A stretch of 64,000 nt of DNA from Thermovirga lienii DSM 17291 (GTDB taxonomy: Bacteria; Synergistota; Synergistia; Synergistales; Thermovirgaceae). Shown here piece after piece: positions 1 to 64,000 of the stretch. The stretch spans positions 1 to 64,000 of the forward strand of contig CP003096.1 in assembly GCA_000233775.1 (NCBI GenBank), written 5' to 3'. Every line of letters begins with the position of its first letter. Position 1 is the stretch's first letter. The translations under genes and the position numbers were made by a program. The notes below the pieces were generated by a model. That model worked only from the letters and a program-made list of their open reading frames with translations. It searched no databases and was not told the DNA's origin.

Positions 1-77
1 TTTTTGTGGATTATTTGTGTTAAAATTATCCTTGCCTTTAGTGGGGATAACTTTTTTAGAATATTTGGGAGGTTTTG
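1..77 (+). promoter_or_regulatory. dnaA upstream region with DnaA-box-like sites
   Basis: AT-rich leader in front of dnaA. It holds TGTGGATTA at 5-13 and TGGGGATAA at 42-50, each one base from the inverted DnaA box TGTGGATAA, which fits the usual autoregulation of dnaA. A GGGAGG ribosome site at 67-72 sits 5 nt from the ATG at 78. The region is cut by the window edge, so more boxes may lie to the left. Confidence 0.45.
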
Positions 78-1400
78 ATGAAGGACTTTCTTGAACAAAC
101 CTGGAACAAACTTCTTGAAGAGGGGAGAGAAAAGCTTCCCAAGGGCGCAGCCGATATATGGCTCAAAACCTGTCTTCCAATCTCTTTGGAGGGCGGTGTT
201 TTGGTGTTGGATGTGCCCAACGTCTTTGTCAAAGAACAAATACAAAATAGATTTCTAGAGAAACTGGAAGACCTGGCAGCGGAGATGAACGTTGCAACCA
301 AGGTCATTCTTCAAGTGGGGAAGGGCGCTCCAAAAGAAGAAGTAAAAAGAGCTGAGAAGGTAAGCCGCCCTACGCCTCATCCTGGCAGTGGGCTCAATCC
401 TGATTATCAATTTGATTCCTTCGTAATAGGAAAATCAAACCGGCTGGCTCACGCGGCAAGCCTTGCGGTCGCAGAATCCCCAGGTGTTGCCTACAACCCC
501 CTCTTCATATGGGGAGGAGTGGGACTTGGAAAGACTCACCTCATGCATTCCATTGGAAACTACGTGCTCAAGAAAATGGAGGGGGCAAGAGTCGCTTACG
601 TAAGCTCCGAAAAGTTCATAAACGAGTTCATTTTGTCCATACAGAATAATAAGACCCATGAGTTCAAACAAAAGTACAGAAGCGTCGATGTACTCCTCAT
701 AGACGACATTCACTTTCTGGCCAATAAGGAGAGCACTCAGGAAGAGTTCTTTCACACCTTCAACAGCCTCCATGATGCAAAAAAACAGATAGTTATAAGC
801 TCCGATAAACCTCCAAAGGAGATACACCACATTGAGGAGAGGCTTGTAAGCCGCTTCGAATGGGGACTTGTAACGGACATACAGCCGCCAGATTTGGAGA
901 CCCGAATAGCCATACTCAAAAAGAAAGCGGAGATAAAAAATTACAACGTCCCAGAGGAAGTCATATTCTTCTTGGCTCAGAACATTCCAAGCAACATAAG
1001 GGAACTGGAAGGTTCCCTAAACAGCGTCATGTTCTTTTCCGACCTCAACAACGAGCCCCTCACGGTGGAAAACGCGGCCAAGTGGCTCAAAGACGTCATA
1101 AGAAACTCTAACAAGGGACCTGCCAGCATAGAGGTCATACAGCAGGTCACAGCAGAAACCTTCGGCATACCGGTAAGCGCTCTGACAAGCAGCAAGAGAA
1201 CCTCTGAGATAGCCCTGGCCAGACAGATAGCCATGTACCTCAGCAGGGAGTACACCGAGTCCAGCCTCCAACATATAGGATATGCTTTCAACAGAAAGGA
1301 CCATACCACAGTAATCCACGCCGTGAAGAAGATAGAGGAGGCTTACAAGAAGGATACCAGGATAAGACAAATTGTGGATAAAATAAAGGAGAAGCTGTAG
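78..1400 (+). CDS. dnaA: Chromosomal replication initiator DnaA
   Basis: ATP-dependent initiator that binds DnaA boxes and opens oriC. The product is 440 aa, a normal length. Visible parts are an N-terminal domain I, a short linker, an AAA+ core with Walker A GGVGLGKTH near residues 146-154 and Walker B VLLIDDIHFL near 205, and the C-terminal DNA-binding domain with the family motif DHTTVIHAVKKI near 408. I chose ATG 78 because GGGAGG lies 5 nt upstream; a TTG at 75 is too close to it. It is followed by a DnaA-box-rich spacer and dnaN, the classical dnaA-dnaN origin layout. Confidence 0.98.
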   Translation: MKDFLEQTWNKLLEEGREKLPKGAADIWLKTCLPISLEGGVLVLDVPNVFVKEQIQNRFLEKLEDLAAEMNVATKVILQVGKGAPKEEVKRAEKVSRPTPHPGSGLNPDYQFDSFVIGKSNRLAHAASLAVAESPGVAYNPLFIWGGVGLGKTHLMHSIGNYVLKKMEGARVAYVSSEKFINEFILSIQNNKTHEFKQKYRSVDVLLIDDIHFLANKESTQEEFFHTFNSLHDAKKQIVISSDKPPKEIHHIEERLVSRFEWGLVTDIQPPDLETRIAILKKKAEIKNYNVPEEVIFFLAQNIPSNIRELEGSLNSVMFFSDLNNEPLTVENAAKWLKDVIRNSNKGPASIEVIQQVTAETFGIPVSALTSSKRTSEIALARQIAMYLSREYTESSLQHIGYAFNRKDHTTVIHAVKKIEEAYKKDTRIRQIVDKIKEKL

Positions 1401-1547
1401 AAAAGTTTTTCAATTGTGGAAAAGTAAGCAAAAAGGAAGGGTAAATTTTTAAACCTGTTTATTTTGTGGAAAACTACCCACAATCAAAACTTATACTTTT
1501 CCACATCAAGTTTTGTTGATTCTCCTGGTTTTTTTAGGTTTTCCACA
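1373..1547. other. Probable oriC: DnaA-box cluster between dnaA and dnaN
   Basis: AT-rich spacer with several DnaA boxes. TGTGGATAA is a perfect inverted box at 1373-1381, inside the dnaA 3' end. TGTGGAAAA occurs at 1415-1423 and 1465-1473. TTTTCCACA occurs at 1497-1505 and 1539-1547. A weaker CTACCCACA lies at 1474-1482. TTWTNCACA is the established DnaA box form, and dnaA-dnaN spacers commonly hold the origin. No DUE was measured; the T-rich stretch 1508-1540 is a candidate. The same spacer must also carry the dnaN promoter. Confidence 0.75.
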
Positions 1548-1626
1548 AAAAACACATTATTGCTACTGGACCTACTACGTTTTTCAATATATAAAACATA
1601 TAGAACAAGAGAAGGGAGTGAAAAAA

Positions 1627-2763
1627 ATGAAGCTCCTAGTTAAGAAAGCCCCTTTCATAAAAAGCTGGCTTCTTGCTGAACGTAGTACAGGGAGCAGAAG
1701 TGCATTGACGGTTCTTACAGGTGTAAAGTGCATAGCAGAGCAAAATTCAGTAACGTTGCAAGCAACGGACCTTAAGACCTCCATAAGGTGTATTGCTGAG
1801 GGGGTTGAAGTGCAAGACCCTGGAGAAGCGGTATTTCCAGTCAAGGTAGTAGGAGAGCTTTTCAAGAAGGCCCCAACGGAAACCTTCACCATAGAGGTAG
1901 ATGGAGGAAAAGCAAAGATAAACTGTGGTGAAAAAAATCACTATAAATTCACGACCTATCCAGTTTCCGAGTTTCCAAAGCTTCCAAGATCCGAGGAAAG
2001 CAGACCTTTTTTCAAAATAACCGTATCAGAGCTTAAAAGACTTCTTGAAGAAGGAACCTTTGCAGGTTCTCCGGGTGAGGAGTTTCCCCAATATTTGAGT
2101 TCCGGACTTTTTCAGGTCAAAGATGGGTTTGTAAAGGTAGTTTCCACCGACGGAAGAAGACTTTCCCTCTCTCAGTCGGCCCTGGATGAATCATTCGAAG
2201 AAAAACAGGTTCTTTTACCTTTGAACGCCCTCAAAGAGCTAGGAAGGATAGTATCCTCCGTTGAAGAGGACTTGGATGTAGAGGTAAAAGAGGACGATTC
2301 CCAGGTTTACTTCCTGGTGGATAACATAGAGTTTGCCATAAGGAGAATAGAATCAAGGTTTCCTCCCTATGAGAAGATACTCTCTCCAGAGAAGAGTACC
2401 TGGATGGAAGTTGACAGAAACAGCATGATAGAGGCCCTTGAGAGGGCGGAGATAGTGGTAAGGGACTTCAGTAAAATGGTGATATTGAATCTGTCTCCGG
2501 GAGGAAACATGACCGTCAAAGCCAGTGCTCCGGAGATTGGAGAAGCCATTGAGGAGGTTCCAGCGGAAATAGACGGAGATCCTTTGAAGGTCGCCTTTAA
2601 CGTAAGGTTTTTGTTGGATGGAATGAGAGCCCTTCATGGGAAGGTAGCTCACATGACCTTCAACGGTCCTAATGGTCAGATGTTGTTATCCAAGCCGGGA
2701 GAGGAAAGTTTTCTTTACGTATTGATGCCCATAACCCTCCCATCAGAAGGAGAAAATCTCTGA
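1627..2763 (+). CDS. dnaN: DNA polymerase III beta sliding clamp
   Basis: Processivity clamp that encircles DNA and tethers the replicative polymerase. The product is 378 aa, close to the usual 360-380, with the three-fold clamp architecture and the conserved C-terminal ending around YVLMPITL. ATG 1627 was chosen because it begins the family-typical MKLLVKKAPF and has GGGAG at 1614-1618. The open frame extends upstream to 1513 only through origin sequence. RecF starts 4 nt after the stop, so the two are probably co-translated. Confidence 0.97.
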   Translation: MKLLVKKAPFIKSWLLAERSTGSRSALTVLTGVKCIAEQNSVTLQATDLKTSIRCIAEGVEVQDPGEAVFPVKVVGELFKKAPTETFTIEVDGGKAKINCGEKNHYKFTTYPVSEFPKLPRSEESRPFFKITVSELKRLLEEGTFAGSPGEEFPQYLSSGLFQVKDGFVKVVSTDGRRLSLSQSALDESFEEKQVLLPLNALKELGRIVSSVEEDLDVEVKEDDSQVYFLVDNIEFAIRRIESRFPPYEKILSPEKSTWMEVDRNSMIEALERAEIVVRDFSKMVILNLSPGGNMTVKASAPEIGEAIEEVPAEIDGDPLKVAFNVRFLLDGMRALHGKVAHMTFNGPNGQMLLSKPGEESFLYVLMPITLPSEGENL

Positions 2764-2767
2764 TAAG

Positions 2768-3829
2768 ATGATTTTAAAGAGACTAAAGATAAAAGGTTTT
2801 AGAAACTTGAAGCCCCATAGCCTTGAAATGGCCGAGGGGCTTCACCTGCTTTTTGGAGAGAACGGCGCAGGAAAGACCAACTTTTTGGAGAGCATGAATA
2901 TCTTGATGGGATGGGGACCTTTCAGAGGAAAGAGTGTGGGGGACGTTCCGTGTTGGCACGTAAAGGACGAAAAAACCTTTGTTTGGGGAGCCTTTGAAGG
3001 AGAAGAATCCTTGGAGGCGGCTGTGGGAATATTAAAGAAAACCGTTTTCAAGGTTGGTGGTAAGCTCAGCAGTGCCTCGGAAATGAGAAATATGGTACCT
3101 TCTTTGTCCTTTTTGCCGGAAGACATGGCCTTGGTGGAGGGAGGACCTTCCAGGAGGAGGAGCTTCATAGACAGGCTTTGTGCTGTACTTTTTCCACTAT
3201 ATGCATCTACCATATATGATTACAGAAGGTTATTGAGGCAAAAAAAGGCAGCGCTTGAAAGAAGGAGTAATATATCTTTGGTGAACAGGGTGATGGCAGA
3301 GAGGGCAGTTTGGATATGGTCGTGCAGGACCGCTGCCTTAGACCTTCTGAGGTTAGGTTTGAATGAGGCAAAGGAGCTTTTACCTGATGAGATAGATGTA
3401 TCTCTCGTAAGGGGAGGTACGTTGGGAATAGATGATCCCAGGGAGGATTTTTGGGAGTCCATAAAGGCCTTTAAGGAGAAAGAAGAATTATATAGAACGA
3501 GCATTGTAGGTCCTCACAGGGACGAAATAAAGATTGCCTCCAATGGGAGAGGGGTAGGGGATTTTTTCAGCAGGGGTCACAGAAGAAGGACGGCCTTGGC
3601 TTTGATGCTTGCAGCGGGGTGGGCAGTGGAGAGAAAATTAAGGAAAAAACCTATACTGCTTCTCGATGAAGTGATGGCAGAGCTGGACATGGAAGGAAGA
3701 GAGATACTGGTTAAAATGCTTGAATCCATGAAATGGCAGACATTTGTGACGACGGCAGAGGATGTAACTCCTTTTTGGCCTGGTGAAGTATGGATCGTTG
3801 ATAAAGGCAAAGTATCTCTCATGAGGTAG
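2768..3829 (+). CDS. recF: DNA replication and repair protein RecF
   Basis: SMC-like ATPase that helps load RecA at single-strand gaps, acting with RecO and RecR. The product is 353 aa. Walker A GENGAGKTN is near residues 31-39, an SRGHRRR signature-like segment lies near 260, and Walker B ILLLDEVMAELD is near 297. It follows dnaN by 4 nt with no strong ribosome site of its own (GGAG about 14 nt upstream), so translational coupling is likely. This is the usual dnaA-dnaN-recF gene order. Confidence 0.96.
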   Translation: MILKRLKIKGFRNLKPHSLEMAEGLHLLFGENGAGKTNFLESMNILMGWGPFRGKSVGDVPCWHVKDEKTFVWGAFEGEESLEAAVGILKKTVFKVGGKLSSASEMRNMVPSLSFLPEDMALVEGGPSRRRSFIDRLCAVLFPLYASTIYDYRRLLRQKKAALERRSNISLVNRVMAERAVWIWSCRTAALDLLRLGLNEAKELLPDEIDVSLVRGGTLGIDDPREDFWESIKAFKEKEELYRTSIVGPHRDEIKIASNGRGVGDFFSRGHRRRTALALMLAAGWAVERKLRKKPILLLDEVMAELDMEGREILVKMLESMKWQTFVTTAEDVTPFWPGEVWIVDKGKVSLMR

Positions 3830-3853
3830 AAGCTTGGAAAGGGTGTTAAGGGA

Positions 3854-5761
3854 ATGGTTCCAGAGGAAAACAAATATGATGTGATAGTAGTTGGAGCAGG
3901 TCATGCCGGTTGTGAAGCAGCTTTGGCTTCCTCGAGGATCGGAGTTAGAACTTTACTTTTGAATCTTTACCTGGATAACATGGCTTTGATGGCCTGCAAT
4001 CCTTCCATAGGAGGTCCTGCCAAAGGACACCTCACAAGGGAGATAGATGCCCTTGGTGGAGAGCAAGGTAAGGCGGCAGATGCATCCACCCTGCATATAA
4101 GGTGGCTGAACACGTCCAAGGGCCCGGCTGTTAGGGCTTTGAGGGCTCAATGTGACCTTTACGACTACCACCATCACTACAAGATTACCTGCGAGAAAAC
4201 ACCACTTCTGGAGTTGAGGCAAGAAGAGGTTGTAGATCTATGGGTGGAAGATGGAAAAATAAGGGGAGTAAGAACTAACATTGGGAGCGTGTACGAAGCC
4301 AAAGCAGTAATACTCACTACAGGAACTTACCTGGGAGGAAAAGTTCACATAGGCCTGACAAACTTTGCTTCAGGACCATTGGGCCAGATTCCGGCTACGA
4401 AGCTGACCCAATCTTTGAGAAACGTAGGCCTTGAAGTAGGAAGGCTGAAGACAGGGACAACTCCAAGGATTCACAGGGATACAGTAGATTTCAAAGGGTT
4501 GATGAAGCAGGAAAGCGACAGAGAGCCCCTTTGCTTCAGCCATTGGGGAGAGAAAAGGGTATATGAAGGCTATGCCTGTTACTTGACAAGGAGCAACGAA
4601 AGAACCCATGAGATAATAAGAAGGAACCTGGATAGATCTCCTCTTTTCACTGGGGCCATAGAGGGGGTAGGTCCTAGATATTGCCCGTCCATAGAGGATA
4701 AAGTGGTCAAGTTTCCCGACAAGGACAGTCACATGGTTTTCTTGGAGCCTGTTTCCCGAGACAGCGTAGAGATATATATGCAAAACTTCACAACAAGCCT
4801 TCCCTTCGATGCTCAGGTGGAGATGGTAAGATCCTTGCCTGGCTGTGAGAAGGCTTGGATAATGAGGCCAGGTTATGCCATAGAGTACGATTACGTACCT
4901 CCAACACAACTTTACCCATGGCTTGAGACAAAAAAGATAAGGGGGCTTTTCTGCGCCGGCCAGATAAACGGCACTTCTGGCTATGAGGAGGCTGGCGCCC
5001 AGGGAATAATTGCCGGGATAAACGCTGCCCTACTCGTGAAGGGTGAAGAGATGGTCGTACTGGATCGTTCCCAAGCATATATAGGTGTTCTCATAGATGA
5101 TTTGGTCACCAAGGGCACCAATGAGCCTTACAGGATGCTCACGAGCAGGTGCGAGTTCAGGCTCCTTCTCAGGCACGACAACGCGGACATTAGGCTTTCT
5201 CACATTGGAAGAAAGCTTGGGCTGATAGATGACGAAAGGTGGGCCGTCCTTACGAAAAGATGGAAGGCCATGGAAGAAGAAAGGGAAAGGTTGGAGAAAA
5301 CCCGCATATATCCTTCAGAAAAAGTGAACGAGGTGCTAAAGGAAGCAGGTTCCTCTCCTTTGGATGAGCCCATACTGGCTTGTGAACTTTTGAAGAGGCC
5401 AGAGATTACATGGGAGATTATAAACAAGATAGTTCCCTCTGATAAAAGCCTTGAGAAAGAGGTAATAGACAGGGTAAGCCTGGAGATAAAGTACGACGGC
5501 TATATAAAACGCCAGCTTAAGCAAGTGGAGAGAATGAAGAACATGGAGAAGGTCAAAATTCCAGAGGACATGGATTACGATCAGGTCCCTGGGCTTTTGA
5601 ATGAAAGCAGGCAGAAACTCAAAAAAATAAAGCCCCAGAACCTAGCTCAGGCAAGCAGGGTATCTGGAGTTACACCTGCAGACATTCAAATACTTTGGAT
5701 AGAGATAGAAAAAAGGCGAAGGAAGAGAAGACAAGAAGATGGCGATCAGGCGGTTTCCTAG
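3854..5761 (+). CDS. mnmG: tRNA uridine 5-carboxymethylaminomethyl modification enzyme MnmG
   Basis: FAD enzyme (GidA) that with MnmE installs the 5-carboxymethylaminomethyl group on wobble U34 of tRNAs. The product is 635 aa, matching the long form of the family. It has an N-terminal dinucleotide-binding motif GAGHAGCEAA near residues 13-22, a central motif CNPSIGGPAKGHL near 50, CAGQINGTSGYEEAGAQG in the C-terminal half, and a helical C-terminal MnmE/tRNA-binding region. Its last 23 bases overlap the next gene, which implies coupled translation. Confidence 0.97.
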   Translation: MVPEENKYDVIVVGAGHAGCEAALASSRIGVRTLLLNLYLDNMALMACNPSIGGPAKGHLTREIDALGGEQGKAADASTLHIRWLNTSKGPAVRALRAQCDLYDYHHHYKITCEKTPLLELRQEEVVDLWVEDGKIRGVRTNIGSVYEAKAVILTTGTYLGGKVHIGLTNFASGPLGQIPATKLTQSLRNVGLEVGRLKTGTTPRIHRDTVDFKGLMKQESDREPLCFSHWGEKRVYEGYACYLTRSNERTHEIIRRNLDRSPLFTGAIEGVGPRYCPSIEDKVVKFPDKDSHMVFLEPVSRDSVEIYMQNFTTSLPFDAQVEMVRSLPGCEKAWIMRPGYAIEYDYVPPTQLYPWLETKKIRGLFCAGQINGTSGYEEAGAQGIIAGINAALLVKGEEMVVLDRSQAYIGVLIDDLVTKGTNEPYRMLTSRCEFRLLLRHDNADIRLSHIGRKLGLIDDERWAVLTKRWKAMEEERERLEKTRIYPSEKVNEVLKEAGSSPLDEPILACELLKRPEITWEIINKIVPSDKSLEKEVIDRVSLEIKYDGYIKRQLKQVERMKNMEKVKIPEDMDYDQVPGLLNESRQKLKKIKPQNLAQASRVSGVTPADIQILWIEIEKRRRKRRQEDGDQAVS

Positions 5762-6233
5762 GAAGTCATCCCTTAGGAGGGCAAAAAACGTCCTGGAAGG
5801 AGTAGTAACACCTTCCCTTAAAGAGGGCATAATTTTGGCAGATATGGCTCTAAGGTGGAAGGACATAGTTGGTTACAAGATTGCCAATTATTCCATGCCT
5901 GTTTCCATAGAGAGCGGAGTGCTTGTTGTTGTGGCGTCCAGCCCTGGTGCTGCTCACCATGTGAGCATGATGGGTGCCAGCATAGCCCAAAGGATAAAAG
6001 AACTATGGGGTTTGGAGATAAAGGGAGTAAGATCAAGGGTAGGTAAGGTGCGAAGAAACCAACCTCCGAGGCAAAAAAGGAAATTACTCCCTGTAGAGAT
6101 TCCAAAGAAACTTTTGGAGGAGAAGAAAAAGGCCTTTGAGGGCAAGATTGGCCGCAAAGATGCAGAAGAGGCTTTGGCCAGGCTCTCTGCATTGTACGAG
6201 ATTCGTTTTGGAAGAAGGGAAAAAAAGGATTAG
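5739..6233 (+). CDS. DUF721 / DciA-like protein, probable replicative helicase-loading factor
   Basis: A 164-aa basic protein with the DUF721 core near residues 30-105 (MALRWKDIVGYKIANYS followed by a beta-rich segment with VLVVVASSPGAAHHV). DUF721 proteins of the DciA group assist loading of the DnaB helicase in bacteria lacking DnaC or DnaI. Position beside dnaA, dnaN and recF fits such a role, but the role is inferred. The lysine/arginine-rich tail (about 105-140) could bind nucleic acid. Its start lies inside mnmG. A generic DUF721 protein of unknown role is the alternative. Confidence 0.75.
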   Translation: MAIRRFPRKSSLRRAKNVLEGVVTPSLKEGIILADMALRWKDIVGYKIANYSMPVSIESGVLVVVASSPGAAHHVSMMGASIAQRIKELWGLEIKGVRSRVGKVRRNQPPRQKRKLLPVEIPKKLLEEKKKAFEGKIGRKDAEEALARLSALYEIRFGRREKKD

Positions 6234-6261
6234 TTTCTACAGCGGGAGAAGAGGGTACGTG

Positions 6262-7050
6262 ATGAAAAGGTTTTTTAACATATTTATTTTGATGACAATA
6301 ATGTTTTCGGTTTTTTCCTGTGGTATGACATGGGCAGAGGAATCAAAAAGTAGGCCCTATGATGACCTTCTTTCAATATACCAGGCTAGGGAAAAAGCCT
6401 TGAAAGTAAGAAAGGATTTTGAAGAAAGGCTCCTTTCTCTTTCAGAAAAGAAAAGCTCTTTAGAACTTTGGATGTCCCTGCAGGACAATGAACTTTCAGA
6501 TCTACAAAGATCTGCTAATGGCCTATACCTTATAAAAAAGATCTTTCCTGGGGGAAGCCCTGCAAGATGGGAGGAAGTGGAGGGCTTTTTGATGCCCAAA
6601 CAGGTTCCCAAATCGCTTGTCGCATTGGATGGAGTTTTTTATACGGTAATAGCCTTGTTGAACATGAATGAAGAGCCTTACGCTTGGATTGGGTGCTTTT
6701 TAATGGAGGAACTAAGAAATTCAAGGAAGGCTGTTTCGGTGGCAATGAGGAATGCGCCGGAGGAGTACGAAAGGATAACGGAAAAGATTTTCCAAAAAAC
6801 AGGATACACTCCTGTTGGTGGATGGCCAAAGGGCAAGGTTATAGGGAGGCTTCCCTTTGCTCACCCGGTGAGAGGGTATATAACGCCTGAGAGGGCCATG
6901 CTCAAAGAGGCGGTTTTCCTCAATGCCAGCGGTGTCAAGGTTAACGGCCAAGGCCCTTATGCATGGGATAGAAAGAAGGGAAAAATTTATAATGTAATTT
7001 TAGATGAGGATTTTTTACCTTTCTGGATAAGGACACAAAAGGAGCAATAA
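6262..7050 (+). CDS. Secreted or lipid-anchored protein of unknown function
   Basis: A 262-aa protein whose family I do not recognise. ATG 6262 begins a signal peptide (MKRFFNIFILMTIMFSVFS), with either signal peptidase I cleavage after TWA or a weak lipobox ending in the Cys near residue 21. The open frame extends upstream into the DciA gene but that part lacks sense as an exported protein. Residues about 40-75 look coiled-coil prone, and the C-terminal half is compact with aromatic and glycine residues. It lies 28 nt after the DUF721 gene, probably in the same transcript. Confidence 0.65.
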   Translation: MKRFFNIFILMTIMFSVFSCGMTWAEESKSRPYDDLLSIYQAREKALKVRKDFEERLLSLSEKKSSLELWMSLQDNELSDLQRSANGLYLIKKIFPGGSPARWEEVEGFLMPKQVPKSLVALDGVFYTVIALLNMNEEPYAWIGCFLMEELRNSRKAVSVAMRNAPEEYERITEKIFQKTGYTPVGGWPKGKVIGRLPFAHPVRGYITPERAMLKEAVFLNASGVKVNGQGPYAWDRKKGKIYNVILDEDFLPFWIRTQKEQ

Positions 7051-7101
7051 CCCTTCTCGTAATAATTCCGAAATATTTAGCTTTAATAAGATCATAAAAG
7101 A

Positions 7102-7116
7102 AAAAATTTTAGGAAA
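7102..7116. repeat. Target-site duplication, left copy (IS481-like element)
   Basis: AAAAATTTTAGGAAA at 7102-7116 is repeated exactly at 8397-8411, directly outside the two IS ends. IS481-family elements are known for direct repeats of variable and sometimes long length, so this is read as a 15-bp target duplication. Confidence 0.8.
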
Positions 7117-8266
7117 TGTAAGGGGCCACAAATTGCTTCCGTTTAATTAGTTGAAGGAGATGGTGGGAGTCCCAGGAGATGTTTTGAGCTCCCACCATTT
7201 TTAGTATAAAGGTGTTTACTTTGTCCAAGAGTATAGGGGGTATGGAAGTAGCGGCTTTAGAACTGACTAGTGAGAGTTCAAATATTTTTTCCTTTGGAGT
7301 TTTCCCGTTCATATCTCTGCCTCCATGAGATCGTTTTTGATTGTAATATTTTACCCAGCTTGCGGCAGAAGTCATAAAGACCTTTCGGGATGTTATGTGA
7401 GGTAGTGCAGGTATGTAGAATTCCTCATCATCGGTGCGATGACTTCGTTCCACAAAACCTTGGGCTTCTTTTTCTCCTTTTGGTATGGAGAGGAGAGTAA
7501 CGCCTAAGGGTTCTAGGAATTTTTCCTGCAATATTTTTCTTTTTCTGCTTTCTTCAGATCCGCCGAATTCGCTCCCGTTGTCAGTTTGGAAGAACATTCT
7601 ATGTCTGATGCCCAAAGCCCGCATGAGGAAGGCGATGTAAAGTATGAAGGAGAAGCCATTTGCGAAAGAGCATTCATCGGAGAAGCATAAGATTCTCATT
7701 CTTGTTTTGATATCGATAGCGGTAAATTGGTATTTGGGAAGCCTGTATTTAAACAGGGCAGCATATGCTTTTGGTGGGAGAGTCTTTGCGTCTGCTATAT
7801 GTTTTGAATCGATCTGGAAGTATTGTAGGGCTTCCCAGTGGTTTAGGTTGGCATAGTAGCGTTTATTTCCGTTTCTAGAACGTACTTTTTTAGTTTTAAC
7901 GTTGTTTCTGCGTAAGATGTTTCTGATGGTGTAGGAAGATATATTCAGATTGAGGGTTCTTTTCAGCTCTCTTGCAAGTCTTCTAGGACCCATGTTGGTT
8001 TTCTGTTGAGTTTCAATAACCAAAGCTTCGATGTGAGGTTTAGTTCTTTTTGGATGAGGGGATCTGGGACCTTTTTTGTGCAATAATTCTTTGGCAGATA
8101 GGCCATCTTTTTTCCGTTTCATCAATGTTCTAACCCATCTTTCAGTAATTCCCATGATGTTAGCTATTTCTTTGGCTGTTTTACCTTTTTCTATCAAGTC
8201 GCATATAACTTCCATAGGGGCTTTGGGATTCCCTGATTCCTTTAGTCGCTGGTATAATGAAGTCAT
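7109..8266 (-). CDS. IS481-like DDE transposase
   Basis: A 385-aa transposase that catalyses DNA strand transfer during IS movement. It has an N-terminal helix-turn-helix (TAKEIANIMGITERWVRTLM), a second HTH near residues 85-120, and an rve/DDE integrase core with FQIDSKH, FFQTDNGSEF and KEAQGFVERSH as the D, D and E segments. The frame appears intact. Its final codons run through the terminal inverted repeat and the stop codon (7109-7111) lies in the target duplication, so the last residues are supplied by host DNA. Confidence 0.88.
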   Translation of the reverse strand: MTSLYQRLKESGNPKAPMEVICDLIEKGKTAKEIANIMGITERWVRTLMKRKKDGLSAKELLHKKGPRSPHPKRTKPHIEALVIETQQKTNMGPRRLARELKRTLNLNISSYTIRNILRRNNVKTKKVRSRNGNKRYYANLNHWEALQYFQIDSKHIADAKTLPPKAYAALFKYRLPKYQFTAIDIKTRMRILCFSDECSFANGFSFILYIAFLMRALGIRHRMFFQTDNGSEFGGSEESRKRKILQEKFLEPLGVTLLSIPKGEKEAQGFVERSHRTDDEEFYIPALPHITSRKVFMTSAASWVKYYNQKRSHGGRDMNGKTPKEKIFELSLVSSKAATSIPPILLDKVNTFILKMVGAQNISWDSHHLLQLIKRKQFVAPYIS

Positions 8267-8396
8267 GGCGGGTTACCTCCTTTTTCCTTTGTTTTGGTTG
8301 TTGTTGCAGCACCAGTATAAAGGAGAGGTACCCGCCTTTTCCATTATCTCTTTCACTTTACCAAAGTAGACGGAACGAAATATAGGCTCATCTACA
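7117..8396 (-). mobile_element. Complete IS481-like insertion sequence, 1280 bp
   Basis: The ends are TGTA at 7117 and TACA at 8396, with imperfect inverted repeats. Left 7117-7145 and right about 8367-8396 share TGTA and an inner TTCCG block, with roughly 16 of 25 aligned bases after one gap. The element carries one intact DDE transposase on the minus strand and is flanked by a 15-bp direct repeat. It sits between the secreted-protein gene and the YfcC carrier and interrupts no gene. Intact ends, ORF and duplication suggest a fairly recent insertion. Confidence 0.82.
7160..7202 (+). terminator. Terminator-like hairpin near the left IS end, plus-strand polarity
   Basis: Perfect 10-bp arms ATGGTGGGAG (7160-7169) and CTCCCACCAT (7189-7198) are followed by a short T run (to 7202) on the plus strand. 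It lies within the 3' coding part of the transposase. In the plus direction it would stop transcription coming from the dnaA-side operon from entering the element antisense to the transposase. Function is inferred from structure. Confidence 0.55.
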
Positions 8397-8411
8397 AAAA
8401 ATTTTAGGAAA
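8397..8411. repeat. Target-site duplication, right copy (IS481-like element)
   Basis: AAAAATTTTAGGAAA, identical to 7102-7116 and immediately outside the right IS end. Removing the element plus one copy restores a continuous intergenic spacer. Confidence 0.8.
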
Positions 8412-8590
8412 GGAATTGACTTTGGTGGTATGACTTGCTATCGTCTTCCCTTAAAATTATATCCTTACTTTATGTAAGTAAAATAGTCATAAAATAAACA
8501 AAAGGAGGGATTTAGTTTAAAAGGAACCTTTTTGTATTCACTTTATATGAGTGTTCAAAATCTTTATTAAGAGGGGAGATGAATATTTAA
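8412..8590 (+). promoter_or_regulatory. Upstream region of the YfcC-type carrier
   Basis: About 180 AT-rich bases between the IS and the carrier gene. It contains an inverted repeat TTACTT/AAGTAA separated by 5 nt in the interval 8464-8480, a candidate operator. A GAGGGGAG site around 8571 precedes the ATG at 8591. No clear -35/-10 pair was found. Confidence 0.35.
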
Positions 8591-9982
8591 ATGTCTCAAA
8601 AAAGGAAGTCACGGATTCCCCATACTTTTGTTTTGCTTTTTTCTCTTATTGTATTGGCGGCCATAGGCACTTATGTCCTTCCGGCGGGACAGTTTGATAG
8701 GATGACCGATCCAGTAACCCATAAGACGATTGTAGTTCCAGGGACATATCACCAAGTTGACCCTTCACCAGTTGGTTTTTTTGACGTTTTTATATCGGTT
8801 CAAAAGGGAATGATAGATGCTTCCGCTGTAGTTTTCTTTGTTTTCATCGTCTATGCTTCTTTTTACACAGTGCTGAAGACAGGAGCACTTCATTCGTTTA
8901 TAGGGTTTCTCTTAAGGGTGCTTGAGGGCAAGGAAATAATAATTATTCCTGTTTTCATGTATCTTTTTGCCCTTGGAGGCTCTGTGTTTGGAATGTTCGA
9001 GGAGACCTTCGGGTTTATACCCCTTTTTGTAGGGCTTGCTATTGCTATGGGGTATGATGCTATAGTTGGAATGTGCATGGTTAGCTTAGGAGTGGCCATG
9101 GGGTTTGCAGCGGCCTTCATGAACCCCTTTACCGTGGGCTTGGCCCAAAAGTTTGCTGAGCTTCCACTATTTTCAGGAATGGGTTACCGCTTAATATGCT
9201 GGTTTGTGATAGTTACCATGTCTATTTTATGGACAATGAGGTACGCGAGAAAGGTAAAGAAAGACCCAACACAAAGCCTTGTCTATGGCCTTGATATGGG
9301 GGAATTGGCCTTAGACCACAATGAGTTGATAAATAAGCATTTTCATCCCAGAGACAAGGCCATTTTGGCAATGGTGGTCTTCATGGTTGGTTTACTGATA
9401 TGGGGAGTCATAAAGAAGGGATGGTATTTCAACGAACTAGCGGGGATCTTCCTGATAATGGGCATATTGGCTGGGACACTTGCCGGTTGGGGACCGAACA
9501 AAATAGCAGTTACCTTTCTTGAAGGTGCCAGGGAGATAGTCTTTGGGGCTTTGGTTATAGGCCTTTCAAGAGGAATACTTATAGTTATGAGGGAAGGTAA
9601 CATCATAGACACAGTTATATATGGATTGTCTCAATCTCTTTCTGCTTTCCCAAGCTGGGTAGCAGCGGAAGGGATGCTGTTCGTCCAGACATTGATAAAC
9701 TTCTTCATTCCTTCTGGCTCAGGCCAGGCTGCCACGACCATGCCTATAATGGCTCCTTTGGCAGATCTTTTGAACATAAAGCGTCAGGTGGCCGTATTGG
9801 CCTTCCAATTTGGTGACGGTTTTTCAAATGTTCTCTGGCCAACTACCCTTCTGCCAGTTATTTGTAGCATTGCAAAGGTTCCTATTGATAGGTGGTGGAG
9901 GTTCTTTGTACCCTTTTTCTTGCTTCTTTTGCCAGTACAAATGATATTCATAGCTATAGCAGTGGCTATAGGTTGGCAATAA
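8591..9982 (+). CDS. YfcC-family (C4-dicarboxylate carrier-like / AbgT-related) membrane transporter
   Basis: A 463-aa polytopic membrane protein with about 11-12 hydrophobic helices. N-terminal features GTYVLPAGQFDR and PVGFFDVF, and the later FIPSGSGQAATTMPIMAPL loop, are typical of the YfcC / anaerobic C4-dicarboxylate carrier group. Known relatives move dicarboxylates, basic amino acids or peptides, so the substrate is open. The neighbours (D-amino-acid deacylase and an M20 amidohydrolase) suggest uptake of an N-acylated amino acid or dipeptide. A strong terminator follows at once. An earlier ATG at 8579 hits a stop after three codons. Confidence 0.88.
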   Translation: MSQKRKSRIPHTFVLLFSLIVLAAIGTYVLPAGQFDRMTDPVTHKTIVVPGTYHQVDPSPVGFFDVFISVQKGMIDASAVVFFVFIVYASFYTVLKTGALHSFIGFLLRVLEGKEIIIIPVFMYLFALGGSVFGMFEETFGFIPLFVGLAIAMGYDAIVGMCMVSLGVAMGFAAAFMNPFTVGLAQKFAELPLFSGMGYRLICWFVIVTMSILWTMRYARKVKKDPTQSLVYGLDMGELALDHNELINKHFHPRDKAILAMVVFMVGLLIWGVIKKGWYFNELAGIFLIMGILAGTLAGWGPNKIAVTFLEGAREIVFGALVIGLSRGILIVMREGNIIDTVIYGLSQSLSAFPSWVAAEGMLFVQTLINFFIPSGSGQAATTMPIMAPLADLLNIKRQVAVLAFQFGDGFSNVLWPTTLLPVICSIAKVPIDRWWRFFVPFFLLLLPVQMIFIAIAVAIGWQ

Positions 9983-10005
9983 GTTAGGTTAAATTAAGCC
10001 TGCAC

Positions 10006-10048
10006 TTGAGGGGAAGGATAATCCTTCCCCTCAAAGTATTTTTTTTAT
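10006..10048 (+). terminator. Strong intrinsic terminator after the YfcC-type carrier
   Basis: Perfect 14-bp arms TTGAGGGGAAGGAT (10006-10019) and ATCCTTCCCCTCAA (10021-10034) around a single A, followed by a long T-rich run. With so small a formal loop the top pairs must open, but the GC stem plus T tract is convincing. Confidence 0.9.
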
Positions 10049-10064
10049 TTAAGGTGGTGTCGGA

Positions 10065-10111
10065 ATGGAAAGTAAAAAATGGGATATGATCATAAGGGGA
10101 GGGGATGTACT
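10065..10111 (+). pseudogene. N-acyl-D-amino-acid deacylase, 5' fragment (split by IS256-family element)
   Basis: ATG 10065 with AAGGTGG upstream starts MESKKWDMIIRGGDVL, the beta-strand start typical of the amidohydrolase superfamily. The frame then runs into the IS at 10112 and stops within it. The continuation is at 11517-12831. Removing 1405 bp (IS plus one 9-bp duplication) rejoins the codons in frame as GGDVLFPETGRIEKKD, giving a 453-aa protein. As it stands the gene is disrupted. Confidence 0.85.
10103..10111. repeat. Target-site duplication, left copy (IS256-family element)
   Basis: GGATGTACT occurs at 10103-10111 and again at 11508-11516, directly flanking the element. Duplications of 8-9 bp are characteristic of the IS256 family. 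Confidence 0.85.
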
Positions 10112-11507
10112 GGTCAAGTCCAAATTTGTGTGTAAATTCCCTCTGGCAGATAAGATCACCCCGTTTTAAGCTACATTTACCTGGGTATCGGCATTATTCA
10201 CCTCCTTCTGCTGTTTTTCTGTGTTAGCCTTCCACTCCCAATACTCTGCCATATCAAAGTAGCGCTTTCCTGTGGTCCACACCTCGTCGATCTCTACAAG
10301 CACTGCTCCGATCAGTCTCACAGCCGACTCCTCGTTAGGGAAGATTCGGATCACCCGCTCCCGCCGGCGGATCTCCTGGTTGAGCCGCTCGACTCCATTG
10401 GTGGTGCGCAGCCGCTTCCGGTAGCGCCCTGGTAGTGCCATCACCGCCATTGCGTCCTCGAAACCAGCTTCAAGTCGCTCTACCGCCTTTGGCGCCCGGG
10501 CGCCAAAGGCCTCTATCGTTTCGTTCAGCAACCGCCTGGCCGTCTCCATATCCGGCGCGTCGAAGATCAACCGCAGTCGCCCGTGCAGGTCGCCCTGGAG
10601 GCTCTTAGGACAGGCGTCCAGGATGTTCCGGATAAAGTGGGTCTGGCACCGCTGCCATGTCGCTCCTTGGAAGTGGGTTTCTATCGCATTGATCAAGCCC
10701 TTGTGATCATCCGAAACAACCAAGTCCACTCCCTTGAGACCGCGCTCCTTGAGCCGGCCGAAGAACTCCGACCAAGCAGCCTCTGATTCGCTATCCCCGA
10801 GCATAAGCCCTAAAATCTCCCGGTATCCCTCCCGGTTGATCCCTGTAGCGAGAAGTACGCTTGAAAGCCGTACCCGGCCGCCTTTACGCACCCGGATGAC
10901 AATGGCATCTACCAGGAGAAATGGGTATTCCTGGCTGCTCAAATCTCGCTCGTTCCACTCCTTTACGATGTCGTCCAGTCTTTTGCACAGGCTGGATACG
11001 GTGGATTTGGAGAACTCCGTGCCGCATAGTTCATCAACAACCGCCCTTACCTTCCTGGTGGATACGCCGTTCACGACCATCTCGACCATGGCCAGCAAGA
11101 GCGCCTGCTCGCTCCGCTGGTACCGCTCGAAAAGCTCCGTGGAGAAGTGCCCGCTCCGGAGACGGGGAACCATAAGCGTAAGTTCTCCTACGCGAGACTT
11201 GAGCAGCTTATCCCGATACCCGTTGCGGTACCCCTGCCGCTCTTCGGTACGTTCGTATGGCTTGGCCCTGAGTTGTTCGGTAGCCTGAGCATCGAGTATC
11301 TGATTCACGATGTTCTCCACCAACCGAGCCAATCCATCATCCCGAATAAATAATCCTTGCAAGAGATCACAGTCTACGGTAACCTGGTAGTGAGCCATCT
11401 TTTCTCCCTCCTGATGATTAAGATTAAGCTACTTCTTATCTACCAGAGGGAGGGGTGGCTCTCCTGCTTCAAGCCATCAATTTTACACCATCATAATGGA
11501 CACTACT
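10112..11507 (-). mobile_element. Complete IS256-family insertion sequence, 1396 bp
   Basis: Bounded by the 9-bp duplication GGATGTACT. The ends are related inverted repeats: left starts GGTCAAGTCCA with a GTGTGTAAATT block, and right (read inward) starts AGTAGTGTCCA with a GGTGTAAAATT block. A second matching pair CCCTCTGG(C/T)AGATAAG lies further in on both sides. It carries a single mutator-type transposase. Base composition is visibly richer in G+C than the flanking genes, pointing to acquisition from another lineage. It interrupts an amidohydrolase gene. Confidence 0.88.
10166..11398 (-). CDS. IS256-family (mutator-type) transposase
   Basis: A 410-aa DDE transposase. Family marks include the N-terminal ERTEERQGYRNGYRDKLL segment, VPRLRSGHFSTELFERYQRSE, the catalytic aspartates in FLLVDAIVIRV and DLVVSDDHKGL, the WQRCQTHFIRNIL block and the late RTTNGVERLNQEIRRRERV region carrying the catalytic Glu. 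The frame is uninterrupted and full length, so the element may still be mobile. Codon use is much more GC-rich than in the surrounding genes. Confidence 0.94.
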   Translation of the reverse strand: MAHYQVTVDCDLLQGLFIRDDGLARLVENIVNQILDAQATEQLRAKPYERTEERQGYRNGYRDKLLKSRVGELTLMVPRLRSGHFSTELFERYQRSEQALLLAMVEMVVNGVSTRKVRAVVDELCGTEFSKSTVSSLCKRLDDIVKEWNERDLSSQEYPFLLVDAIVIRVRKGGRVRLSSVLLATGINREGYREILGLMLGDSESEAAWSEFFGRLKERGLKGVDLVVSDDHKGLINAIETHFQGATWQRCQTHFIRNILDACPKSLQGDLHGRLRLIFDAPDMETARRLLNETIEAFGARAPKAVERLEAGFEDAMAVMALPGRYRKRLRTTNGVERLNQEIRRRERVIRIFPNEESAVRLIGAVLVEIDEVWTTGKRYFDMAEYWEWKANTEKQQKEVNNADTQVNVA

Positions 11508-12831
11508 GGATGTACTTTTCCCTGAAACAGGTAGGATTGAGAAGAAAGATGTAGTTATTAAGAACGGAACAATAAAGGCTATATCAAGAGTAGGTGAAAT
11601 CCCTGATGAAGAGGCAATAAAAATTATAGATGCAACGGGGCTTATGATAAGCCCAGGTTTTATCGATATTCACATGCATAATGAGGAAAAAGAGGATCCG
11701 TACACCATAGAAAAATGTCTTTTACTTCAGGGAGTAACGACGGCCCTTGCGGGAAATTGTGGCTCAGGGTTGCTGCTGAATGAATTTTTGTCGATCATAA
11801 AACGGCCTTATATAAACATGGCTTTTTTAACGGGCCACAGGCGCTTGAGGGAGGCTGTAGGCGTTAGCGATGTATATCAAGAGACTACACCTAAGGACAT
11901 ATCAAAGATGTGCTCCCTTTTAGAGGAGGACCTTCAAAAGGGCTCTTTGGGTTTGTCTTTAGGGTTGGAATATGCCCCAAACACTTCCTGGGAGGAGATA
12001 TGGAACCTTACGGAGGTAGTAAGCCAATTTGATAAGAGATTGGTCTCTTCTCACATAAGGTTTGATGGGCCTAGGTGCATTGAGGCACTGGAGGAAATGA
12101 TAACCTTAGCAGAAAAAAGTAAAGTTAGGGTACAAATATCCCACTTGGGAAGCATGACAGCCTTTGGCAAGTCTGAAGAAGCACTAAGGATGGTGGAGAA
12201 AGCCAGAGAAAGGGGAGTTGACATAGGGTTTGATACATATCCTTATGGTGCTTTTTGTACTTTCATAGGGTCAACAGTGTTCGACCCCGGCTTTGAAGAA
12301 AGGTGGAACAAGGGATTGGAAGCCCTGGAAGTAGCCTCTGGACCTCATAAAGGGAAAAGGCTAGATGAAGAACTTTATAAGGAATTGAGGAAGAACGCCC
12401 CATCTACACTTATTATAGCCCATGTGATGAACGAAGAGGAAATGAGGCTCTGTCTGATGCACCCTATGGCAGCGTTGGCTTCAGACGGGGTATTGGAAAG
12501 AAAAAGCGGGCATCCGAGAGCGGCTGGAGCTTTCCCTAGAGGATTAAGGTGGCTAAAGGAAGGAGGCCTGTCTTGGCCAGAGGCTATTTCTCACCTGACC
12601 ACTATTCCAGCGGAAAGGATGTGGCTGGATTCGACCATTGGGGCCATAAAGGAAGGGTTTTCGGCAGATTTAGTACTGTTCGACCAAGACAAGTTGAAAG
12701 ATAAAGCAACCTTTAGTGAGCCGCTTTTGCCTCCAGAAGGAATAGAATACGTAATAGTTGGGGGAAAGATAGCTGTGGAAAGAGGAAAACTTTCAGATGA
12801 ACCTCTAGGTAATTTCATTTTGAGAACATAA
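11508..12831 (+). pseudogene. N-acyl-D-amino-acid deacylase (D-aminoacylase family), 3' fragment
   Basis: The large remainder of the split gene, including the second GGATGTACT copy. Readable protein from 11517 gives FPETGRIEKKDVVIKNGTI, then the metal-binding GFIDIHMHN, GVTTALAGNCGSG, the later ISHLGSM and the C-terminal SADLVLFDQ strand of the D-aminoacylase/amidohydrolase fold. A downstream ATG at 11644 opens a 395-aa frame, but that product would lack the N-terminal strands and start within the GLMISPGF segment, so it is unlikely to be functional. The intact enzyme would deacylate N-acyl-D-amino acids. Confidence 0.85.
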
Positions 12832-12860
12832 AGTTAAATCTAATGGGAGGGGGAATCGTA

Positions 12861-14039
12861 TTGGATAAGGTGCGAGAATTGAAAGACAAAGTCCAAAAGG
12901 TAATAGAAGAATTTTCTCCCAAGGCTATAGCATTGAGCGATGAATTGGCTTTAAATCCTGAAGTATCAGAACAGGAATATTCTTCTAGCAGAAAACATGT
13001 AGAGCTCCTAAAAGAGGCTGGTTTTGAAATAGAATATCCCTTTTGTGGTATAGAGACAGCCTTCAGAGCTGTGATAGGAAAAGGGTCTCCAAAGGTTGCT
13101 TTGTTGGTGGAGTACGATGCCCTTCCAGAGATTGGACATGCTTGTGGGCACAATGTGTCAGGGGCCATGTCCACGCTAGCAGGCATAGCCCTTGCGTCAT
13201 TGAAAGGAGAGTTAAACGGTCAAGTTCAAGTCATAGGAACACCAGCAGAGGAAACAAACGGTGCCAAGATAAAGATGTCCAAAGAAGGAGTATTTGATGA
13301 GCTGGATCTGGCTATGATGATCCATAGCGGTGGAGGTGTAAGTTACGTCCATTATGAATGTTTAGCTATGGACGCCTTAGAGTTCGTGTTCAAAGGAAAA
13401 ACAGCACATGCTGCAGCATCTCCCTGGGAAGGCAGGAATGCCCTAAACGGGGTGCAGCTTATGTTTCATGCTTTAGATATGCTGAGGCAGCACATAAGGC
13501 CTGAGGTCAGGATACATGGTATCATTCACGAAGGAGGAACAGCACCTAACATAGTTCCAGAAAGGGCAGTAGCAAGATTTTATTTTAGGGCACCAAAAAG
13601 ATCCCTTCTTAACGAGGTAGTGAGAAAAGCTTTCAATTGTGCAAAAGGAGCGGCTTTAGCTACCGAGACGGAAGTTGATTGGAGGAACTTTGAGCTCAGT
13701 TTTGACGATATGGTGACCAATAGGCCGGCGGAGGAAAAAATGGAATCCATAATGAGAGAGCTGGGTGTGGAGCTTTCCCCCTTCCCGGGAGCACAGGGAT
13801 CTTCGGATATAGGCAACGTGAGCCATAGATGCCCTGCCATGCAACCCGTTTTATCTATTACGCCGAGGAAAATGGCTCTTCACACTAGGGAGCTTGCGGA
13901 GGCTACAATGATGGATGAGGCTCACCATGCACTAGTGAGGGGTGCCAAGGCTTTAGCATTTATGGCCATTGAGGTAATGATGGACGAAAAATTAAGAAGC
14001 AGCATAAGGGAGGCCTTTGAGAAGGAAAAACAGGCCTGA
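12861..14039 (+). CDS. M20D-family amidohydrolase (AbgB/aminobenzoyl-glutamate-hydrolase-like)
   Basis: A 392-aa zinc-dependent amidohydrolase that cleaves an amide bond, releasing an amino acid from an acyl or aryl conjugate or a dipeptide. It has the ALPEIGHACGHN metal motif near residues 92-103, a GTPAEETNGAK catalytic Glu pair near 134, the lid/dimerisation domain around FVFKGKTAHAAASPWEGRNAL, and APNIVPERA. I chose TTG 12861 because a GGGAGGGGG ribosome site (12845-12853) lies 7 nt upstream. The in-frame ATG 12843 has none. It follows the deacylase by 29 nt and was presumably in its operon. Confidence 0.88.
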   Translation: MDKVRELKDKVQKVIEEFSPKAIALSDELALNPEVSEQEYSSSRKHVELLKEAGFEIEYPFCGIETAFRAVIGKGSPKVALLVEYDALPEIGHACGHNVSGAMSTLAGIALASLKGELNGQVQVIGTPAEETNGAKIKMSKEGVFDELDLAMMIHSGGGVSYVHYECLAMDALEFVFKGKTAHAAASPWEGRNALNGVQLMFHALDMLRQHIRPEVRIHGIIHEGGTAPNIVPERAVARFYFRAPKRSLLNEVVRKAFNCAKGAALATETEVDWRNFELSFDDMVTNRPAEEKMESIMRELGVELSPFPGAQGSSDIGNVSHRCPAMQPVLSITPRKMALHTRELAEATMMDEAHHALVRGAKALAFMAIEVMMDEKLRSSIREAFEKEKQA

Positions 14040-14046
14040 TCATAAA

Positions 14047-14086
14047 TAAAAGGAGGGATCCAATCTAGGTTGGAATCCCTCCTTTT
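14047..14086. terminator. Bidirectional terminator between convergent genes
   Basis: AAAAGGAGGGATCCAA (from 14048) pairs with TTGGAATCCCTCCTTTT (to 14086), with an extra A in the right arm, around TCTAGG. A-rich and T-rich flanks suit termination of both the M20 gene (plus) and the aldehyde ferredoxin oxidoreductase (minus). Confidence 0.85.
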
Positions 14087-14103
14087 ATGTCTGCATTTAG
14101 GTG

Positions 14104-15963
14104 TTAAATAAATTCCTCCAGGCCAAGCTCCGCGAGTTTTTCCCTTTTTGGAATGCCTTGGCCGTCCCATCCCATCATGGAGTAACAAAGGGCTACGGCA
14201 TCTTTAAACTCATCTTTTCCGATTGTGCTTCCCTTGAAAGCCCCATCGGGCAGAGGAGTATGGAGCCTCTCGGGAATGACATCGTCCCCCGATGTGAGTC
14301 CCATTTTCAAATTGAATAGCCTGGCAGCATTTAACCCCCGTTCTCCCATCTTCATGAGCTCCCACAGTGTTATGTTCCAACCTGTTGCCGCCTCCACCAG
14401 GGAGTGGAGCCTATGTATAGGGAAGTAGCTTCTTGGAGAGAAAACGAAGTAACAGCATCCCAAGTGGTTGAAGGCAGCCCAGAAGTACCATAGGTAGGTG
14501 ATGGCCCTTATCTTCTCAGGTCCTAGATATGTTACAGGGAGAGGCTCCAGTATTCCCAGGGCCATAATGTCCTTCATGGGTCTGCTGTCCGGAGAAGCGA
14601 ACAAAGGGTCGTGGGCAAACTGCATGTGGTCGGCCCCTGTGGGCGACAGGGCATATCCTATGGCGACGCCTTTTTTCCCCCTTGGCTCATGCATGGGAAG
14701 CTCCTGCCCCTTGACGGTCATCAAAAATTTTTCACTTCCCTTGCCTACCTTCGCTGAGGCCCTTTTAGAGCCCTCGGCCAAAAGGTCTCCTATACCTTCC
14801 CTTCGGGCTATTTTCTCCAGTAGTTTGAGCATGCCTTGAGCGTCTCCGAAGCCGGAAACGATAGCTTCGTCTTTTGTCATTATCCCTTTTTCTACACATT
14901 CCATTAGCCACGCTATCGTCATACCTGCTGAAATAGTATCAAGTCCAAACCTGTTACAGAGCTCGTGCCCCTTGGTTACTGCGTCCAGATCATCTACACC
15001 GCACAGGGAACCCAAGGCCGCCATGGTCTCGTACTCAGGGCCGCCGTAGTTGGGGTCAGTATCGTACTTGCCTCCTCCGACCACTCGTTTGCAGCGCACA
15101 GCGCAGGCGAAGCACCCCAAGCGTTCCTTTAGGAGGGTTTCAGTCATTAACTTTCCGTCGATGGAGGATGCCCCTTCGAAGGTTCCCTGTTGAAAGTTCA
15201 TCGTAGGCAGGATCCCATCCTGGTTGAGCCTGGTGACTCCTCCTGCAGTACCGTGAACGTGCAGCCCGAAGGATAGAGGGTCATCCTTCCAGTTGGAGAA
15301 CACTTTTATCATCTCCTGGTGAAGGACAGGGTCTTTCGGAGGTATGGCCTTTGGATATGGAGCAACTATGGCCTTTATATTCTTGGATCCCATCACAGCT
15401 CCCATGCCAGTGCGTCCGTTTACATGGTGCAAGTCGTTTATGACGCAGGCAAATCGAACCTGGTTTTCTCCTGCAGGGCCTATGAGTATGGCTGTTACCT
15501 TGCCGTGTTTTTCCCTCAATTTCTCCAGTGCTGGGCCTGTCTCAAGACCCCATAGATCCGTTGCGTCTTTGATTTCCACCTTTTCATCTTCAATCCAGAT
15601 GTAGACGGGTTTTTCGGCCCTTTCTTTGAACACCAGAGCATCCACACCCTGGGCCCTGAGGGCTGGTCCAAAGTAGCCACCTGCGTCGCTTCCTCCAAAC
15701 CCTCCTGTAAGGGGGCTTTTGGCGTAAATCCCATAGCGGCAAGTACCATGGAAACCTAGGCCATTCAACAATCCTGCTGCTACTATCAAAAGGTTAAGAG
15801 GTCCCAGAGGATCTGTATCCTTTTCAATTTCCTTTAGCATTATGGGCAATGCAAGGCCTCTCATACCACCCCATTTCCTTGTGTATTTTTCATCGAGGTG
15901 TTCCATTGAGACCTCTTTGCTTTTCAAGTTTATCCATGCCCTTTTTGCCTTGCCAAAAGACAT
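14104..15963 (-). CDS. Aldehyde ferredoxin oxidoreductase (tungsten/molybdopterin enzyme)
   Basis: A 619-aa member of the AOR family, which oxidises aldehydes to carboxylates with ferredoxin using a bis-pterin W or Mo cofactor and a [4Fe-4S] cluster. Visible marks are the N-terminal pterin-binding GLGFHGTCRYGIYAKSPLTG region, GPAGENQVRFACVIND, the cluster motif CFACAVRC near residues 283-290, PEYETMAALGSLCGV, and a later HLGCCYF that can supply the fourth Cys. ATG 15963 was chosen because GGGAGGT lies 8 nt upstream; the frame extends 135 codons further without support. In amino-acid fermenters such enzymes handle aldehydes from 2-oxo acids. The exact substrate is unknown. Confidence 0.93.
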   Translation of the reverse strand: MSFGKAKRAWINLKSKEVSMEHLDEKYTRKWGGMRGLALPIMLKEIEKDTDPLGPLNLLIVAAGLLNGLGFHGTCRYGIYAKSPLTGGFGGSDAGGYFGPALRAQGVDALVFKERAEKPVYIWIEDEKVEIKDATDLWGLETGPALEKLREKHGKVTAILIGPAGENQVRFACVINDLHHVNGRTGMGAVMGSKNIKAIVAPYPKAIPPKDPVLHQEMIKVFSNWKDDPLSFGLHVHGTAGGVTRLNQDGILPTMNFQQGTFEGASSIDGKLMTETLLKERLGCFACAVRCKRVVGGGKYDTDPNYGGPEYETMAALGSLCGVDDLDAVTKGHELCNRFGLDTISAGMTIAWLMECVEKGIMTKDEAIVSGFGDAQGMLKLLEKIARREGIGDLLAEGSKRASAKVGKGSEKFLMTVKGQELPMHEPRGKKGVAIGYALSPTGADHMQFAHDPLFASPDSRPMKDIMALGILEPLPVTYLGPEKIRAITYLWYFWAAFNHLGCCYFVFSPRSYFPIHRLHSLVEAATGWNITLWELMKMGERGLNAARLFNLKMGLTSGDDVIPERLHTPLPDGAFKGSTIGKDEFKDAVALCYSMMGWDGQGIPKREKLAELGLEEFI

Positions 15964-16130
15964 AAAAAGCACCTCCCTTTCTTTTTGGGTAAATGGGGAC
16001 TGCTGCGTTAATGATATATAGTACATAGACATAAAACCCAAGTCAATGCTCCAGATGTTTAATAAAGCAAAGTTTAGAGTAGTGACCCGTTGACAGGTAA
16101 TCACAAAGATAATAGGATGATTTTGTTTGC

Positions 16131-16152
16131 CGCTCATCAATGATGATGAGCG
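16131..16152. promoter_or_regulatory. Inverted repeat in the AOR/regulator divergent region
   Basis: CGCTCATCA (16131-16139) and TGATGAGCG (16144-16152) are perfect 9-bp arms around ATGA, 10 nt before the regulator's first ATG and about 170 bp upstream of the divergent oxidoreductase start. This is a good candidate operator for the adjacent regulator. An RNA hairpin limiting its translation is the alternative. Confidence 0.5.
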
Positions 16153-16161
16153 ATTGGAGAG

Positions 16162-16842
16162 ATGGGGGCTTTTATGAGGGACAGGGAAAAGGATTTTGAT
16201 CAAGAAAGGATAGTCCTCTCTTTGCTTCACAGATCGCAAGGGCCAGTGGGAGCTGGAACGGTGAAGGAAGAGCTTTTCAGCTTCGGTTATGAGCTCAGCG
16301 AGGCCACCGTTGGGCGGTTTTTGCGAGAACTGGACAAAAGGGGCCTCACCTGTCGTGTAGGGTTTCAAGGAAGGTGTCTGACCAAGCTAGGCAGAAAGAG
16401 GCTTTTGGAGCTAGAGGAAGCCAGCAGGTTCCATCATTCCTATAGGACGCTTTTAGAAAAAATATCAGAACCAGAAACCTCCCTCAAAGACCTTTTGGAG
16501 GCCAGGATAGTCTTAGAGGTTGCCATGGTTCGTATCGCATCTGTTAGGTGTACATCAAAGGATTTGACTCTACTTGCTGAAAAGATAGAACAGATGAAGA
16601 AACAAAGGTCCTTGGAGGAAGTAAATGGTCTTATTGATGGTTTTCATAAGATCTTGGCCGAGGCTACCGGAAATTCCGTTCTACAGGCTGTGGCGGAGCT
16701 TCTTCAAAGAGACATTCAGATAAAAGGAGACCTGGAGAGAATCATTGAGGCCTACGAGGCCCTATTTGACGCTCTAAAGGCAAAAGATCCCAAAAAGGCA
16801 GAAGAGGCCATTTTCGAATGTTTTGCCACGATTGGGTTCTAA
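16162..16842 (+). CDS. Transcriptional regulator with HTH_12/NrpR-type winged helix and FCD ligand domain
   Basis: A 226-aa regulator. Residues about 10-85 read like the winged helix found at the start of NrpR or RNase R (VGAGTVKEELFSFGYELSEATVGRFLRELDKRGL). Residues about 110-220 are an all-helical FCD-type ligand-binding domain (LLEARIVLEVAMVRIA and GFHKILAEATGNSVL). Standard FCD regulators carry a GntR winged helix instead, so this combination is unusual. It is divergent from the aldehyde oxidoreductase and upstream of an antiporter gene, its likely targets. ATG 16174 with GGGGG 5 nt ahead is an equally good start. Confidence 0.78.
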   Translation: MGAFMRDREKDFDQERIVLSLLHRSQGPVGAGTVKEELFSFGYELSEATVGRFLRELDKRGLTCRVGFQGRCLTKLGRKRLLELEEASRFHHSYRTLLEKISEPETSLKDLLEARIVLEVAMVRIASVRCTSKDLTLLAEKIEQMKKQRSLEEVNGLIDGFHKILAEATGNSVLQAVAELLQRDIQIKGDLERIIEAYEALFDALKAKDPKKAEEAIFECFATIGF

Positions 16843-16899
16843 TGTGGCTGAGTGTAAAGAAATTTGAGAATAAAAACTTGGAGTCGAGGAGGAGAGGAA

Positions 16900-18552
16900 A
16901 TGGGAAAGAGAGAACTTTCTAGGCAAGGGGTGTTTTTATTTACGCTTTTGGCGGCAATCTTCCTTCTGTCGGGCGTGGCTTTGGCTTCTGAAGCGAAACA
17001 GGTTGATTTTGGGGCGTTGTCCCTTTTGCCGCCTGTGATCGCCATAACCCTGTGTATAGTTACCAGGGAGGTCATACCTTCTCTTTTCATAGGCATATGG
17101 GTGGCCGGGACCATGCTTGCAGGATGGAATCCCGTAATGGGCTTTGGAAAGGCCGTGGAGTCTCTATGGAACAACCTGGGGGACCCGTGGTCGGCAAGGA
17201 TAGTCCTTACAAGCCTCACCATGGGAGGCCTCGTGGGAATAATGAAGATAGGCGGAGGCATCGACGCCATAGTTGGATGGATAACGTCCAAGATCAAAAG
17301 CTCAAAGAGCGCCCAAGTTTTCACCATGCTGGCAGGATTCATAATATTTTTCGAAGATTACGTTAACACCTTGGTGGTTGGAACTACCATGACTCCTATT
17401 ACTGAAAAATATAAGATCTCCAAGGAAAAGCTCTCCTATCTAGTTGACTCCACAGCGGCCCCTGTGGCCTGTATTGCTGGTATATCCTCGTGGATAGCCT
17501 ACATGGTGGGTCAAATAGGGACCCAGTTCAATGACCTGGGTATAGCCTTTTCACCGTACCTTGCGTATCTTAAGTCCATCCCCTTTGTTTTGTATAACAT
17601 ATTGGCCTTGGTGTTGATGGCCATGGTGGTCTTCTCCGGTAGGGATTTTGGGCCCATGCTAAAGGCAGAAATAAGGGCAAGAAAGACCGGAAAGGTCCTA
17701 AGAGATGGAGCTCAGCCGTTGATAAACCCCAACCAGGTGCAGGAAGGGCCAGATTCGGAAACTCCAAGGAGAGTAATAAATTTCGTGCTGCCTTTGGCCA
17801 CGTTGGTGGGGCTCATTTTCACCCTGCTTCTTGTAACCGGGGGATGGCCTAGTGTAGGAGTGGCAGAGGCCATAGGTGAAGGAAGCAGCTCCAAGGCCCT
17901 TGTATGGGGAGCCTTTGGATCGGTGTTCGTAACCCTTATATTCTACAGACTGCAGGGGATTTCAACGTGGAACAAGCTTTTCAGGGGCTATATGGAAGGA
18001 ATGAGATCCATATTCTACGGAACGCTGATTTTGATCTTTGCCTGGGGAATAGGTTCTGCAGTGAAGCAGGTTGGAACTGCCAAATTCATAGTTTCTCTCA
18101 CCCATGACGTTTTAGCCATAGGGTGGGTTCCATTGATAACCTTCGTTACCGGGGCCATCGTTTCTTTCTGCACGGGAACTTCCTATGGAACCATGGCGGT
18201 TTTGATGCCCATAGTGTTGCCCCTGGTGCATGCCATCGCATCAAATCAGGGCATAGATCCCATGCCTTACATTATTCCCACCATAGGGGCTGTATTGGCT
18301 GGAGCTGTATGGGGTGATCACTGTAGCCCCATTTCCGATACGACTATAATGTCCTCCATGTTTACTGGTTCAGACCACATGGACCACGTAACCACGCAGA
18401 TTCCCTATGCCCTTTTGGCTGCATTGGGAGCTATTGCCGGGTACGCAGGCTTTGCGTTGGGACTGCCAGCTTTGGTGAATTTGGCCATAGGTATAGGGGT
18501 TGTTTTCATCGTATTCAGAGGGATATCCAAGCCTGTAGAGTTGGAAGGCTAA
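16900..18552 (+). CDS. NhaC-family Na+/H+ antiporter-like transporter
   Basis: A 550-aa polytopic membrane protein of the NhaC/ion-transporter superfamily group. It has a hydrophobic N-terminal helix ending around ALASEA, then about 11 further helices. Motifs include FFEDYVNTLVVGTTMTPI, SFCTGTSYGTMAVLMPI and GAVWGDHCSPISDTTIMSS, all typical of NhaC-type carriers. ATG 16900 has GGAGGAG 5 nt upstream, so the 12 extra upstream codons are rejected. Relatives exchange Na+ for H+, malate or amino acids. Closeness to the FCD regulator and AOR suggests possible organic-acid exchange, which is inference. Confidence 0.88.
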   Translation: MGKRELSRQGVFLFTLLAAIFLLSGVALASEAKQVDFGALSLLPPVIAITLCIVTREVIPSLFIGIWVAGTMLAGWNPVMGFGKAVESLWNNLGDPWSARIVLTSLTMGGLVGIMKIGGGIDAIVGWITSKIKSSKSAQVFTMLAGFIIFFEDYVNTLVVGTTMTPITEKYKISKEKLSYLVDSTAAPVACIAGISSWIAYMVGQIGTQFNDLGIAFSPYLAYLKSIPFVLYNILALVLMAMVVFSGRDFGPMLKAEIRARKTGKVLRDGAQPLINPNQVQEGPDSETPRRVINFVLPLATLVGLIFTLLLVTGGWPSVGVAEAIGEGSSSKALVWGAFGSVFVTLIFYRLQGISTWNKLFRGYMEGMRSIFYGTLILIFAWGIGSAVKQVGTAKFIVSLTHDVLAIGWVPLITFVTGAIVSFCTGTSYGTMAVLMPIVLPLVHAIASNQGIDPMPYIIPTIGAVLAGAVWGDHCSPISDTTIMSSMFTGSDHMDHVTTQIPYALLAALGAIAGYAGFALGLPALVNLAIGIGVVFIVFRGISKPVELEG

Positions 18553-18567
18553 ATGATGCTCTTTGAA

Positions 18568-18597
18568 GGAGGGCCTTTACTGGCCCTCCTCTTTTTT
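18568..18597. terminator. Terminator between convergent antiporter and K+ channel genes
   Basis: Arms GGAGGGCC (18568-18575) and GGCCCTCC (18582-18589) with a 6-nt loop, followed by TCTTTTTT on the plus strand. It overlaps the 3' end of the minus-strand channel gene. Confidence 0.8.
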
Positions 18598-19599
18598 GGG
18601 TTTTAGCTTTGCCACGTCGCTTTTCAGCTTTGCCATCATTGCCCTCTCTCCGAAGACTATTAGCTCGTCGTTTTCCTCCAATAATAGATGCCCAGGAGGA
18701 TTGTAGATAAGCGAACCATCCTGTTTCTTTATGGCTATCACGATGGCGTTGTACTTGGACCGCAAAGGGGCCTCTGCCAGGGTAGTATTTATTAGAGGGT
18801 TGTTTTCTTCCAGGCGAATGGAACTGAAATCTATGTCTATTTCCTTGGAGATATTGACCAGTTCCAGAAAGTCAGCGACGGAGGGTTGAACTGAGGACCT
18901 TGCTATGGCTGCAGCCCCCGCTATCACTGGGCTTACTACCTTGTCAGCGCCAGCCTTGTAGAGGATCTTGCTTGATTGAGCGTCGCTTGCTCGGGCGATG
19001 GCTCGTATCTTGGGGTTGAGGGACTTGGCGGTCAGTATTACGTAGACATTGTCAGAATCGTCGGTAAGTGCGGCTATTATTCCTTTGGCGTTCTCTACGT
19101 AAACGCTCTTCAAAGCTTCTTCGTTCCTTGCGTCGCCCTGCTGGGCTATCCAACCTTGCTCCCTTGCCCATGCTACCTTTCGCTCCGCTATCTCTAAAAC
19201 GATGAACGGCACGCCATCCCTCTGCAGGTGGCGAGCCACTTCTTCACCAATTTTCCCGATGCCACATATTATCCAGTGGTTTTTTATCTTGTCCATTTTT
19301 ATTTTCCTCCTCCTGCCCATGACAGATAAAAGCCGGTCCAAAACCAAATATCGGGCCGCTTGGGTCAAGGCGTAGCCAGCGGACCCTATACCCACGATGA
19401 CCAAAATTATCACAAAAATTTTCCCAGCCTCCGTAAGCCCCTCAGGTGCACTGTAGCCTATGGTCGTAAGGGTTATAACTGCATAGAACGCCGAATCTAC
19501 CCAGTCCAGTCCGACTATGTAATGAAATCCTAAGGCTCCGGCAAAGAAGATGAAAAAGAAAGCCAAAAGCCAATGCCAGCCATGTCTTAAATTATCCAA
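18577..19599 (-). CDS. Two-helix potassium channel with RCK (TrkA-N/TrkA-C) domains
   Basis: A 340-aa channel subunit: helix 1 (about 10-29), pore loop with filter TTIGYS at 45-50, helix 2 (about 62-84), an RCK/TrkA-N Rossmann domain with GIGKIGEEVARHL and GDARNEEAL, and a TrkA-C domain at the end (NPPGHLLLEENDELIVFG). It would conduct K+ under nucleotide or ligand control. The filter ends in Ser where GYG is canonical. TTG 19599 was chosen because GGGGGG lies 6 nt upstream and no in-frame ATG fits. It is divergent from xthA, 68 nt away. Confidence 0.86.
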   Translation of the reverse strand: MDNLRHGWHWLLAFFFIFFAGALGFHYIVGLDWVDSAFYAVITLTTIGYSAPEGLTEAGKIFVIILVIVGIGSAGYALTQAARYLVLDRLLSVMGRRRKIKMDKIKNHWIICGIGKIGEEVARHLQRDGVPFIVLEIAERKVAWAREQGWIAQQGDARNEEALKSVYVENAKGIIAALTDDSDNVYVILTAKSLNPKIRAIARASDAQSSKILYKAGADKVVSPVIAGAAAIARSSVQPSVADFLELVNISKEIDIDFSSIRLEENNPLINTTLAEAPLRSKYNAIVIAIKKQDGSLIYNPPGHLLLEENDELIVFGERAMMAKLKSDVAKLKPKKEEGQ

Positions 19600-19667
19600 A
19601 CAAATCCCCCCAAATCTTAGGGATAAAGTAGAATTATTATAAATGTTCACGAAAAGAGGTGTCCAAG

Positions 19668-20456
19668 TTGGGAATGAAGAAGATAGCAACATTCAATGTC
19701 AACTCGGTTAGAAGCAGGTTGCATATATTGGAAAGATGGTTAAATGATACCAACATAGACATTCTTTGTCTTCAGGAGACCAAAACGGAGGATGCCACCT
19801 TTCCTAGCGAATTTTTCCACCAGAAGGGATTCCAAGTTTTTTACTGTGGAGAGAAGGCCTACAACGGTGTGGCCGTAGCGTCCAAGGAAAAGCCTGCTTG
19901 GGTCTCCTTCGGATTGGGGGATGGATTGCTTCCCGATGGTCGAACTCGCATGGTTCATTGTCTTTTTGGAGACGACCTGCACTTGATAAACCTCTATGTT
20001 CCTCAGGGCAAAGCATTGGATCATCCTGATTACGAAATGAAGCTCAAGTTTTTCGACAGGTTGCTGAAGTATTTGGATAAGAATTTCACTCCCGAAAGCA
20101 AGATAATAGTAGTAGGAGATCTTAACGTTGCACCAACGGATATGGATGTAACCAATCCCGACAACAAGAGAAACCACGTTTGCTTTCACGAGGACGTAAA
20201 AAAAGCCTTTAACTCGCTCCTGGAGTGGGGTTTTGTGGACGTCTTCAGGAAGCATAGGCCAGGGGAAGGGGAGTTTTCCTTTTGGGATTACAGAGTTAAA
20301 AATGCCCTCGAAAGAAACATAGGTTGGAGGATAGATCATCTGTTGGCTACAAAGCCAGTTGCGGAAAGGTCTAAGGACGCGTACGTCGCCAGGGAGCTCA
20401 GAGCTTGGGAAAAGCCATCGGACCATGCGCCTGTTGTGGGTAAGTTTGAATTATAA
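19668..20456 (+). CDS. xthA: Exodeoxyribonuclease III
   Basis: AP endonuclease and 3'-5' exonuclease for base-excision repair, 262 aa. It has the metal-binding ATFNVNSVRSR start, the LQETKTED motif carrying the catalytic Glu, GDLNVAPTDMDV, and the terminal SDHAPVVGKF containing the catalytic His. I chose TTG 19668 (MGMKKIATF) because AGAGGTG lies 6 nt upstream. GTG 19659 overlaps that site and ATG 19674 is slightly too far. The gene precedes the DnaA-box cluster. Confidence 0.94.
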   Translation: MGMKKIATFNVNSVRSRLHILERWLNDTNIDILCLQETKTEDATFPSEFFHQKGFQVFYCGEKAYNGVAVASKEKPAWVSFGLGDGLLPDGRTRMVHCLFGDDLHLINLYVPQGKALDHPDYEMKLKFFDRLLKYLDKNFTPESKIIVVGDLNVAPTDMDVTNPDNKRNHVCFHEDVKKAFNSLLEWGFVDVFRKHRPGEGEFSFWDYRVKNALERNIGWRIDHLLATKPVAERSKDAYVARELRAWEKPSDHAPVVGKFEL

Positions 20457-20485
20457 ACAAATAAATAGATAGCTGTTTATCAAGT

Positions 20486-20518
20486 TAATCCACATATCCA
20501 CATTTTTGTTGTGGATAA
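20486..20518. promoter_or_regulatory. Compact DnaA-box cluster about 19 kb from oriC
   Basis: TAATCCACA (20486-20494) and ATATCCACA (20494-20502) share a base and are followed by a perfect inverted box TGTGGATAA (20510-20518): three box-like sites in 33 bp, in an 87-bp gap between xthA and a permease gene. It could titrate DnaA, control the downstream permease, or link repair/transport genes to replication. Only the sites themselves are seen. Confidence 0.6.
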
Positions 20519-20543
20519 AAATAAAATTGCAGGGGTGTAGAAG

Positions 20544-21029
20544 GTGTATTTCTTGTATGGTCTAACCGCATTGGCTCTTTTGGTATCTTTCATATGTGAC
20601 CGGGAGAAGACGTATAGGGGCATAAGTGTAGGGTTCAATAAATTGGTGAAGGTAACGCCTCCTATTCTTCTCATGGTTTGTCTTGTATCGGTGGCTTTGT
20701 TTTTCGTGAACGACCAGTTGGTGGCTCGTCTGCTTGGAGAAAGCCAAGGGGGTAAGGTCTTGGGGATGTTTTTGGCGTCTATTTTGGGCTCTATAACGTT
20801 GATGCCTGGGTTCGTAGCTTTTCCCTTGTGTGGAGCCTTATTGTCCAAGGGTGTTCCGTACATGGTTTTATCGGCCTTCACTACTACATTGATGATGGTG
20901 GGGGTCCTTACCGTACCCTTAGAGAAGAAGTACTTTGGCATGAAGGTAACGATAATAAGAAATTCCGCAAGCTTTTTTATAGCTTTGATTGTGGCCTTGA
21001 TGACGGGCCTTTTCTTTGGGGAGATCTAG
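20544..21029 (+). CDS. Half-size permease, first of a pair (COG0701/DUF318-like)
   Basis: A 161-aa membrane protein with about 5 hydrophobic segments, GTG start. The segment SITLMPGFVAFPLCGALLSK resembles the conserved core repeat of DUF318-type permeases, which in most bacteria are single proteins of about 300 aa with two such halves. Here the next gene encodes the matching second half, so the two probably form one heteromeric transporter. The substrate is unknown. A nucleoside-recognition/spore-maturation-like identity is an alternative. It follows the DnaA-box cluster by 25 nt. Confidence 0.6.
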   Translation: MYFLYGLTALALLVSFICDREKTYRGISVGFNKLVKVTPPILLMVCLVSVALFFVNDQLVARLLGESQGGKVLGMFLASILGSITLMPGFVAFPLCGALLSKGVPYMVLSAFTTTLMMVGVLTVPLEKKYFGMKVTIIRNSASFFIALIVALMTGLFFGEI

Positions 21030-21031
21030 CG

Positions 21032-21541
21032 ATGAAGGTCGTGAGTGTAAAAACCTTGGGATTAGTCCTTTATGTGGCCTTTTTGGTCATCTCTTTATTT
21101 GTAGGATTTGAGCCGGGGAGGGAAATGAGTCATACCTTCCTGGCTTTTCTGGTAAATATGCTCAAAATTCTTCCTTTTGCCTTTGTGCTCATTGGTCTTT
21201 TCGAGGTATGGGTGAAAAAGGAGACTGTGGAGAGACACCTGGGAAGAAAATCAGGTTTACTAGGTTATGTTTGGGCTATTTTGCTTGCCGGGTCCACTGT
21301 TGGAGGCTTGTATGTGGCCTTCCCGGTGGCCCATTCTTTATATAGCAAGGGTGCAAAGCTGGGAGTAGTCTTTACCTACGTGGGAGCTTCGGCCATCTGT
21401 AGAGTTCCTATGACCATATACGAAGCATCCTTCATGGGGATAAAGTTTACTGCCATAAGGTTTTTGGTCTCCTTGCCTCTTTTGGTTCTTTTCTCCATGG
21501 CTTTGGAGGCTTATTTGGAAAGAAAAAACTACAGGATGTGA
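21032..21541 (+). CDS. Half-size permease, second of a pair (COG0701/DUF318-like)
   Basis: A 169-aa membrane protein with about 5 hydrophobic segments. Its core GSTVGGLYVAFPVAHSLYSK mirrors the AFPLCGALLSKG segment of the preceding gene, indicating that the two are homologous halves. ATG 21032 lies 2 nt after the upstream stop, with GGGGAG 7 nt ahead. The longer open frame upstream only overlaps the first gene. Expected role: partner subunit in a small-molecule or metal-related efflux permease, by family inference only. Confidence 0.6.
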   Translation: MKVVSVKTLGLVLYVAFLVISLFVGFEPGREMSHTFLAFLVNMLKILPFAFVLIGLFEVWVKKETVERHLGRKSGLLGYVWAILLAGSTVGGLYVAFPVAHSLYSKGAKLGVVFTYVGASAICRVPMTIYEASFMGIKFTAIRFLVSLPLLVLFSMALEAYLERKNYRM

Positions 21542-21558
21542 TTAGGAGGTAAGAAAAG

Positions 21559-22731
21559 ATGAGGATAGGCGAAATTGGGGCACTTATAGATCAGGACGAG
21601 CTTGTGAGGCTTACGGCTGAAAGCCTGCGGATAAATACGGTAAATCCGCCGGGTAACGAAAGACCATTGGCGGAGTTTTTCGCGGAGAAGATGGAAGAGC
21701 TGGGCCTTGATGTCTACCTTCGCCCCATTGGAGAAAACAGGGCAAACGTAGTTGGGATTTTGAGGGGAAATGGCAAGAAGAAAGCTTTGCTGTACAACGG
21801 CCATCTAGATACGGTTCCACCTGGAGATGTGAGATGGGAACACGACCCCTTTTCTGGAGCGATCGTGGGAAACAGGATTTATGGTCGAGGGGCTTCCGAT
21901 ATGAAATCTGGTCTTGCGGCCATGATCATTGCCGCAGCGGCATTGAAGAGGGCGAACGTAGAGCTCGCAGGGGACCTCGTAATTGCCGGAACGGCGGGCG
22001 AAGAAGTGGACAGCGTTGGGGCCAAGGCTCTACTTGACGACGAAAATATGCCTGCGGTTGGGGCTATATTGATCGGAGAACCTAGCGGCAACGAGCTCTA
22101 CATAGCGGAAAAAGGGGCGCTGTGGCTTAGAGTGGTGGCCCTTGGGAAGACTGCCCACGGCTCCATGCCCGATGCGGGAATAAATGCGATCTTGCATATG
22201 AAGGAATTTATAGACCAACTGTGTTCTTACGAGTTTAAGTTTCAAAAGCACCCCCTCCTGGGAGCTCCTACCTTGAATATAGGCACCATAAGAGGAGGCA
22301 TAAAGACCAACGTGGTTCCAGACCGCTGCGAGGTCACCGTTGACATAAGGACGGTACCAGGGATGAATCACGGAGAAATCCTGGCTGATTTTAGGTCCAT
22401 AGTAGAAAAGATGAAGGGGAAAAACCCAGACATTGATATATCCATAATGGTGGAAAACGACAGGCCTTCCGTGGAAACTAACGAAGGGCATGAGCTCGTG
22501 AAGCTTGCGCAGAAGGTTGGGGAGGAGGTTTTCGGGAGAGAATTGGTGCCAGGGGGTGTCAATTACTACACTGATGGGGCAGTCTTCGTGCCTGAGACAG
22601 GCTTACCCATGGTGATTTTAGGGCCCGGTGAGGCAAGATTGGCCCATCAACCCAACGAGTATGTGGAGATAGATAAGCTCATAAAAGCTGCTGAATTTTA
22701 CGGGGCTTTTGCTGTAAAATATTTAATGTAG
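21559..22731 (+). CDS. M20 family peptidase (ArgE/DapE-like)
   Basis: A 390-aa zinc amidohydrolase of the ArgE/DapE/carboxypeptidase group. Metal and catalytic motifs are LLYNGHLDTVPPG near residue 75, YGRGASDMKSG near 110, AGTAGEEVDSVG near 146 and GEPSGNELY near 175, with a dimerisation lid around GKTAHGSMPDAGINAI. It may deacylate N-acyl amino acids or cleave dipeptides; the substrate cannot be fixed from sequence. AGGAGG with 8-nt spacing precedes ATG 21559. It lies 17 nt after the permease pair, so co-transcription is possible. Confidence 0.9.
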   Translation: MRIGEIGALIDQDELVRLTAESLRINTVNPPGNERPLAEFFAEKMEELGLDVYLRPIGENRANVVGILRGNGKKKALLYNGHLDTVPPGDVRWEHDPFSGAIVGNRIYGRGASDMKSGLAAMIIAAAALKRANVELAGDLVIAGTAGEEVDSVGAKALLDDENMPAVGAILIGEPSGNELYIAEKGALWLRVVALGKTAHGSMPDAGINAILHMKEFIDQLCSYEFKFQKHPLLGAPTLNIGTIRGGIKTNVVPDRCEVTVDIRTVPGMNHGEILADFRSIVEKMKGKNPDIDISIMVENDRPSVETNEGHELVKLAQKVGEEVFGRELVPGGVNYYTDGAVFVPETGLPMVILGPGEARLAHQPNEYVEIDKLIKAAEFYGAFAVKYLM

Positions 22732-22767
22732 AATGCATACCACACAGCTTAAGGAGGTTGGTCCAAG

Positions 22768-23463
22768 GTGAAAAAGCTTGGCTTGGTTGGAGGCATAGGA
22801 CCTGAATCTACGGTTCATTACTACAAGGGGATAATTCAGGGATTTCGAGAAAGGACGGGGAAAGATGCCTATCCTTTGATGATAATAGACAGCTTAGACC
22901 TTGCAGAGATGTACGATCTGGCTGCGGCAAAGGATTGGGAGATTTTTTCTCAAAGGCTCATAGATTCTGTGAAGCGATTGAGTGCCGGCGGGGCAGAGTT
23001 CGCTGCTATGGCTGCTAATACGGCCCACATAGTTTTTGAGAAGGTTCAGGCAGAGTCTCCTCTGCCCCTTGTAAGCATCGTGGAGGAGACTTGCAAGGCC
23101 GCCAAGAAGGAAAATTTCAAGAAGGTTATAATCTTTGGAACGGGTTTTACCATGAGCAGTGGCCTTTATACGGAGAAATTTTTGGAGTATGGGATAGAGG
23201 CCATAGTTCCCGAGGCAGAGGATCAAAGGGCGATTCACAACATAATTTTCCCTAACCTCGAGGCAGGAATTGTCCTCCCCGAGGAGAAGGAAAAGATATT
23301 GGAAATAGCCAATAGGATGATTCATCAAAAAGGTGGAGAGGCTTTAGTTTTGGGATGTACCGAACTTCCCCTCATCATCAAGGAAGAAGATCTGGAGGTA
23401 CCCATCTTGGATACCACTCAGATCCACATAGAGGCCATACTGGATTATTATATGCTTGGATAA
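22768..23463 (+). CDS. Aspartate/glutamate racemase family protein with one catalytic Cys replaced
   Basis: A 231-aa member of the Asp/Glu racemase family, GTG start after AAGGAGG. It opens with the family signature KLGLVGGIGPESTVHYY. The second catalytic cysteine is present in VLGCTEL (Cys197), but the first motif reads AANTAH, giving Ala at position 83 where two-base racemases have CNTAH. The protein may therefore racemise in one direction, act on a different substrate or be a different isomerase. It follows an M20 peptidase, fitting amino-acid turnover. Confidence 0.85.
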   Translation: MKKLGLVGGIGPESTVHYYKGIIQGFRERTGKDAYPLMIIDSLDLAEMYDLAAAKDWEIFSQRLIDSVKRLSAGGAEFAAMAANTAHIVFEKVQAESPLPLVSIVEETCKAAKKENFKKVIIFGTGFTMSSGLYTEKFLEYGIEAIVPEAEDQRAIHNIIFPNLEAGIVLPEEKEKILEIANRMIHQKGGEALVLGCTELPLIIKEEDLEVPILDTTQIHIEAILDYYMLG

Positions 23464-23489
23464 GGTAATTTGATGTTCCAACGGGCAGG

Positions 23490-23521
23490 AGCGGGCGGCC
23501 AGCTTTTAAGGTCCGTCCGCT
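23490..23521. terminator. Weak terminator-like hairpin between convergent genes
   Basis: AGCGGGCGG (23490-23498) pairs with CCGTCCGCT (23513-23521), with one G-T pair. Only a short T run follows and the loop contains the minus-strand stop codon. Confidence 0.35.
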
Positions 23522-24228
23522 TTCATTATAGGACACCCTCCGATTTGAAAGTAGCCACAACCTTCTTTAAGGCAAGGCTTGCACCTTTTTTCCGATGTCT
23601 TTAGTTCCACTTCATTTTCGCTGAACAAGAAAAGGCAAAACCCGGACTTCATGGGGTACAAGGGCTCCTTGGAGGTGGGACTTGTCCCTTCTGCGCCCCT
23701 TCTTTTTGCCGAGGTATGAAAAAGGGCCAGCATCTCAGAAAGGATTTTTTCTTCCCCAGTGGGGTAATGTTCTGCTGAATAGAGTCCGAGGGGTATGGCG
23801 ATTTCTTTTTCTATGAAATTTCTTACCCTTTCCTTTGCCTCCGCAAGAGCCATGGTTCCCAAAGCGTCCAAAATGAGAGCCTCCACTGCCTGTCCTGATG
23901 CTGCAAGATGTGAGGCATGCTCTTCAAGCTTAGGCCCTATGGTCCAAAAAGACGCTGCAGCACATATGAAAAACCCATCACTAGGCAGGGTAAAAAACTT
24001 ATGCAGACCTTCCTGGTCCAGAAGGATAACCCGAGCAAAGGGATCAAGCAGTGCCTCTTTTAGACTGTTCTGCCAAAGGCTGATAAAAACCTCGAACCTT
24101 TCCCGGAGGGAAGCGCTTTTATCGTAATAAGGCCTGAGGTTATTTCCTTGAGGTGCAATAAACTCCGACGTGTGTACTCTTTTTGTGTCAACCAGTAAAC
24201 CAGATCTGTTTTCGAAGAAAATTTTCAC
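23506..24228 (-). CDS. MetH-activation-domain-like protein with C-terminal Cys motif
   Basis: A 240-aa protein. The centre (ASFWTIGPKLEEHASHL, then ALILDALGTMALAEA) resembles the activation domain of B12-dependent methionine synthase, found as a stand-alone protein in anaerobes; the YSAEHYPTGEEK stretch may match its SAM-binding region. The tail carries Cys216, 219, 224 and 232 (C-x2-C-x4-C-x7-C), a plausible iron-sulfur or metal site. No methyltransferase gene is adjacent, but a corrinoid-activator-like ASKHA protein lies 2.1 kb away. Proposed role, by inference: reductive reactivation of a corrinoid protein. It is divergent from the dehydrogenase at 24418. Confidence 0.65.
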   Translation of the reverse strand: MKIFFENRSGLLVDTKRVHTSEFIAPQGNNLRPYYDKSASLRERFEVFISLWQNSLKEALLDPFARVILLDQEGLHKFFTLPSDGFFICAAASFWTIGPKLEEHASHLAASGQAVEALILDALGTMALAEAKERVRNFIEKEIAIPLGLYSAEHYPTGEEKILSEMLALFHTSAKRRGAEGTSPTSKEPLYPMKSGFCLFLFSENEVELKTSEKRCKPCLKEGCGYFQIGGCPIMKADGP

Positions 24229-24339
24229 CCTTTGAGCTCCCTTTACAAAACACTCTTCCCCGCCAAGCGCCGAGGATATGAGGATTTTATCAGGACTTTC
24301 AAGGCAAGGTCCATAAATTTATTTTAAAACTTTTGGACG

Positions 24340-24393
24340 TTGACCGGATGCCATCATAAGGTATAATAACTATGTATTCAAAATATGTATACA
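24340..24393 (+). promoter_or_regulatory. Promoter and TGTATACA palindrome before the dehydrogenase gene
   Basis: TTGACC (24340-24345) and TATAAT (24362-24367) with 16-nt spacing form a good sigma-70-type promoter. A perfect palindrome TGTATACA follows at 24386-24393, and TATGTAT is repeated at 24371 and 24384. GntR/FCD regulators often bind GT-N(2-3)-AC sites, and such a regulator is encoded downstream at 25678. The pairing is inferred. Confidence 0.55.
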
Positions 24394-24417
24394 CAAACGT
24401 TCAAGGAGGTAGGGTGC

Positions 24418-25578
24418 ATGAAAAAGGTGATAGTTTTAGGCGGCGGGCTTGTTGGTTCTGTAATGGCGTTGGATTTAGGCTCTGACCCGAATTACGATGT
24501 AACTGTGGCGGATAAGAGTCAAGAAGCGTTGGATAGAATAGCAAAGAAATCAAATGGAGCTGTACACACCCGAAACGATGTGGATTTTGCAGACCCTGAT
24601 TCCATAGAAAGAGCCGTAAAGGACTATGATCTGGTTATAGGAGCGGTCCCTGGTTTCTTGGGCTTCCAGATGATGGGCGCGGTGATTAGGGCGGGCAAGA
24701 GCATGTCGGACATAAGCTTCATGGCAGAGGATTATTTCCTGTGGGATGAGGAGGCCAAGAAAGCAGGGGTCACCATATTCGAGGATGTAGGTGTAACTCC
24801 AGGTTTTTCAAACGTTTTGATAGGAAGTGCCGTACATCAGCTTGACGAGGTTGAGGACGTGGACATATATGTTACGGGGCTTCCTAAGGAGCCCAAGGAG
24901 CCCTTCAACTACAAGTTCGTATTCTCTCCCGACGACTGCATAGAGGAGTATGTCCGTCCGGTTCGGTTCAAGAAAGACGGCAAAATAGTCGAGATGCCTG
25001 CTTTGAGCATGAACGAGGTGTACAAGTTTGACATACCTGGATTAGATCTTCCCGAGATGGAGGGTTTCCTGACCGATGGCCTCCGCTCTCTCCTTAAAAC
25101 CATTCCCGCCAAAAACATATCGGAGAAGACCTTGAGGTATCCTGGAACGGCCGATAGGTTGAAGTTTTTGAGGGACATAGGTTTCTTCGATTTGGAGCCC
25201 ATAGAGATCAAAGGGTGCAAGATAGCTCCCAGGGAGTTCTTTGCGGCTTTGGCTTACCCCAAGATGAAGTTGGAGGACGACGAGGTGGAGTTCACCTTCT
25301 TTAAGATAGACGTTACTGGTAAAAAGGACAAAAAGACTGTTCGCCATACCTTCGTTATGTACGATGAAAGGGACATGGAGACAGGATACACCTCCATGGC
25401 TCGTACCACAGGCTTCCCCTGTGTTATCATGGGCCGCCTCATAGCTGAAGGCATAGTTGACATGCCTGGTGTGAACACTCCCGAGATGATAGGCAGCAAC
25501 CAGGTAGCAGTTAAACGTTTCATAGAGGAGATGGAAAAACGAGGGGTAAAAGTCCATCATGAAGTGAAAGAGCTGTAG
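24418..25578 (+). CDS. Saccharopine dehydrogenase family protein (lysine/amino-acid dehydrogenase-like)
   Basis: A 386-aa protein with an N-terminal Rossmann fold (VIVLGGGLVGSVMALDL, then DLVIGAVPGFLG) and the C-terminal catalytic domain of the saccharopine-dehydrogenase/L-lysine dehydrogenase group. The length matches L-lysine 6-dehydrogenase-like enzymes. It would oxidise an amino acid with NAD(P)+, fitting amino-acid fermentation. ATG 24418 has AAGGAGG about 8 nt ahead. A GntR regulator follows in the same direction. Substrate specificity is not determinable here. Confidence 0.85.
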   Translation: MKKVIVLGGGLVGSVMALDLGSDPNYDVTVADKSQEALDRIAKKSNGAVHTRNDVDFADPDSIERAVKDYDLVIGAVPGFLGFQMMGAVIRAGKSMSDISFMAEDYFLWDEEAKKAGVTIFEDVGVTPGFSNVLIGSAVHQLDEVEDVDIYVTGLPKEPKEPFNYKFVFSPDDCIEEYVRPVRFKKDGKIVEMPALSMNEVYKFDIPGLDLPEMEGFLTDGLRSLLKTIPAKNISEKTLRYPGTADRLKFLRDIGFFDLEPIEIKGCKIAPREFFAALAYPKMKLEDDEVEFTFFKIDVTGKKDKKTVRHTFVMYDERDMETGYTSMARTTGFPCVIMGRLIAEGIVDMPGVNTPEMIGSNQVAVKRFIEEMEKRGVKVHHEVKEL

Positions 25579-25580
25579 TT

Positions 25581-25632
25581 AAAGGGTCTTGAGGGGTAGG
25601 GGGAGGAATGCCTTGTACCCCTGCCCTTTTTA
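25581..25632 (+). terminator. Terminator after the saccharopine-dehydrogenase-like gene
   Basis: Inner stem GGGGTA/TACCCC (25593-25598 with 25616-25621) and outer AAAGGG/CCCTTT (25581-25586 with 25624-25629), with internal bulges, ending in a T-rich run. Confidence 0.6.
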
Positions 25633-25677
25633 TTTCCTTGTTGATATAATCGTGCTCAATAAAAAGGGGGACTTTCC

Positions 25678-26358
25678 TTGCCTACGACGGGAACGTTGGA
25701 GAACGAAGCATATCAAAAAATAAAACAGGCCATTCTAGCTCGGAGGCTTCTGCCGGGAAGCAGGCTCTCTGAGCCGGCCTTGGCAAAGCAGCTCAAGATA
25801 AGCCGAACGCCGGTTAGGGCGGCCATAAAACGTCTCATGGCGGAGGGGTTGGCGGAGCCTTCTCCAACCCAGGGAGCGGTTGTCGCTCTGCCCTCTTCAA
25901 AGGACATAGAAGAGGTGGTCTTCATGAGGGAGACTCTGGAGCCCGTTGCTGCGGCATTGGCCTCCGAACGAGCGACAGGGGAGGACATTTGTTATCTTGA
26001 AGGATTGATTTCCAGGGAAAGGGAGGCTTTTCATAAAAGAGACCTCAAAGGCTATATAGAGGTCAACGATGAGTTTCATGGTACTATAGCTAAAATCTCG
26101 GGAAACTGCCTCTTGGAACAAAGTATAAAGAACTTGATACTTCGCTACGATATATTTTTGGCCTTGTTTGACCCCATATATGAGCTCGGGGAGAACGAGC
26201 TTGATTCTCCGCTGGAGCACCATTTCATAGTGACGGCCCTCAAGGAGAGGGACTCCAAGGCAGCTGAAGCGGCCATGAGGTATCATTTGCGGTCATCTAG
26301 AAAATACGCTACTTCAAGAAGTCTGGAAGATATGGGCGATTTCCCCTTTGATAACTAA
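25678..26358 (+). CDS. GntR-family transcriptional regulator (FCD subfamily)
   Basis: A 226-aa regulator: GntR winged helix at about 8-72 (LPGSRLSEPALAKQLKISRT, then PVRAAIKRLMAEGL) and a helical FCD ligand domain at about 80-215 (FMRETLEPVAAALAS, NDEFHGTIAKISGN, HHFIVTALKERD). These normally sense organic acids or amino acids. TTG start with GGGGG about 9 nt ahead. Flanked by the dehydrogenase-like gene and the ASKHA gene, which it probably controls; the TGTATACA site at 24386 is a candidate operator. Confidence 0.9.
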   Translation: MPTTGTLENEAYQKIKQAILARRLLPGSRLSEPALAKQLKISRTPVRAAIKRLMAEGLAEPSPTQGAVVALPSSKDIEEVVFMRETLEPVAAALASERATGEDICYLEGLISREREAFHKRDLKGYIEVNDEFHGTIAKISGNCLLEQSIKNLILRYDIFLALFDPIYELGENELDSPLEHHFIVTALKERDSKAAEAAMRYHLRSSRKYATSRSLEDMGDFPFDN

Positions 26359-26374
26359 CCTAGAGGTGGTAGGT

Positions 26375-28228
26375 TTGCCGAAAAATTCTTGCAGGGTGGT
26401 AATTGAAACGGGGGATGGACACCAAAGGGTTTGCTGCTGTCAGGAGGGGGACAACCTTCTTGATGTCCTAAGAAGAGAAAAAGTTGCTATTGAGGCTCCC
26501 TGTGGAGGCTTGGGCCTATGCGGCAAGTGTAGGGTCATGGTCTCAGGGAAGGCAAGCTTGCCGGACAGTTTGGAGAGGACCTTTTTGGGAGAGGAGTCCC
26601 TTTCCAAGGGGGTTAGGCTTGCGTGCAGAGTAAGGATCATGGGAGAGCTTCGAGTTAGCGTTCATTTCGAGGAGATAAAAAGCCAAAAGAAGATAGCTTC
26701 TGTAGTAAAACCGGCGAGAATAAAAGTTTCTCCAGAAACGATCAGGATCAATGGTTCCTTGGGCTGGGAGGAGATAAGAGCATACGAGAGCCTGGAGGAG
26801 GCGTTGAGGGAAAAATTTTCCTCTCTTGCAGGACGACCTGTAAATCCCATAAGAGACGAGGTAATGGCTGATATCGCAGAGCTTTTTATGGAACGCCAAA
26901 CCTTGGATGTTTCAGCTACCCTTAGAGGGCAGGATGTGGTATCCGTAAGCTCACAGCAGGAAGAAAAGCCCATTTTGGGGGCGGTATGTGATATCGGGAC
27001 TACGACGATAGCCTGCTATTTGCTGGATCTGAAAAAGGGACATCAACTGGGTGCCCTTATGAGCAGAAATCCCCAAGTTCCCTTCGGAGCGGATGTGGTT
27101 TCAAGGATAGCCCACGCTCTCAAGGAAAAAGAGACCTTTAAGGCTATGGTCAAGGGCCTGAGAGAGGAAGTTGCTCTTCTTCTTGCGCGTCTAGCTTCAG
27201 ATGTGGGGGCTGACTTGAAGAACTGCGAAGAAGTTTTGGTGATCGGTAATTCGTGTATGCATCACTTCTTCAAGGGACTTTTGCCCGTCACTCTGGGGAG
27301 AGCTCCTTTTCGTCCAGTGCAGAAAGGTCCATCTTGTGATAAGGCGGACCATTTCTCCTTGGGGGTCTCCTCCAGTGCGAGGATAAGGTTTTTGCCCCTG
27401 ATAGGCGGATTCGTAGGATCGGATATGGTCGGACTTTTGCACTTCGTGGAATCGGTGATGCCTCAAAGGACCAGGTTGGTTCTTGATCTGGGGACCAACG
27501 GAGAGATAGCCTTGATACACCAAGGCAAGATCCTAGTTTGTTCTGCGGCTGCGGGGCCTGCGTTCGAAGGAGGAAATATTTCCTGTGGAATGGTGGCCTC
27601 AACAGGGGCTATCAATGAGCTCTCTTGGGAAGAAAAGAACATGATCCCGAAGGTCATAGGAGGAGGAGAACCTGTGGGGATCACCGGCTCGGGTTTGGTG
27701 GACGCTGTAGCGATCCTCTGCGAGAGAGGGGTAGTTCTCCCTTCGGGGAGGATCAATTCTCCAGAAAATATAAAAAACCCATCTTTGGCCTCTATGGTAG
27801 TGGAAAGAGGTGGAGAAAGGGTAGTGATGATAGCTAAGGGAGAAAGTCGAGAGATCTTCATCTCCCAGAAGGACCTTCGTCAGCTACAGCTTAGCAAGGG
27901 AGCAGTGGTGGCCGCTATGAAAGCCCTTTTGGAAAAGGCCAGTATGACCTGGAAGGACGTCGATGAATTGGTCTTGGCTGGGGCCTTGGGAAATTACATA
28001 AATCCAGACTCGGCAATGAAGATAGGCCTTATTCCTTCTGCCATGAAGGACAAGGTAATCCCCGTAGGCAACGGAGCAGCGGAGGGGGCCAAGCTGGTTT
28101 TGCTTGGAGGAGAGAAAGAATGGCATAAAGCCTGTTCTGTAGTCCAAAAAACAGAGCATATCCCCCTTGAAGAAAACCTTACATTTCAAGAATTTTTTAT
28201 GAATTCCTTATCTCTGGAACCATTCTAA
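26375..28228 (+). CDS. ASKHA (DUF4445) protein with N-terminal [2Fe-2S] ferredoxin domain, corrinoid-activator-like
   Basis: A 617-aa protein of the RACo/RamA-like group. The N-terminal ferredoxin domain has Cys43, 49, 52 and 84 (PCGGLGLCGKC, then LACRV). A linker follows, then an actin-like ATPase domain with GAVCDIGTTTIACYLLDL, VLDLGTNGEIAL and GITGSGLVDAVAIL. Known relatives use ATP and low-potential electrons to reduce inactive Co(II) corrinoids. TTG 26375 was chosen for GAGGTGG 5 nt upstream; the frame opens at 26348 inside the GntR gene. No corrinoid methyltransferase lies nearby, so the client protein is unknown. Confidence 0.82.
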   Translation: MPKNSCRVVIETGDGHQRVCCCQEGDNLLDVLRREKVAIEAPCGGLGLCGKCRVMVSGKASLPDSLERTFLGEESLSKGVRLACRVRIMGELRVSVHFEEIKSQKKIASVVKPARIKVSPETIRINGSLGWEEIRAYESLEEALREKFSSLAGRPVNPIRDEVMADIAELFMERQTLDVSATLRGQDVVSVSSQQEEKPILGAVCDIGTTTIACYLLDLKKGHQLGALMSRNPQVPFGADVVSRIAHALKEKETFKAMVKGLREEVALLLARLASDVGADLKNCEEVLVIGNSCMHHFFKGLLPVTLGRAPFRPVQKGPSCDKADHFSLGVSSSARIRFLPLIGGFVGSDMVGLLHFVESVMPQRTRLVLDLGTNGEIALIHQGKILVCSAAAGPAFEGGNISCGMVASTGAINELSWEEKNMIPKVIGGGEPVGITGSGLVDAVAILCERGVVLPSGRINSPENIKNPSLASMVVERGGERVVMIAKGESREIFISQKDLRQLQLSKGAVVAAMKALLEKASMTWKDVDELVLAGALGNYINPDSAMKIGLIPSAMKDKVIPVGNGAAEGAKLVLLGGEKEWHKACSVVQKTEHIPLEENLTFQEFFMNSLSLEPF

Positions 28229-28279
28229 AGATTCAAACGATTTGCTGTATTCTTTACCGTTTTTTATACAATCTACAGG

Positions 28280-28340
28280 TTGACAATGATGGTGGTGGCA
28301 TATAGTATATTTGGCGTCAGCGTCATGTTACCTTTGTAAC
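28280..28340 (+). promoter_or_regulatory. Promoter and GTTAC inverted repeat upstream of the first TRAP operon
   Basis: TTGACA (28280-28285) is followed after 17 nt by TAGTAT (28303-28308), or after 15 nt by TATAGT. Just downstream GTTAC (28327-28331) and GTAAC (28336-28340) form an inverted repeat around CTTT, extendable by CA/TG pairs, suggesting an operator near the transcription start. About 160 nt of untranslated leader with no gene follow. Confidence 0.55.
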
Positions 28341-28500
28341 GTGCGCCCCTCAAGTTTTTCAAAGTTTTATGAGTCCGCTTTCACGGAAAAAGTGGGGCAC
28401 CTTCCTGGTATGTGTTTAAGTCTACAAAAGTAAACCTTCGGTCTTACGAGCCTTGTTTCATAGTGGCTTTATGTCTATTCTAGATTAAGGAGTGGCGCAA

Positions 28501-28986
28501 ATGGATAAGTTAGGAAAGATGATATCTCTTCTGATTCTCCCTCTCATTGCCATCATAGTTTACAGTTCCCTTAAGGGTTTTTTCCTCAACAGGACGCCTA
28601 TCTGGACCTTTGAGGTGTCCATATTTCTCTTTGGTTGTTTTTTCATGTTGGGGGCTGCATACTGCCACATGCTCAACAATCACGTCAGCGTGGACGTGGT
28701 CAACCACTACCTTCCCCCAAAGTGGAGAAGAATCTTTGGTATATTCGGGGAGATAGTGGTTCTTTTCGTGGTCTTGGTGATGATATACCTCAGTGTTCCC
28801 ACGGCAATCCGATCGACCATAATGAAGGAGCGCTCTACCCATCAAACGCCCTTCAACCCTCAAGTGTGGTGGTATCGATGGGTCATACCCATATCTTGCG
28901 CACTTATGTCGTGGCAATCCTTCAAGAACATGATGCGTCTCATCTTTCAGCGACCTGATGACATGGAAAACGAAAAAGGAGTGTAA
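28501..28986 (+). CDS. TRAP transporter small permease (DctQ-type)
   Basis: A 161-aa protein with four predicted membrane helices, the DctQ component of a tripartite ATP-independent periplasmic transporter. ATG 28501 has AAGGAG 8 nt upstream; a GTG at 28492 overlaps that site. The large permease starts 3 nt after its stop and the binding protein follows. The order DctQ-DctM-DctP here is less common than P-Q-M. Confidence 0.88.
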   Translation: MDKLGKMISLLILPLIAIIVYSSLKGFFLNRTPIWTFEVSIFLFGCFFMLGAAYCHMLNNHVSVDVVNHYLPPKWRRIFGIFGEIVVLFVVLVMIYLSVPTAIRSTIMKERSTHQTPFNPQVWWYRWVIPISCALMSWQSFKNMMRLIFQRPDDMENEKGV

Positions 28987-28989
28987 GCG

Positions 28990-30306
28990 ATGACTGGCGA
29001 TATGTTACCACTTTTGATGTTTGCGGCTTTGTTCCTTCTTTTGGCGGCGGGAGTCCCCATTGCCTTTTCCCTTTCTGCTGTAGCCATAGTTTTTTCTTAC
29101 TTTCTTTGGGGCCCAGGAGCCTTGAATATCTTGATATCGGCCACGTGGGGAGCCATGAACAACTTCGTCATAATAGCGGTCCCTCTCTTCATCTACATGT
29201 CCTACATACTACAGAAAACCAACGTGGTAGAGGACCTATATGATGCCTTCTATAAGTGGTCTGGCGGCTTAAGAGGTGGTCTTGCCATAGCCACTGTAAT
29301 AGTTGGAGCCTTCTTGGGGGCCGTTTCGGGAGTCGTCGCAGCTGGGGTTATTGGGTTGGGCTTAATAGGTCTTCCTCAGATGTTGAAGTACAAGTACGAC
29401 AAGAACGTCTCCATGGGCATTGTTATGGCCTCAGGTACCTTGGGACAAATAATACCACCGAGCACCAACATGGTTCTTTATGGTGCCGTCACAGGGGTTT
29501 CCATCGGAGGACTTTTTGCCGGAGGGCTTACTGCTGGTGTTTTTCTGGGCATCCTGTACATTGGATACGTCCTTATAAGAAGCCTTATAAACCCCAATCT
29601 GTGTCCCCCTCTTCCTCCCGACGAAAGAGCTTCGTTTAAGGAAAAACTTTACGCATTAAGGAGCGTGTTCCTTCCCAGCCTTTTAATAATCCTGGTTTTG
29701 GGTTCCATCCTTTCTGGAATCGCCTCTCCTACGGAGGCAGCGGCTTTCGGTGCGGCAGGGGCGATGCTGATCGGCTTGATTAAAAAGAGGCTCAATTGGG
29801 AGATTGTCTTTTCCTCCTGTTACGAGACCTTGTCCATTACGGCTATGGTCGGTTGGGTTATGATAGGTGCCACTGCTTTCGGGTCGGTCTTCTCAGGGGT
29901 AGGAGGAAATCGCCTGGTGTCTCAGCTAGCAATGAACATGCCTGGCGGAGCTGTCATGGTCCTTATTGCCTCTTCTGTTTTCTACTTTATCTTGGGGATG
30001 TTCTTGGAACCAGGAGCGATAATATTCTTTGCCGTGCCTATAATTGCTCCCATTCTCGCTAGGTTGGGTTATGACCCCCTGTGGGTTGGTTTGGTGTTCA
30101 ACGTCCTCTTGCAGTGTGGTTACTTGTCTCCGCCTTTTGGATTTAGTTTGTTCTACCTCAAGGGCGTAACGCCTAAGGATGTCACAATAACGGAGATCTA
30201 CAGGGCTAGTATTCCATTTTTGGTCTTGCAGGTAGCCTGCGTTGCCATCATGTTTGTTTTCCCGGACTTTTTCTTGTGGCTACCGAAACAGGTCTTGGGG
30301 CTGTGA
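28990..30306 (+). CDS. TRAP transporter large permease (DctM-type)
   Basis: A 438-aa inner-membrane permease with about 12 helices. Family marks include VPIAFSLSAVAI, VPLFIYMSYIL, the IIPPSTNMVLYGAVTGVSIG loop (the usual IPPS motif) and GYLSPPFGFSLFYLKG near the C-terminus. It couples Na+ or H+ flow to uptake of an organic anion delivered by the DctP protein. The substrate is unknown. Confidence 0.93.
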   Translation: MTGDMLPLLMFAALFLLLAAGVPIAFSLSAVAIVFSYFLWGPGALNILISATWGAMNNFVIIAVPLFIYMSYILQKTNVVEDLYDAFYKWSGGLRGGLAIATVIVGAFLGAVSGVVAAGVIGLGLIGLPQMLKYKYDKNVSMGIVMASGTLGQIIPPSTNMVLYGAVTGVSIGGLFAGGLTAGVFLGILYIGYVLIRSLINPNLCPPLPPDERASFKEKLYALRSVFLPSLLIILVLGSILSGIASPTEAAAFGAAGAMLIGLIKKRLNWEIVFSSCYETLSITAMVGWVMIGATAFGSVFSGVGGNRLVSQLAMNMPGGAVMVLIASSVFYFILGMFLEPGAIIFFAVPIIAPILARLGYDPLWVGLVFNVLLQCGYLSPPFGFSLFYLKGVTPKDVTITEIYRASIPFLVLQVACVAIMFVFPDFFLWLPKQVLGL

Positions 30307-30448
30307 GGATGTTGGTCATTTAGACTTATTAAACTTTATGTTTCAGTGTTTGGTTGTTTAACTGTGGAACGGGGGTGGTAGTTGAGCGAGAGAGTGTAGT
30401 TCCACGAAGGTTTTGGTACAAAAACAAAAAGAGGAGGTATGCAGGAAG

Positions 30449-31501
30449 ATGCGAAAGTTTTTGACGCTGTTTTTGTTGGTGGCTCTAGTGCTCGTTAGCG
30501 CTAACGCAGCCTTTGCTGCGAAGGTAAAGTGGAGGATGGTAACCCATGCCATGCCTGGTACGGAGCAGCAGAGGATAGCTGAAGAGTTTGGAAAGACCGT
30601 TGAGACCCTCTCTGGTGGAGAGTTCGTGATCGAGGTTTTCCCAGCCGGCGTTCTCTTCCCAGTGTTTGAGACCTTTGACAATTTGAGAAACGGTGTCGTC
30701 CAGGCTTCCATGGTGTACGGCGCCTACTGGCCTGGAAAGGACCCGGGCTTCATCCTGACCACCCGCCCCGGAGATCCCCTGGGGACCTATGCTGAGGGTG
30801 CATATGTGACGGAGAAGCTCTTCCCCTATTTCGAGAAGCTCTATGCCAAACACGGGATCAAATATTTGGGACACGCAATGGTTAGCCCCCTTTATGAGCA
30901 GCTCATGTCTGTGGTTCCAATCCGCAATCTTGAGGAGATAAAGGGTAAGAAAATCCGTACCTCCGGCTTTGGTGCAAGGTTCTACAATGCCCTTGGTGCA
31001 ACCACCGTTTCGCTCCCTGCTCCAGAGATATACACGGCTTTGCAGACCAACAACATAGATGCAGCAGAGTGGACCTTCTGGGATGAGAACATGAGGATGG
31101 GCTTCCACGAAGTGGTTAAGTACGTTATAGATCCTGCGTTCCAGAACGGAACCTGTGAGTACTTCCCCCTCACGGTGAACCCCGCTGCATGGGACTCTCT
31201 GCCTCAGAATTACAAGGACATAGTGTTCGCCGCTCTTGATAGGGCCCGCTATATGTCCGCCATGGTATACGTCCATGAGATCAAGGCAAGAGAGAAATGG
31301 AAAGAAATGGAAGGCATAGAGATAATCACCTGGAGCCCAGAGGACCAGAAGAAGGCCAGGGAGATAGGTCTGAAACTGGTTTATGACGAGTGCATGAAGA
31401 CTCCGGAAGGAAAAGAATATCTTGACATATACCGCAGTGCCCTTTGGGAGCTGGGATACAAGGACGAAGCCAAGTTCCTCGGATACGAGGAAAAGAAATA
31501 G
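30449..31501 (+). CDS. TRAP transporter solute-binding protein (DctP-type)
   Basis: A 350-aa periplasmic protein with signal peptide MRKFLTLFLLVALVLVSANA and cleavage after AFA. The DctP fold is visible in KVKWRMVTHAMPGTEQQ, GEFVIEVFPAGVLFPV, and the ligand-anchoring region IKGKKIRTSGFGARFYNALGATTVSLPAPEIYTAL. An unusual stretch follows (DAAEWTFWDENM), suggesting a mannitol/chloroaromatic-type or 2-oxo-acid-type subgroup rather than the C4-dicarboxylate type. ATG 30449 has GGAGGT about 10 nt upstream. A 142-nt gap separates it from the large permease. Confidence 0.9.
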   Translation: MRKFLTLFLLVALVLVSANAAFAAKVKWRMVTHAMPGTEQQRIAEEFGKTVETLSGGEFVIEVFPAGVLFPVFETFDNLRNGVVQASMVYGAYWPGKDPGFILTTRPGDPLGTYAEGAYVTEKLFPYFEKLYAKHGIKYLGHAMVSPLYEQLMSVVPIRNLEEIKGKKIRTSGFGARFYNALGATTVSLPAPEIYTALQTNNIDAAEWTFWDENMRMGFHEVVKYVIDPAFQNGTCEYFPLTVNPAAWDSLPQNYKDIVFAALDRARYMSAMVYVHEIKAREKWKEMEGIEIITWSPEDQKKAREIGLKLVYDECMKTPEGKEYLDIYRSALWELGYKDEAKFLGYEEKK

Positions 31502-31531
31502 CTGAAAGCAAAAAACGAGTAACAAGATAGT

Positions 31532-31570
31532 AAAAAGCAGCTGGTAAATCCCCAGCTGCTTTTTTTATTT
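31532..31570. terminator. Bidirectional terminator between TRAP operon and ilvD
   Basis: AAAAAGCAGCTGG (31532-31544) and CCAGCTGCTTTTT (31552-31564) are perfect arms with a 7-nt loop. The T-rich tail on the plus strand and A-rich side on the minus strand serve both converging transcripts. Confidence 0.9.
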
Positions 31571-31571
31571 T

Positions 31572-33233
31572 TTACTTTTCGAAGACGGCTCCGGTGCTGC
31601 CGGAGGTAACGAAGTGCCTGTATCTTTCCAGGAAAGAGCTAGTGGTTTCTTGATGTTTTGGCTTGAACGATTTGCGCCTTTCTTCAAGCTCTTTTTCATC
31701 CACCAGCAAGTTGAGCTTTCTGTTGGGTATGTCTATCTCTATCATGTCCCCGTCCTTTACGAGGCCTATTGGACCACCTGCTGCGGCTTCAGGTGATACA
31801 TGCCCTATGGATGCTCCCCTGGTAGCTCCAGAGAACCTTCCGTCGGTTATGAGGGCTACAGAGCTGTCAAGGCCCATTCCAGCTATGCTAGCGGTGGGGC
31901 CAAGCATCTCCCTCATGCCAGGGCCTCCCTTGGGGCCTTCGTAGCGGATTATAACCACGTCCTTTGGTTTTATCTTGCCTTCTCTTATGGCCCTTGACGC
32001 GTCCTCCTCGCAGTCGAACACCCTAGCGGGTCCTATGTGGCGCATCATCTCGGGGACCACTGCTACCTGCTTTACTACGCATCCCTCTGGCGCTAAAGTG
32101 CCTTTCAGGACAGCTATTCCGCCCTCTGAGTGATAGGGGTTGTCCAAGGACCTGATGATATTTTCATCTATAACTTTTGCGCTACATAAGTTTTCCTTCA
32201 CTGTTTTAGTGGTGACCGTCAGGCAGTCGCCGTTAATTAGTCCCCCTTCTGCAAGACGCAGCATGACGGCTTGAACACCTCCAGCCCTGTACAGGTCCTG
32301 CATGTGATGTTTTCCTGCAGGGCTCATGCTGCACAGGTGGGGAGTCTTGCGGCTTATTCTGTCCATGTCTTCCAGAGTGAGAGAAACCCCTGCTGCGCGA
32401 GCTATCGCTGGCAAATGCAATGCCGTGTTAGTGGAGCCTCCCAAAGCCATATCTACAGCCACGGCGTTTTCGAAAGCCTCCTTCGTCAGGATGTCCCGCG
32501 GCTTTATGCCTTTTTCGACAAGTGTCAAGATGATCCTGCCAGCATCCTTGGCAAGCCTCTCTCTGGCAGCGTATACGGCGGGAATGGTTCCGTTACCTGG
32601 CAGGGCCAGCCCTAAAGCCTCCATCATGCAGTTCATGGTGTTTGCCGTGAACATCCCTGCACAAGAACCGCAGGTGGGACAGGCGGAATTTTCAAGCTCA
32701 ATGAGCTCTTCTAGGCTCATTTTCCCCGAGTCATATTTTCCCACTGCCTCGAATACGGAACTCAAGTCCACTTCGCATCCTTTGTGTTGGCCGGCCAGCA
32801 TGGGACCTCCACTTATTATTATGGAGGGGATGTTGAGCCTTGCAGCGACCATGGCCATGCCGGGAATTATTTTGTCGCAATTGGTGACCATGACAAGGCC
32901 GTCCAGTGCGTGAGCTTTTGCCATGACTTCAATGGAGTCGGCGATGAGTTCTCTGCTGGGCAGGGAGAACTTCATGCCCTCGTGGTTCATGGCGATGCCG
33001 TCGCAGACGCCTATCACCGGAAACTCCAGCGGGAGGCCTCCTCCTGAATAGACTCCATGTTTGACTGCCTCAGCAACTCTATTCAGGTGAGTGTGTCCTG
33101 GTATTATGGAGTTGTAAGCATTAACTACACCTATCCAAGGACGGTCAATTTCCCAATCTGTAAAGCCTCCAGCCTTTAATAGGGAGCGGTGAGGAGCCCT
33201 TTCTGCGCCTTTTTTCGCTTTGTTGCTGTTCAT
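31572..33233 (-). CDS. ilvD: Dihydroxy-acid dehydratase (IlvD/Edd family)
   Basis: A 553-aa iron-sulfur dehydratase. Typical IlvD converts 2,3-dihydroxy-3-methyl acids to 2-oxo acids in valine, isoleucine and leucine synthesis. Cluster-binding motifs are [28 protein letters not shown] and the late [12 protein letters not shown] region with RFSGATRG. Length and motifs match IlvD proper. However, it lies 30 nt downstream of a TRAP operon and that operon's GntR regulator, so a sugar-acid dehydratase role within the family is a real alternative. No other ilv genes are in the window. Confidence 0.88.
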
Positions 33234-33263
33234 TTGAATCCCTTCCTTCTTTTTGATTTCCTT

Positions 33264-34550
33264 TTACATCGTGCCATTCCACAGCATATTGGGCAAGAAA
33301 AGAACCAACGATGGCAGGTATGTTATCAGTATGAGCGTAACGACGAGGATGATCACCATGGGTATTATGGGCTTGCTTATCTCTTCGATGCTGAGGCCCG
33401 TTATGGCACTTGCCACGTATATATCTATAGCCACTGGCGGGGTTGCCATCCCTATGGCAAGCCCCACTGCGATTATAACGCCGAAATGGATCAAGTTACC
33501 TCCCAACTGAGATATGGTGGGCAAAAATATGGGCGTTAGAATTATCAATGCAGAGGCAGTCTCCATGAACATTCCAGCTACAAGGATCACTAATAGCACC
33601 GCCAGGTATATCATAAAATGATTTTCGCCAGCCATCTGCATCAGGGCCCCTGCCACCTTATCGGGGACCTCGTAGAAAGCGAGGTTCCATCCAAAAAGCT
33701 TGGAGGTGGCAATTATGAACATTATGAGAGAGGATGTAACACCTGCCCCTACCACAAGGTTGTAAAGTTTCTTGAAGTCAAGGCTTTTATATATGAATAA
33801 AGCCACAAAAAGGGAGTAATCAACGGCAATGGCCGCTGCTTCAGAGGGGGTGAACCAGCCTGTGAAAATACCACCTAGGATTATTATTGGTGTTAGGAGG
33901 CCCCAGGATGCGCTCTTGAATCTACGCCACTTTTCCACGGAAGGTACGGGGTCGCTTGCAGGGTAGTTTCGCTTTTGTGCTACATATAAAGCAAAGGCTA
34001 TAAGTCCCAAACCCATCAATAATCCAGGAATGAAACCACCCATGAAGAGCTTGGCCACCGATTCCCCGGATATCACCGCGTAAAGAACCATGGGAACGCT
34101 TGGGGGAATCACTACGCCGATGGTGCCGGAAGCGGCTATGAGGGCAGCAGAGAAGTCCAGGTCGTATCCCTTTCGTTTCAAGTCCGGTAAAAGCGCCGAG
34201 CCTACAGCTGCTGTTGTAGCTGCTCCCGAACCGGAAATGGCGGCTATGAACATGGAGGCTACGGTGGAAACTATGGAAAGCCCCCCCTTGACCCTTCCCA
34301 GTGTGGCTTCAGCGAAGGAGACTATTTTTTCAGAGATGCCGCCTTTGGCCAGGATGTCCCCGGCAAGGATGAAAAAGGGTACGGCCACCAGGGCAAAGGA
34401 GTTGTTCCCCATGAACATCATCTGAGGAACCATCTGCAGAGGAAGGTCGCTTAAGATGAGGACCACAACCGATGAAATTCCTATGGCCAAAGCTATGGGG
34501 AATCCCAAAATCAACAAAAGGAAAAATGATATAGCGAGAACAAGGCCCAA
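33264..34550 (-). CDS. TRAP transporter large permease (DctM-type), second system
   Basis: A 428-aa permease with about 12 helices. Marks include GFPIALAIGISSV, VPFFILAGDILAKGGIS, GVVIPPSVPMVLYAVISGESV and GMATPPVAIDIYVASAITG, all classic DctM. TTG 34550 is chosen because GGAGGG lies 7 nt upstream and it starts 2 nt after the small-permease stop. The open frame extending to 34640 only overlaps that gene. It works with the DctQ and DctP proteins encoded upstream. Confidence 0.92.
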   Translation of the reverse strand: MGLVLAISFFLLLILGFPIALAIGISSVVVLILSDLPLQMVPQMMFMGNNSFALVAVPFFILAGDILAKGGISEKIVSFAEATLGRVKGGLSIVSTVASMFIAAISGSGAATTAAVGSALLPDLKRKGYDLDFSAALIAASGTIGVVIPPSVPMVLYAVISGESVAKLFMGGFIPGLLMGLGLIAFALYVAQKRNYPASDPVPSVEKWRRFKSASWGLLTPIIILGGIFTGWFTPSEAAAIAVDYSLFVALFIYKSLDFKKLYNLVVGAGVTSSLIMFIIATSKLFGWNLAFYEVPDKVAGALMQMAGENHFMIYLAVLLVILVAGMFMETASALIILTPIFLPTISQLGGNLIHFGVIIAVGLAIGMATPPVAIDIYVASAITGLSIEEISKPIIPMVIILVVTLILITYLPSLVLFLPNMLWNGTM

Positions 34551-34552
34551 GA

Positions 34553-35065
34553 TCAATCCCTCCTTAAGATTTTTAGGAGGCTGTCCAAAAGATGCACCAT
34601 TATGACCAGGCTCACGGCAGGGTAGAAAAGGTATATCCACGCCATGGATATGCCTAAAGCCGGAGTGGTCTGTCCTCCCTCGCTTTTCATCATCAATATT
34701 CCGTACCAGCCCACTATGACGAAAAAGGCCATGCTTGCAAGCTGGATAAAAACGCCAAGGGCCTTAGAGGCTTTAGGAGACAGCTTGTTGGCCAAAAAGG
34801 TTATGGCTATATGGCTTCCCCTTTTGAAGCCTATGGACGCACCCACCAAAGAAGAGGCCACAAGCAAAAACCGGGTCAGTTCCTCCGACCATACCAGGGC
34901 CTCAAAGAAGAACCTGAAGACTATCTGGAGGGTCGTTATGGCGATCATGGCCGTCATCAGGATGAATAGCAGCCCTTCGCATATTTTGTTTATCTTATCG
35001 CTTAAGGCTGAGAGGGATGACCTGTCAAGGCCCTCCCTCTCAGCAGATGGTTCTGTTCTTCTCAT
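34553..35065 (-). CDS. TRAP transporter small permease (DctQ-type), second system
   Basis: A 170-aa membrane protein with four helices and the typical LVWSEELTRFLLVASSLVGA segment of DctQ proteins. The N-terminal 25 residues are charged and cytoplasmic. It lies between the binding protein (12 nt upstream) and the large permease (2 nt downstream) in one minus-strand operon. Confidence 0.9.
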   Translation of the reverse strand: MRRTEPSAEREGLDRSSLSALSDKINKICEGLLFILMTAMIAITTLQIVFRFFFEALVWSEELTRFLLVASSLVGASIGFKRGSHIAITFLANKLSPKASKALGVFIQLASMAFFVIVGWYGILMMKSEGGQTTPALGISMAWIYLFYPAVSLVIMVHLLDSLLKILRRD

Positions 35066-35077
35066 GGTTTTCCTCTA

Positions 35078-36061
35078 CTAGTTGGCTTTGGTTTCAGCTA
35101 TGGCCTTCAGGACGTCCTCGCCGAAAGATGCACCGTATTTTTCGTAAACAGGCTCCACTGCCTTTCTGAAGGCCTCAAGGTCGGGCTTTTCCACTACTTC
35201 CATTCCCTGTTCCTTTAAGAAGGCAAGCCATTCGGCCGCTTTGTCGTTGTCGTACTGTCGGTTTGCCTTGGAGGCCTCCGTTGCCGCCTCCTGAATTATG
35301 GCTTGTTGCTCAGGTGTTAGTTTTTTCCAAGTCTTCATGCTCATCATTATCACGTTTGGAGCATAGGCGTGCCTTGTTAGAGACAGATACTTCTGGCTTT
35401 CGTATAGTTTGAAGGCCACTATTACGTTTAGGGGGTTTTCTTGTCCGTCGATGGTCTTCTGCTGGAGGGCCGTCAGAGCCTCGGTCCAAGCCATGGGCAC
35501 GGCGTTGGCGCCAAGGGCCTTGAAGGCGTCCACGTATATGGGGTTCTGCATTAATCTGATTTTGAGTCCCTTGACGTCATCAGGGGTCACTACGGGACGC
35601 TTGCTGTTGGTGAGGTTGCGGAATCCCCTCTCGCCGTAAGCAAGACCTTTCCATCCTTGGGTTTCCATCTTCTTGAGCATCTTTGTTCCTATTGGGCCGT
35701 CCAACACTGCATAAGCGTGTTCAGGGTTTCTGAACAGGAAAGGAAGATCGAACACGCCGAATTCGGGAATGAAATTGATGATAGGGCCACTGGTTATTAT
35801 ACCTGCGTCCACGACGCCCATCTTCATGCCTTCAAGCAAGGCTCTTTCATCACCGAGCTTCGCATTGGGGTAAATGGTGACGGTGATTTCGCCGTTGGAT
35901 TTTGCCTCCACTACTTCCTTGAACTTCAAAGCGCAGACGTGGAAGGCGTCTTTCTCATTTACAACATGGGCCAACTTGATATTTAGGCCCTTGGCAAAAG
36001 CACCCTGGACCCCTACTAGCAAAAAGGAAAACACAACCAAAAGAGCAAATAACTTTCTCAT
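35078..36061 (-). CDS. TRAP transporter solute-binding protein (DctP-type), second system
   Basis: A 327-aa periplasmic receptor with signal peptide MRKLFALLVVFSFLLVGVQG, cleaved after AFA. DctP/SiaP family features are IKLAHVVNEKDAFHV, ITVTIYPNAKLGDERALLEGM, LPFLFRNPEHAYAVLDG, the ligand-binding Arg in KGLKIRLMQNPIYVDAFKALGANAVPM and DGQENPLNVI. It should bind a carboxylate. IlvD downstream and a GntR regulator upstream suggest a sugar acid or hydroxy/2-oxo acid, which is inference. Confidence 0.93.
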   Translation of the reverse strand: MRKLFALLVVFSFLLVGVQGAFAKGLNIKLAHVVNEKDAFHVCALKFKEVVEAKSNGEITVTIYPNAKLGDERALLEGMKMGVVDAGIITSGPIINFIPEFGVFDLPFLFRNPEHAYAVLDGPIGTKMLKKMETQGWKGLAYGERGFRNLTNSKRPVVTPDDVKGLKIRLMQNPIYVDAFKALGANAVPMAWTEALTALQQKTIDGQENPLNVIVAFKLYESQKYLSLTRHAYAPNVIMMSMKTWKKLTPEQQAIIQEAATEASKANRQYDNDKAAEWLAFLKEQGMEVVEKPDLEAFRKAVEPVYEKYGASFGEDVLKAIAETKAN

Positions 36062-36082
36062 AAAACCTTATCCCTCCCATCT

Positions 36083-36148
36083 TTTGTACTACCTTGGTAC
36101 TACCAACGGGCATATTGTAATATAATGTCCTTGTGGCGACAAGGACAT
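36083..36148. promoter_or_regulatory. Divergent operator region between TRAP operon and GntR gene
   Basis: A perfect palindrome TTGGTACTACCAA at 36094-36106 contains the TGGT-N3-ACCA pattern typical of FadR/FCD-type GntR operators. A partial copy of the half-site (TTGTACTACC) starts at 36084. A second perfect repeat ATGTCCTTGT/ACAAGGACAT (36125-36148, 4-nt spacer) overlaps a TATAAT box at 36121-36126. The arrangement fits repression of both divergent genes by the adjacent regulator. Confidence 0.65.
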
Positions 36149-36170
36149 CGTAAAAAAGGTGATGGTCCAT

Positions 36171-36863
36171 TTGAGCAAAAGGCGAAAGAAACTTGCAGAG
36201 GAAATATTGGAGAAGATAAAAGACCGCTCCATCGTGGACGAGGAGGGAAGGCTGCCAACGGAAAGGGATCTAGCTGCACTTTTCAGAGTCAGCAGGAACC
36301 TTCTTCGGGAAGCTTTGGTGGTCTTGGAGTGCATGGGGATCATAGAGGTCAGGGCGAAGGAGGGCCTCTTCGTAAAAGGCGATTCCCCTTTGGATTTTTC
36401 TCCCAACTTGAAAAGTGTGGTTTTGTGGCCGGAGAACATGCTCCGGGATCTCATGGAGATGAGAGTCATCATAGAGGTTCCAGCTGCGGGATTGGCCGCA
36501 AGAAGACGCACCGCCGAAGACCTGAAAAGGATGGAGGAGTGCATAAGACACCTTGAGGAAGTTTACCTCCATGGAGAAAAGTACGAGGGAGAGGGGGCTA
36601 AGTGGGATGCCCTCCTTCATACAGCCATAGTGGAAGCCTCTGGCAACAGGATACTGGTGCGATTTTCTGAGGAGTTCGGCTACATCATGGAAAAGTACAT
36701 AGGCCAAAGCAGGTCCTTGGTATTCTCCCGGGGTGACTGGCCGAGGATAATCCTCGACCAGCACCGAGCGCTTTTTGCAGCCATAAAGGACAAAGACGAG
36801 GCTAAGGCCAAAAAAGCCGCACTAAAGCACATAGAGCTTGCAAGAAAAAAGTTCGCAGGTTAG
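36171..36863 (+). CDS. GntR-family transcriptional regulator (FadR/FCD subfamily)
   Basis: A 230-aa regulator with a GntR winged helix (EEGRLPTERDLAALFRVSRN, then LLREALVVLECMGIIE) and an FCD domain (LMEMRVIIEVPAAGLAARR, DALLHTAIVEASGNRIL, DQHRALFAAIKDKDE). TTG 36171 is preferred because AAAGGTGAT lies about 8 nt upstream. GTG 36159 and ATG 36162 overlap that site. It is divergent from the second TRAP operon, its probable target, with clear palindromes in between. Confidence 0.9.
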   Translation: MSKRRKKLAEEILEKIKDRSIVDEEGRLPTERDLAALFRVSRNLLREALVVLECMGIIEVRAKEGLFVKGDSPLDFSPNLKSVVLWPENMLRDLMEMRVIIEVPAAGLAARRRTAEDLKRMEECIRHLEEVYLHGEKYEGEGAKWDALLHTAIVEASGNRILVRFSEEFGYIMEKYIGQSRSLVFSRGDWPRIILDQHRALFAAIKDKDEAKAKKAALKHIELARKKFAG

Positions 36864-37576
36864 AGCTCTATGTCCGAAACAAAATTTTCCACTTTGTTTT
36901 TGTAGCGAGAAACTTTTGCCCAATATTTCCCCACGGGGCCGCCGTAATACCTTTTAAGGGCGGTCTTTGTGCTCTTGTAGTGTTTGAGGTAGCGGGACAA
37001 CAACAGGCTTCCTGCGGCAATTCCCTTTTCCGGGTCGTAAAGTTCCGACTGGGATTTTATTCCGTTTGCCATCAATAAGTTGTAATGAACGTGCCAGGCC
37101 ACCTGCATAACACCCATGGCGCCAAAGTTGCTTTTAGCCTTGGGGTCGAAGTGGCTTTCCGTGTTTGCAACGGCCACGGCCAAGCTCAGCGGAATGTTGT
37201 ATTTGCTGCTGTAGTGGAGGAAGGCAGCGGCCTCACGCCAGGCCGTTAAGGCGTCTATCTTTGGGTTTTGTTTTTTGATGTACAGTGCCAGAACCGCTGC
37301 CTTTTGCTGGGTTTCTTTGTCCCAGCTCCAAAGGAAGCGGATCTTTGAGTCGGGCTTCTTTACGTAGAGCCTGTACAAGTCCTCAGGCGCAAGCCCCATG
37401 TCCTTCAAAGAGGCTACCACCGTTTGATCCAAGGAATTAACCACCTGGTCCCGCCAAGTCCTTTCCTTTGCCCTCTCCCATACGGCTAAGGGTGACCCTT
37501 CAAGAACACCTCCAATGGTAAAGTTGACCGAAGTCGCTATAATTGCTACTAGTAATATCGCTTTTACGAGTTCCAT
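36860..37576 (-). CDS. Lytic transglycosylase (SLT domain)
   Basis: A 238-aa exported peptidoglycan lyase: N-terminal hydrophobic helix (VKAILLVAIIATSVNFTIGG), a linker region, then an SLT/goose-lysozyme-like domain with the catalytic Glu in NTESHFDPKAKS, followed by GAMGVMQVAWHVH and a late RYYGGPVGKYWAKV. It cleaves glycan strands to 1,6-anhydro products and may act in cell-wall growth or in placing envelope complexes. Its end overlaps the convergent GntR gene by 4 nt. Confidence 0.87.
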   Translation of the reverse strand: MELVKAILLVAIIATSVNFTIGGVLEGSPLAVWERAKERTWRDQVVNSLDQTVVASLKDMGLAPEDLYRLYVKKPDSKIRFLWSWDKETQQKAAVLALYIKKQNPKIDALTAWREAAAFLHYSSKYNIPLSLAVAVANTESHFDPKAKSNFGAMGVMQVAWHVHYNLLMANGIKSQSELYDPEKGIAAGSLLLSRYLKHYKSTKTALKRYYGGPVGKYWAKVSRYKNKVENFVSDIEL

Positions 37577-37724
37577 ACCGATTTTTCGAATCTTGAAACC
37601 GCTCCTTTCGAAAAAAAGAAAGAATATTTAAAATATCTCCCGGTGTGGGAATTATACACATAAATGTGAAAAATGCAACTATTGTATGACAAATTTGACC
37701 AATCTCAAGAAAGGAGAAGGAACA

Positions 37725-38270
37725 TTGAGATACACTACGGAACGGATAGTTAAATTGGCCATACTTTCTTCTTTGGGGTTGGTTTTGATGTTCTTCGTCA
37801 GGTTTCCTGTCATTCCCACTGCATCCTTTCTTGAGTACGAACCGGGAGATGTTCCGGCCCTTGTGGCTTCCTTTCTGTATGGACCATCATCGGGGCTTTT
37901 GGTCACTGCAGTCATCGTGATAGTACAGGCCCTTACGGTCAGTGCGGGAAGTTCCTGGATAGGTGCTTTGATGCACTTTGCGGCTACGGGGTCCATGGTG
38001 TTGGTCGCGGGCGTGGTGTACAGGAGAAATCCTACGTTCAAGGGAGCCTTGATGGGGTTGTTTTTGGGATCTTGTACAATGATTGTGTTGATGGTTCCCC
38101 TGAATTTCATCTTCACTTCCATGTTCCTGGACCTTCCCAAGGAGGCAGTGAAGGAGATAATAATTACGGCAGTCATCCCTTTCAATGTCTTCAAGACTGC
38201 CGTAAACTCCACTTTAACTATACTTTTATACAAAAACGTAGGGCGTATCCTTATCCACTGGGGAGCTTGA
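37725..38270 (+). CDS. ECF transporter S component, RibU-like (riboflavin)
   Basis: A 181-aa membrane protein with about 6 helices. The N-terminal half has VRFPVIPTASFLEYEPGDVP, then ALVASFLYGPSSGLLVTAVI, a pattern typical of riboflavin-type S components of energy-coupling factor importers. The EcfA/EcfT energising subunits are not in this window. TTG 37725 has AAGGAG 8 nt upstream; the frame opens 13 codons earlier without support. I looked for an FMN riboswitch in the 150 nt upstream and saw none. Its 3' end overlaps the convergent histidine kinase by 20 nt. Confidence 0.82.
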   Translation: MRYTTERIVKLAILSSLGLVLMFFVRFPVIPTASFLEYEPGDVPALVASFLYGPSSGLLVTAVIVIVQALTVSAGSSWIGALMHFAATGSMVLVAGVVYRRNPTFKGALMGLFLGSCTMIVLMVPLNFIFTSMFLDLPKEAVKEIIITAVIPFNVFKTAVNSTLTILLYKNVGRILIHWGA

Positions 38271-39999
38271 CGCGGAAGAGAGCCCCTTCTTCTTTATCTT
38301 CGAGGTTAATGGTCCCACCGTGAGACTTGATTATCTTCTGAGCTATGGCAAGTCCCAGACCGTACCCACCGGTTTTTGAGGCTTCTCTTGAGCGGTCCTT
38401 TTCTCCCCTTTGGAATCTTTCAAATATGATGTCCTTTAGCTCGTAAGGTACGCCTATCCCGTTATCGTCCACCGTGATGATCCAATGCCCTTCTTCTTTT
38501 TCCAAAGAGAGGACAACTTTGCCTCCATCTCTGTCCTGGAAACGTTTCCTGGTGTACTTTATGGCGTTCTCCAGCAGGTTCCAGAAGGCTCGCCTCAGTT
38601 CCTCGGCGTCTCCCTTCGTTGGTGCCTCTTGGGGGCCCAAGTATTCCAAGCGTATCTTCTCCGCTGCAGGTAGGTTTTTACCTTCGTTTACCAGGTTTTT
38701 GAGTAAGACGGCAAGATCTACGTCCTCCCACTTTGGCTCGTGGGGTCTGGCTTCGAGTCGGGATAGAAGTAAAAGGTCGTCCACCAGGCCGGTCATTCTT
38801 TCCTGTTGGGTTATGATCTTTTTAGCTAGCTCTTTTGCTTCTTTGGGTTCCATTTTTTCGTTTTCCATAAGTAGCTCTGCAGCCCCTCTTATTATGGTGA
38901 GGGGGGTTTGCAGTTCGTGGCTTGCGTCAGCTATGAAGGCCTTTCTTGCTTCCTCCAGGAGTACTCTTTCGGTCATGTCGGTCACCACTACCATGACGCC
39001 CCACTCTATGGAGAGGCTTTGGGCCTGGAGGTAGCGCTCCGTTTTGTTTATAGAAGTGAAAACGATCGTTGAATCTTCGCCTTTGAAAGACTTTTCCAGT
39101 AGGGTTATGAGTTCTGGAACCTTTATTACGCTCTGGAAAGGCAACCCCTTGGAAAGTTTGGGGGCCTCCCGTAAGGCGTAGGCTATAGAGTTGTTGGCAT
39201 ATCTTATCTTACTGTTTTTATCAATGACCATTACGCCTATGGGTAGGGAATCCAACAAAGATTCAAGATAGCTCTGCTCCCTCTTTAAATCCTGTAAGGT
39301 CTTGTCCAGCTTGCTAGACATGCCCTCCAATGCCTCAGCCAGTTTGAAAACCTCCAGTATGTTGGTTTTCTTGCCTATGGATAGCTTTCCTCTTTCGCTC
39401 TTCAAGGCTTCATTAGTCAGGTCCTCAAGAGGCTTGGATATCTGGCGGGAGAAAAAAATCCCCATTATTAGAGCTATGAGTCCAGCAGCAAGAAGGGAAA
39501 AAAGTAAACTTTTCCGTGCTTCGAATATGGCTTGGTCCATGTACGAGAGAGGCAGGGATATTCTAAGTACGTACAAATTGCCATCCTTGTCCGCTACGCT
39601 TTTTGCCATGTAGAGGGACTGGTCTTTGACGCTGCGGCTGTATCGCAAGTCCTTTCCAAATCCCTTGAGTATGGCCTCTCTGACTTCGGGCCTGGAACCG
39701 TGATCGTCTAGCTCCTCAACGGGCACTTTGTTGTCGTAAAGTACCCTTCCATCGAAGGTTATAATGGTTACTCGGCTTGAATTTTCGTCCTTCCATCTAT
39801 CGACATTGGCGATCAAGCCTTGAATGCCGTAATTTTCTATCTCGGCCGACAATACCTCCGTTAGGGAGGCAAGGGAACTTTCTGCCTGCTTGTACAGTTG
39901 GTCTTCTACATTTTTACCTATAAGAAACCATCCTGAGAGGAGGACCAAAACCACTATTATGGCGACTAAATCGGTCATCTTACCTTTGAGAGTTCTCAT
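38251..39999 (-). CDS. phoR: Phosphate-responsive sensor histidine kinase PhoR
   Basis: A 582-aa membrane kinase: helix 1 (about 8-28), extracytoplasmic sensor region (about 30-165), helix 2 (about 168-188), HAMP-like linker, PAS domain (about 245-345), HisKA with the phospho-His in DASHELQTPLT near residue 361, and an ATPase domain with NLLENAIKYT, DDNGIGVP and GGYGLGLAI. It is last in a pst-pho cluster directly after phoB, whose 3' end it overlaps by 20 nt, so it should sense phosphate through PstSCAB-PhoU. Confidence 0.92.
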   Translation of the reverse strand: MRTLKGKMTDLVAIIVVLVLLSGWFLIGKNVEDQLYKQAESSLASLTEVLSAEIENYGIQGLIANVDRWKDENSSRVTIITFDGRVLYDNKVPVEELDDHGSRPEVREAILKGFGKDLRYSRSVKDQSLYMAKSVADKDGNLYVLRISLPLSYMDQAIFEARKSLLFSLLAAGLIALIMGIFFSRQISKPLEDLTNEALKSERGKLSIGKKTNILEVFKLAEALEGMSSKLDKTLQDLKREQSYLESLLDSLPIGVMVIDKNSKIRYANNSIAYALREAPKLSKGLPFQSVIKVPELITLLEKSFKGEDSTIVFTSINKTERYLQAQSLSIEWGVMVVVTDMTERVLLEEARKAFIADASHELQTPLTIIRGAAELLMENEKMEPKEAKELAKKIITQQERMTGLVDDLLLLSRLEARPHEPKWEDVDLAVLLKNLVNEGKNLPAAEKIRLEYLGPQEAPTKGDAEELRRAFWNLLENAIKYTRKRFQDRDGGKVVLSLEKEEGHWIITVDDNGIGVPYELKDIIFERFQRGEKDRSREASKTGGYGLGLAIAQKIIKSHGGTINLEDKEEGALFRVKLPSG

Positions 40000-40699
40000 G
40001 CGCTTTTTCCTCCCACTTGATCATATATCCCCTTCCCCGAACGGTATGCAGGATCTTTGGGTTTTCAGGATCTTTCTCTAGCTTCCTTCTCAACCTTGAA
40101 ATGTGAACGTCCACGGTCCTGCTGTCTCCAAGATAGTAGCCCCATCCCTTGGCCAGAAGCTCCTCTCGGGATAGGACCCGGCCAGGGTTTTGGGCCAGGA
40201 TCTCTAAAAGGTGGTATTCCGTAGGGCTCAAGTCCAATGTCTTTCCATCAAGGGTTACTACCTGTTTTTCAAAATCCATTTCCAGAGGTCCTATTTGAAT
40301 AGAAGGACTTTCTGTGCTTTTGGTCTTGCTCCTTCTCAGTACGCTTCTGACCCTTGCCATGAGCTCTATCAATGAGAAGGGCTTACGTATGTAGTCATCG
40401 GCTCCCAAATCTAGTCCAGCCACGACGTCTCGTTCGTCCCTCCTGGCAGTCAGCAGGATTATGGGAATGTTAGAGGTCTTTGGATTCCCTTTCAATCTTC
40501 GGCACACTTCCCAGCCGTCCATTTTAGGGAGCATTATATCCAATATGATGAGGTCGGGCAGGAGGTTTTCTGCCATTTCAAGTCCCGTATCTCCATCGAA
40601 GGCCTTTTCTACTTTGTACCCGTGGCGCTTGAGGGCATCTGACAAGATGTCGGAGAGAGCCTCCTCATCCTCCACCACAAGGATGCGCTCAGATTGCAT
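39980..40699 (-). CDS. phoB: Phosphate regulon response regulator PhoB
   Basis: A 239-aa OmpR/PhoB-type regulator: receiver domain with acidic pocket VVEDEE, phospho-acceptor Asp54 in IILDIMLPKMDGWEV and conserved Lys in YIRKPFSL, then a winged-helix DNA-binding domain (LSPTEYHLLEILAQNPGRV, then RTVDVHISRLRRKLE). It overlaps phoR and lies 3 nt after phoU. Likely target: the 11-bp direct repeats upstream of pstS. Confidence 0.95.
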   Translation of the reverse strand: MQSERILVVEDEEALSDILSDALKRHGYKVEKAFDGDTGLEMAENLLPDLIILDIMLPKMDGWEVCRRLKGNPKTSNIPIILLTARRDERDVVAGLDLGADDYIRKPFSLIELMARVRSVLRRSKTKSTESPSIQIGPLEMDFEKQVVTLDGKTLDLSPTEYHLLEILAQNPGRVLSREELLAKGWGYYLGDSRTVDVHISRLRRKLEKDPENPKILHTVRGRGYMIKWEEKAHENSQR

Positions 40700-40702
40700 G
40701 AT

Positions 40703-41419
40703 TTAATCCCTCTTTTCCTCTTCCTCTGATCGCTCTATTCGCCTTCTGTAGCTGGAAGCCCTTATAAAATTGCCGGTGCACATGTAGACTGTGTGTTCGC
40801 AGAGGTTGGTCACGTGATCTCCGGCTCTTTCCAGGGCTCTGGACACCAAAATGAGCTGCATGGCCTGCTCTATGTTCCTTGGGTTTTCCATCATCAATAC
40901 CACAAGCTCCCTGAATATCTGCTTGTCCAGATCATCTATCTCGTCGTCAAGGGCGCATATCTTCTTCGCTTCCTCGGGGTTTTTGTTCACGAAGGCTTTC
41001 AAGGCCAGGTCGATCATTTCTCGTATTTTCTCTCCCATTCGAGGTATATCGATCAGGGGCTTGATGAGCTTTTCCTTTGACAGGGCCTTTGCAATCTTGG
41101 CTATGCTCACTCCTAGGTCACCTATGCGCTCAAGGTCGACGGACATGTGGAGTATGGAGGCTATCATTCTCAGGTCCATAGCTACAGGCTGGAAGCGGGC
41201 TATTATCTCCAGGGCCTGTTCGTTTATTGATTGGGTGATTTGGTCCAGCTCTTCGTCTCCCCGCATTACTTCATCTGCCAGATTTAAATCGCTTTTCTTC
41301 AAGGCCCATATTGCCTTGTTTATGGCATCTTCGGCGAGGGCCCCGAGCTTCATAAGCTTGTTGTATAAGGAGTTCAATTCTTCATCAAGAGCTTTTCTTC
41401 CCGTCAAGTGGTTGGCCAT
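40703..41419 (-). CDS. phoU: Phosphate transport regulatory protein PhoU
   Basis: A 238-aa all-helical protein of two PhoU repeats, each with the metal-binding E/D-x3-D pattern (DEELDQITQSINEQAL; DDEIDDLDKQIFREL) and ERIGD/ERAGDHVTNL motifs. It links PstSCAB activity to PhoR and restrains the system when phosphate is plentiful. Located between pstB and phoB in one minus-strand cluster. Confidence 0.95.
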   Translation of the reverse strand: MANHLTGRKALDEELNSLYNKLMKLGALAEDAINKAIWALKKSDLNLADEVMRGDEELDQITQSINEQALEIIARFQPVAMDLRMIASILHMSVDLERIGDLGVSIAKIAKALSKEKLIKPLIDIPRMGEKIREMIDLALKAFVNKNPEEAKKICALDDEIDDLDKQIFRELVVLMMENPRNIEQAMQLILVSRALERAGDHVTNLCEHTVYMCTGNFIRASSYRRRIERSEEEEKRD

Positions 41420-41467
41420 GGTATCACTTCCTTTTTTATTAATGAGCTTAATGCCTCAAGGGCATGC

Positions 41468-42235
41468 TTAACCGAACCTACCGGTTATGTAGTCCTCGGT
41501 CCTTCGATCCTTGGGAGATGTAAATATCTGTTGAGTTGGTCCGTACTCTATCATCTCTCCCATGAGGAAGAATACCGTTATATCCGAAACCCTTGCAGCT
41601 TGCTGCATGTTGTGGGTGACTATTACCACGGTATAGGAGCTGCTTAGCATTCTCACCAACTCCTCAATTCTCGCAGTGGCCATGGGATCCAGGGCTGAGG
41701 TGGGTTCGTCCATCAGGATTACCTCTGGCTCCACGGCTATGGCCCGGGCTATGCAAAGCCTCTGCTGTTGTCCCCCTGACAGGGCCGTAGCCGGTTTGTG
41801 TAGTTTGTCCTTGACCTCGTCCCACAGAGCGCTTCCCCTTAAGCTCTTTTCGACTATCTCATCCAGTTTGTTCTTGTTTCTGATTCCGTGGAGCCTGGGG
41901 CCGTAGGCCACGTTGTCGTATATCGACATAGGGAAGGGGTTGGGGCGCTGGAAGACCATCCCCACCTTCCTGCGGAGCTCTATGGGGTCCGTTTCAGGGT
42001 CATATATGTCCTTTCCATCTATCATGACTTTGCCCGTTATCCTGCAAGAATGTATGAAATCGTTCATCCTGTTGAGGCAGCGCAAGAAGGTGCTCTTGCC
42101 GCAGCCTGAAGGGCCTATAAGGGCTGTTACGGCCTTTTCAGGGACTGTAAGGGCTATATTTTTCAAGGCATGGGTTTCCCCATAAAACAAGTTGAGGTTG
42201 TCTACTATTATCTTGTCTTTTTTATCCATATCCAT
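41468..42235 (-). CDS. pstB: Phosphate ABC transporter ATP-binding protein PstB
   Basis: A 255-aa ATPase with Walker [11 protein letters not shown]-loop [23 protein letters not shown] signature LSGGQQQR, Walker [14 protein letters not shown] and the switch His in VTHNMQQA. These are diagnostic of PstB. ATG 42235 has GAGGGTG 5 nt upstream; the open frame continues to 42289 inside pstA but lacks support. Confidence 0.97.
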
Positions 42236-42246
42236 AGTTTCACCCT

Positions 42247-43107
42247 CTATTTTAGACTTCGGCTCCTGCTTCTTAAGTGAGCCCTCCATATAACTCCTAT
42301 CAAGGTAACTCCTAAAACCAAAGCCAAAAGCACCAAGGCAGTCCCATATTGGATGGGACGGGTCTTATCTATGTTGGTCCCCGCGGTAGCCAGTACCAAA
42401 ATGTGGTAGGGCAGGGCCATTATCTGGTCGAACAGGCTCTTGGCTATGTTTGGAGCGAAGAATGCAGCCCCGGTGAATATTATAGGCGCTGTCTCTCCTG
42501 CCACTCGTCCCACACTCAAGATAGCACCAGTTATTATGGAAGGAAAGGCCGCGGGCAGGACCACTTTCCTTATGGTCTGCCATCGCGTGGCACCCATGGC
42601 GTAAGATGCGTCCCTGTAGTCCTGAGGTACCGCCATGAGAGCCGATTCGGAAGCTCCAACTATCACAGGAAGGGCCAGACAACCCAGAGTGAGTCCAGCT
42701 GACAGAAGGCTTGCTCCTATCTTCAGAAAAATGACGAAAAAGCTTAGACCGAAGAGGCCGTATACTACCGATGGCACTCCAGCCAGGCTTCTTACGGCAA
42801 GCCTTAGAAGCCTTGTAAAGGCATCATCTCTTGCGTATTCTACTAGATACACGGCTGTGAAAACCCCTACGGGAAAGGCAAAGGCCATGGATACGACGAC
42901 AAGTTGTAATGTTCCCACCAGAGGAGTCAGGATGCCTCCTTCGGTCATCTGGTTCCTTGGAGGTTGGGTCAAAAAGTCCCAGCTTATGGCGCTCCACCCC
43001 TTGGAGATCAAAAACAGGATTATCCCAGCAAGCACGAGCCCCACCAAGATCATGGAAGCCCAAAGAATGGCAGTTGCTGCTTTATCTTTGATGATTCTGG
43101 CGTTCAT
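42247..43107 (-). CDS. pstA: Phosphate ABC transporter permease PstA
   Basis: A 286-aa inner-membrane permease with six helices and the EAA-like coupling loop [37 protein letters not shown] is typical of PstA. It pairs with PstC, which ends 2 nt upstream, and with PstB. Confidence 0.95.
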
Positions 43108-43109
43108 GT

Positions 43110-44000
43110 TTAAAACCTCCTTGCTCGTCGTTCTACACGCAAGGCCAAGAGGTTGAGTCCTAGCGTCAAAAGCAGAAGGAGAAGCCCAGCGAAGAACAGA
43201 GCATGGTAGTGGATTGAGCCTACTGGTGTTTCACCCATCTCTGCCGCTATGGCGGACGTAAGAGGCCTTACGGGATCCATCAGGGAGATAGGTATGATGG
43301 CGGCGCCTCCAGCTGCCATGAGAACCACCATGGTCTCTCCCACAGCCCTCATGACGCCTAGCAGTATGGCCTGCAGGATGCCCGGCAAGGCCGCGGGCAG
43401 GACTACTTTGGTTATGGTCTCAAGTCTTGTAGCCCCTAGAGCGTAGGATGCGTCCCTGAGGTCTTTGGGGATGCTTGAAAGGCTGTCCTCGGCAAGAGAT
43501 GTGACCGTTGGTATGATCATTATTCCCATTAGACTGGCTGCATTGAGGAGGTTCAGTCCTGAGTAGGCATCCAGGTGTTCTATCATCCATGGTGCTATCA
43601 CCACCATGCCTATGAAGCCCAGCACGACCGATGGGAAGAACCCCAAGATTTCTATAACCGGTTTGAGCAGTTCTTTCAGTTTATTGGGGCAAACTTCCGA
43701 GAGGAAGACTGCCAGCATGATGCTTAGAGGCACTGCAATGAAGGACGCTACCAAGGTCACTGACAAGGAGCCCACTATGAGGGGCAGCATGCCGAAGTCT
43801 GGGGGGTCGTATGTGGGGTACCATTCCATTCCCATGAGGAGGTGTAATAGGGATACCTCCTTTAGTATGGGGACGCTTTCCTTCACAAGGAAGGAGAGAA
43901 TGAAGAGCATAATGGCTACCCCAATAATGGATATGATTTTTATGGTTATCTGAGGAACTTTGTCTCCTCTGAGAGTGTCCTTCATTTTCTGTGCCACCAA
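43110..44000 (-). CDS. pstC: Phosphate ABC transporter permease PstC
   Basis: A 296-aa permease with six helices, the coupling loop SYALGATRLETITKVVLPAA and EILGFFPSVVLGFIGMVVIAP typical of PstC. The exact start is uncertain. TTG 44000 abuts the GAGGGG site, GTG 43997 is 3 nt from it and ATG 43985 is 15 nt away. Confidence 0.93.
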   Translation of the reverse strand: MVAQKMKDTLRGDKVPQITIKIISIIGVAIMLFILSFLVKESVPILKEVSLLHLLMGMEWYPTYDPPDFGMLPLIVGSLSVTLVASFIAVPLSIMLAVFLSEVCPNKLKELLKPVIEILGFFPSVVLGFIGMVVIAPWMIEHLDAYSGLNLLNAASLMGIMIIPTVTSLAEDSLSSIPKDLRDASYALGATRLETITKVVLPAALPGILQAILLGVMRAVGETMVVLMAAGGAAIIPISLMDPVRPLTSAIAAEMGETPVGSIHYHALFFAGLLLLLLTLGLNLLALRVERRARRF

Positions 44001-44027
44001 CCCCTCATGTGAGCTTATGTTGTTTTG

Positions 44028-44846
44028 TTAGCGAACGGGGATGAACCCTGTAGATGCGACTATCTCCTGTCCTTCATCGCTCAGGACGAAGTTGATGAAC
44101 TTGAGGGTTACGCCTGTGGGCCAGCCTTGGGTGAACATGAAAAGATATCGGGATATGAGGTAGGAGCCGTCCAGCGCAGTTTTGGCTGTTCCCTCTATGC
44201 CTCCCACGGTGAGGGTCTTTACTGAGTCGTTCAGGTAGCCTATTCCTATGTAGCCTATGGCGGCAGGATTTCCTGCCACGGTCTGAACCATGGCGCCGTT
44301 AGAGGCCACTACCAACGCCCTGGGGGAGATCCTTTTTTTGTCCATTACCTTCTCTTCCCACACCTCGAAGGTTCCAGAGCTGGTATCCCTGGTAACGGCG
44401 ACTATGGCCTTGTCTGGGCCACCAACTTCCTTCCAGTTCTTTATTTTTCCTAGGTAGATATCTCTCAACTGCTCTATGGTGAGATCTTTGACAGGGTTTG
44501 AGGGATGAACCACGGGAAGCAAAGCGTCCACCGCCACGGCAAACGGCACGGGGTAGCGTCCCTTTTCAACGGCCATGGCCACTTCCTTTTCCTTAATGAA
44601 GCGAGAGGACATGGCTACGTCCGTGGTTCCATCTATCAGAGCCTTTATGCCGTTTCCGCTTCCGCCGCCAGATACCGATACGTTGACCCCGGGATTTGCC
44701 TCCATGAACTTCTCGGCAGCGGCCTGTCCTATGGGGAGTACGGTGGTTGAACCGTTTATTACCAGGTCCTCTGCGAACGCAACGCCTCCCAGTAGGCCTA
44801 ACAGGATCATGGATAGTACAGCAAGGGAAGCCATAAACTTCTTCAT
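44028..44846 (-). CDS. pstS: Phosphate-binding protein PstS
   Basis: A 272-aa periplasmic phosphate receptor: signal peptide MKKFMASLAVLSMILLGLLGG with cleavage after AFA, then INGSTTVLPIGQAAAEKFM, SGGGSGNGIKALIDGTTDVAMSSR and the phosphate-binding TRDTSSGTFEVWEE. The C-terminus ends in the family-typical IVASTGFIPVR. ATG 44846 is preceded by GAAGGAGGAA. It is the first gene of the pst-pho cluster, behind a four-repeat Pho box. Confidence 0.96.
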   Translation of the reverse strand: MKKFMASLAVLSMILLGLLGGVAFAEDLVINGSTTVLPIGQAAAEKFMEANPGVNVSVSGGGSGNGIKALIDGTTDVAMSSRFIKEKEVAMAVEKGRYPVPFAVAVDALLPVVHPSNPVKDLTIEQLRDIYLGKIKNWKEVGGPDKAIVAVTRDTSSGTFEVWEEKVMDKKRISPRALVVASNGAMVQTVAGNPAAIGYIGIGYLNDSVKTLTVGGIEGTAKTALDGSYLISRYLFMFTQGWPTGVTLKFINFVLSDEGQEIVASTGFIPVR

Positions 44847-44884
44847 GATACCTTCCTCCTTCAAGTTGATTTTGTTACAGCCAA

Positions 44885-44938
44885 ATTTTAGCCTCGATAG
44901 GTAACGGAAGGATTACAGAAATGTAACAGCTTTGTAAA
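44885..44938 (-). promoter_or_regulatory. Pho box: four 11-bp repeats upstream of pstS, with -10 box
   Basis: On the plus strand GGTAAC (44900-44905), GATTAC (44911-44916), TGTAAC (44922-44927) and TGTAAA (44933-44938) recur every 11 bp exactly. In the pstS direction these read TTTACA, GTTACA, GTAATC and GTTACC, matching the TTNACA-type repeats of PhoB/PhoP sites. A TAAAAT box follows at 44890-44885, 9 nt after the last repeat, with the Pho box in place of a -35. Confidence 0.75.
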
Positions 44939-45108
44939 AATTTTTATAAGGAACGGGAGAGACAGAAATTGGGAAAATGCCATCCTTTTAGGGTATGTTG
45001 TTTTTTGTTTATTGTTGGAGTACTATAATAAATTATAATATAAAGATGGGTGCATTGCTATAGCATGAAAGTAATAGAATGCGGTTTTATGCTCAAAAGG
45101 GGTGAAAT

Positions 45109-45639
45109 ATGAAAAATAAGGGTTTGCTTTCACGTTTATGTAAGGCAAAAGTTAAAAGAAAAGGGTTTACTCTAGTTGAAGTTTTAATTTCAATGCTTAT
45201 CCTTGCTATTGCCCTCTTTGCCATTGCCGGAATGTTTGTCAGCGCTTTAGTATTGCAACTTTCACTTAAGGATAGGGAAAACGCCCAGTTGGCGTCCCTG
45301 ATGGTACTCCAAAAACTGGAAGCCCTCGAGAGCATAGATGCCTTGACGGTAAGTTCCGACGTCATCGAGATAGAAGGAAAACCTTACGCGGTTTCTTGGA
45401 TAGTAGAAAGCGAAGACTCTGTTGGTGGAAAGGTTTTTGGGAAAACATTGACGTTTGATGTTGCATGGGAAGGCGTAAGAGGGGAGAAAAGACTTTCCTT
45501 TGTAAACACTTTCAGCAGAAGTTTTGGTTATACCAGAGGCAAGCGCCTGGGGCAGGAGATTAAAGATGGCAAGCCGGGGTACGGTTATGGTGACACCTTG
45601 CAAGACCACACGGGGCCCCCAGGACAAAACAAAAAATAG
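45109..45639 (+). CDS. Type IV prepilin-like protein (PilV-type minor pilin)
   Basis: A 176-aa protein with a class III prepilin signal. A basic leader ends KRKG, cleavage precedes FTLVEVLISM, Glu is at position +5, and a 20-residue hydrophobic helix follows. It is the first gene of a five-gene pilus-tip operon. The tail is rich in Gly, Lys and Pro. Major pilin genes are not in the window. Confidence 0.87.
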   Translation: MKNKGLLSRLCKAKVKRKGFTLVEVLISMLILAIALFAIAGMFVSALVLQLSLKDRENAQLASLMVLQKLEALESIDALTVSSDVIEIEGKPYAVSWIVESEDSVGGKVFGKTLTFDVAWEGVRGEKRLSFVNTFSRSFGYTRGKRLGQEIKDGKPGYGYGDTLQDHTGPPGQNKK

Positions 45640-45660
45640 GGTGTTACAGAGGTGTTTTGT

Positions 45661-46431
45661 TTGATAACTACCGTGAAGCGTAAGGGAGTATCGCTAGTAG
45701 AACTACTAATTGTCATATTGCTTTTAGGGATAATAATGGGGGCGGTGGTGGGGTTTCTGTCGCTGTTTTTATCTCACTTTGAGGTTTCCTCTTCGGGCGC
45801 AAAGGCAAGGCAAAGGGCAGAAATGGTTCTTTCTGTTTTGAATGACCCTGTGTCCCATGCGGGATTGGGGATGCAAATATCTACAGATGACTTTAAAGAA
45901 AGTTTTGAAGGCATATATGACCTTGCTGTAACTGAGGAAAAGTTTCCTTCTTCCCTTCATGTAAGCGATGACAACGAAAAGCTTTACCTGGTGTACGGGA
46001 AGCCTACGGGGTTATCTGTCGTAGAAAAGGATGTGACCGCCAACACGATAAAGGTCAATGGCCCCATATCTCTTGTCGCAGATTTCGATTGGATCGTGTT
46101 TCCCACAGGAGAGGTCCCCTATAAAGTTGAGATTGTGGATGATTATTCAAAGGAAATTACCCTGTCTGGTAAGGAAAATTTAGAAAGCGTCGCTCTGTTT
46201 GATGAAGTTTATCAGGTCAAGTTTATGGAGGCCTACGTTGATGAGGATGGATTCCACGCAGTAGATCCTCGTACTGGAGAAAGTGTGGACGTTAAAGGTA
46301 TAAAGACCTTTCAAGTCACATATTTTAGCGATATGAAAGTCCTGCTAGTAGAGGTAGAAGGTTACGGGGCTGAAGGCGCAAGAGAAGAGAATGAATGGCT
46401 GGCAGTCTCTTGGAGAGTGAGGAACCTATGA
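45661..46431 (+). CDS. Type IV prepilin-like protein (PilW-type minor pilin)
   Basis: A 256-aa prepilin with leader MITTVKRKG, cleavage before VSLVELLIVI and Glu at +5. A predicted beta-rich globular domain follows. TTG 45661 is chosen because AGAGGTG is 6 nt upstream; GTG 45652 overlaps that site. The last four bases overlap the next gene (ATGA). Confidence 0.8.
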   Translation: MITTVKRKGVSLVELLIVILLLGIIMGAVVGFLSLFLSHFEVSSSGAKARQRAEMVLSVLNDPVSHAGLGMQISTDDFKESFEGIYDLAVTEEKFPSSLHVSDDNEKLYLVYGKPTGLSVVEKDVTANTIKVNGPISLVADFDWIVFPTGEVPYKVEIVDDYSKEITLSGKENLESVALFDEVYQVKFMEAYVDEDGFHAVDPRTGESVDVKGIKTFQVTYFSDMKVLLVEVEGYGAEGAREENEWLAVSWRVRNL

Positions 46432-47039
46432 GATTGAAGAGTAGAAGAAAAGGGGCGGTTCTGGCGCTTACACTTGTAGTTTTGGCCTTTGGTATAGCCT
46501 TTTCCGGTGTTACCCTCTATGTTATAAAGAATCTTTTTTATTCAACAAAGAGTGTCATTGACGATGTTGCATTAACGAAGGCTGCGGAGAGTGGTCTTGA
46601 AATGGGTAAAGCGTGGCTTGCTGAAAAAGTGGAGGAGGCCCCGCCTTTGCCTAGGCAGAGTGCAGGTATTGGGGAAAAGGTCGATGTGCCTAGTGACCTA
46701 GAGGACTTGGTGGTTCATAAGATAGAGGTGCCTGCATCAGACAGTGGGGATATAGGCCTTGAGGTCACAGTTTACGACCTCATTTATGAAGCCGGCATGG
46801 TAGATTCTGCTCAACTGTTTTTAAAAGGATCTTTCCCCCCAAAAGTAGATGAGGATGTGCTTAAGTACATAGGTTCTAGGCGGAAAAAATCGACCTATGC
46901 TAACTCTAACATGAGAGAGTCAGTTCAGCCTTCCTCTTTTGAGGAGGGCAAGTATGGTGCCTATCTGATAGTTAGCAAAGCGTCTTATCAGAAAAGGGAA
47001 AAGGTGGTCTCTGAAGGCATATTGGTCGTTATAGATTGA
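46428..47039 (+). CDS. PilX-like minor pilin
   Basis: A 203-aa protein with short basic leader MRLKSRRKG then hydrophobic AVLALTLVVLAFGIAFSGV. It looks like a prepilin but lacks Glu at +5, as PilX/GspK-type minor pilins often do. ATG 46428 overlaps the stop of the previous gene. GAGGAA lies just upstream. Its position between PilW-like and PilY1-like genes supports the assignment. Confidence 0.72.
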   Translation: MRLKSRRKGAVLALTLVVLAFGIAFSGVTLYVIKNLFYSTKSVIDDVALTKAAESGLEMGKAWLAEKVEEAPPLPRQSAGIGEKVDVPSDLEDLVVHKIEVPASDSGDIGLEVTVYDLIYEAGMVDSAQLFLKGSFPPKVDEDVLKYIGSRRKKSTYANSNMRESVQPSSFEEGKYGAYLIVSKASYQKREKVVSEGILVVID

Positions 47040-47070
47040 ATTTTTAAAGCCGTAAAGGCAGGTGGTTTAC

Positions 47071-50000
47071 GTGGTCAGAACGAAATTATCCATTTTGTTT
47101 TATGGGGTACTAATTTGGGCTTTGATGGTTGAACCGTCTTGGGCGGTCAATTTGAGTGTAACCAAGACAGTTGATAATCCCACGCCAAAGGCTGGCGATT
47201 ATGTTACTTTCACCATTGTTGTTGAAAATCTTGAGAAAAGTGAAGAGTCAGCGGGAACGCTTCTCACAGATGATATGAGTGTGTTTGAGGATGTAATGTA
47301 CAGGTATCGTATGGGATATTGGGCAGGTAATGGATCAAATAGGTATTACACTTATGAGCCGTCTAGCTATACATCGTGGAGCAGCTGGCCAGGGATGGTT
47401 ACTCTTGGTTGGATGGATAGGTGGAGAAAAAAAGAAGGGGGTAAAGGTGGGCGTTACGAGATACAAATCAGGGCAAAGGTCAAAGAGAGTCTAGCAGGAA
47501 GGGAAATTGTAAATACGGCAAAAGTAAAGAAAGATGATTTTGAGAGCAGCGCAACGGCATCCATTTACGTAAGAGAAGAGCCGTGGGCTGGGGGGGAGGT
47601 TTTTACACCGTATTACAAGCCTATTCCAACATTGTATGATACGAGCATGCAGCCTAATGTGCTCCTTCTTTTGGACACTAGCGGCTCCATGACTTTTAAC
47701 ATGCAAGATGATGAATCTACCTATGGTGATGGTTCCAAGCCTGTGACATATGGGTTTTCCAGTCCTCAGTTTTATTACGGAAAGGACACTGACCCGTCCA
47801 ACAACGATCCCAATGTGGAACGCAATTACCATCCCAATCTGAAATACGTGTCAGAGACAGAGGTCGAGTTAATTAAACAAAATCAAGGAGAGTGGGCTCT
47901 TACGTATTTGGGCTATGATAGCGCAAGTTCCCAATATTTATACCCGAACGACAGCCGGATGTACCAAATGAAGGTGGTTTTGAATAACATATTTTCCGAT
48001 GAGCAGTTGATTTATGGGTTAAGGGTTGCTTTGGCAACTTACGATCAGGAGTATTCATCGGGAGGCAGCCTTTCAGATTGGTATAAATTCCCGCGTCTCT
48101 ATTATGGTGGCTATTACTATGAAGACCAATACTTACATTATCGAACTGGAGAGGCAAGAGCTTTACTAAGGGAAAATTTTGCTTCGATAGATGATCCTTC
48201 CCACCTTGAGGCTTTATTGAAGTGGTTTGATGGAGTAGAGGAAAATGGCAACCCAGAATTGAGGGCCCAGGGGGCAACTCCCCTTGCGGCATCGATTTAC
48301 GGACACAATGGTTATAGCTGGAACTCATCGATAGATTCGGCGGTTAAGTTTTTTAAGGCATCAGGGGTAATACAAGGGTGGTGTCAGAAGAATTATCTTA
48401 TAGTTCTTACCGATGGAGCAGATAACGGGCCGGGAGACCCTGTGGAGGCCGTTAGAAGGTTATACGACGAAGCAAAGAAGAGCAGTTGGCCACAATTTTT
48501 TGGAAGAAAGGCCTATCCAGTTAAGACCCTTGTTATAGGGCTTATTGATCCAGATAGCATGCCCGACCTTGCGGAAGAACTCAACGAAATGGCCGATTAC
48601 GGGTGGGACGGAACAGAAGGCAATGCAGACCCAACGGATGATCCCTTTGATGATGGAGACCCAGGAGCTTATTTCGCAACAAACATCGATGAGCTTTTAG
48701 CAGCATTTAGAGAAATATTTTCAATTATCCAGACAGATCAGATAACGGGGGGCGCTCCTCTGGTCAGTCCGACCCGAACGGATGTGGGGGGAGGAGCTGT
48801 TTATGTTGCTTCCTTTTTGCCGCAGGAATATTCTCAATGGAAAGGTCATTTGTATAAATATAGTTTGGTTTCAGGAGATATAGGGGACTCTCCTGAATGG
48901 GATGCAGCAGAGGAGTTGGAGAGGATTATAGAAGAAAATAGTAGGGTAGTATGCACGATAGATTGGGAGGGCTCTTCAGCCTCTAAACCGAGTGGCTTAG
49001 GGTCAGGGACAAATTTTGTAAGAGTGTCCCCCCAAGAATCTTCGACGCTTGCTGATGAAATTTCTCCTGAAGGAGTAACTCTTCCAGAAGCTTATATTTC
49101 GAAGTTCATACAATGGATAAATGGTTACGATGCGTGGGGGGAGACGGCTGGGAACGTATATAGATCCGCCTTTGCTGATATTTATCATGGAGGTGTTACA
49201 GAAGTTGGTCCTCCATCGGCAAACTACCCGTCTACTAGCTATTATAACTTTGCCCAAGAGCACAAAACCAGAGACAAAGTTTTATATGCCCAAAGCAATG
49301 CAGGAGTTTTGTATGCTATTGACCCTGACAGCGGAGAAGAAAAGTGGGCTTTTATCCCGCCCAATGTTCTCGCGAGGGGGCGCTTGTTGGGGCTTAAGGC
49401 GTATTACGGTAGTGACAATATGAAGCTGCTTGACGAGGCCATATCGGTGCCCAGATATCTTTTGGATGGACCTCTTATTGCTGAAGACGTAGTTTTGCCG
49501 GAGGACGAACAGTGGGGAACTGTCCTTGTAGGTTGTCTGGGTTATGGCGGGAATGGAATGTATGCTCTTGATATAACCGATCCGAACGAACCTCGATTTT
49601 TGTGGGCTGTGGAGAATAACATGGTCTCTCCAAACGGAAGTGCATTGCTGCCTGAAGAGTCTAGAAAAGTTCACTATTGGAAAAAAGGTGCGTCGGGTTC
49701 CAAAATTGACTATGAGACTCATACCCACCAAGATGTATCTGACGATAGCGACCTAGATTATAAAAAACTCTACAGGACCCTTAGTACTCCTCTTTTGGGG
49801 TATTTGGATTCGCTAGTCTACAATGAACAAACCAACGATTGGGAAGGTCGGTGGGTAGCTGTTATAGGTAACGGTCATCCAGGTGATTTTGCTGATACGC
49901 TTACTGATGGGGTCATTTACGTTTTGGATATAGGAACGGGAAAGATAATTAAAAAACTTGAAGCTGAGGGCAAACTAGGGCCTGTATGTGCTCCTATTAC

Positions 50001-50766
50001 CGGTTTTAGTTCCAGCTTGAGCTCTGGTGTTGTTGATCATATATACGCAGCAGATGTTTCTGGAAACATCTTTGAATGGTCAGAACTTAATGACCGGTGG
50101 GGGCAGAGCTTACAAATTTTTGACAGCCAAAGCACAAATGGCGGTATCATTTATCGAATGGATGTAGGGTTGGTAGACCATGATCCTTGGCTGTTTTACG
50201 AGATAGGTGATGCAGAAGGGTTGAGTGAAGAAGCTACTAGCTACAGGCTTTACGCTATCAACACTACGGCAGCGGGCGAGGATGATCCCCTTACCATTGG
50301 TGATCTGGAGCAGGTAACGCCAGATGGGAATGATACCTCTGACAATGCTGAAGGTTGGTATATGGATTTTGCAACCGACCCACTAGAGAGGCCTAGCACG
50401 CCAGTTCTCTTTTACAATGGCTATTTACTGTTCTGTACTTTCGAAGACAGTACTGATCCTTGTGAGCTTGGAATAACAAAGATATATATAGTAAATGCAG
50501 AAACAGGAGAAGGAGCGTGGAAAAACAACGCCAAGTATGTTGAGGTCAGCGGAATTCACGTTTCAGGAATAACGGTCTTCGATGGCAAAGTCTATCTTGG
50601 GGTGTCGGGCTTTGCAACGGAGGAGTACTTGAGTAGCGTTCTTGGAGAAGGTGTTGATTTAGGCCGTAATCTTCTCTCTTTCACCTTGCCAGAGGGAATA
50701 CCGAATACTCCAGAAGAAGGAGCTGGTACCACAGGAGGGCTTCTCTTCTGGCGTGAATGGAGGTAA
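47071..50766 (+). CDS. PilY1-like pilus tip/adhesin protein with DUF11-type and VWA domains
   Basis: A 1231-aa secreted protein: signal peptide (VRTKLSILFYGVLIWALMVE, cleaved after SWA), a DUF11/CARDB-like repeat at about 28-160 (SVTKTVDNPTPKAGDYVTFT), a VWA domain with MIDAS motif DTSGSM near 202 and VLTDGADNGPGDP, and a C-terminal PilY1 beta-propeller (YAIDPDSGEEKWAFIPP, GCLGYGGNGMYALDITDPNE, YAADVSGNIFEWSE). PilY1 proteins promote pilus assembly and surface adhesion or sensing. GTG 47071 has CAGGTGG about 6 nt ahead. Confidence 0.85.
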   Translation: MVRTKLSILFYGVLIWALMVEPSWAVNLSVTKTVDNPTPKAGDYVTFTIVVENLEKSEESAGTLLTDDMSVFEDVMYRYRMGYWAGNGSNRYYTYEPSSYTSWSSWPGMVTLGWMDRWRKKEGGKGGRYEIQIRAKVKESLAGREIVNTAKVKKDDFESSATASIYVREEPWAGGEVFTPYYKPIPTLYDTSMQPNVLLLLDTSGSMTFNMQDDESTYGDGSKPVTYGFSSPQFYYGKDTDPSNNDPNVERNYHPNLKYVSETEVELIKQNQGEWALTYLGYDSASSQYLYPNDSRMYQMKVVLNNIFSDEQLIYGLRVALATYDQEYSSGGSLSDWYKFPRLYYGGYYYEDQYLHYRTGEARALLRENFASIDDPSHLEALLKWFDGVEENGNPELRAQGATPLAASIYGHNGYSWNSSIDSAVKFFKASGVIQGWCQKNYLIVLTDGADNGPGDPVEAVRRLYDEAKKSSWPQFFGRKAYPVKTLVIGLIDPDSMPDLAEELNEMADYGWDGTEGNADPTDDPFDDGDPGAYFATNIDELLAAFREIFSIIQTDQITGGAPLVSPTRTDVGGGAVYVASFLPQEYSQWKGHLYKYSLVSGDIGDSPEWDAAEELERIIEENSRVVCTIDWEGSSASKPSGLGSGTNFVRVSPQESSTLADEISPEGVTLPEAYISKFIQWINGYDAWGETAGNVYRSAFADIYHGGVTEVGPPSANYPSTSYYNFAQEHKTRDKVLYAQSNAGVLYAIDPDSGEEKWAFIPPNVLARGRLLGLKAYYGSDNMKLLDEAISVPRYLLDGPLIAEDVVLPEDEQWGTVLVGCLGYGGNGMYALDITDPNEPRFLWAVENNMVSPNGSALLPEESRKVHYWKKGASGSKIDYETHTHQDVSDDSDLDYKKLYRTLSTPLLGYLDSLVYNEQTNDWEGRWVAVIGNGHPGDFADTLTDGVIYVLDIGTGKIIKKLEAEGKLGPVCAPITGFSSSLSSGVVDHIYAADVSGNIFEWSELNDRWGQSLQIFDSQSTNGGIIYRMDVGLVDHDPWLFYEIGDAEGLSEEATSYRLYAINTTAAGEDDPLTIGDLEQVTPDGNDTSDNAEGWYMDFATDPLERPSTPVLFYNGYLLFCTFEDSTDPCELGITKIYIVNAETGEGAWKNNAKYVEVSGIHVSGITVFDGKVYLGVSGFATEEYLSSVLGEGVDLGRNLLSFTLPEGIPNTPEEGAGTTGGLLFWREWR

Positions 50767-50776
50767 AGGTAAACTG

Positions 50777-51166
50777 ATGAAAATAAATAAATATTTGTTT
50801 CAATCCTTAACAGTAGTGGTTGTTATTGTCGTAGGGCAAGTTATTATGATGTGGGAAGGCTGGTCTGTGGTCAGTAGCTTTGCTGAAGAGCCTATCCAGA
50901 CTTCTGCTAAAGTAGTAGCGGAGGTGGAAAATGACATAAACACTAAGACTGTAGGGATAATACTAGAAAAGATATTCTTGAAACCGCCGAAGATCGTCTC
51001 TAAGGGAAAGAAACAATATAATTGGGATCCAGAGAAAACTAAATTTTATTCTGAGGATAAGAAGCTAATACCTGTGGAAAAATTTGAAAAGAAATTCAAA
51101 GGCAAGGGGATAGCTTTGGTTATCAAGGACGGTTTGGTAATGAGGGCCTTGCCAGCAGATTTTTAG
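50777..51166 (+). CDS. Small exported protein of unknown function at the end of the pilus operon
   Basis: A 129-aa protein starting 10 nt after the PilY1-like gene. It has an N-terminal hydrophobic segment (YLFQSLTVVVVIVVGQVIMM) that can be a signal peptide or anchor, then a lysine-rich region (KPPKIVSKGKKQYNWDPEKT). I do not recognise the family. Co-transcription suggests a periplasmic accessory to pilus-tip assembly. Confidence 0.6.
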   Translation: MKINKYLFQSLTVVVVIVVGQVIMMWEGWSVVSSFAEEPIQTSAKVVAEVENDINTKTVGIILEKIFLKPPKIVSKGKKQYNWDPEKTKFYSEDKKLIPVEKFEKKFKGKGIALVIKDGLVMRALPADF

Positions 51167-51198
51167 GTACCTAGACGACCATGGAGTTTATGTGCTAT

Positions 51199-51220
51199 TA
51201 TAAAATTAGGGTTTCCTAAT
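51199..51220 (+). promoter_or_regulatory. Ferritin promoter region with ATTAGG/CCTAAT inverted repeat
   Basis: A TATAAA -10-like box (51199-51204) is followed directly by ATTAGG (51205-51210), GTTT and CCTAAT (51215-51220). An inverted repeat next to the -10 box suggests repression, possibly iron- or oxidant-responsive, but it does not match a Fur or PerR consensus that I can defend. Confidence 0.45.
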
Positions 51221-51290
51221 AAAAATAGGCTCGCGAGTATCGGGTTTTATTTAAAGGGAAATCAAGATAAGAGAGGAGTGAGGGTAAGCT

Positions 51291-51812
51291 ATGTTGAAGG
51301 AAAAAATGCAAGAAGCACTTAACAAACAGATCAATGAGGAGTTGTACTCAGCGTACCTTTATCTATCCATGTCGGCATACTTCGACAACGTGGGGTTAAA
51401 GGGGTTTGCAAACTGGATGATGGTCCAGTATAAAGAGGAAACGGACCATGCGATGAAAATATACAATTACCTTCTGTCTCAGGGAGCTACGATAAAGCTC
51501 CTTCCCATACAGCAGCCGCCGCACGAATGGGAATCACCCCTTCATGCTTTCCAGGAGACTTTGAAGCACGAACAGCACATAACTCAGTGCATAAACGACC
51601 TTGTGGATCTTGCTGAGGAGCTAAAGGACAGGGCCACGTATAACTTCCTCCAGTGGTACATTGACGAGCAGGTGGAGGAAGAGGAAAACGACAGGGAAAT
51701 AATAGACAAGCTGGAGCTCATAGGGGACAGCAAAAACGGTCTGCTCATGCTGGATAAGGACCTGGCTCAGAGGGTTTACGTACCCTTGATACAGGAAGGT
51801 AGCGGAAATTAG
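51291..51812 (+). CDS. Non-heme ferritin
   Basis: A 173-aa four-helix ferritin for iron storage and detoxification. Ferroxidase-type ligands are visible in INEELYSAYLYLSM, EETDHAMKIYNYL, and VEEEENDREIIDKLE. Length and motifs match bacterial FtnA. It leads an oxygen-defence group with superoxide reductase and rubredoxin. Confidence 0.95.
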   Translation: MLKEKMQEALNKQINEELYSAYLYLSMSAYFDNVGLKGFANWMMVQYKEETDHAMKIYNYLLSQGATIKLLPIQQPPHEWESPLHAFQETLKHEQHITQCINDLVDLAEELKDRATYNFLQWYIDEQVEEEENDREIIDKLELIGDSKNGLLMLDKDLAQRVYVPLIQEGSGN

Positions 51813-51857
51813 TTTAGAGTAGTAGCTTGTTTTATACCCTTGTTAGGAGGTGTGAGC

Positions 51858-52241
51858 ATGGCGGAGGTCAGGGAGATTTATAAGTGCGAGATCTGCGGGA
51901 ACATAGTGGAGGTGCTCCATGGTGGAGCTGGCCAGCTAGTTTGTTGTGGGCAGCCCATGAAGGCGCAAACCCCTCAGACGGCCGATACGTCCCAGGAAAA
52001 GCACGTGCCCTATGTGGAGAGGCAAGGGAACGCCTATGTAGTTAGGGTCGGAGAGAACGCCTTGCATCCCATGGAGGATAAGCATTACATAGAGTGGATA
52101 GAGCTCGAAGTCGATGGTGCATCGTGCAAGAAGTTCTTGAAACCTGGTGACGAGCCTAAGGCCGTCTTCGAAGTCCCCGAGGGCAAGGTGGTAAAGGCGC
52201 GTGAGTACTGCAACATCCACGGACTATGGGTTAAAGAGTAA
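51858..52241 (+). CDS. Superoxide reductase (desulfoferrodoxin)
   Basis: A 127-aa two-domain desulfoferrodoxin. The N-terminal rubredoxin-like Fe site is YKCEICGN with VCCGQPM. The catalytic domain carries the His and Cys ligands in [21 protein letters not shown] and CNIHGLW. It reduces superoxide to peroxide with electrons from rubredoxin, which is encoded just downstream. ATG 51858 follows TTAGGAGG. Confidence 0.95.
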
Positions 52242-52259
52242 GAAATAGGAGGGTCGAAA

Positions 52260-52418
52260 ATGCAAAAATATGTGTGCAGCGTATGTGGATATGTCTATGA
52301 TCCTGAAGCTGGAGATCCTGACAACGGAGTAAACCCCGGGACTCCCTTCGAAGATGTGCCTGAGGAGTGGGTATGCCCTGTTTGCGGTGTTGGAAAGGAC
52401 ATGTTTGAGGCAGAATAG
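52260..52418 (+). CDS. Rubredoxin
   Basis: A 52-aa one-iron electron carrier starting [18 protein letters not shown] and containing [13 protein letters not shown], so both CxxCG iron-binding pairs are present. It starts 18 nt after the superoxide reductase stop, behind AGGAGG, and is the natural electron donor for that enzyme. Confidence 0.96.
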
Positions 52419-52446
52419 GTTTACTTAACTGAGAGAAATAAATATT

Positions 52447-52477
52447 AGGAGCTCCAAGAAGGAGCTCCTTTTTATTT
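52447..52477 (+). terminator. Terminator after rubredoxin
   Basis: AGGAGCTCC (52447-52455) and GGAGCTCCT (52461-52469) pair across a 5-nt loop, followed by TTTTTATTTT. Confidence 0.88.
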
Positions 52478-52749
52478 TGTTCAGGAGCGGTTTTTGTGAT
52501 ATTATTCCCAATAGCGATAATCTGTATGAAAGGGGGTCCCTTGTGGTGTTAATGCGCTTGTGAGGAAGGCATTTGAATGCGGGTTCCGCGTTCTTCCATC
52601 GCCGGAGAAGGCCGTTTTTTGCCTTGCCTCATGGACATGCATGGCACCAGGGGCAAGACCTCGTTAAGGTTTGAGGTTTTTAGCTTCCTTTTGGCTTCTC
52701 TGGGGTGGAAGAAAAGCACCATTTCCAGAGACAAAAGGAGGCGAAAGAC
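52478..52749 (+). ncRNA. Structured 5' leader of the selenium gene cluster
   Basis: The rubredoxin-yedE gap (52419-52749) starts with the terminator; the rest has no gene. It contains GAATGCGG/CCGCGTTC (52577-52595, one T-G pair), enclosed by GGAA/TTCC, then AAGGC/GCCTT around 52605-52625, and finally ACCTC/GAGGT (52658-52662 with 52673-52677) followed by TTTTT. Consecutive hairpins ending in a terminator-like stem suggest transcription attenuation or an unidentified riboswitch. No known class was recognised. Confidence 0.4.
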
Positions 52750-53841
52750 ATGTTTTCTTATGTTAATCGATGGTTGGTCGGTCGTTTTGGTCCAGCCCTT
52801 ACGGGACTTTTCGTAGGTGTTTTTGCTCCAATTCTTACCTTTCTTGGAAACCCTGGCAACATGGGTATCTGTGTGGCCTGCTTCACCAGGGACGTCGCTG
52901 GGGCCTTGGGGCTTCACCGAGCAGCGGTGGTGCAATATTTGAGGCCTGAGCTTTCAGGGTTCATCTTAGGATCTTTCTTGGCGTCCTTGGTGTATAAGGA
53001 GTACAGACCTCGATCTGGTTCTTCCCCCCTCATTCGGTTTTTCTTAGGCTTTTTCGCAATGATAGGAGCCCTGGTCTTTCTGGGTTGTCCCTGGAGGACT
53101 TATTTGAGGCTAAGCGCCGGAGATTTGAATGCTCTCTTCGGTCTTGGCGGGCTTGTAGTAGGCATATTGATAGGAATCTACTTTTTGTGGAACGGTTTCA
53201 CCCTCGGAAAGAGTCTACCGAACAAAGCCAGCTCTGGTTTAGTTATGCCCATAATAGCTGTCGTTCTCTTGGTTTGGGACATTACCAAGCCTCTGTTTGG
53301 TCCTGGAGGCACAGGTCCCATATTCTTCTCCGTGAAGGGGCCAGGTGCGCAGGCTGCGCCAATCCTCATATCTCTTGCGGTGGGTTTGGCTGTGGGATGG
53401 CTTGCTCAGAGGAGTCGTTTCTGCACTGTAGGGGCCATAAGGGATTTTGTGATGCTGAAGGACGGTCATCTACTGAAGGGAGTTTTGGCCTTTATAGTGG
53501 CGGCTTTCGTGACCAACCTGCTCTTGGGCCAGTTCCACCTGGGTTTTGAAGGCCAGCCGGTGGCTCATACTAATAGTTTATGGAACTTCATGGGGATGGT
53601 CCTTTCAGGTCTAGCCTTTACGCTGGCTGGAGGGTGTCCTGGACGGCAGTTCATAATGAGCGGCGAAGGTGACGGTGACGCAGCGATTTTTATCTTGGGA
53701 ATGCTCGTGGGAGCCGGTTTTGCCCACAACTTCAGCCTGGCTAGTTCCCCCGCAGGACCTGGAGCCTTTGGCCCTGCGGCCACCATAGTTGGGATGGTTT
53801 TCTGTCTGATTGTAGGATTTACCATGAGGGAGAAACTTTAG
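52750..53841 (+). CDS. yedE: YedE/YeeE-family putative selenium transporter
   Basis: A 363-aa membrane protein with about 10 helices. It has conserved Cys/Gly motifs GNPGNMGICVACFTRD, FLGCPWRTYLRLSAGD, RSRFCTVGAIRDF and LAGGCPGRQFIMSGEGDGDAA, typical of YedE-type carriers. It is followed by a YedF-like protein and a Sec-containing SelD, the diagnostic context for selenium rather than thiosulfate uptake. ATG 52750 has AGGAGG 8-9 nt upstream; the frame extends 15 codons further without support. Confidence 0.9.
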   Translation: MFSYVNRWLVGRFGPALTGLFVGVFAPILTFLGNPGNMGICVACFTRDVAGALGLHRAAVVQYLRPELSGFILGSFLASLVYKEYRPRSGSSPLIRFFLGFFAMIGALVFLGCPWRTYLRLSAGDLNALFGLGGLVVGILIGIYFLWNGFTLGKSLPNKASSGLVMPIIAVVLLVWDITKPLFGPGGTGPIFFSVKGPGAQAAPILISLAVGLAVGWLAQRSRFCTVGAIRDFVMLKDGHLLKGVLAFIVAAFVTNLLLGQFHLGFEGQPVAHTNSLWNFMGMVLSGLAFTLAGGCPGRQFIMSGEGDGDAAIFILGMLVGAGFAHNFSLASSPAGPGAFGPAATIVGMVFCLIVGFTMREKL

Positions 53842-53853
53842 GAGGGGTGTAAA

Positions 53854-54075
53854 ATGAATGAAATAAAGGTTGTAGATGCAAGAGGCCTGTCGTGCCCCCA
53901 ACCAGTAATCTTGACAAAAAAGGCCTTGGACGAAGGGCATAACGAATTGGAAGTGCTGGTGGATACCGTGACTTCCAGGTTGAACGTAGAGCGGTTTGCA
54001 AAGAGCAAGGGGTACAATGTAAAGGTCGAAGAGTACGAAGATGGAGGGTTCAAACTACACCTAAGCAAGGCTTAG
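53854..54075 (+). CDS. yedF: YedF-like TusA/SirA-family protein (selenium metabolism)
   Basis: A 73-aa TusA-like sulfurtransferase fold with the catalytic motif ARGLSCPQPVI, Cys near residue 14. TusA proteins carry sulfur as persulfide. Between yedE and selD it probably carries selenium towards selenophosphate synthesis. Full-length YedF also has a C-terminal DsrE-like domain, which is missing here. GGAGGGG precedes the ATG. Confidence 0.85.
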   Translation: MNEIKVVDARGLSCPQPVILTKKALDEGHNELEVLVDTVTSRLNVERFAKSKGYNVKVEEYEDGGFKLHLSKA

Positions 54076-54098
54076 TACGGGAGAAGGTGTTTTTTAAA

Positions 54099-55139
54099 AT
54101 GAGGCTTTCAGAGATGGCAAGAACCAGCGGCTGAGCCGCCAAGATAGGTCCGGCGGACCTGGAGGAAGTTTTAAAGGGTTTGGTCAAGCCCGAAGGGAAG
54201 ACCTTTTTGGTTGCAGGATGGGAACACGGTGAGGATGCTGCCGTATGGGAGATAGATGAACGGCGTTTGGGCATCTTGACGGTGGATTTCATAACCCCTG
54301 TGGTGGATGATCCTTTTGCCTTTGGTCAGATAGCGGCAGCCAATTCCTTGAGCGACGTGTTTGCCATGGGGGGCAGGCCGTTGGTGGCCCTCAACGTGGT
54401 AGGTTTTCCGGTGAACTGCCAGCCCCTCGACGTACTTAAGGAGATACTTCGAGGTGGTCAGGAGAGAGTTATGGCGGCAGGAGCCCTCTTGGCAGGTGGG
54501 CACAGCGTGGACGATGAGGAGCCCAAGTATGGACTGGTGGTCTATGGCGAGGTAGAAAGGGACCGTATTTGGAAGGTTACCGGCGCTAGGGAAGGAGATG
54601 TTTTGATCCTCACCAAGCCCTTGGGAACGGGCATGATCATAACGGCCCTCCAGGCTGAAATGGCCCAAGAGAAGGAGATAAAAGAGGCTGTAGAAAGCAT
54701 GGGGACCCTGAACGACTTGCCCCTAAAGCTCTCCGATGACCTATTGACGCAGGTGCACGCCTGCACCGATGTGACGGGTTTTGGCTTGGCAGGACACCTT
54801 TTGGACATGTTAAGCGAAAGTTCGCTGGATGTTCTTTTGGAACCAGAAAAAATACCAATCCTTGAAGGAGCGCTGGAGAAGGCAAATATGGGCCTGGTTC
54901 CTGCCGGGACGTACCGCAACAGGGAGCTTTATGAACCAAGGGTGGAAGGGCTGGAAGGCCTTAGTTTGCCCTTGGCCGACGTTCTTTTCGATGCTCAGAC
55001 CTCAGGGGGACTGCTTTTGGCGGTCCCGGAGCACGTTGCCGAAGGGTTCTGCCGTGAGTGCCAAAAGGCAGGCTTCGTAAAGGCGTCTCCTATCGGAAGG
55101 TTTGTGAAGGGACAAGGTAAAATGGTATTGGAAACATAA
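54099..55139 (+). CDS. selD: Selenophosphate synthetase SelD, selenocysteine-containing (UGA recoded)
   Basis: Makes selenophosphate from selenide and ATP. Reading from ATG 54099 gives MRLSEMARTSG, then in-frame TGA at 54132-54134, then AAKIGPADLEEVLKGL. The TGA falls exactly at the catalytic Cys/Sec of the SelD motif (C/U)-x2-K, with Lys15 present, so it encodes Sec12. The rest has HSVDDEEPKYGLVVYGE and CTDVTGFGLAGHLLDML, giving 346 aa. Standard gene calling would truncate it to a downstream start near 54180. Readthrough needs SelA, SelB and tRNA-Sec, not seen here. Confidence 0.93.
54135..54159 (+). other. Probable SECIS hairpin just after the selD UGA
   Basis: CCGCC (54136-54140) pairs with GGCGG (54152-54156) around the 11-nt loop AAGATAGGTCC, which contains GGT. 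Bacterial SECIS elements are short stem-loops directly 3' of the UGA, often with G residues in the apical loop for SelB binding. The stem is short, so the exact fold is tentative. Confidence 0.6.
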
Positions 55140-55169
55140 TAACTAGGAAGGATAAAATTGAGCTTCGCC

Positions 55170-55212
55170 CGAAGGCTGGAAAAGATTGGACTTTTCCAGC
55201 CTTCGCTTTGCT
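55170..55212 (+). terminator. Terminator after selD
   Basis: Perfect 15-bp arms CGAAGGCTGGAAAAG (55170-55184) and CTTTTCCAGCCTTCG (55191-55205) with a 6-nt loop. The tail CTTTGCTTTG is an imperfect T run. The remaining 170 nt up to pilT show no gene and are presumably the pilT promoter. Confidence 0.75.
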
Positions 55213-55384
55213 TTGTACTCTTAAATTGGGAGAAGGCGATTAGAAGGGGACAGAATATTGTGGCAAGATTGCTCTTGTCATGATAAAATTATAAAGCATT
55301 AGCAAGATTATATACAAGATGACAGAATGGAGAGGTTTAGCTAGTATGTTGAGAACCTAATATTTGATATTGGAGGTAATAACT

Positions 55385-56593
55385 ATGAATATACCTCCCA
55401 AAGACGAAGAAAGTTTTAATTCAAGTTCCTGGAAACACTCATCGGGCAGTGAAAGGTCCAAGTTGATGCTTGAAATGGAGGAGTTTATCTTCCCCATTGG
55501 GGACCCTCCTTTCAATGCCCCTGGTGCCCCGAGATCCTTAGTGGACATGCTTGAGACCATGGTAAAAATGGGAGCCAGTGACCTTCATCTGAAAGCAGGA
55601 TATCCCGCCTTCATCCGTCTTTTGGACACAGAGATCTATCCTTTTGAGTTCATGGATCCTCTTGATGATGATGAGATCTTTGGCTTTGTGGAAAAGCTAG
55701 TCTCCCCAGAGCGCTACAGGAAGTTCAGGGAGAGCGGCGAGGCAGATTTCGCAGCCTCTTTAGTGGGGGGAGAAAGGTTCAGGATAAACGCCTATATAGC
55801 CATGGGAAGGCCTTCCATGGCTATCAGGCACATCAAGTCCAAGATCCCTTCCATGCAGGAGTTGGGCCTACCTTGGGTTATATCCAGGTTCGCCCAGAAG
55901 ACAAGGGGCTTGGTGCTCATAACCGGACCTACAGGCTCTGGGAAGTCCACGACGTTGGCATCCATAATAGAGGATATAAACGTTAGGAGAAGGTGTCACA
56001 TAGTCACTCTGGAGGATCCCATAGAATATGTGTTCACTCCTCAAAAGGCCGTAATCGACCAGCGAGAGATAGGAAGGGACTCGGCCAGCTTCCACGAGGC
56101 TCTGAGGAGGGTGTTCAGACAGGACCCAGACGTCATAATGGTTGGGGAGATGCGGGACATTGAGACCATTTCCTCTGCCATAACAGCTGCGGAGACAGGT
56201 CACTTGGTATTGGCCACGTTGCATACTCAGGACGCTCCAGGCACCATAGACCGAATAATAGACATATTCCCTCCTCACCAGCAGAACCAGATAAGGACCC
56301 AGCTGGCCAATATCTTGGTGGGAATCTGCAGCCAACAGCTTTTGAACACCACGGACAAAAAAAGGATCTTGGCGACGGAAGTCCTCGTGGCAAACTACGC
56401 TGTACGAAACCTCGTCAAGGAAGGGAAACCTCAGCAGATAAGGAACATAATGGCTACCTGTACCAACGAGGGCATGATGCTTATGGAACACTCCCTGGCT
56501 TCCTTGTGCAAGAAGGGCAAGATAACAAGGGAGACGGCCTTCCTGCACGCTTTCGACGTGAAGGACCTGGAGCGATTCTTGGACGAAAGATGA
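55385..56593 (+). CDS. pilT: Type IV pilus retraction ATPase PilT
   Basis: A 402-aa hexameric ATPase that powers pilus retraction and twitching. It has Walker A GPTGSGKST near residue 182, Asp box HIVTLEDPIEYVF, Walker B DPDVIMVGEMRD, His box TGHLVLATLHTQDA and the retraction motif VRNLVKEGKPQQI. It carries about 50 extra N-terminal residues, polar and Ser-rich, compared with typical PilT (about 345-350 aa). ATG 55385 has GGAGGT 7 nt ahead. It is separate from the minor pilin operon. Confidence 0.93.
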   Translation: MNIPPKDEESFNSSSWKHSSGSERSKLMLEMEEFIFPIGDPPFNAPGAPRSLVDMLETMVKMGASDLHLKAGYPAFIRLLDTEIYPFEFMDPLDDDEIFGFVEKLVSPERYRKFRESGEADFAASLVGGERFRINAYIAMGRPSMAIRHIKSKIPSMQELGLPWVISRFAQKTRGLVLITGPTGSGKSTTLASIIEDINVRRRCHIVTLEDPIEYVFTPQKAVIDQREIGRDSASFHEALRRVFRQDPDVIMVGEMRDIETISSAITAAETGHLVLATLHTQDAPGTIDRIIDIFPPHQQNQIRTQLANILVGICSQQLLNTTDKKRILATEVLVANYAVRNLVKEGKPQQIRNIMATCTNEGMMLMEHSLASLCKKGKITRETAFLHAFDVKDLERFLDER

Positions 56594-56596
56594 TGG

Positions 56597-57103
56597 CTAT
56601 TCGAAAGGCTTTGCGTCCTTGCAGCTGACGGAGGACCCTTTTCTTCTTTTGAGTATCTTCTTGTCAAAATATCGCAGGCCTCTGTTTATAAGCAGAACTA
56701 TCACGACACTTCCTGCAGCGAGGATGTAGAGATCCAGCGCCACGCAGATGCCTAAGGCGGCCGTAAAGAGAATGGAGGCTGCAGAGGTAAGATATATTAC
56801 CGTCTTTCTCTCCTGATGTTGGATTATGGTGCCTGCGCCGATGAAGCTTATGCCTAAAACTATGGCCTGTATGACCCTTATGGGGTCTCCTCTCACGAAG
56901 TCGTTTTGTCCTATGGACATGCAGTAATTTAAGATTATTACCTTGCCCAACAGGACAAAGAGGGTGGATGCTCCCGCTATGAGCATGTGGGTCCGCATGC
57001 CGGCAGGCTTGCCTATGTTCTCTCTTTCTACCCCTATAATGCCTCCAAGCAGGACAGCTATTATTACCTTGGAGAGCGCAACAAGCTGAAGGCTTGCGTC
57101 CAT
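56597..57103 (-). CDS. MgtC/SapB-family membrane protein
   Basis: A 168-aa protein with about 5 membrane helices and the MgtC signature GGIIGVERENIGKPAGMRTH, then GISFIGAGTIIQ. MgtC proteins affect magnesium homeostasis and ATP synthase activity in pathogens; in other bacteria the role is unclear. The short cytoplasmic tail lacks the ACT-like domain of long MgtC. GAGGAGG precedes ATG 57103. It follows the diguanylate cyclase gene by 15 nt in the same direction. Confidence 0.88.
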   Translation of the reverse strand: MDASLQLVALSKVIIAVLLGGIIGVERENIGKPAGMRTHMLIAGASTLFVLLGKVIILNYCMSIGQNDFVRGDPIRVIQAIVLGISFIGAGTIIQHQERKTVIYLTSAASILFTAALGICVALDLYILAAGSVVIVLLINRGLRYFDKKILKRRKGSSVSCKDAKPFE

Positions 57104-57118
57104 TTCTGTTGCCTCCTC

Positions 57119-58567
57119 TTATAATCCTCTCAAACGCTGCATCCGCCTTTTTTCCTCGTACATCCTTTGGTCTGCAAGCTGGAGCAGGGCTGTTAAGTTC
57201 TTTCCGTCGTCAGGATAGAAGGCCAGGCCAAAGTCTGCCTCGATGGGGTATCCATCTGGGAGTTCTTCGATGCGTATTTCCGATAGGGCCGACCTAAGCC
57301 TTGATATGGCGGTCAGTACCTCCTCATGGGGCACGCAGGGGAAGAGGATGACGAATTCGTCTCCTCCAAATCGGGCGCAGAAGTCGCTTTCTCTCAGGGT
57401 GCTTTTCAATGCCTTTCCTATCTCCCTCAGGACCTTGTCGCCCACGAAATGTCCCAAGTTGTCGTTTATGGCCTTGAATCCTACAAGGTCCATCATTGCC
57501 AAAGCCATCCTTCCTCCATATCGCAAAAGCCTGTTTTGCTCTTCCTTAAGTCGGGAAAATAGCAGGAACCTGTTGGGCAGGTTGGTGAGCTGATCCATGG
57601 TTGTCTGCCTTTTTATAATCTCCTTGCCCTCTATTTCCTTCCACAAAACTCCCAGCTGGTCGGCCAAAAGCTGAAATATCTTTTCGTCGTCCTCATCAAA
57701 GGGAGAGGTTCCTTCAACGCATATGACCCCCAAAAGTTTCTCGGAGAAAAGGATGGGCACATCCAATTCTGATTTTGTTTCTTCAAGAAAGGGGAAATAC
57801 TCCTTGCTTTCGTCCACCGAGGAGGTGTTTATTATCTTCCTTTCCTTGGCGGCTTCATAGGTAAGGCCTTTGCCCGATTCTCTAAGTTTTTGCGACATCT
57901 CTCTAAAGAGGCCTTTGTCCAAGTAGGTTGCAGCCACTATGGAGAGAGAGACCTCGCTTTCGGTTGGGTCTTGAGCTAGAATGGTTATGTTGGGGTAGTC
58001 CAGTCTCTCCTTCAACAGGGATAACAATCTGTCAAAAAGCCCCTGGAGGGAATCTTCGCTAGATAACTCCCTTACTATTTTGTTTAGGAGTTCCAGGCGA
58101 TCACTGTACTTTTGAAGCTTGAACTCCTTTTCCTTCATTTCGCTGATGTCCATCAAGGTCTCGATTGCTCCTATTATGTTTCCTTCTTTATCCTTGATGG
58201 GGCACGCTGCGAACTTGAGCCAAGTCCCTCCCTTAATTGTATGTAAGAAGATCTCCCCTTCCCAACCTCCATCGTTCAAAGGGCTAGGGTGGCACGCTTC
58301 GCCGTAGAAAGATCGAATCTTTTCCGTGTCAGCTCCGTCCAATATCAGGTCGGCCAATAAGGGGCGAGGAGGATCGTAAAAGTCAAGGCTTTCCCAGGTT
58401 TTACCGAGGATCGATTCCCGCAAGATGCCTGTTAAAGTCTCCCAAGAGCTGTTCCACGCTATGAACTGGTGGTCTTTGTTCAGCATGAATATGGGAACGG
58501 GAATCTTGTCCAAAAATTCCTCTAGCGTTATTTCTCCTAAGCTCCCTAAGTCATCCAGAACTCCCAT
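57119..58567 (-). CDS. PAS-GAF-GGDEF diguanylate cyclase
   Basis: A 482-aa soluble sensor enzyme: PAS domain (about 15-135), GAF domain (about 155-300), then GGDEF with intact active site ARFGGDEFVILF near residue 400 and DQLTNLPNRFLLFSRL at the domain start. It should make c-di-GMP in response to a signal. An RxxD inhibitory site is not obvious. No EAL domain. ATG 58567 has AAGGTG 9 nt upstream; ATG 58573 and GTG 58576 are closer alternatives. Proximity to pilT is suggestive for motility control but unproven. Confidence 0.88.
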   Translation of the reverse strand: MGVLDDLGSLGEITLEEFLDKIPVPIFMLNKDHQFIAWNSSWETLTGILRESILGKTWESLDFYDPPRPLLADLILDGADTEKIRSFYGEACHPSPLNDGGWEGEIFLHTIKGGTWLKFAACPIKDKEGNIIGAIETLMDISEMKEKEFKLQKYSDRLELLNKIVRELSSEDSLQGLFDRLLSLLKERLDYPNITILAQDPTESEVSLSIVAATYLDKGLFREMSQKLRESGKGLTYEAAKERKIINTSSVDESKEYFPFLEETKSELDVPILFSEKLLGVICVEGTSPFDEDDEKIFQLLADQLGVLWKEIEGKEIIKRQTTMDQLTNLPNRFLLFSRLKEEQNRLLRYGGRMALAMMDLVGFKAINDNLGHFVGDKVLREIGKALKSTLRESDFCARFGGDEFVILFPCVPHEEVLTAISRLRSALSEIRIEELPDGYPIEADFGLAFYPDDGKNLTALLQLADQRMYEEKRRMQRLRGL

Positions 58568-58581
58568 ATTCATCACACCTT

Positions 58582-61371
58582 TTATTCAATTTTGTTGCTT
58601 TCGGTTTCAGATAGCCTCTGCAAAAGCTCGGTCAAGACTTCTTCAAGTTCCTTGAGCCTGCTTCCGTAGGCGGCCCAGTCTCCCTTTTGTGCTGCTTCCT
58701 TGGCGGCCTCGAAGGCTATTTTTGCTTCTTGGGCCAAAACTTCTGGTGATTTGCCCTCTAAAAGGCTTCCATCAGGTTCCCTCTTTTGGGTAACAATAGA
58801 AGGTTTAGCCTTTTGGATGCCCTTATCAGGGGCTGGCCCCAGGAGGTTGGTCAGGGCTTCCTCCAGGCGTTCTCCCCATGCAACCCTTCCACCTGAGGAA
58901 ACGATGACTCGCTTAAGTTCCGGAAGGTCGCTGTTTTCTGCCCTCAGGTACAAGGGCTGTACGTAAAGCAGGGAGTCCCCAGTGGGTATGACCAGGAGGT
59001 TGCCTCGAATTACGTCTGAACCCCTCTGACTCCACAGGGAAAGCTGTGCGGATATCTCCGGGTCTTGGTCTATCAGGGCCTCAACCTGCGTCGGGCCGTA
59101 AATGAGCTTCTGCTTGGGGAACTGATACACCAATAGCTCTCCGTAATTATCTCCATCGGATCTTCCTGCTATCCAGGCTATCATGTTGTCCCTGCCCACG
59201 GGTGTGAAGGGGGCGATGAGCATGAATTCAGCCCTCTCTTCTCCTGCAAGCTTCATTATCACGTAATACGCATTCAGGCTTCCTGCCTTGCCGCTTTTGG
59301 GAAGCTCCCACACGTCCTCCTTGTTGTAGAAGGTGTTGGTGTCCTTCATGTGGTAAGTCCTGAATATCTCGCTCTGTATGAGGAACAGCCCCTTGGGATA
59401 TCTTATGTGCTTCCTAAAGGAGGCTGGGGCCTCGTCCATGGGCTTGAAAAGGGTAGGGAAGATCTTGGCCCAGCTTTTTACCAAGGGGTCTTCTGTGTCA
59501 GCTATGTAGAAGTTCATCTCCCCGTTGTAGGCATCAACCGTTACCTTCACGCTATTTCGTATGTAGTTTATTCGCCCCGCGGGAGTGCTCACAGGCTCCG
59601 AGTAGGGGTACAGGTTAGTCGCCGTGTAGGCATCCTGGACCCAAACCAGTTTACCGTCCATGATCGTAAGGTACGGGTCGTTGTCGTAGAGCAAGAAGGG
59701 GGCCACCTTCCTGACCCGTTCCCCTATGCTCCGGTAGAACATTATCCGGCTTTCGGGCAGTATGGCGTCGGTGAACAAAATCTGAGAGTCCCTAAACCTG
59801 ACGGCGAAGGCAAGGCGCCTCCATATGGAGCCTATGGCGACCCCTCCTGTCCCTTCGTAGGTGGTCCTCACGTTGGCGCCCCCCATGGGGTAATCGAACT
59901 CTTTTATTTTGGTCTTGACCAGCACGTACGGCTGAACCTTTTCACCGTAGTATATCTGGGGCCGTTCTATCTCCAGTGGGACGGAGATTCGTGGCGGCAG
60001 GTCCTTTATGAAGAAGACCGGTTTGCCCTCAGGGTCTATCTCGGTCACCGGGTTCATTACTACACCGTAGCCGTGGGTGAACTCCAGGTGCATGTTTACC
60101 CAGGTTGGGTTTTGCAATTGCTGTAGGTCCAGTTCCCTCGCAGAGAGCATGACCTGTCTGTATGAACCCCCTAGGTTGTACCTGTCTATGTCTATGTCGT
60201 TGAAGTCGTAGTAAGATCTTATCTCCTGAAGCTGTTTGTAGGTCCTCAAAAGAGGCCTGTAATCCCAAAGTCGTATATTGTTTATGGTCTCCTTTTCTTT
60301 CTGGATTTGTTCCCAGGTTACGCTATTGGCCGGCAGGAAATCCACCGTCTTCAGTGAATCAAGGCCGTAAGCCTTCAGGGTGCTTTCTATGTTGTATTGT
60401 ATGTATGGTGCTTCCTTTTGGTACTCGTTGGGCTCTACTACGTACTTTTGGACTATGCCAGGGTAGACGCCTCTTATCACTATATTCGAGGCCACCAAAA
60501 GCACTAGTGCCACGGCGGCGAGCTTCCAAGTCCTCCTCATGATGTTTACCAAAAGGAGGATGGCCACGATCATCGATAGGGCGAACATGACGTTGATGCC
60601 CAAAAGCCTTGCGTGGATGTCAGTGTATCCTGCTCCGAATACTACTCCTTGGGGAGAGAAGAGAAGATTGAACCTCTCAAGCCAAAAACCGGCCCCCCAG
60701 GAGGCCACACACAAAGCACCCAGAACGGAAAGATGTCTTCTTGCTTTTTGAGGGAGGGAAAAGTGGCTTTGCTCCCTCATCTGGGGAATCCATGCCAAAA
60801 CGAAGATCAAGGTTGAACCCAAAAGGGCCGTTATGAGTATTCCCACGAGCCAGTCCTGAAGCAGCGAGTAAAAGGGAAGGTCGAAAACGTAAAAGGCTAT
60901 GTTCTTTCCGAATATAGGGTCGGAAGACGAGAACAAAGCCTTGTTCAGGAAGCGTAAGACCACGTCCCATTGAGATTTTACGCCCAGGCCGTTCATTATG
61001 GAGATCAAAAAGGCCACTATGACTACGATCACTCCAGACCTCTTGGTGGGAATTGGGGTTATGCCCTCTATATCCAAGGAGGCGGCGTCCTTTCGGGCCA
61101 AAAGCCATGAGGTCGTCAGTATGATAAAGGCCCCTATGGACGCTGCTAAGAACAAGCCCCATTGGGGAAGTACCTGCTTCCAGAACACCGCCGAAAAACC
61201 CCTTGCATCGAACCACAGCCAATCGGTGTAGAACTTGGCGAAAGCCGGGAAAAAGACGGTGGAAAACACTAAAAGGGCCAGAAGCACTAAAAGCCCCTTC
61301 TTGAATTTCAAAGCGGGAAGGTTCAAAGGCTTACCTTCGCCCCCTCCGTGGAAAATATCTCTCATGGACAT
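58582..61371 (-). CDS. UPF0182-family large membrane protein of unknown function
   Basis: A 929-aa protein: about 7 membrane helices in the first 310 residues, then a large extracytoplasmic domain with conserved runs (NNIRLWDYRPLL, SYYDFNDIDIDRY, DNDPYLTIMDGKLVWVQDAY) and a helical, Ala/Glu-rich C-terminus (about 860-929) likely to be coiled coil. This matches the UPF0182 family, whose function is unknown. It is transcribed from a repeat-rich promoter region. The large plus-strand open frame opposite it is a shadow. Confidence 0.9.
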   Translation of the reverse strand: MSMRDIFHGGGEGKPLNLPALKFKKGLLVLLALLVFSTVFFPAFAKFYTDWLWFDARGFSAVFWKQVLPQWGLFLAASIGAFIILTTSWLLARKDAASLDIEGITPIPTKRSGVIVVIVAFLISIMNGLGVKSQWDVVLRFLNKALFSSSDPIFGKNIAFYVFDLPFYSLLQDWLVGILITALLGSTLIFVLAWIPQMREQSHFSLPQKARRHLSVLGALCVASWGAGFWLERFNLLFSPQGVVFGAGYTDIHARLLGINVMFALSMIVAILLLVNIMRRTWKLAAVALVLLVASNIVIRGVYPGIVQKYVVEPNEYQKEAPYIQYNIESTLKAYGLDSLKTVDFLPANSVTWEQIQKEKETINNIRLWDYRPLLRTYKQLQEIRSYYDFNDIDIDRYNLGGSYRQVMLSARELDLQQLQNPTWVNMHLEFTHGYGVVMNPVTEIDPEGKPVFFIKDLPPRISVPLEIERPQIYYGEKVQPYVLVKTKIKEFDYPMGGANVRTTYEGTGGVAIGSIWRRLAFAVRFRDSQILFTDAILPESRIMFYRSIGERVRKVAPFLLYDNDPYLTIMDGKLVWVQDAYTATNLYPYSEPVSTPAGRINYIRNSVKVTVDAYNGEMNFYIADTEDPLVKSWAKIFPTLFKPMDEAPASFRKHIRYPKGLFLIQSEIFRTYHMKDTNTFYNKEDVWELPKSGKAGSLNAYYVIMKLAGEERAEFMLIAPFTPVGRDNMIAWIAGRSDGDNYGELLVYQFPKQKLIYGPTQVEALIDQDPEISAQLSLWSQRGSDVIRGNLLVIPTGDSLLYVQPLYLRAENSDLPELKRVIVSSGGRVAWGERLEEALTNLLGPAPDKGIQKAKPSIVTQKREPDGSLLEGKSPEVLAQEAKIAFEAAKEAAQKGDWAAYGSRLKELEEVLTELLQRLSETESNKIE

Positions 61372-61421
61372 GGCCTATCCCCTCGATTTCTTTGTTTTGT
61401 TTGTCTTTGAATGTCCCATGT

Positions 61422-61501
61422 TAGCATATATGCTACATTGGTTAATGGACAATACGCATCAGTACGTATGACTATTTTAACTGGTTAATGGGTAATATGC
61501 A
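61422..61501. promoter_or_regulatory. Repeat-rich upstream region of the UPF0182 gene
   Basis: A 14-bp perfect palindrome TAGCATATATGCTA lies at 61422-61435. Two 20-bp direct repeats, TGGTTAATGGACAATACGCA (61439-61458) and TGGTTAATGGGTAATATGCA (61482-61501), match at 17 of 20 positions and start 43 bp apart, about four helical turns. ATACG/CGTAT lies between. This is suggestive of cooperative regulator binding. Confidence 0.5.
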
Positions 61502-61518
61502 AAAAGAATGGATGTGCT

Positions 61519-62124
61519 CTAGGAGGTATTTTTGCTCCTTACCTTCCAGGTGTACAAGGCAATGGTGATAGCAGATAAAACTAGGGTTATAACGGTAGTT
61601 TTATGAAGCAGCTTTTCCACCAAGTCGCTATTGTTGCCTACCCAGTATCCTATGAAGGCCAACACCACCACCCATATACCTGAACCGAGGGCCGTGAAGG
61701 TCAAAAACAATCCCATGGGCATGCGGGCAAGTCCTGCGGGGAGGGAAATCAACTGCCTTATTCCGGGCAAGAGCCTTCCTATGAAGGTGCTTATATGCCC
61801 ATGCCGGGCGAAGAATACCTCGGATTTTTTAAGGGTCTTTTCGCTCACCAGGAAATATTTGCCCCACCGTTCAAAGAAGGGCCTTCCTATCCTCACTGCG
61901 ATCCAGTAATTGAAGATAGCACCCAGCAAGCTGCCGACTATACCGGCAAGGATGACCATCCAAAGGTTCATCTCTCCCTGGGATGCAAGATATCCTGCGG
62001 GAGGTACCACTACCTCGCTGGGGAAAGGAAAGAAGGAGGACTCCAAGAACATGAGAGCCACTATGCCCGGGTATCCCATGTGTCCTATGGTGTCAACCAG
62101 GAAATTGACCAGGTGTCCCAACAT
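61519..62124 (-). CDS. DedA-family membrane protein
   Basis: A 201-aa polytopic protein with DedA/SNARE-associated motifs: [39 protein letters not shown], and [22 protein letters not shown]. DedA proteins are undecaprenyl-phosphate or phospholipid flippase-like and support envelope and pH homeostasis. ATG 62124 has AGGTGAT 7 nt upstream; a GTG at 62136 is the alternative and would overlap the next gene's end. Confidence 0.9.
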
Positions 62125-62132
62125 GAACTTTA

Positions 62133-62609
62133 TCACCTTTCGTAGCCGTTTTTGCGGCCTTTAACTGATTCTATTTCCACCTTTACTACACAAACGGCCC
62201 CCAAGGCCTTTTCGGGGAAAGGCAAGGCCCTTCCGGCGTATTGTTTCACTATTATATCGAGGCCTTTCTTTTTTTCCTCTGGATCCTCCAGTATGGTTGC
62301 CCTGCCGTAGCCTATGACGCTTCTATAATGTACGGTCCATTCACATGGGTCTTCATCCGAGATTATCTTGACGTCGCAGTCTATCTCGAAACACACGTGA
62401 GGGTCATCCTTTATGCAGTCTATCTTTTTGCCTCCGCCGAAGCCATGAAAATATATGGCACCATCCTCGTAGCCGTAACACAGGGGCACCACATATGGGA
62501 AGGGGCTGCCGTTGAAGGCCACCCTGCATATCTTCTCCCTTTTTAGGATCTTTTCTATTTCCTTGGGGTCCGTTATCTCCTTGTCCTTTCTCCTCATTGC
62601 TCTATCCAT
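62133..62609 (-). CDS. Pyridoxamine 5'-phosphate oxidase-like flavin split-barrel protein (NimA-like)
   Basis: A 158-aa FMN-binding split barrel. Marks are [65 protein letters not shown], and [17 protein letters not shown]. Relatives include nitroimidazole-resistance (NimA-like) and heme/flavin-binding proteins. The precise activity is unknown. ATG 62609 has GGGAGGG upstream. It ends 8 nt before the DedA start. Confidence 0.85.
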
Positions 62610-62629
62610 CTTGAACCCTCCCAAGGCTG

Positions 62630-63508
62630 TTATTTTATATCAGGCGCCAGAGCTTTGAGTTTTTCTTCTATCTTTAGAGCCCTTGGAGTTGCTGCAATAC
62701 CTCCCAGACTGGTCTCCCTGAGGGTTTCAGGAAGGGCCTTTCCTACCTTGTACATGGCGTCTATTACTTCGTCAGGCGGTATGGAGGACTCTATACCTGC
62801 TGATGCCATGTCGGAGCATACGGCTGCCAGAGCGGTCAAGGTGCCATTTCGCTTTATGCATGGGACCTCCACGAGCCCTGCTACTGGGTCGCAGACCAGG
62901 CCCAATATGGACTTGATGACCAGGGCTGCGCTTTGGGCCACCGCTTCGGCGGAGGCCTTCCTCATGTGGGTCAAGGCTCCGGCGGCCATGGCCGCTGCAG
63001 CTCCGCACTCAGCTTGACACCCTCCCTCAGCACCAGAGAGGGTTGCCCTTGATGCTATTATGGCTCCTATTCCTCCTGCCGTTATTAGCCCTTCGAGAAG
63101 GGTTTGTTGAGAGAACGAAAAGATCTCCTCTGCTGCAAACAGCACCCCCGGCAGGATGCCGCAACTTCCCGCGGTGGGAGCCGCAACTATCCTTCCCATG
63201 GATGCGTTGTGCGTTGCCACCGCCAAGGCTATCTGACAGGCTCTTGTGACGAATTTCCCCGAAAGCGGCTGATTTGCCCCCTCGTAAAAGTTCATCTTAT
63301 CGGAGATGTCCGAAACTATCTTGCCTGAAGGTTTCTTTTCCAGCGCTTCCTCCACGGACCTCCTCATCTCCTGTAACCTTAGGGCCATGTTCTCTTTGAT
63401 TACAGGAATTTTGTCGCCGTACTCCAGGCTCTGCCTCTCCACGAAGGCATCAGGAAAGGATATGGTCTTTGTCCTGGATATGGAAAGGATCTCCTCGAAA
63501 GAAAGCAT
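62630..63508 (-). CDS. sdaAA: L-serine dehydratase, iron-sulfur-dependent, alpha subunit
   Basis: A 292-aa subunit that deaminates L-serine to pyruvate and ammonia with a [4Fe-4S] cluster. Conserved parts are AAPTAGSCGILPGVLFA, SGAEGGCQAECGAAAAMAAGAL and GLVCDPVAGLVEVPCIKRN, which carry the cluster Cys residues. ATG 63508 has GGAG 9 nt upstream; an in-frame GTG at 63517 overlaps the beta subunit stop. It forms the two-subunit enzyme typical of Gram-positive bacteria and anaerobes. Confidence 0.94.
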   Translation of the reverse strand: MLSFEEILSISRTKTISFPDAFVERQSLEYGDKIPVIKENMALRLQEMRRSVEEALEKKPSGKIVSDISDKMNFYEGANQPLSGKFVTRACQIALAVATHNASMGRIVAAPTAGSCGILPGVLFAAEEIFSFSQQTLLEGLITAGGIGAIIASRATLSGAEGGCQAECGAAAAMAAGALTHMRKASAEAVAQSAALVIKSILGLVCDPVAGLVEVPCIKRNGTLTALAAVCSDMASAGIESSIPPDEVIDAMYKVGKALPETLRETSLGGIAATPRALKIEEKLKALAPDIK

Positions 63509-63513
63509 GGCCT

Positions 63514-64000
63514 TCACTCTCCAAGCTTCAAGGGTAACACCCTGAATATTTCGCTGTGGCAGCGAGAGATTGCGTCCATTATCTCCGTTTGGGGGTTTTC
63601 GTCAAGTTCCACTACCATCGCTGCGCCTTTGCCTCTGCCCTGCCTGTGGAGCGTCAAGGTTGCTATGTTCAAGCCCTTTGAGGCCAAAAGGCCAGTTATA
63701 GATGCTACAACTCCCGGAGTGTCCCTGTGGAAGGTAACTAAAGCAGGCAGTTCTCCGGAGAGTTCCAGCTTGAAGCCGTCTATCTCCAAGAGCCTCACGG
63801 CGCCTCCACCTATGGATGCTCCCACCACTTCCATGGAAGTGTCTTCGTCCTTGAAGAGAAACCTAGCGGAGTTAGGATGAGCTCCATCGGGGTGTTCTTC
63901 CTTGAAGGTCCAATGGATGCCCTTTTTCTTTGCTTCTTCCCTTGCGTTGGGAATCCTTGGATCATCGGGCAGAAAGCCCAAGAGTCCCGCCAGGATTGCA
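63514..64000 (-). CDS. sdaAB: L-serine dehydratase, iron-sulfur-dependent, beta subunit (partial)
   Basis: The C-terminal 161 codons of the beta subunit; the gene continues past the right window edge. Readable from 64000 inward is AILAGLLGFLPDDPRIPNA, then FLFKDEDTSMEVVGASIGGG and a C-terminal ACT domain (LPALVTFHRDTPGVVASITG, then NIATLTLHRQGRGKGAAMV). An ATG at 63981 is internal, not the true start. The ACT domain probably binds serine or another amino acid. Confidence 0.92.
   Translation of the reverse strand, partial: AILAGLLGFLPDDPRIPNAREEAKKKGIHWTFKEEHPDGAHPNSARFLFKDEDTSMEVVGASIGGGAVRLLEIDGFKLELSGELPALVTFHRDTPGVVASITGLLASKGLNIATLTLHRQGRGKGAAMVVELDENPQTEIMDAISRCHSEIFRVLPLKLGE

Follow-up and report, generated by a model that had tools for sequence, protein, structure and literature searches.

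The selD gene at positions 54099-55139 of the window (the whole 64,000-nucleotide stretch of Thermovirga lienii DSM 17291 DNA that we analyzed) contains an in-frame UGA that is almost certainly read as selenocysteine (Sec), and SelD is thus itself a selenoprotein. We assign a probability of roughly 0.97 to the full reading, namely a selenophosphate synthetase with Sec at its catalytic position and a UGA decoded via SelB, Sec-tRNA(UCA) and a SECIS hairpin. On established knowledge of such systems, SelB with Sec-tRNA(UCA) would decode the UGA at 54132-54134, aided by its recognition of the hairpin at 54146-54160; the inserted Sec residue would participate in the synthesis of selenophosphate from selenide and ATP; and selenophosphate would serve as the selenium donor for SelA. 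Synthesis of SelD would then depend on its own product, because SelA uses the selenophosphate that SelD makes. The features concerned are:

52750..53841, + strand: yedE, putative selenium transporter (TIGR04112, 496.8 bits against a cut-off of 200)
53854..54075, + strand: 73-aa protein with a TusA domain, like the N-terminal part of YedF (profile match; adjoins selD in relatives)
54099..55139, + strand: selD, selenide water dikinase (selenophosphate synthetase), 346 residues with predicted Sec as residue 12 (TIGR00476 match)
54132..54134, + strand: in-frame UGA, predicted Sec at the catalytic position (aligned with the catalytic Cys of 3u0o and 2yye; TGA class-wide)
54146..54160, + strand: apical hairpin AGGUCC-GGC-GGACCU, putative bacterial SECIS (conserved in relatives)

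The reading frame opens at ATG 54099, is interrupted solely by the TGA at codon 12 and ends at TAA 55137-55139, for a length of 346 codons with the UGA included, just as the initial annotation (made from the sequence alone) had described it. Table-11 calling lists only a 319-aa open reading frame from TTG 54180, which is the truncation by standard calling that had been anticipated. Comparison of the 346-aa readthrough product with SelD proteins, proposed at the same time as a check, gave a full-length family match (353.7 bits for TIGR00476, the NCBIfam SelD profile, against a curated cut-off of 125, over profile positions 1-309 of 311), and both AIRS domains were matched as well. In phmmer alignments with solved SelDs, the UGA coincides with the Cys in 'GAGCGCKI' (3u0o) and with that in SSGCAAKVGPGDL (2yye), and Lys 15, three residues past the UGA, is likewise aligned; the catalytic Cys/Sec and the Lys three residues on that SelD proteins carry near the N-terminus accordingly correspond to UGA residue 12 and Lys 15, as first proposed. 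These two Cys-SelDs belong to the same family, share the catalytic position and the Lys, and are of similar length, but their aligned chains have Cys instead of Sec, so that they involve no UGA recoding.

We surveyed 151 genomes of the class, which yielded 110 strong SelD matches, 108 of them covering residue 12 (a hand count from the match table). One in-frame TGA is present in 105 of these 108 and none in the other three, and direct reading placed the TGA at the exact selD codon in 47 loci (45 plus the two diverged loci L060 and L061). The UGA therefore occupies the position at which homologues have Sec or Cys, and it is conserved in relatives. All three class SelD genes that lack the TGA have TGC (Cys) at the catalytic codon; these (L071, L072 and L073, from two genera) are diverged SelDs of 43-44% identity, whose Cys may have originated either in a Sec-to-Cys change or in a transfer. 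The Sec-SelDs of L060 and L061 are also diverged (42-43% identity); in them Met takes the place of Ala behind the UGA, and the sequence downstream folds differently. A second public collection showed TGA at the selD site in 76 of 80 related loci, which come almost entirely from other phyla (TGT in two, with two unplaced); this set was retrieved with this query and is biased towards its relatives. The closest named relative, at 78% identity, is a Thermovirga metagenome-assembled genome (MAG).

Among the alternatives, we considered that translation starts at TTG 54180, that the UGA is the plain stop of a short leader and that the product is a 319-aa SelD lacking its catalytic residue. A purine-rich, Shine-Dalgarno-like sequence does lie upstream of this TTG (GGAGGAAG), and the 319-aa frame by itself scores above the cut-off of the SelD family. 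However, the stretch ahead of the UGA encodes a conserved SelD N-terminus, RLTE(M/L)..(T/S)SG, in relatives of the class: across 29 relatives the amino acids of the ten codons preceding the UGA are conserved while the synonymous codons vary, which is the mark of class-wide constraint at the protein level. A TTG at codon 28 (54180) occurs in only four of the same 29. Because of these two observations, initiation at the internal site is, as judged from sequence comparison, unlikely to be the source of the main SelD product. Such a start would also yield a protein without the catalytic Sec/Cys and the Lys that are aligned in solved SelDs, and would leave the class-wide UGA unexplained; we regard this explanation as a whole as very improbable.

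Decoding of the UGA as Sec requires the corresponding machinery, and the initial annotation had accordingly predicted selA, selB and selC elsewhere in the genome, naming the absence of selB or tRNA-Sec as grounds for giving the reading up. Both are present in the genome (1,999,646 bases in two contigs, 99.96% complete): tRNA-Sec was found at 77.5 bits against a gathering score of 47, and ARAGORN reports a tRNA-SeC with anticodon TCA; SelB is full-length (374.7 bits against a cut-off of 242). SelA is there too (594.3 bits against 267.9), and selA adjoins selB on the same strand, so that tRNA-Sec, SelA and SelB occur together in one genome. None of the weaker tRNA-Sec matches in this genome reaches the threshold; they presumably represent ordinary tRNAs, and control genomes yield such matches too. 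The genome also holds further selenoprotein genes, with the consequence that SelD has real clients:

G000:C1:1357592-1359134, 1247569-1248606 and 1526119-1529028 (loci L048-L052): three grdB and two grdA genes, each with an in-frame UGA

In both grdA genes the UGA follows CFV (CFV-U), and in the three grdB genes it precedes GTC (T-U-GTC), in each case at the expected place; these sites fall at the CxxU and UxxC motifs that have been listed for the glycine reductase selenoproteins GrdA/GrdB (PMC9312934). With selD, this brings the genome, as sampled by families, to at least six selenoprotein genes. The matched stretches of its formate dehydrogenase-like genes contain no TGA. With a table-11 gene caller, each of the five grd genes would come out split or truncated.

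In some other bacteria UGA stands for a different amino acid, and selD could in principle be decoded in this manner (for example, as Trp) or by readthrough that does not involve Sec. We consider this exceedingly improbable here: the homologous residue is Cys both in the solved SelDs and in the three relatives that lack the UGA, the genome encodes tRNA-Sec(UCA), selA and selB, and the neighboring genes show no global recoding of UGA. Least probable of all is that selD is a pseudogene whose UGA arose by nonsense mutation or by an error of sequencing. An in-frame stop taken alone would look the same, but this explanation is refuted by the class-wide occurrence of UGA at the same codon (105 of 108 counted, 47 read directly), and the remainder of the selD frame is intact in a genome that has the full Sec machinery as well as other selenoproteins dependent on SelD.

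The Sec reading also calls for a hairpin 3' of the UGA (bSECIS), for which the putative SECIS at 54146-54160 is the candidate. Its loop begins with G and lies 17 nucleotides from the UGA, and the stem can be lengthened by a U-G pair to 54145-54161; of 200 shuffles of this 17-mer, 199 are less stable. In an alignment of 32 relatives, 92% of cells are paired. For the gene in the window, 500 synonymous recodings that preserve the peptide all fold less stably, and in most relatives the fraction of recodings that fold as well is 0.03 or less. Codons inside the hairpin are nearly frozen among 29 relatives (GGU in 28, CCG in 28, GAC in 28 and AUA in 24), whereas residues just as conserved but lying outside it are encoded by several codons. 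In three of the 32 aligned rows, all from one lineage, a G-C pair has become C-G in a compensatory swap (GGU..GAC to GCU..GAG), and L063 keeps the hairpin with a different sequence; the covariation is statistically modest, since the stem hardly varies, and amounts to one pair and probably few independent events. Two of the three Cys (TGC) selD genes clearly have no comparable hairpin, and the third retains a weak fold. This pattern is in keeping with a SECIS element rather than with constraint on the protein alone.

The stability signal is limited to the apical hairpin, given that the fold of a longer, 51-nucleotide stretch is not unusually stable (z -0.36), and no Rfam family matched at gathering thresholds in the window, so that the hairpin is without support from that library. 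The hairpin had originally been placed at 54136-54156; a real and conserved hairpin does follow the UGA, but at 54146-54160, and the pairing at the original position, although present here, is not conserved (of its five pairs, the second is broken in 21 of 32 relatives and a further one in 12). A third register, shifted by one codon, is 68% paired overall, yet gives the better fold in L038 and L077, in which the stem is shifted by one codon.

Sec-SelD is an established family, as the initial annotation had noted, and is catalogued in prokaryotes (PMC4561486, PMC5029168, PMC9312934); its Sec always lies at this single position, and it accounts for 19% of the SelD genes in a reference set (PMC4561486). 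The Synergistetes are a selenoprotein-rich phylum in which 13 of 14 genomes use Sec (PMC5029168). In view of both facts the Sec-SelD described here is biologically ordinary; the arrangement is well documented, is nearly universal in this bacterial group and represents the expected form of SelD for the phylum. It resembles the Sec-SelDs of other prokaryotes in having Sec at the one known position, SelB, tRNA-Sec and SelA in the genome, and a hairpin soon after the UGA, and differs from them in nothing functional, only in its class-specific, near-invariant hairpin. In the accessible parts of the literature we found no paper on the selenoproteins of Thermovirga lienii itself; the one that names both concerns another Synergistota species. 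The main import is for annotation, where a table-11 caller would lose codons 1-27 and with them the catalytic residue, and the case illustrates to what extent a SECIS hairpin can be confirmed from relatives. The class-wide near-invariance of the selD hairpin might conceivably reflect a role beyond the promotion of Sec insertion, as a selenium-sensing switch in which a shortage of Sec-tRNA would bring termination at codon 12 and so tune the SelD level (autoregulation), but we hold this idea to be unlikely.

Upstream of selD, yedE (start codon uncertain, ATG 52750 or GTG 52705), the TusA-domain gene and selD itself follow in tandem with short gaps and form a probable operon, with yedE as the first gene. 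The genes for YedE and the TusA-like protein adjoin selD in four relatives' stretches, in two of which (L040 and L044) they lie downstream of it. An association of YedE and YedF with selenium genes was reported before (PMC5322559), and the tight tandem seen here resembles that YedE-YedF-SelD neighborhood; unlike full YedF, however, the 73-aa protein consists of the TusA-like domain only, without the DsrE-like C-terminal domain, matching positions 1-67 of the 194 in the YedF profile, and in relatives, too, the alignment spans only this short length. Immediately 5' of the selenium genes (window positions 51291-52241) lie a ferritin-like gene and a desulfoferrodoxin gene, which belong to an anaerobe's oxygen and iron defence.
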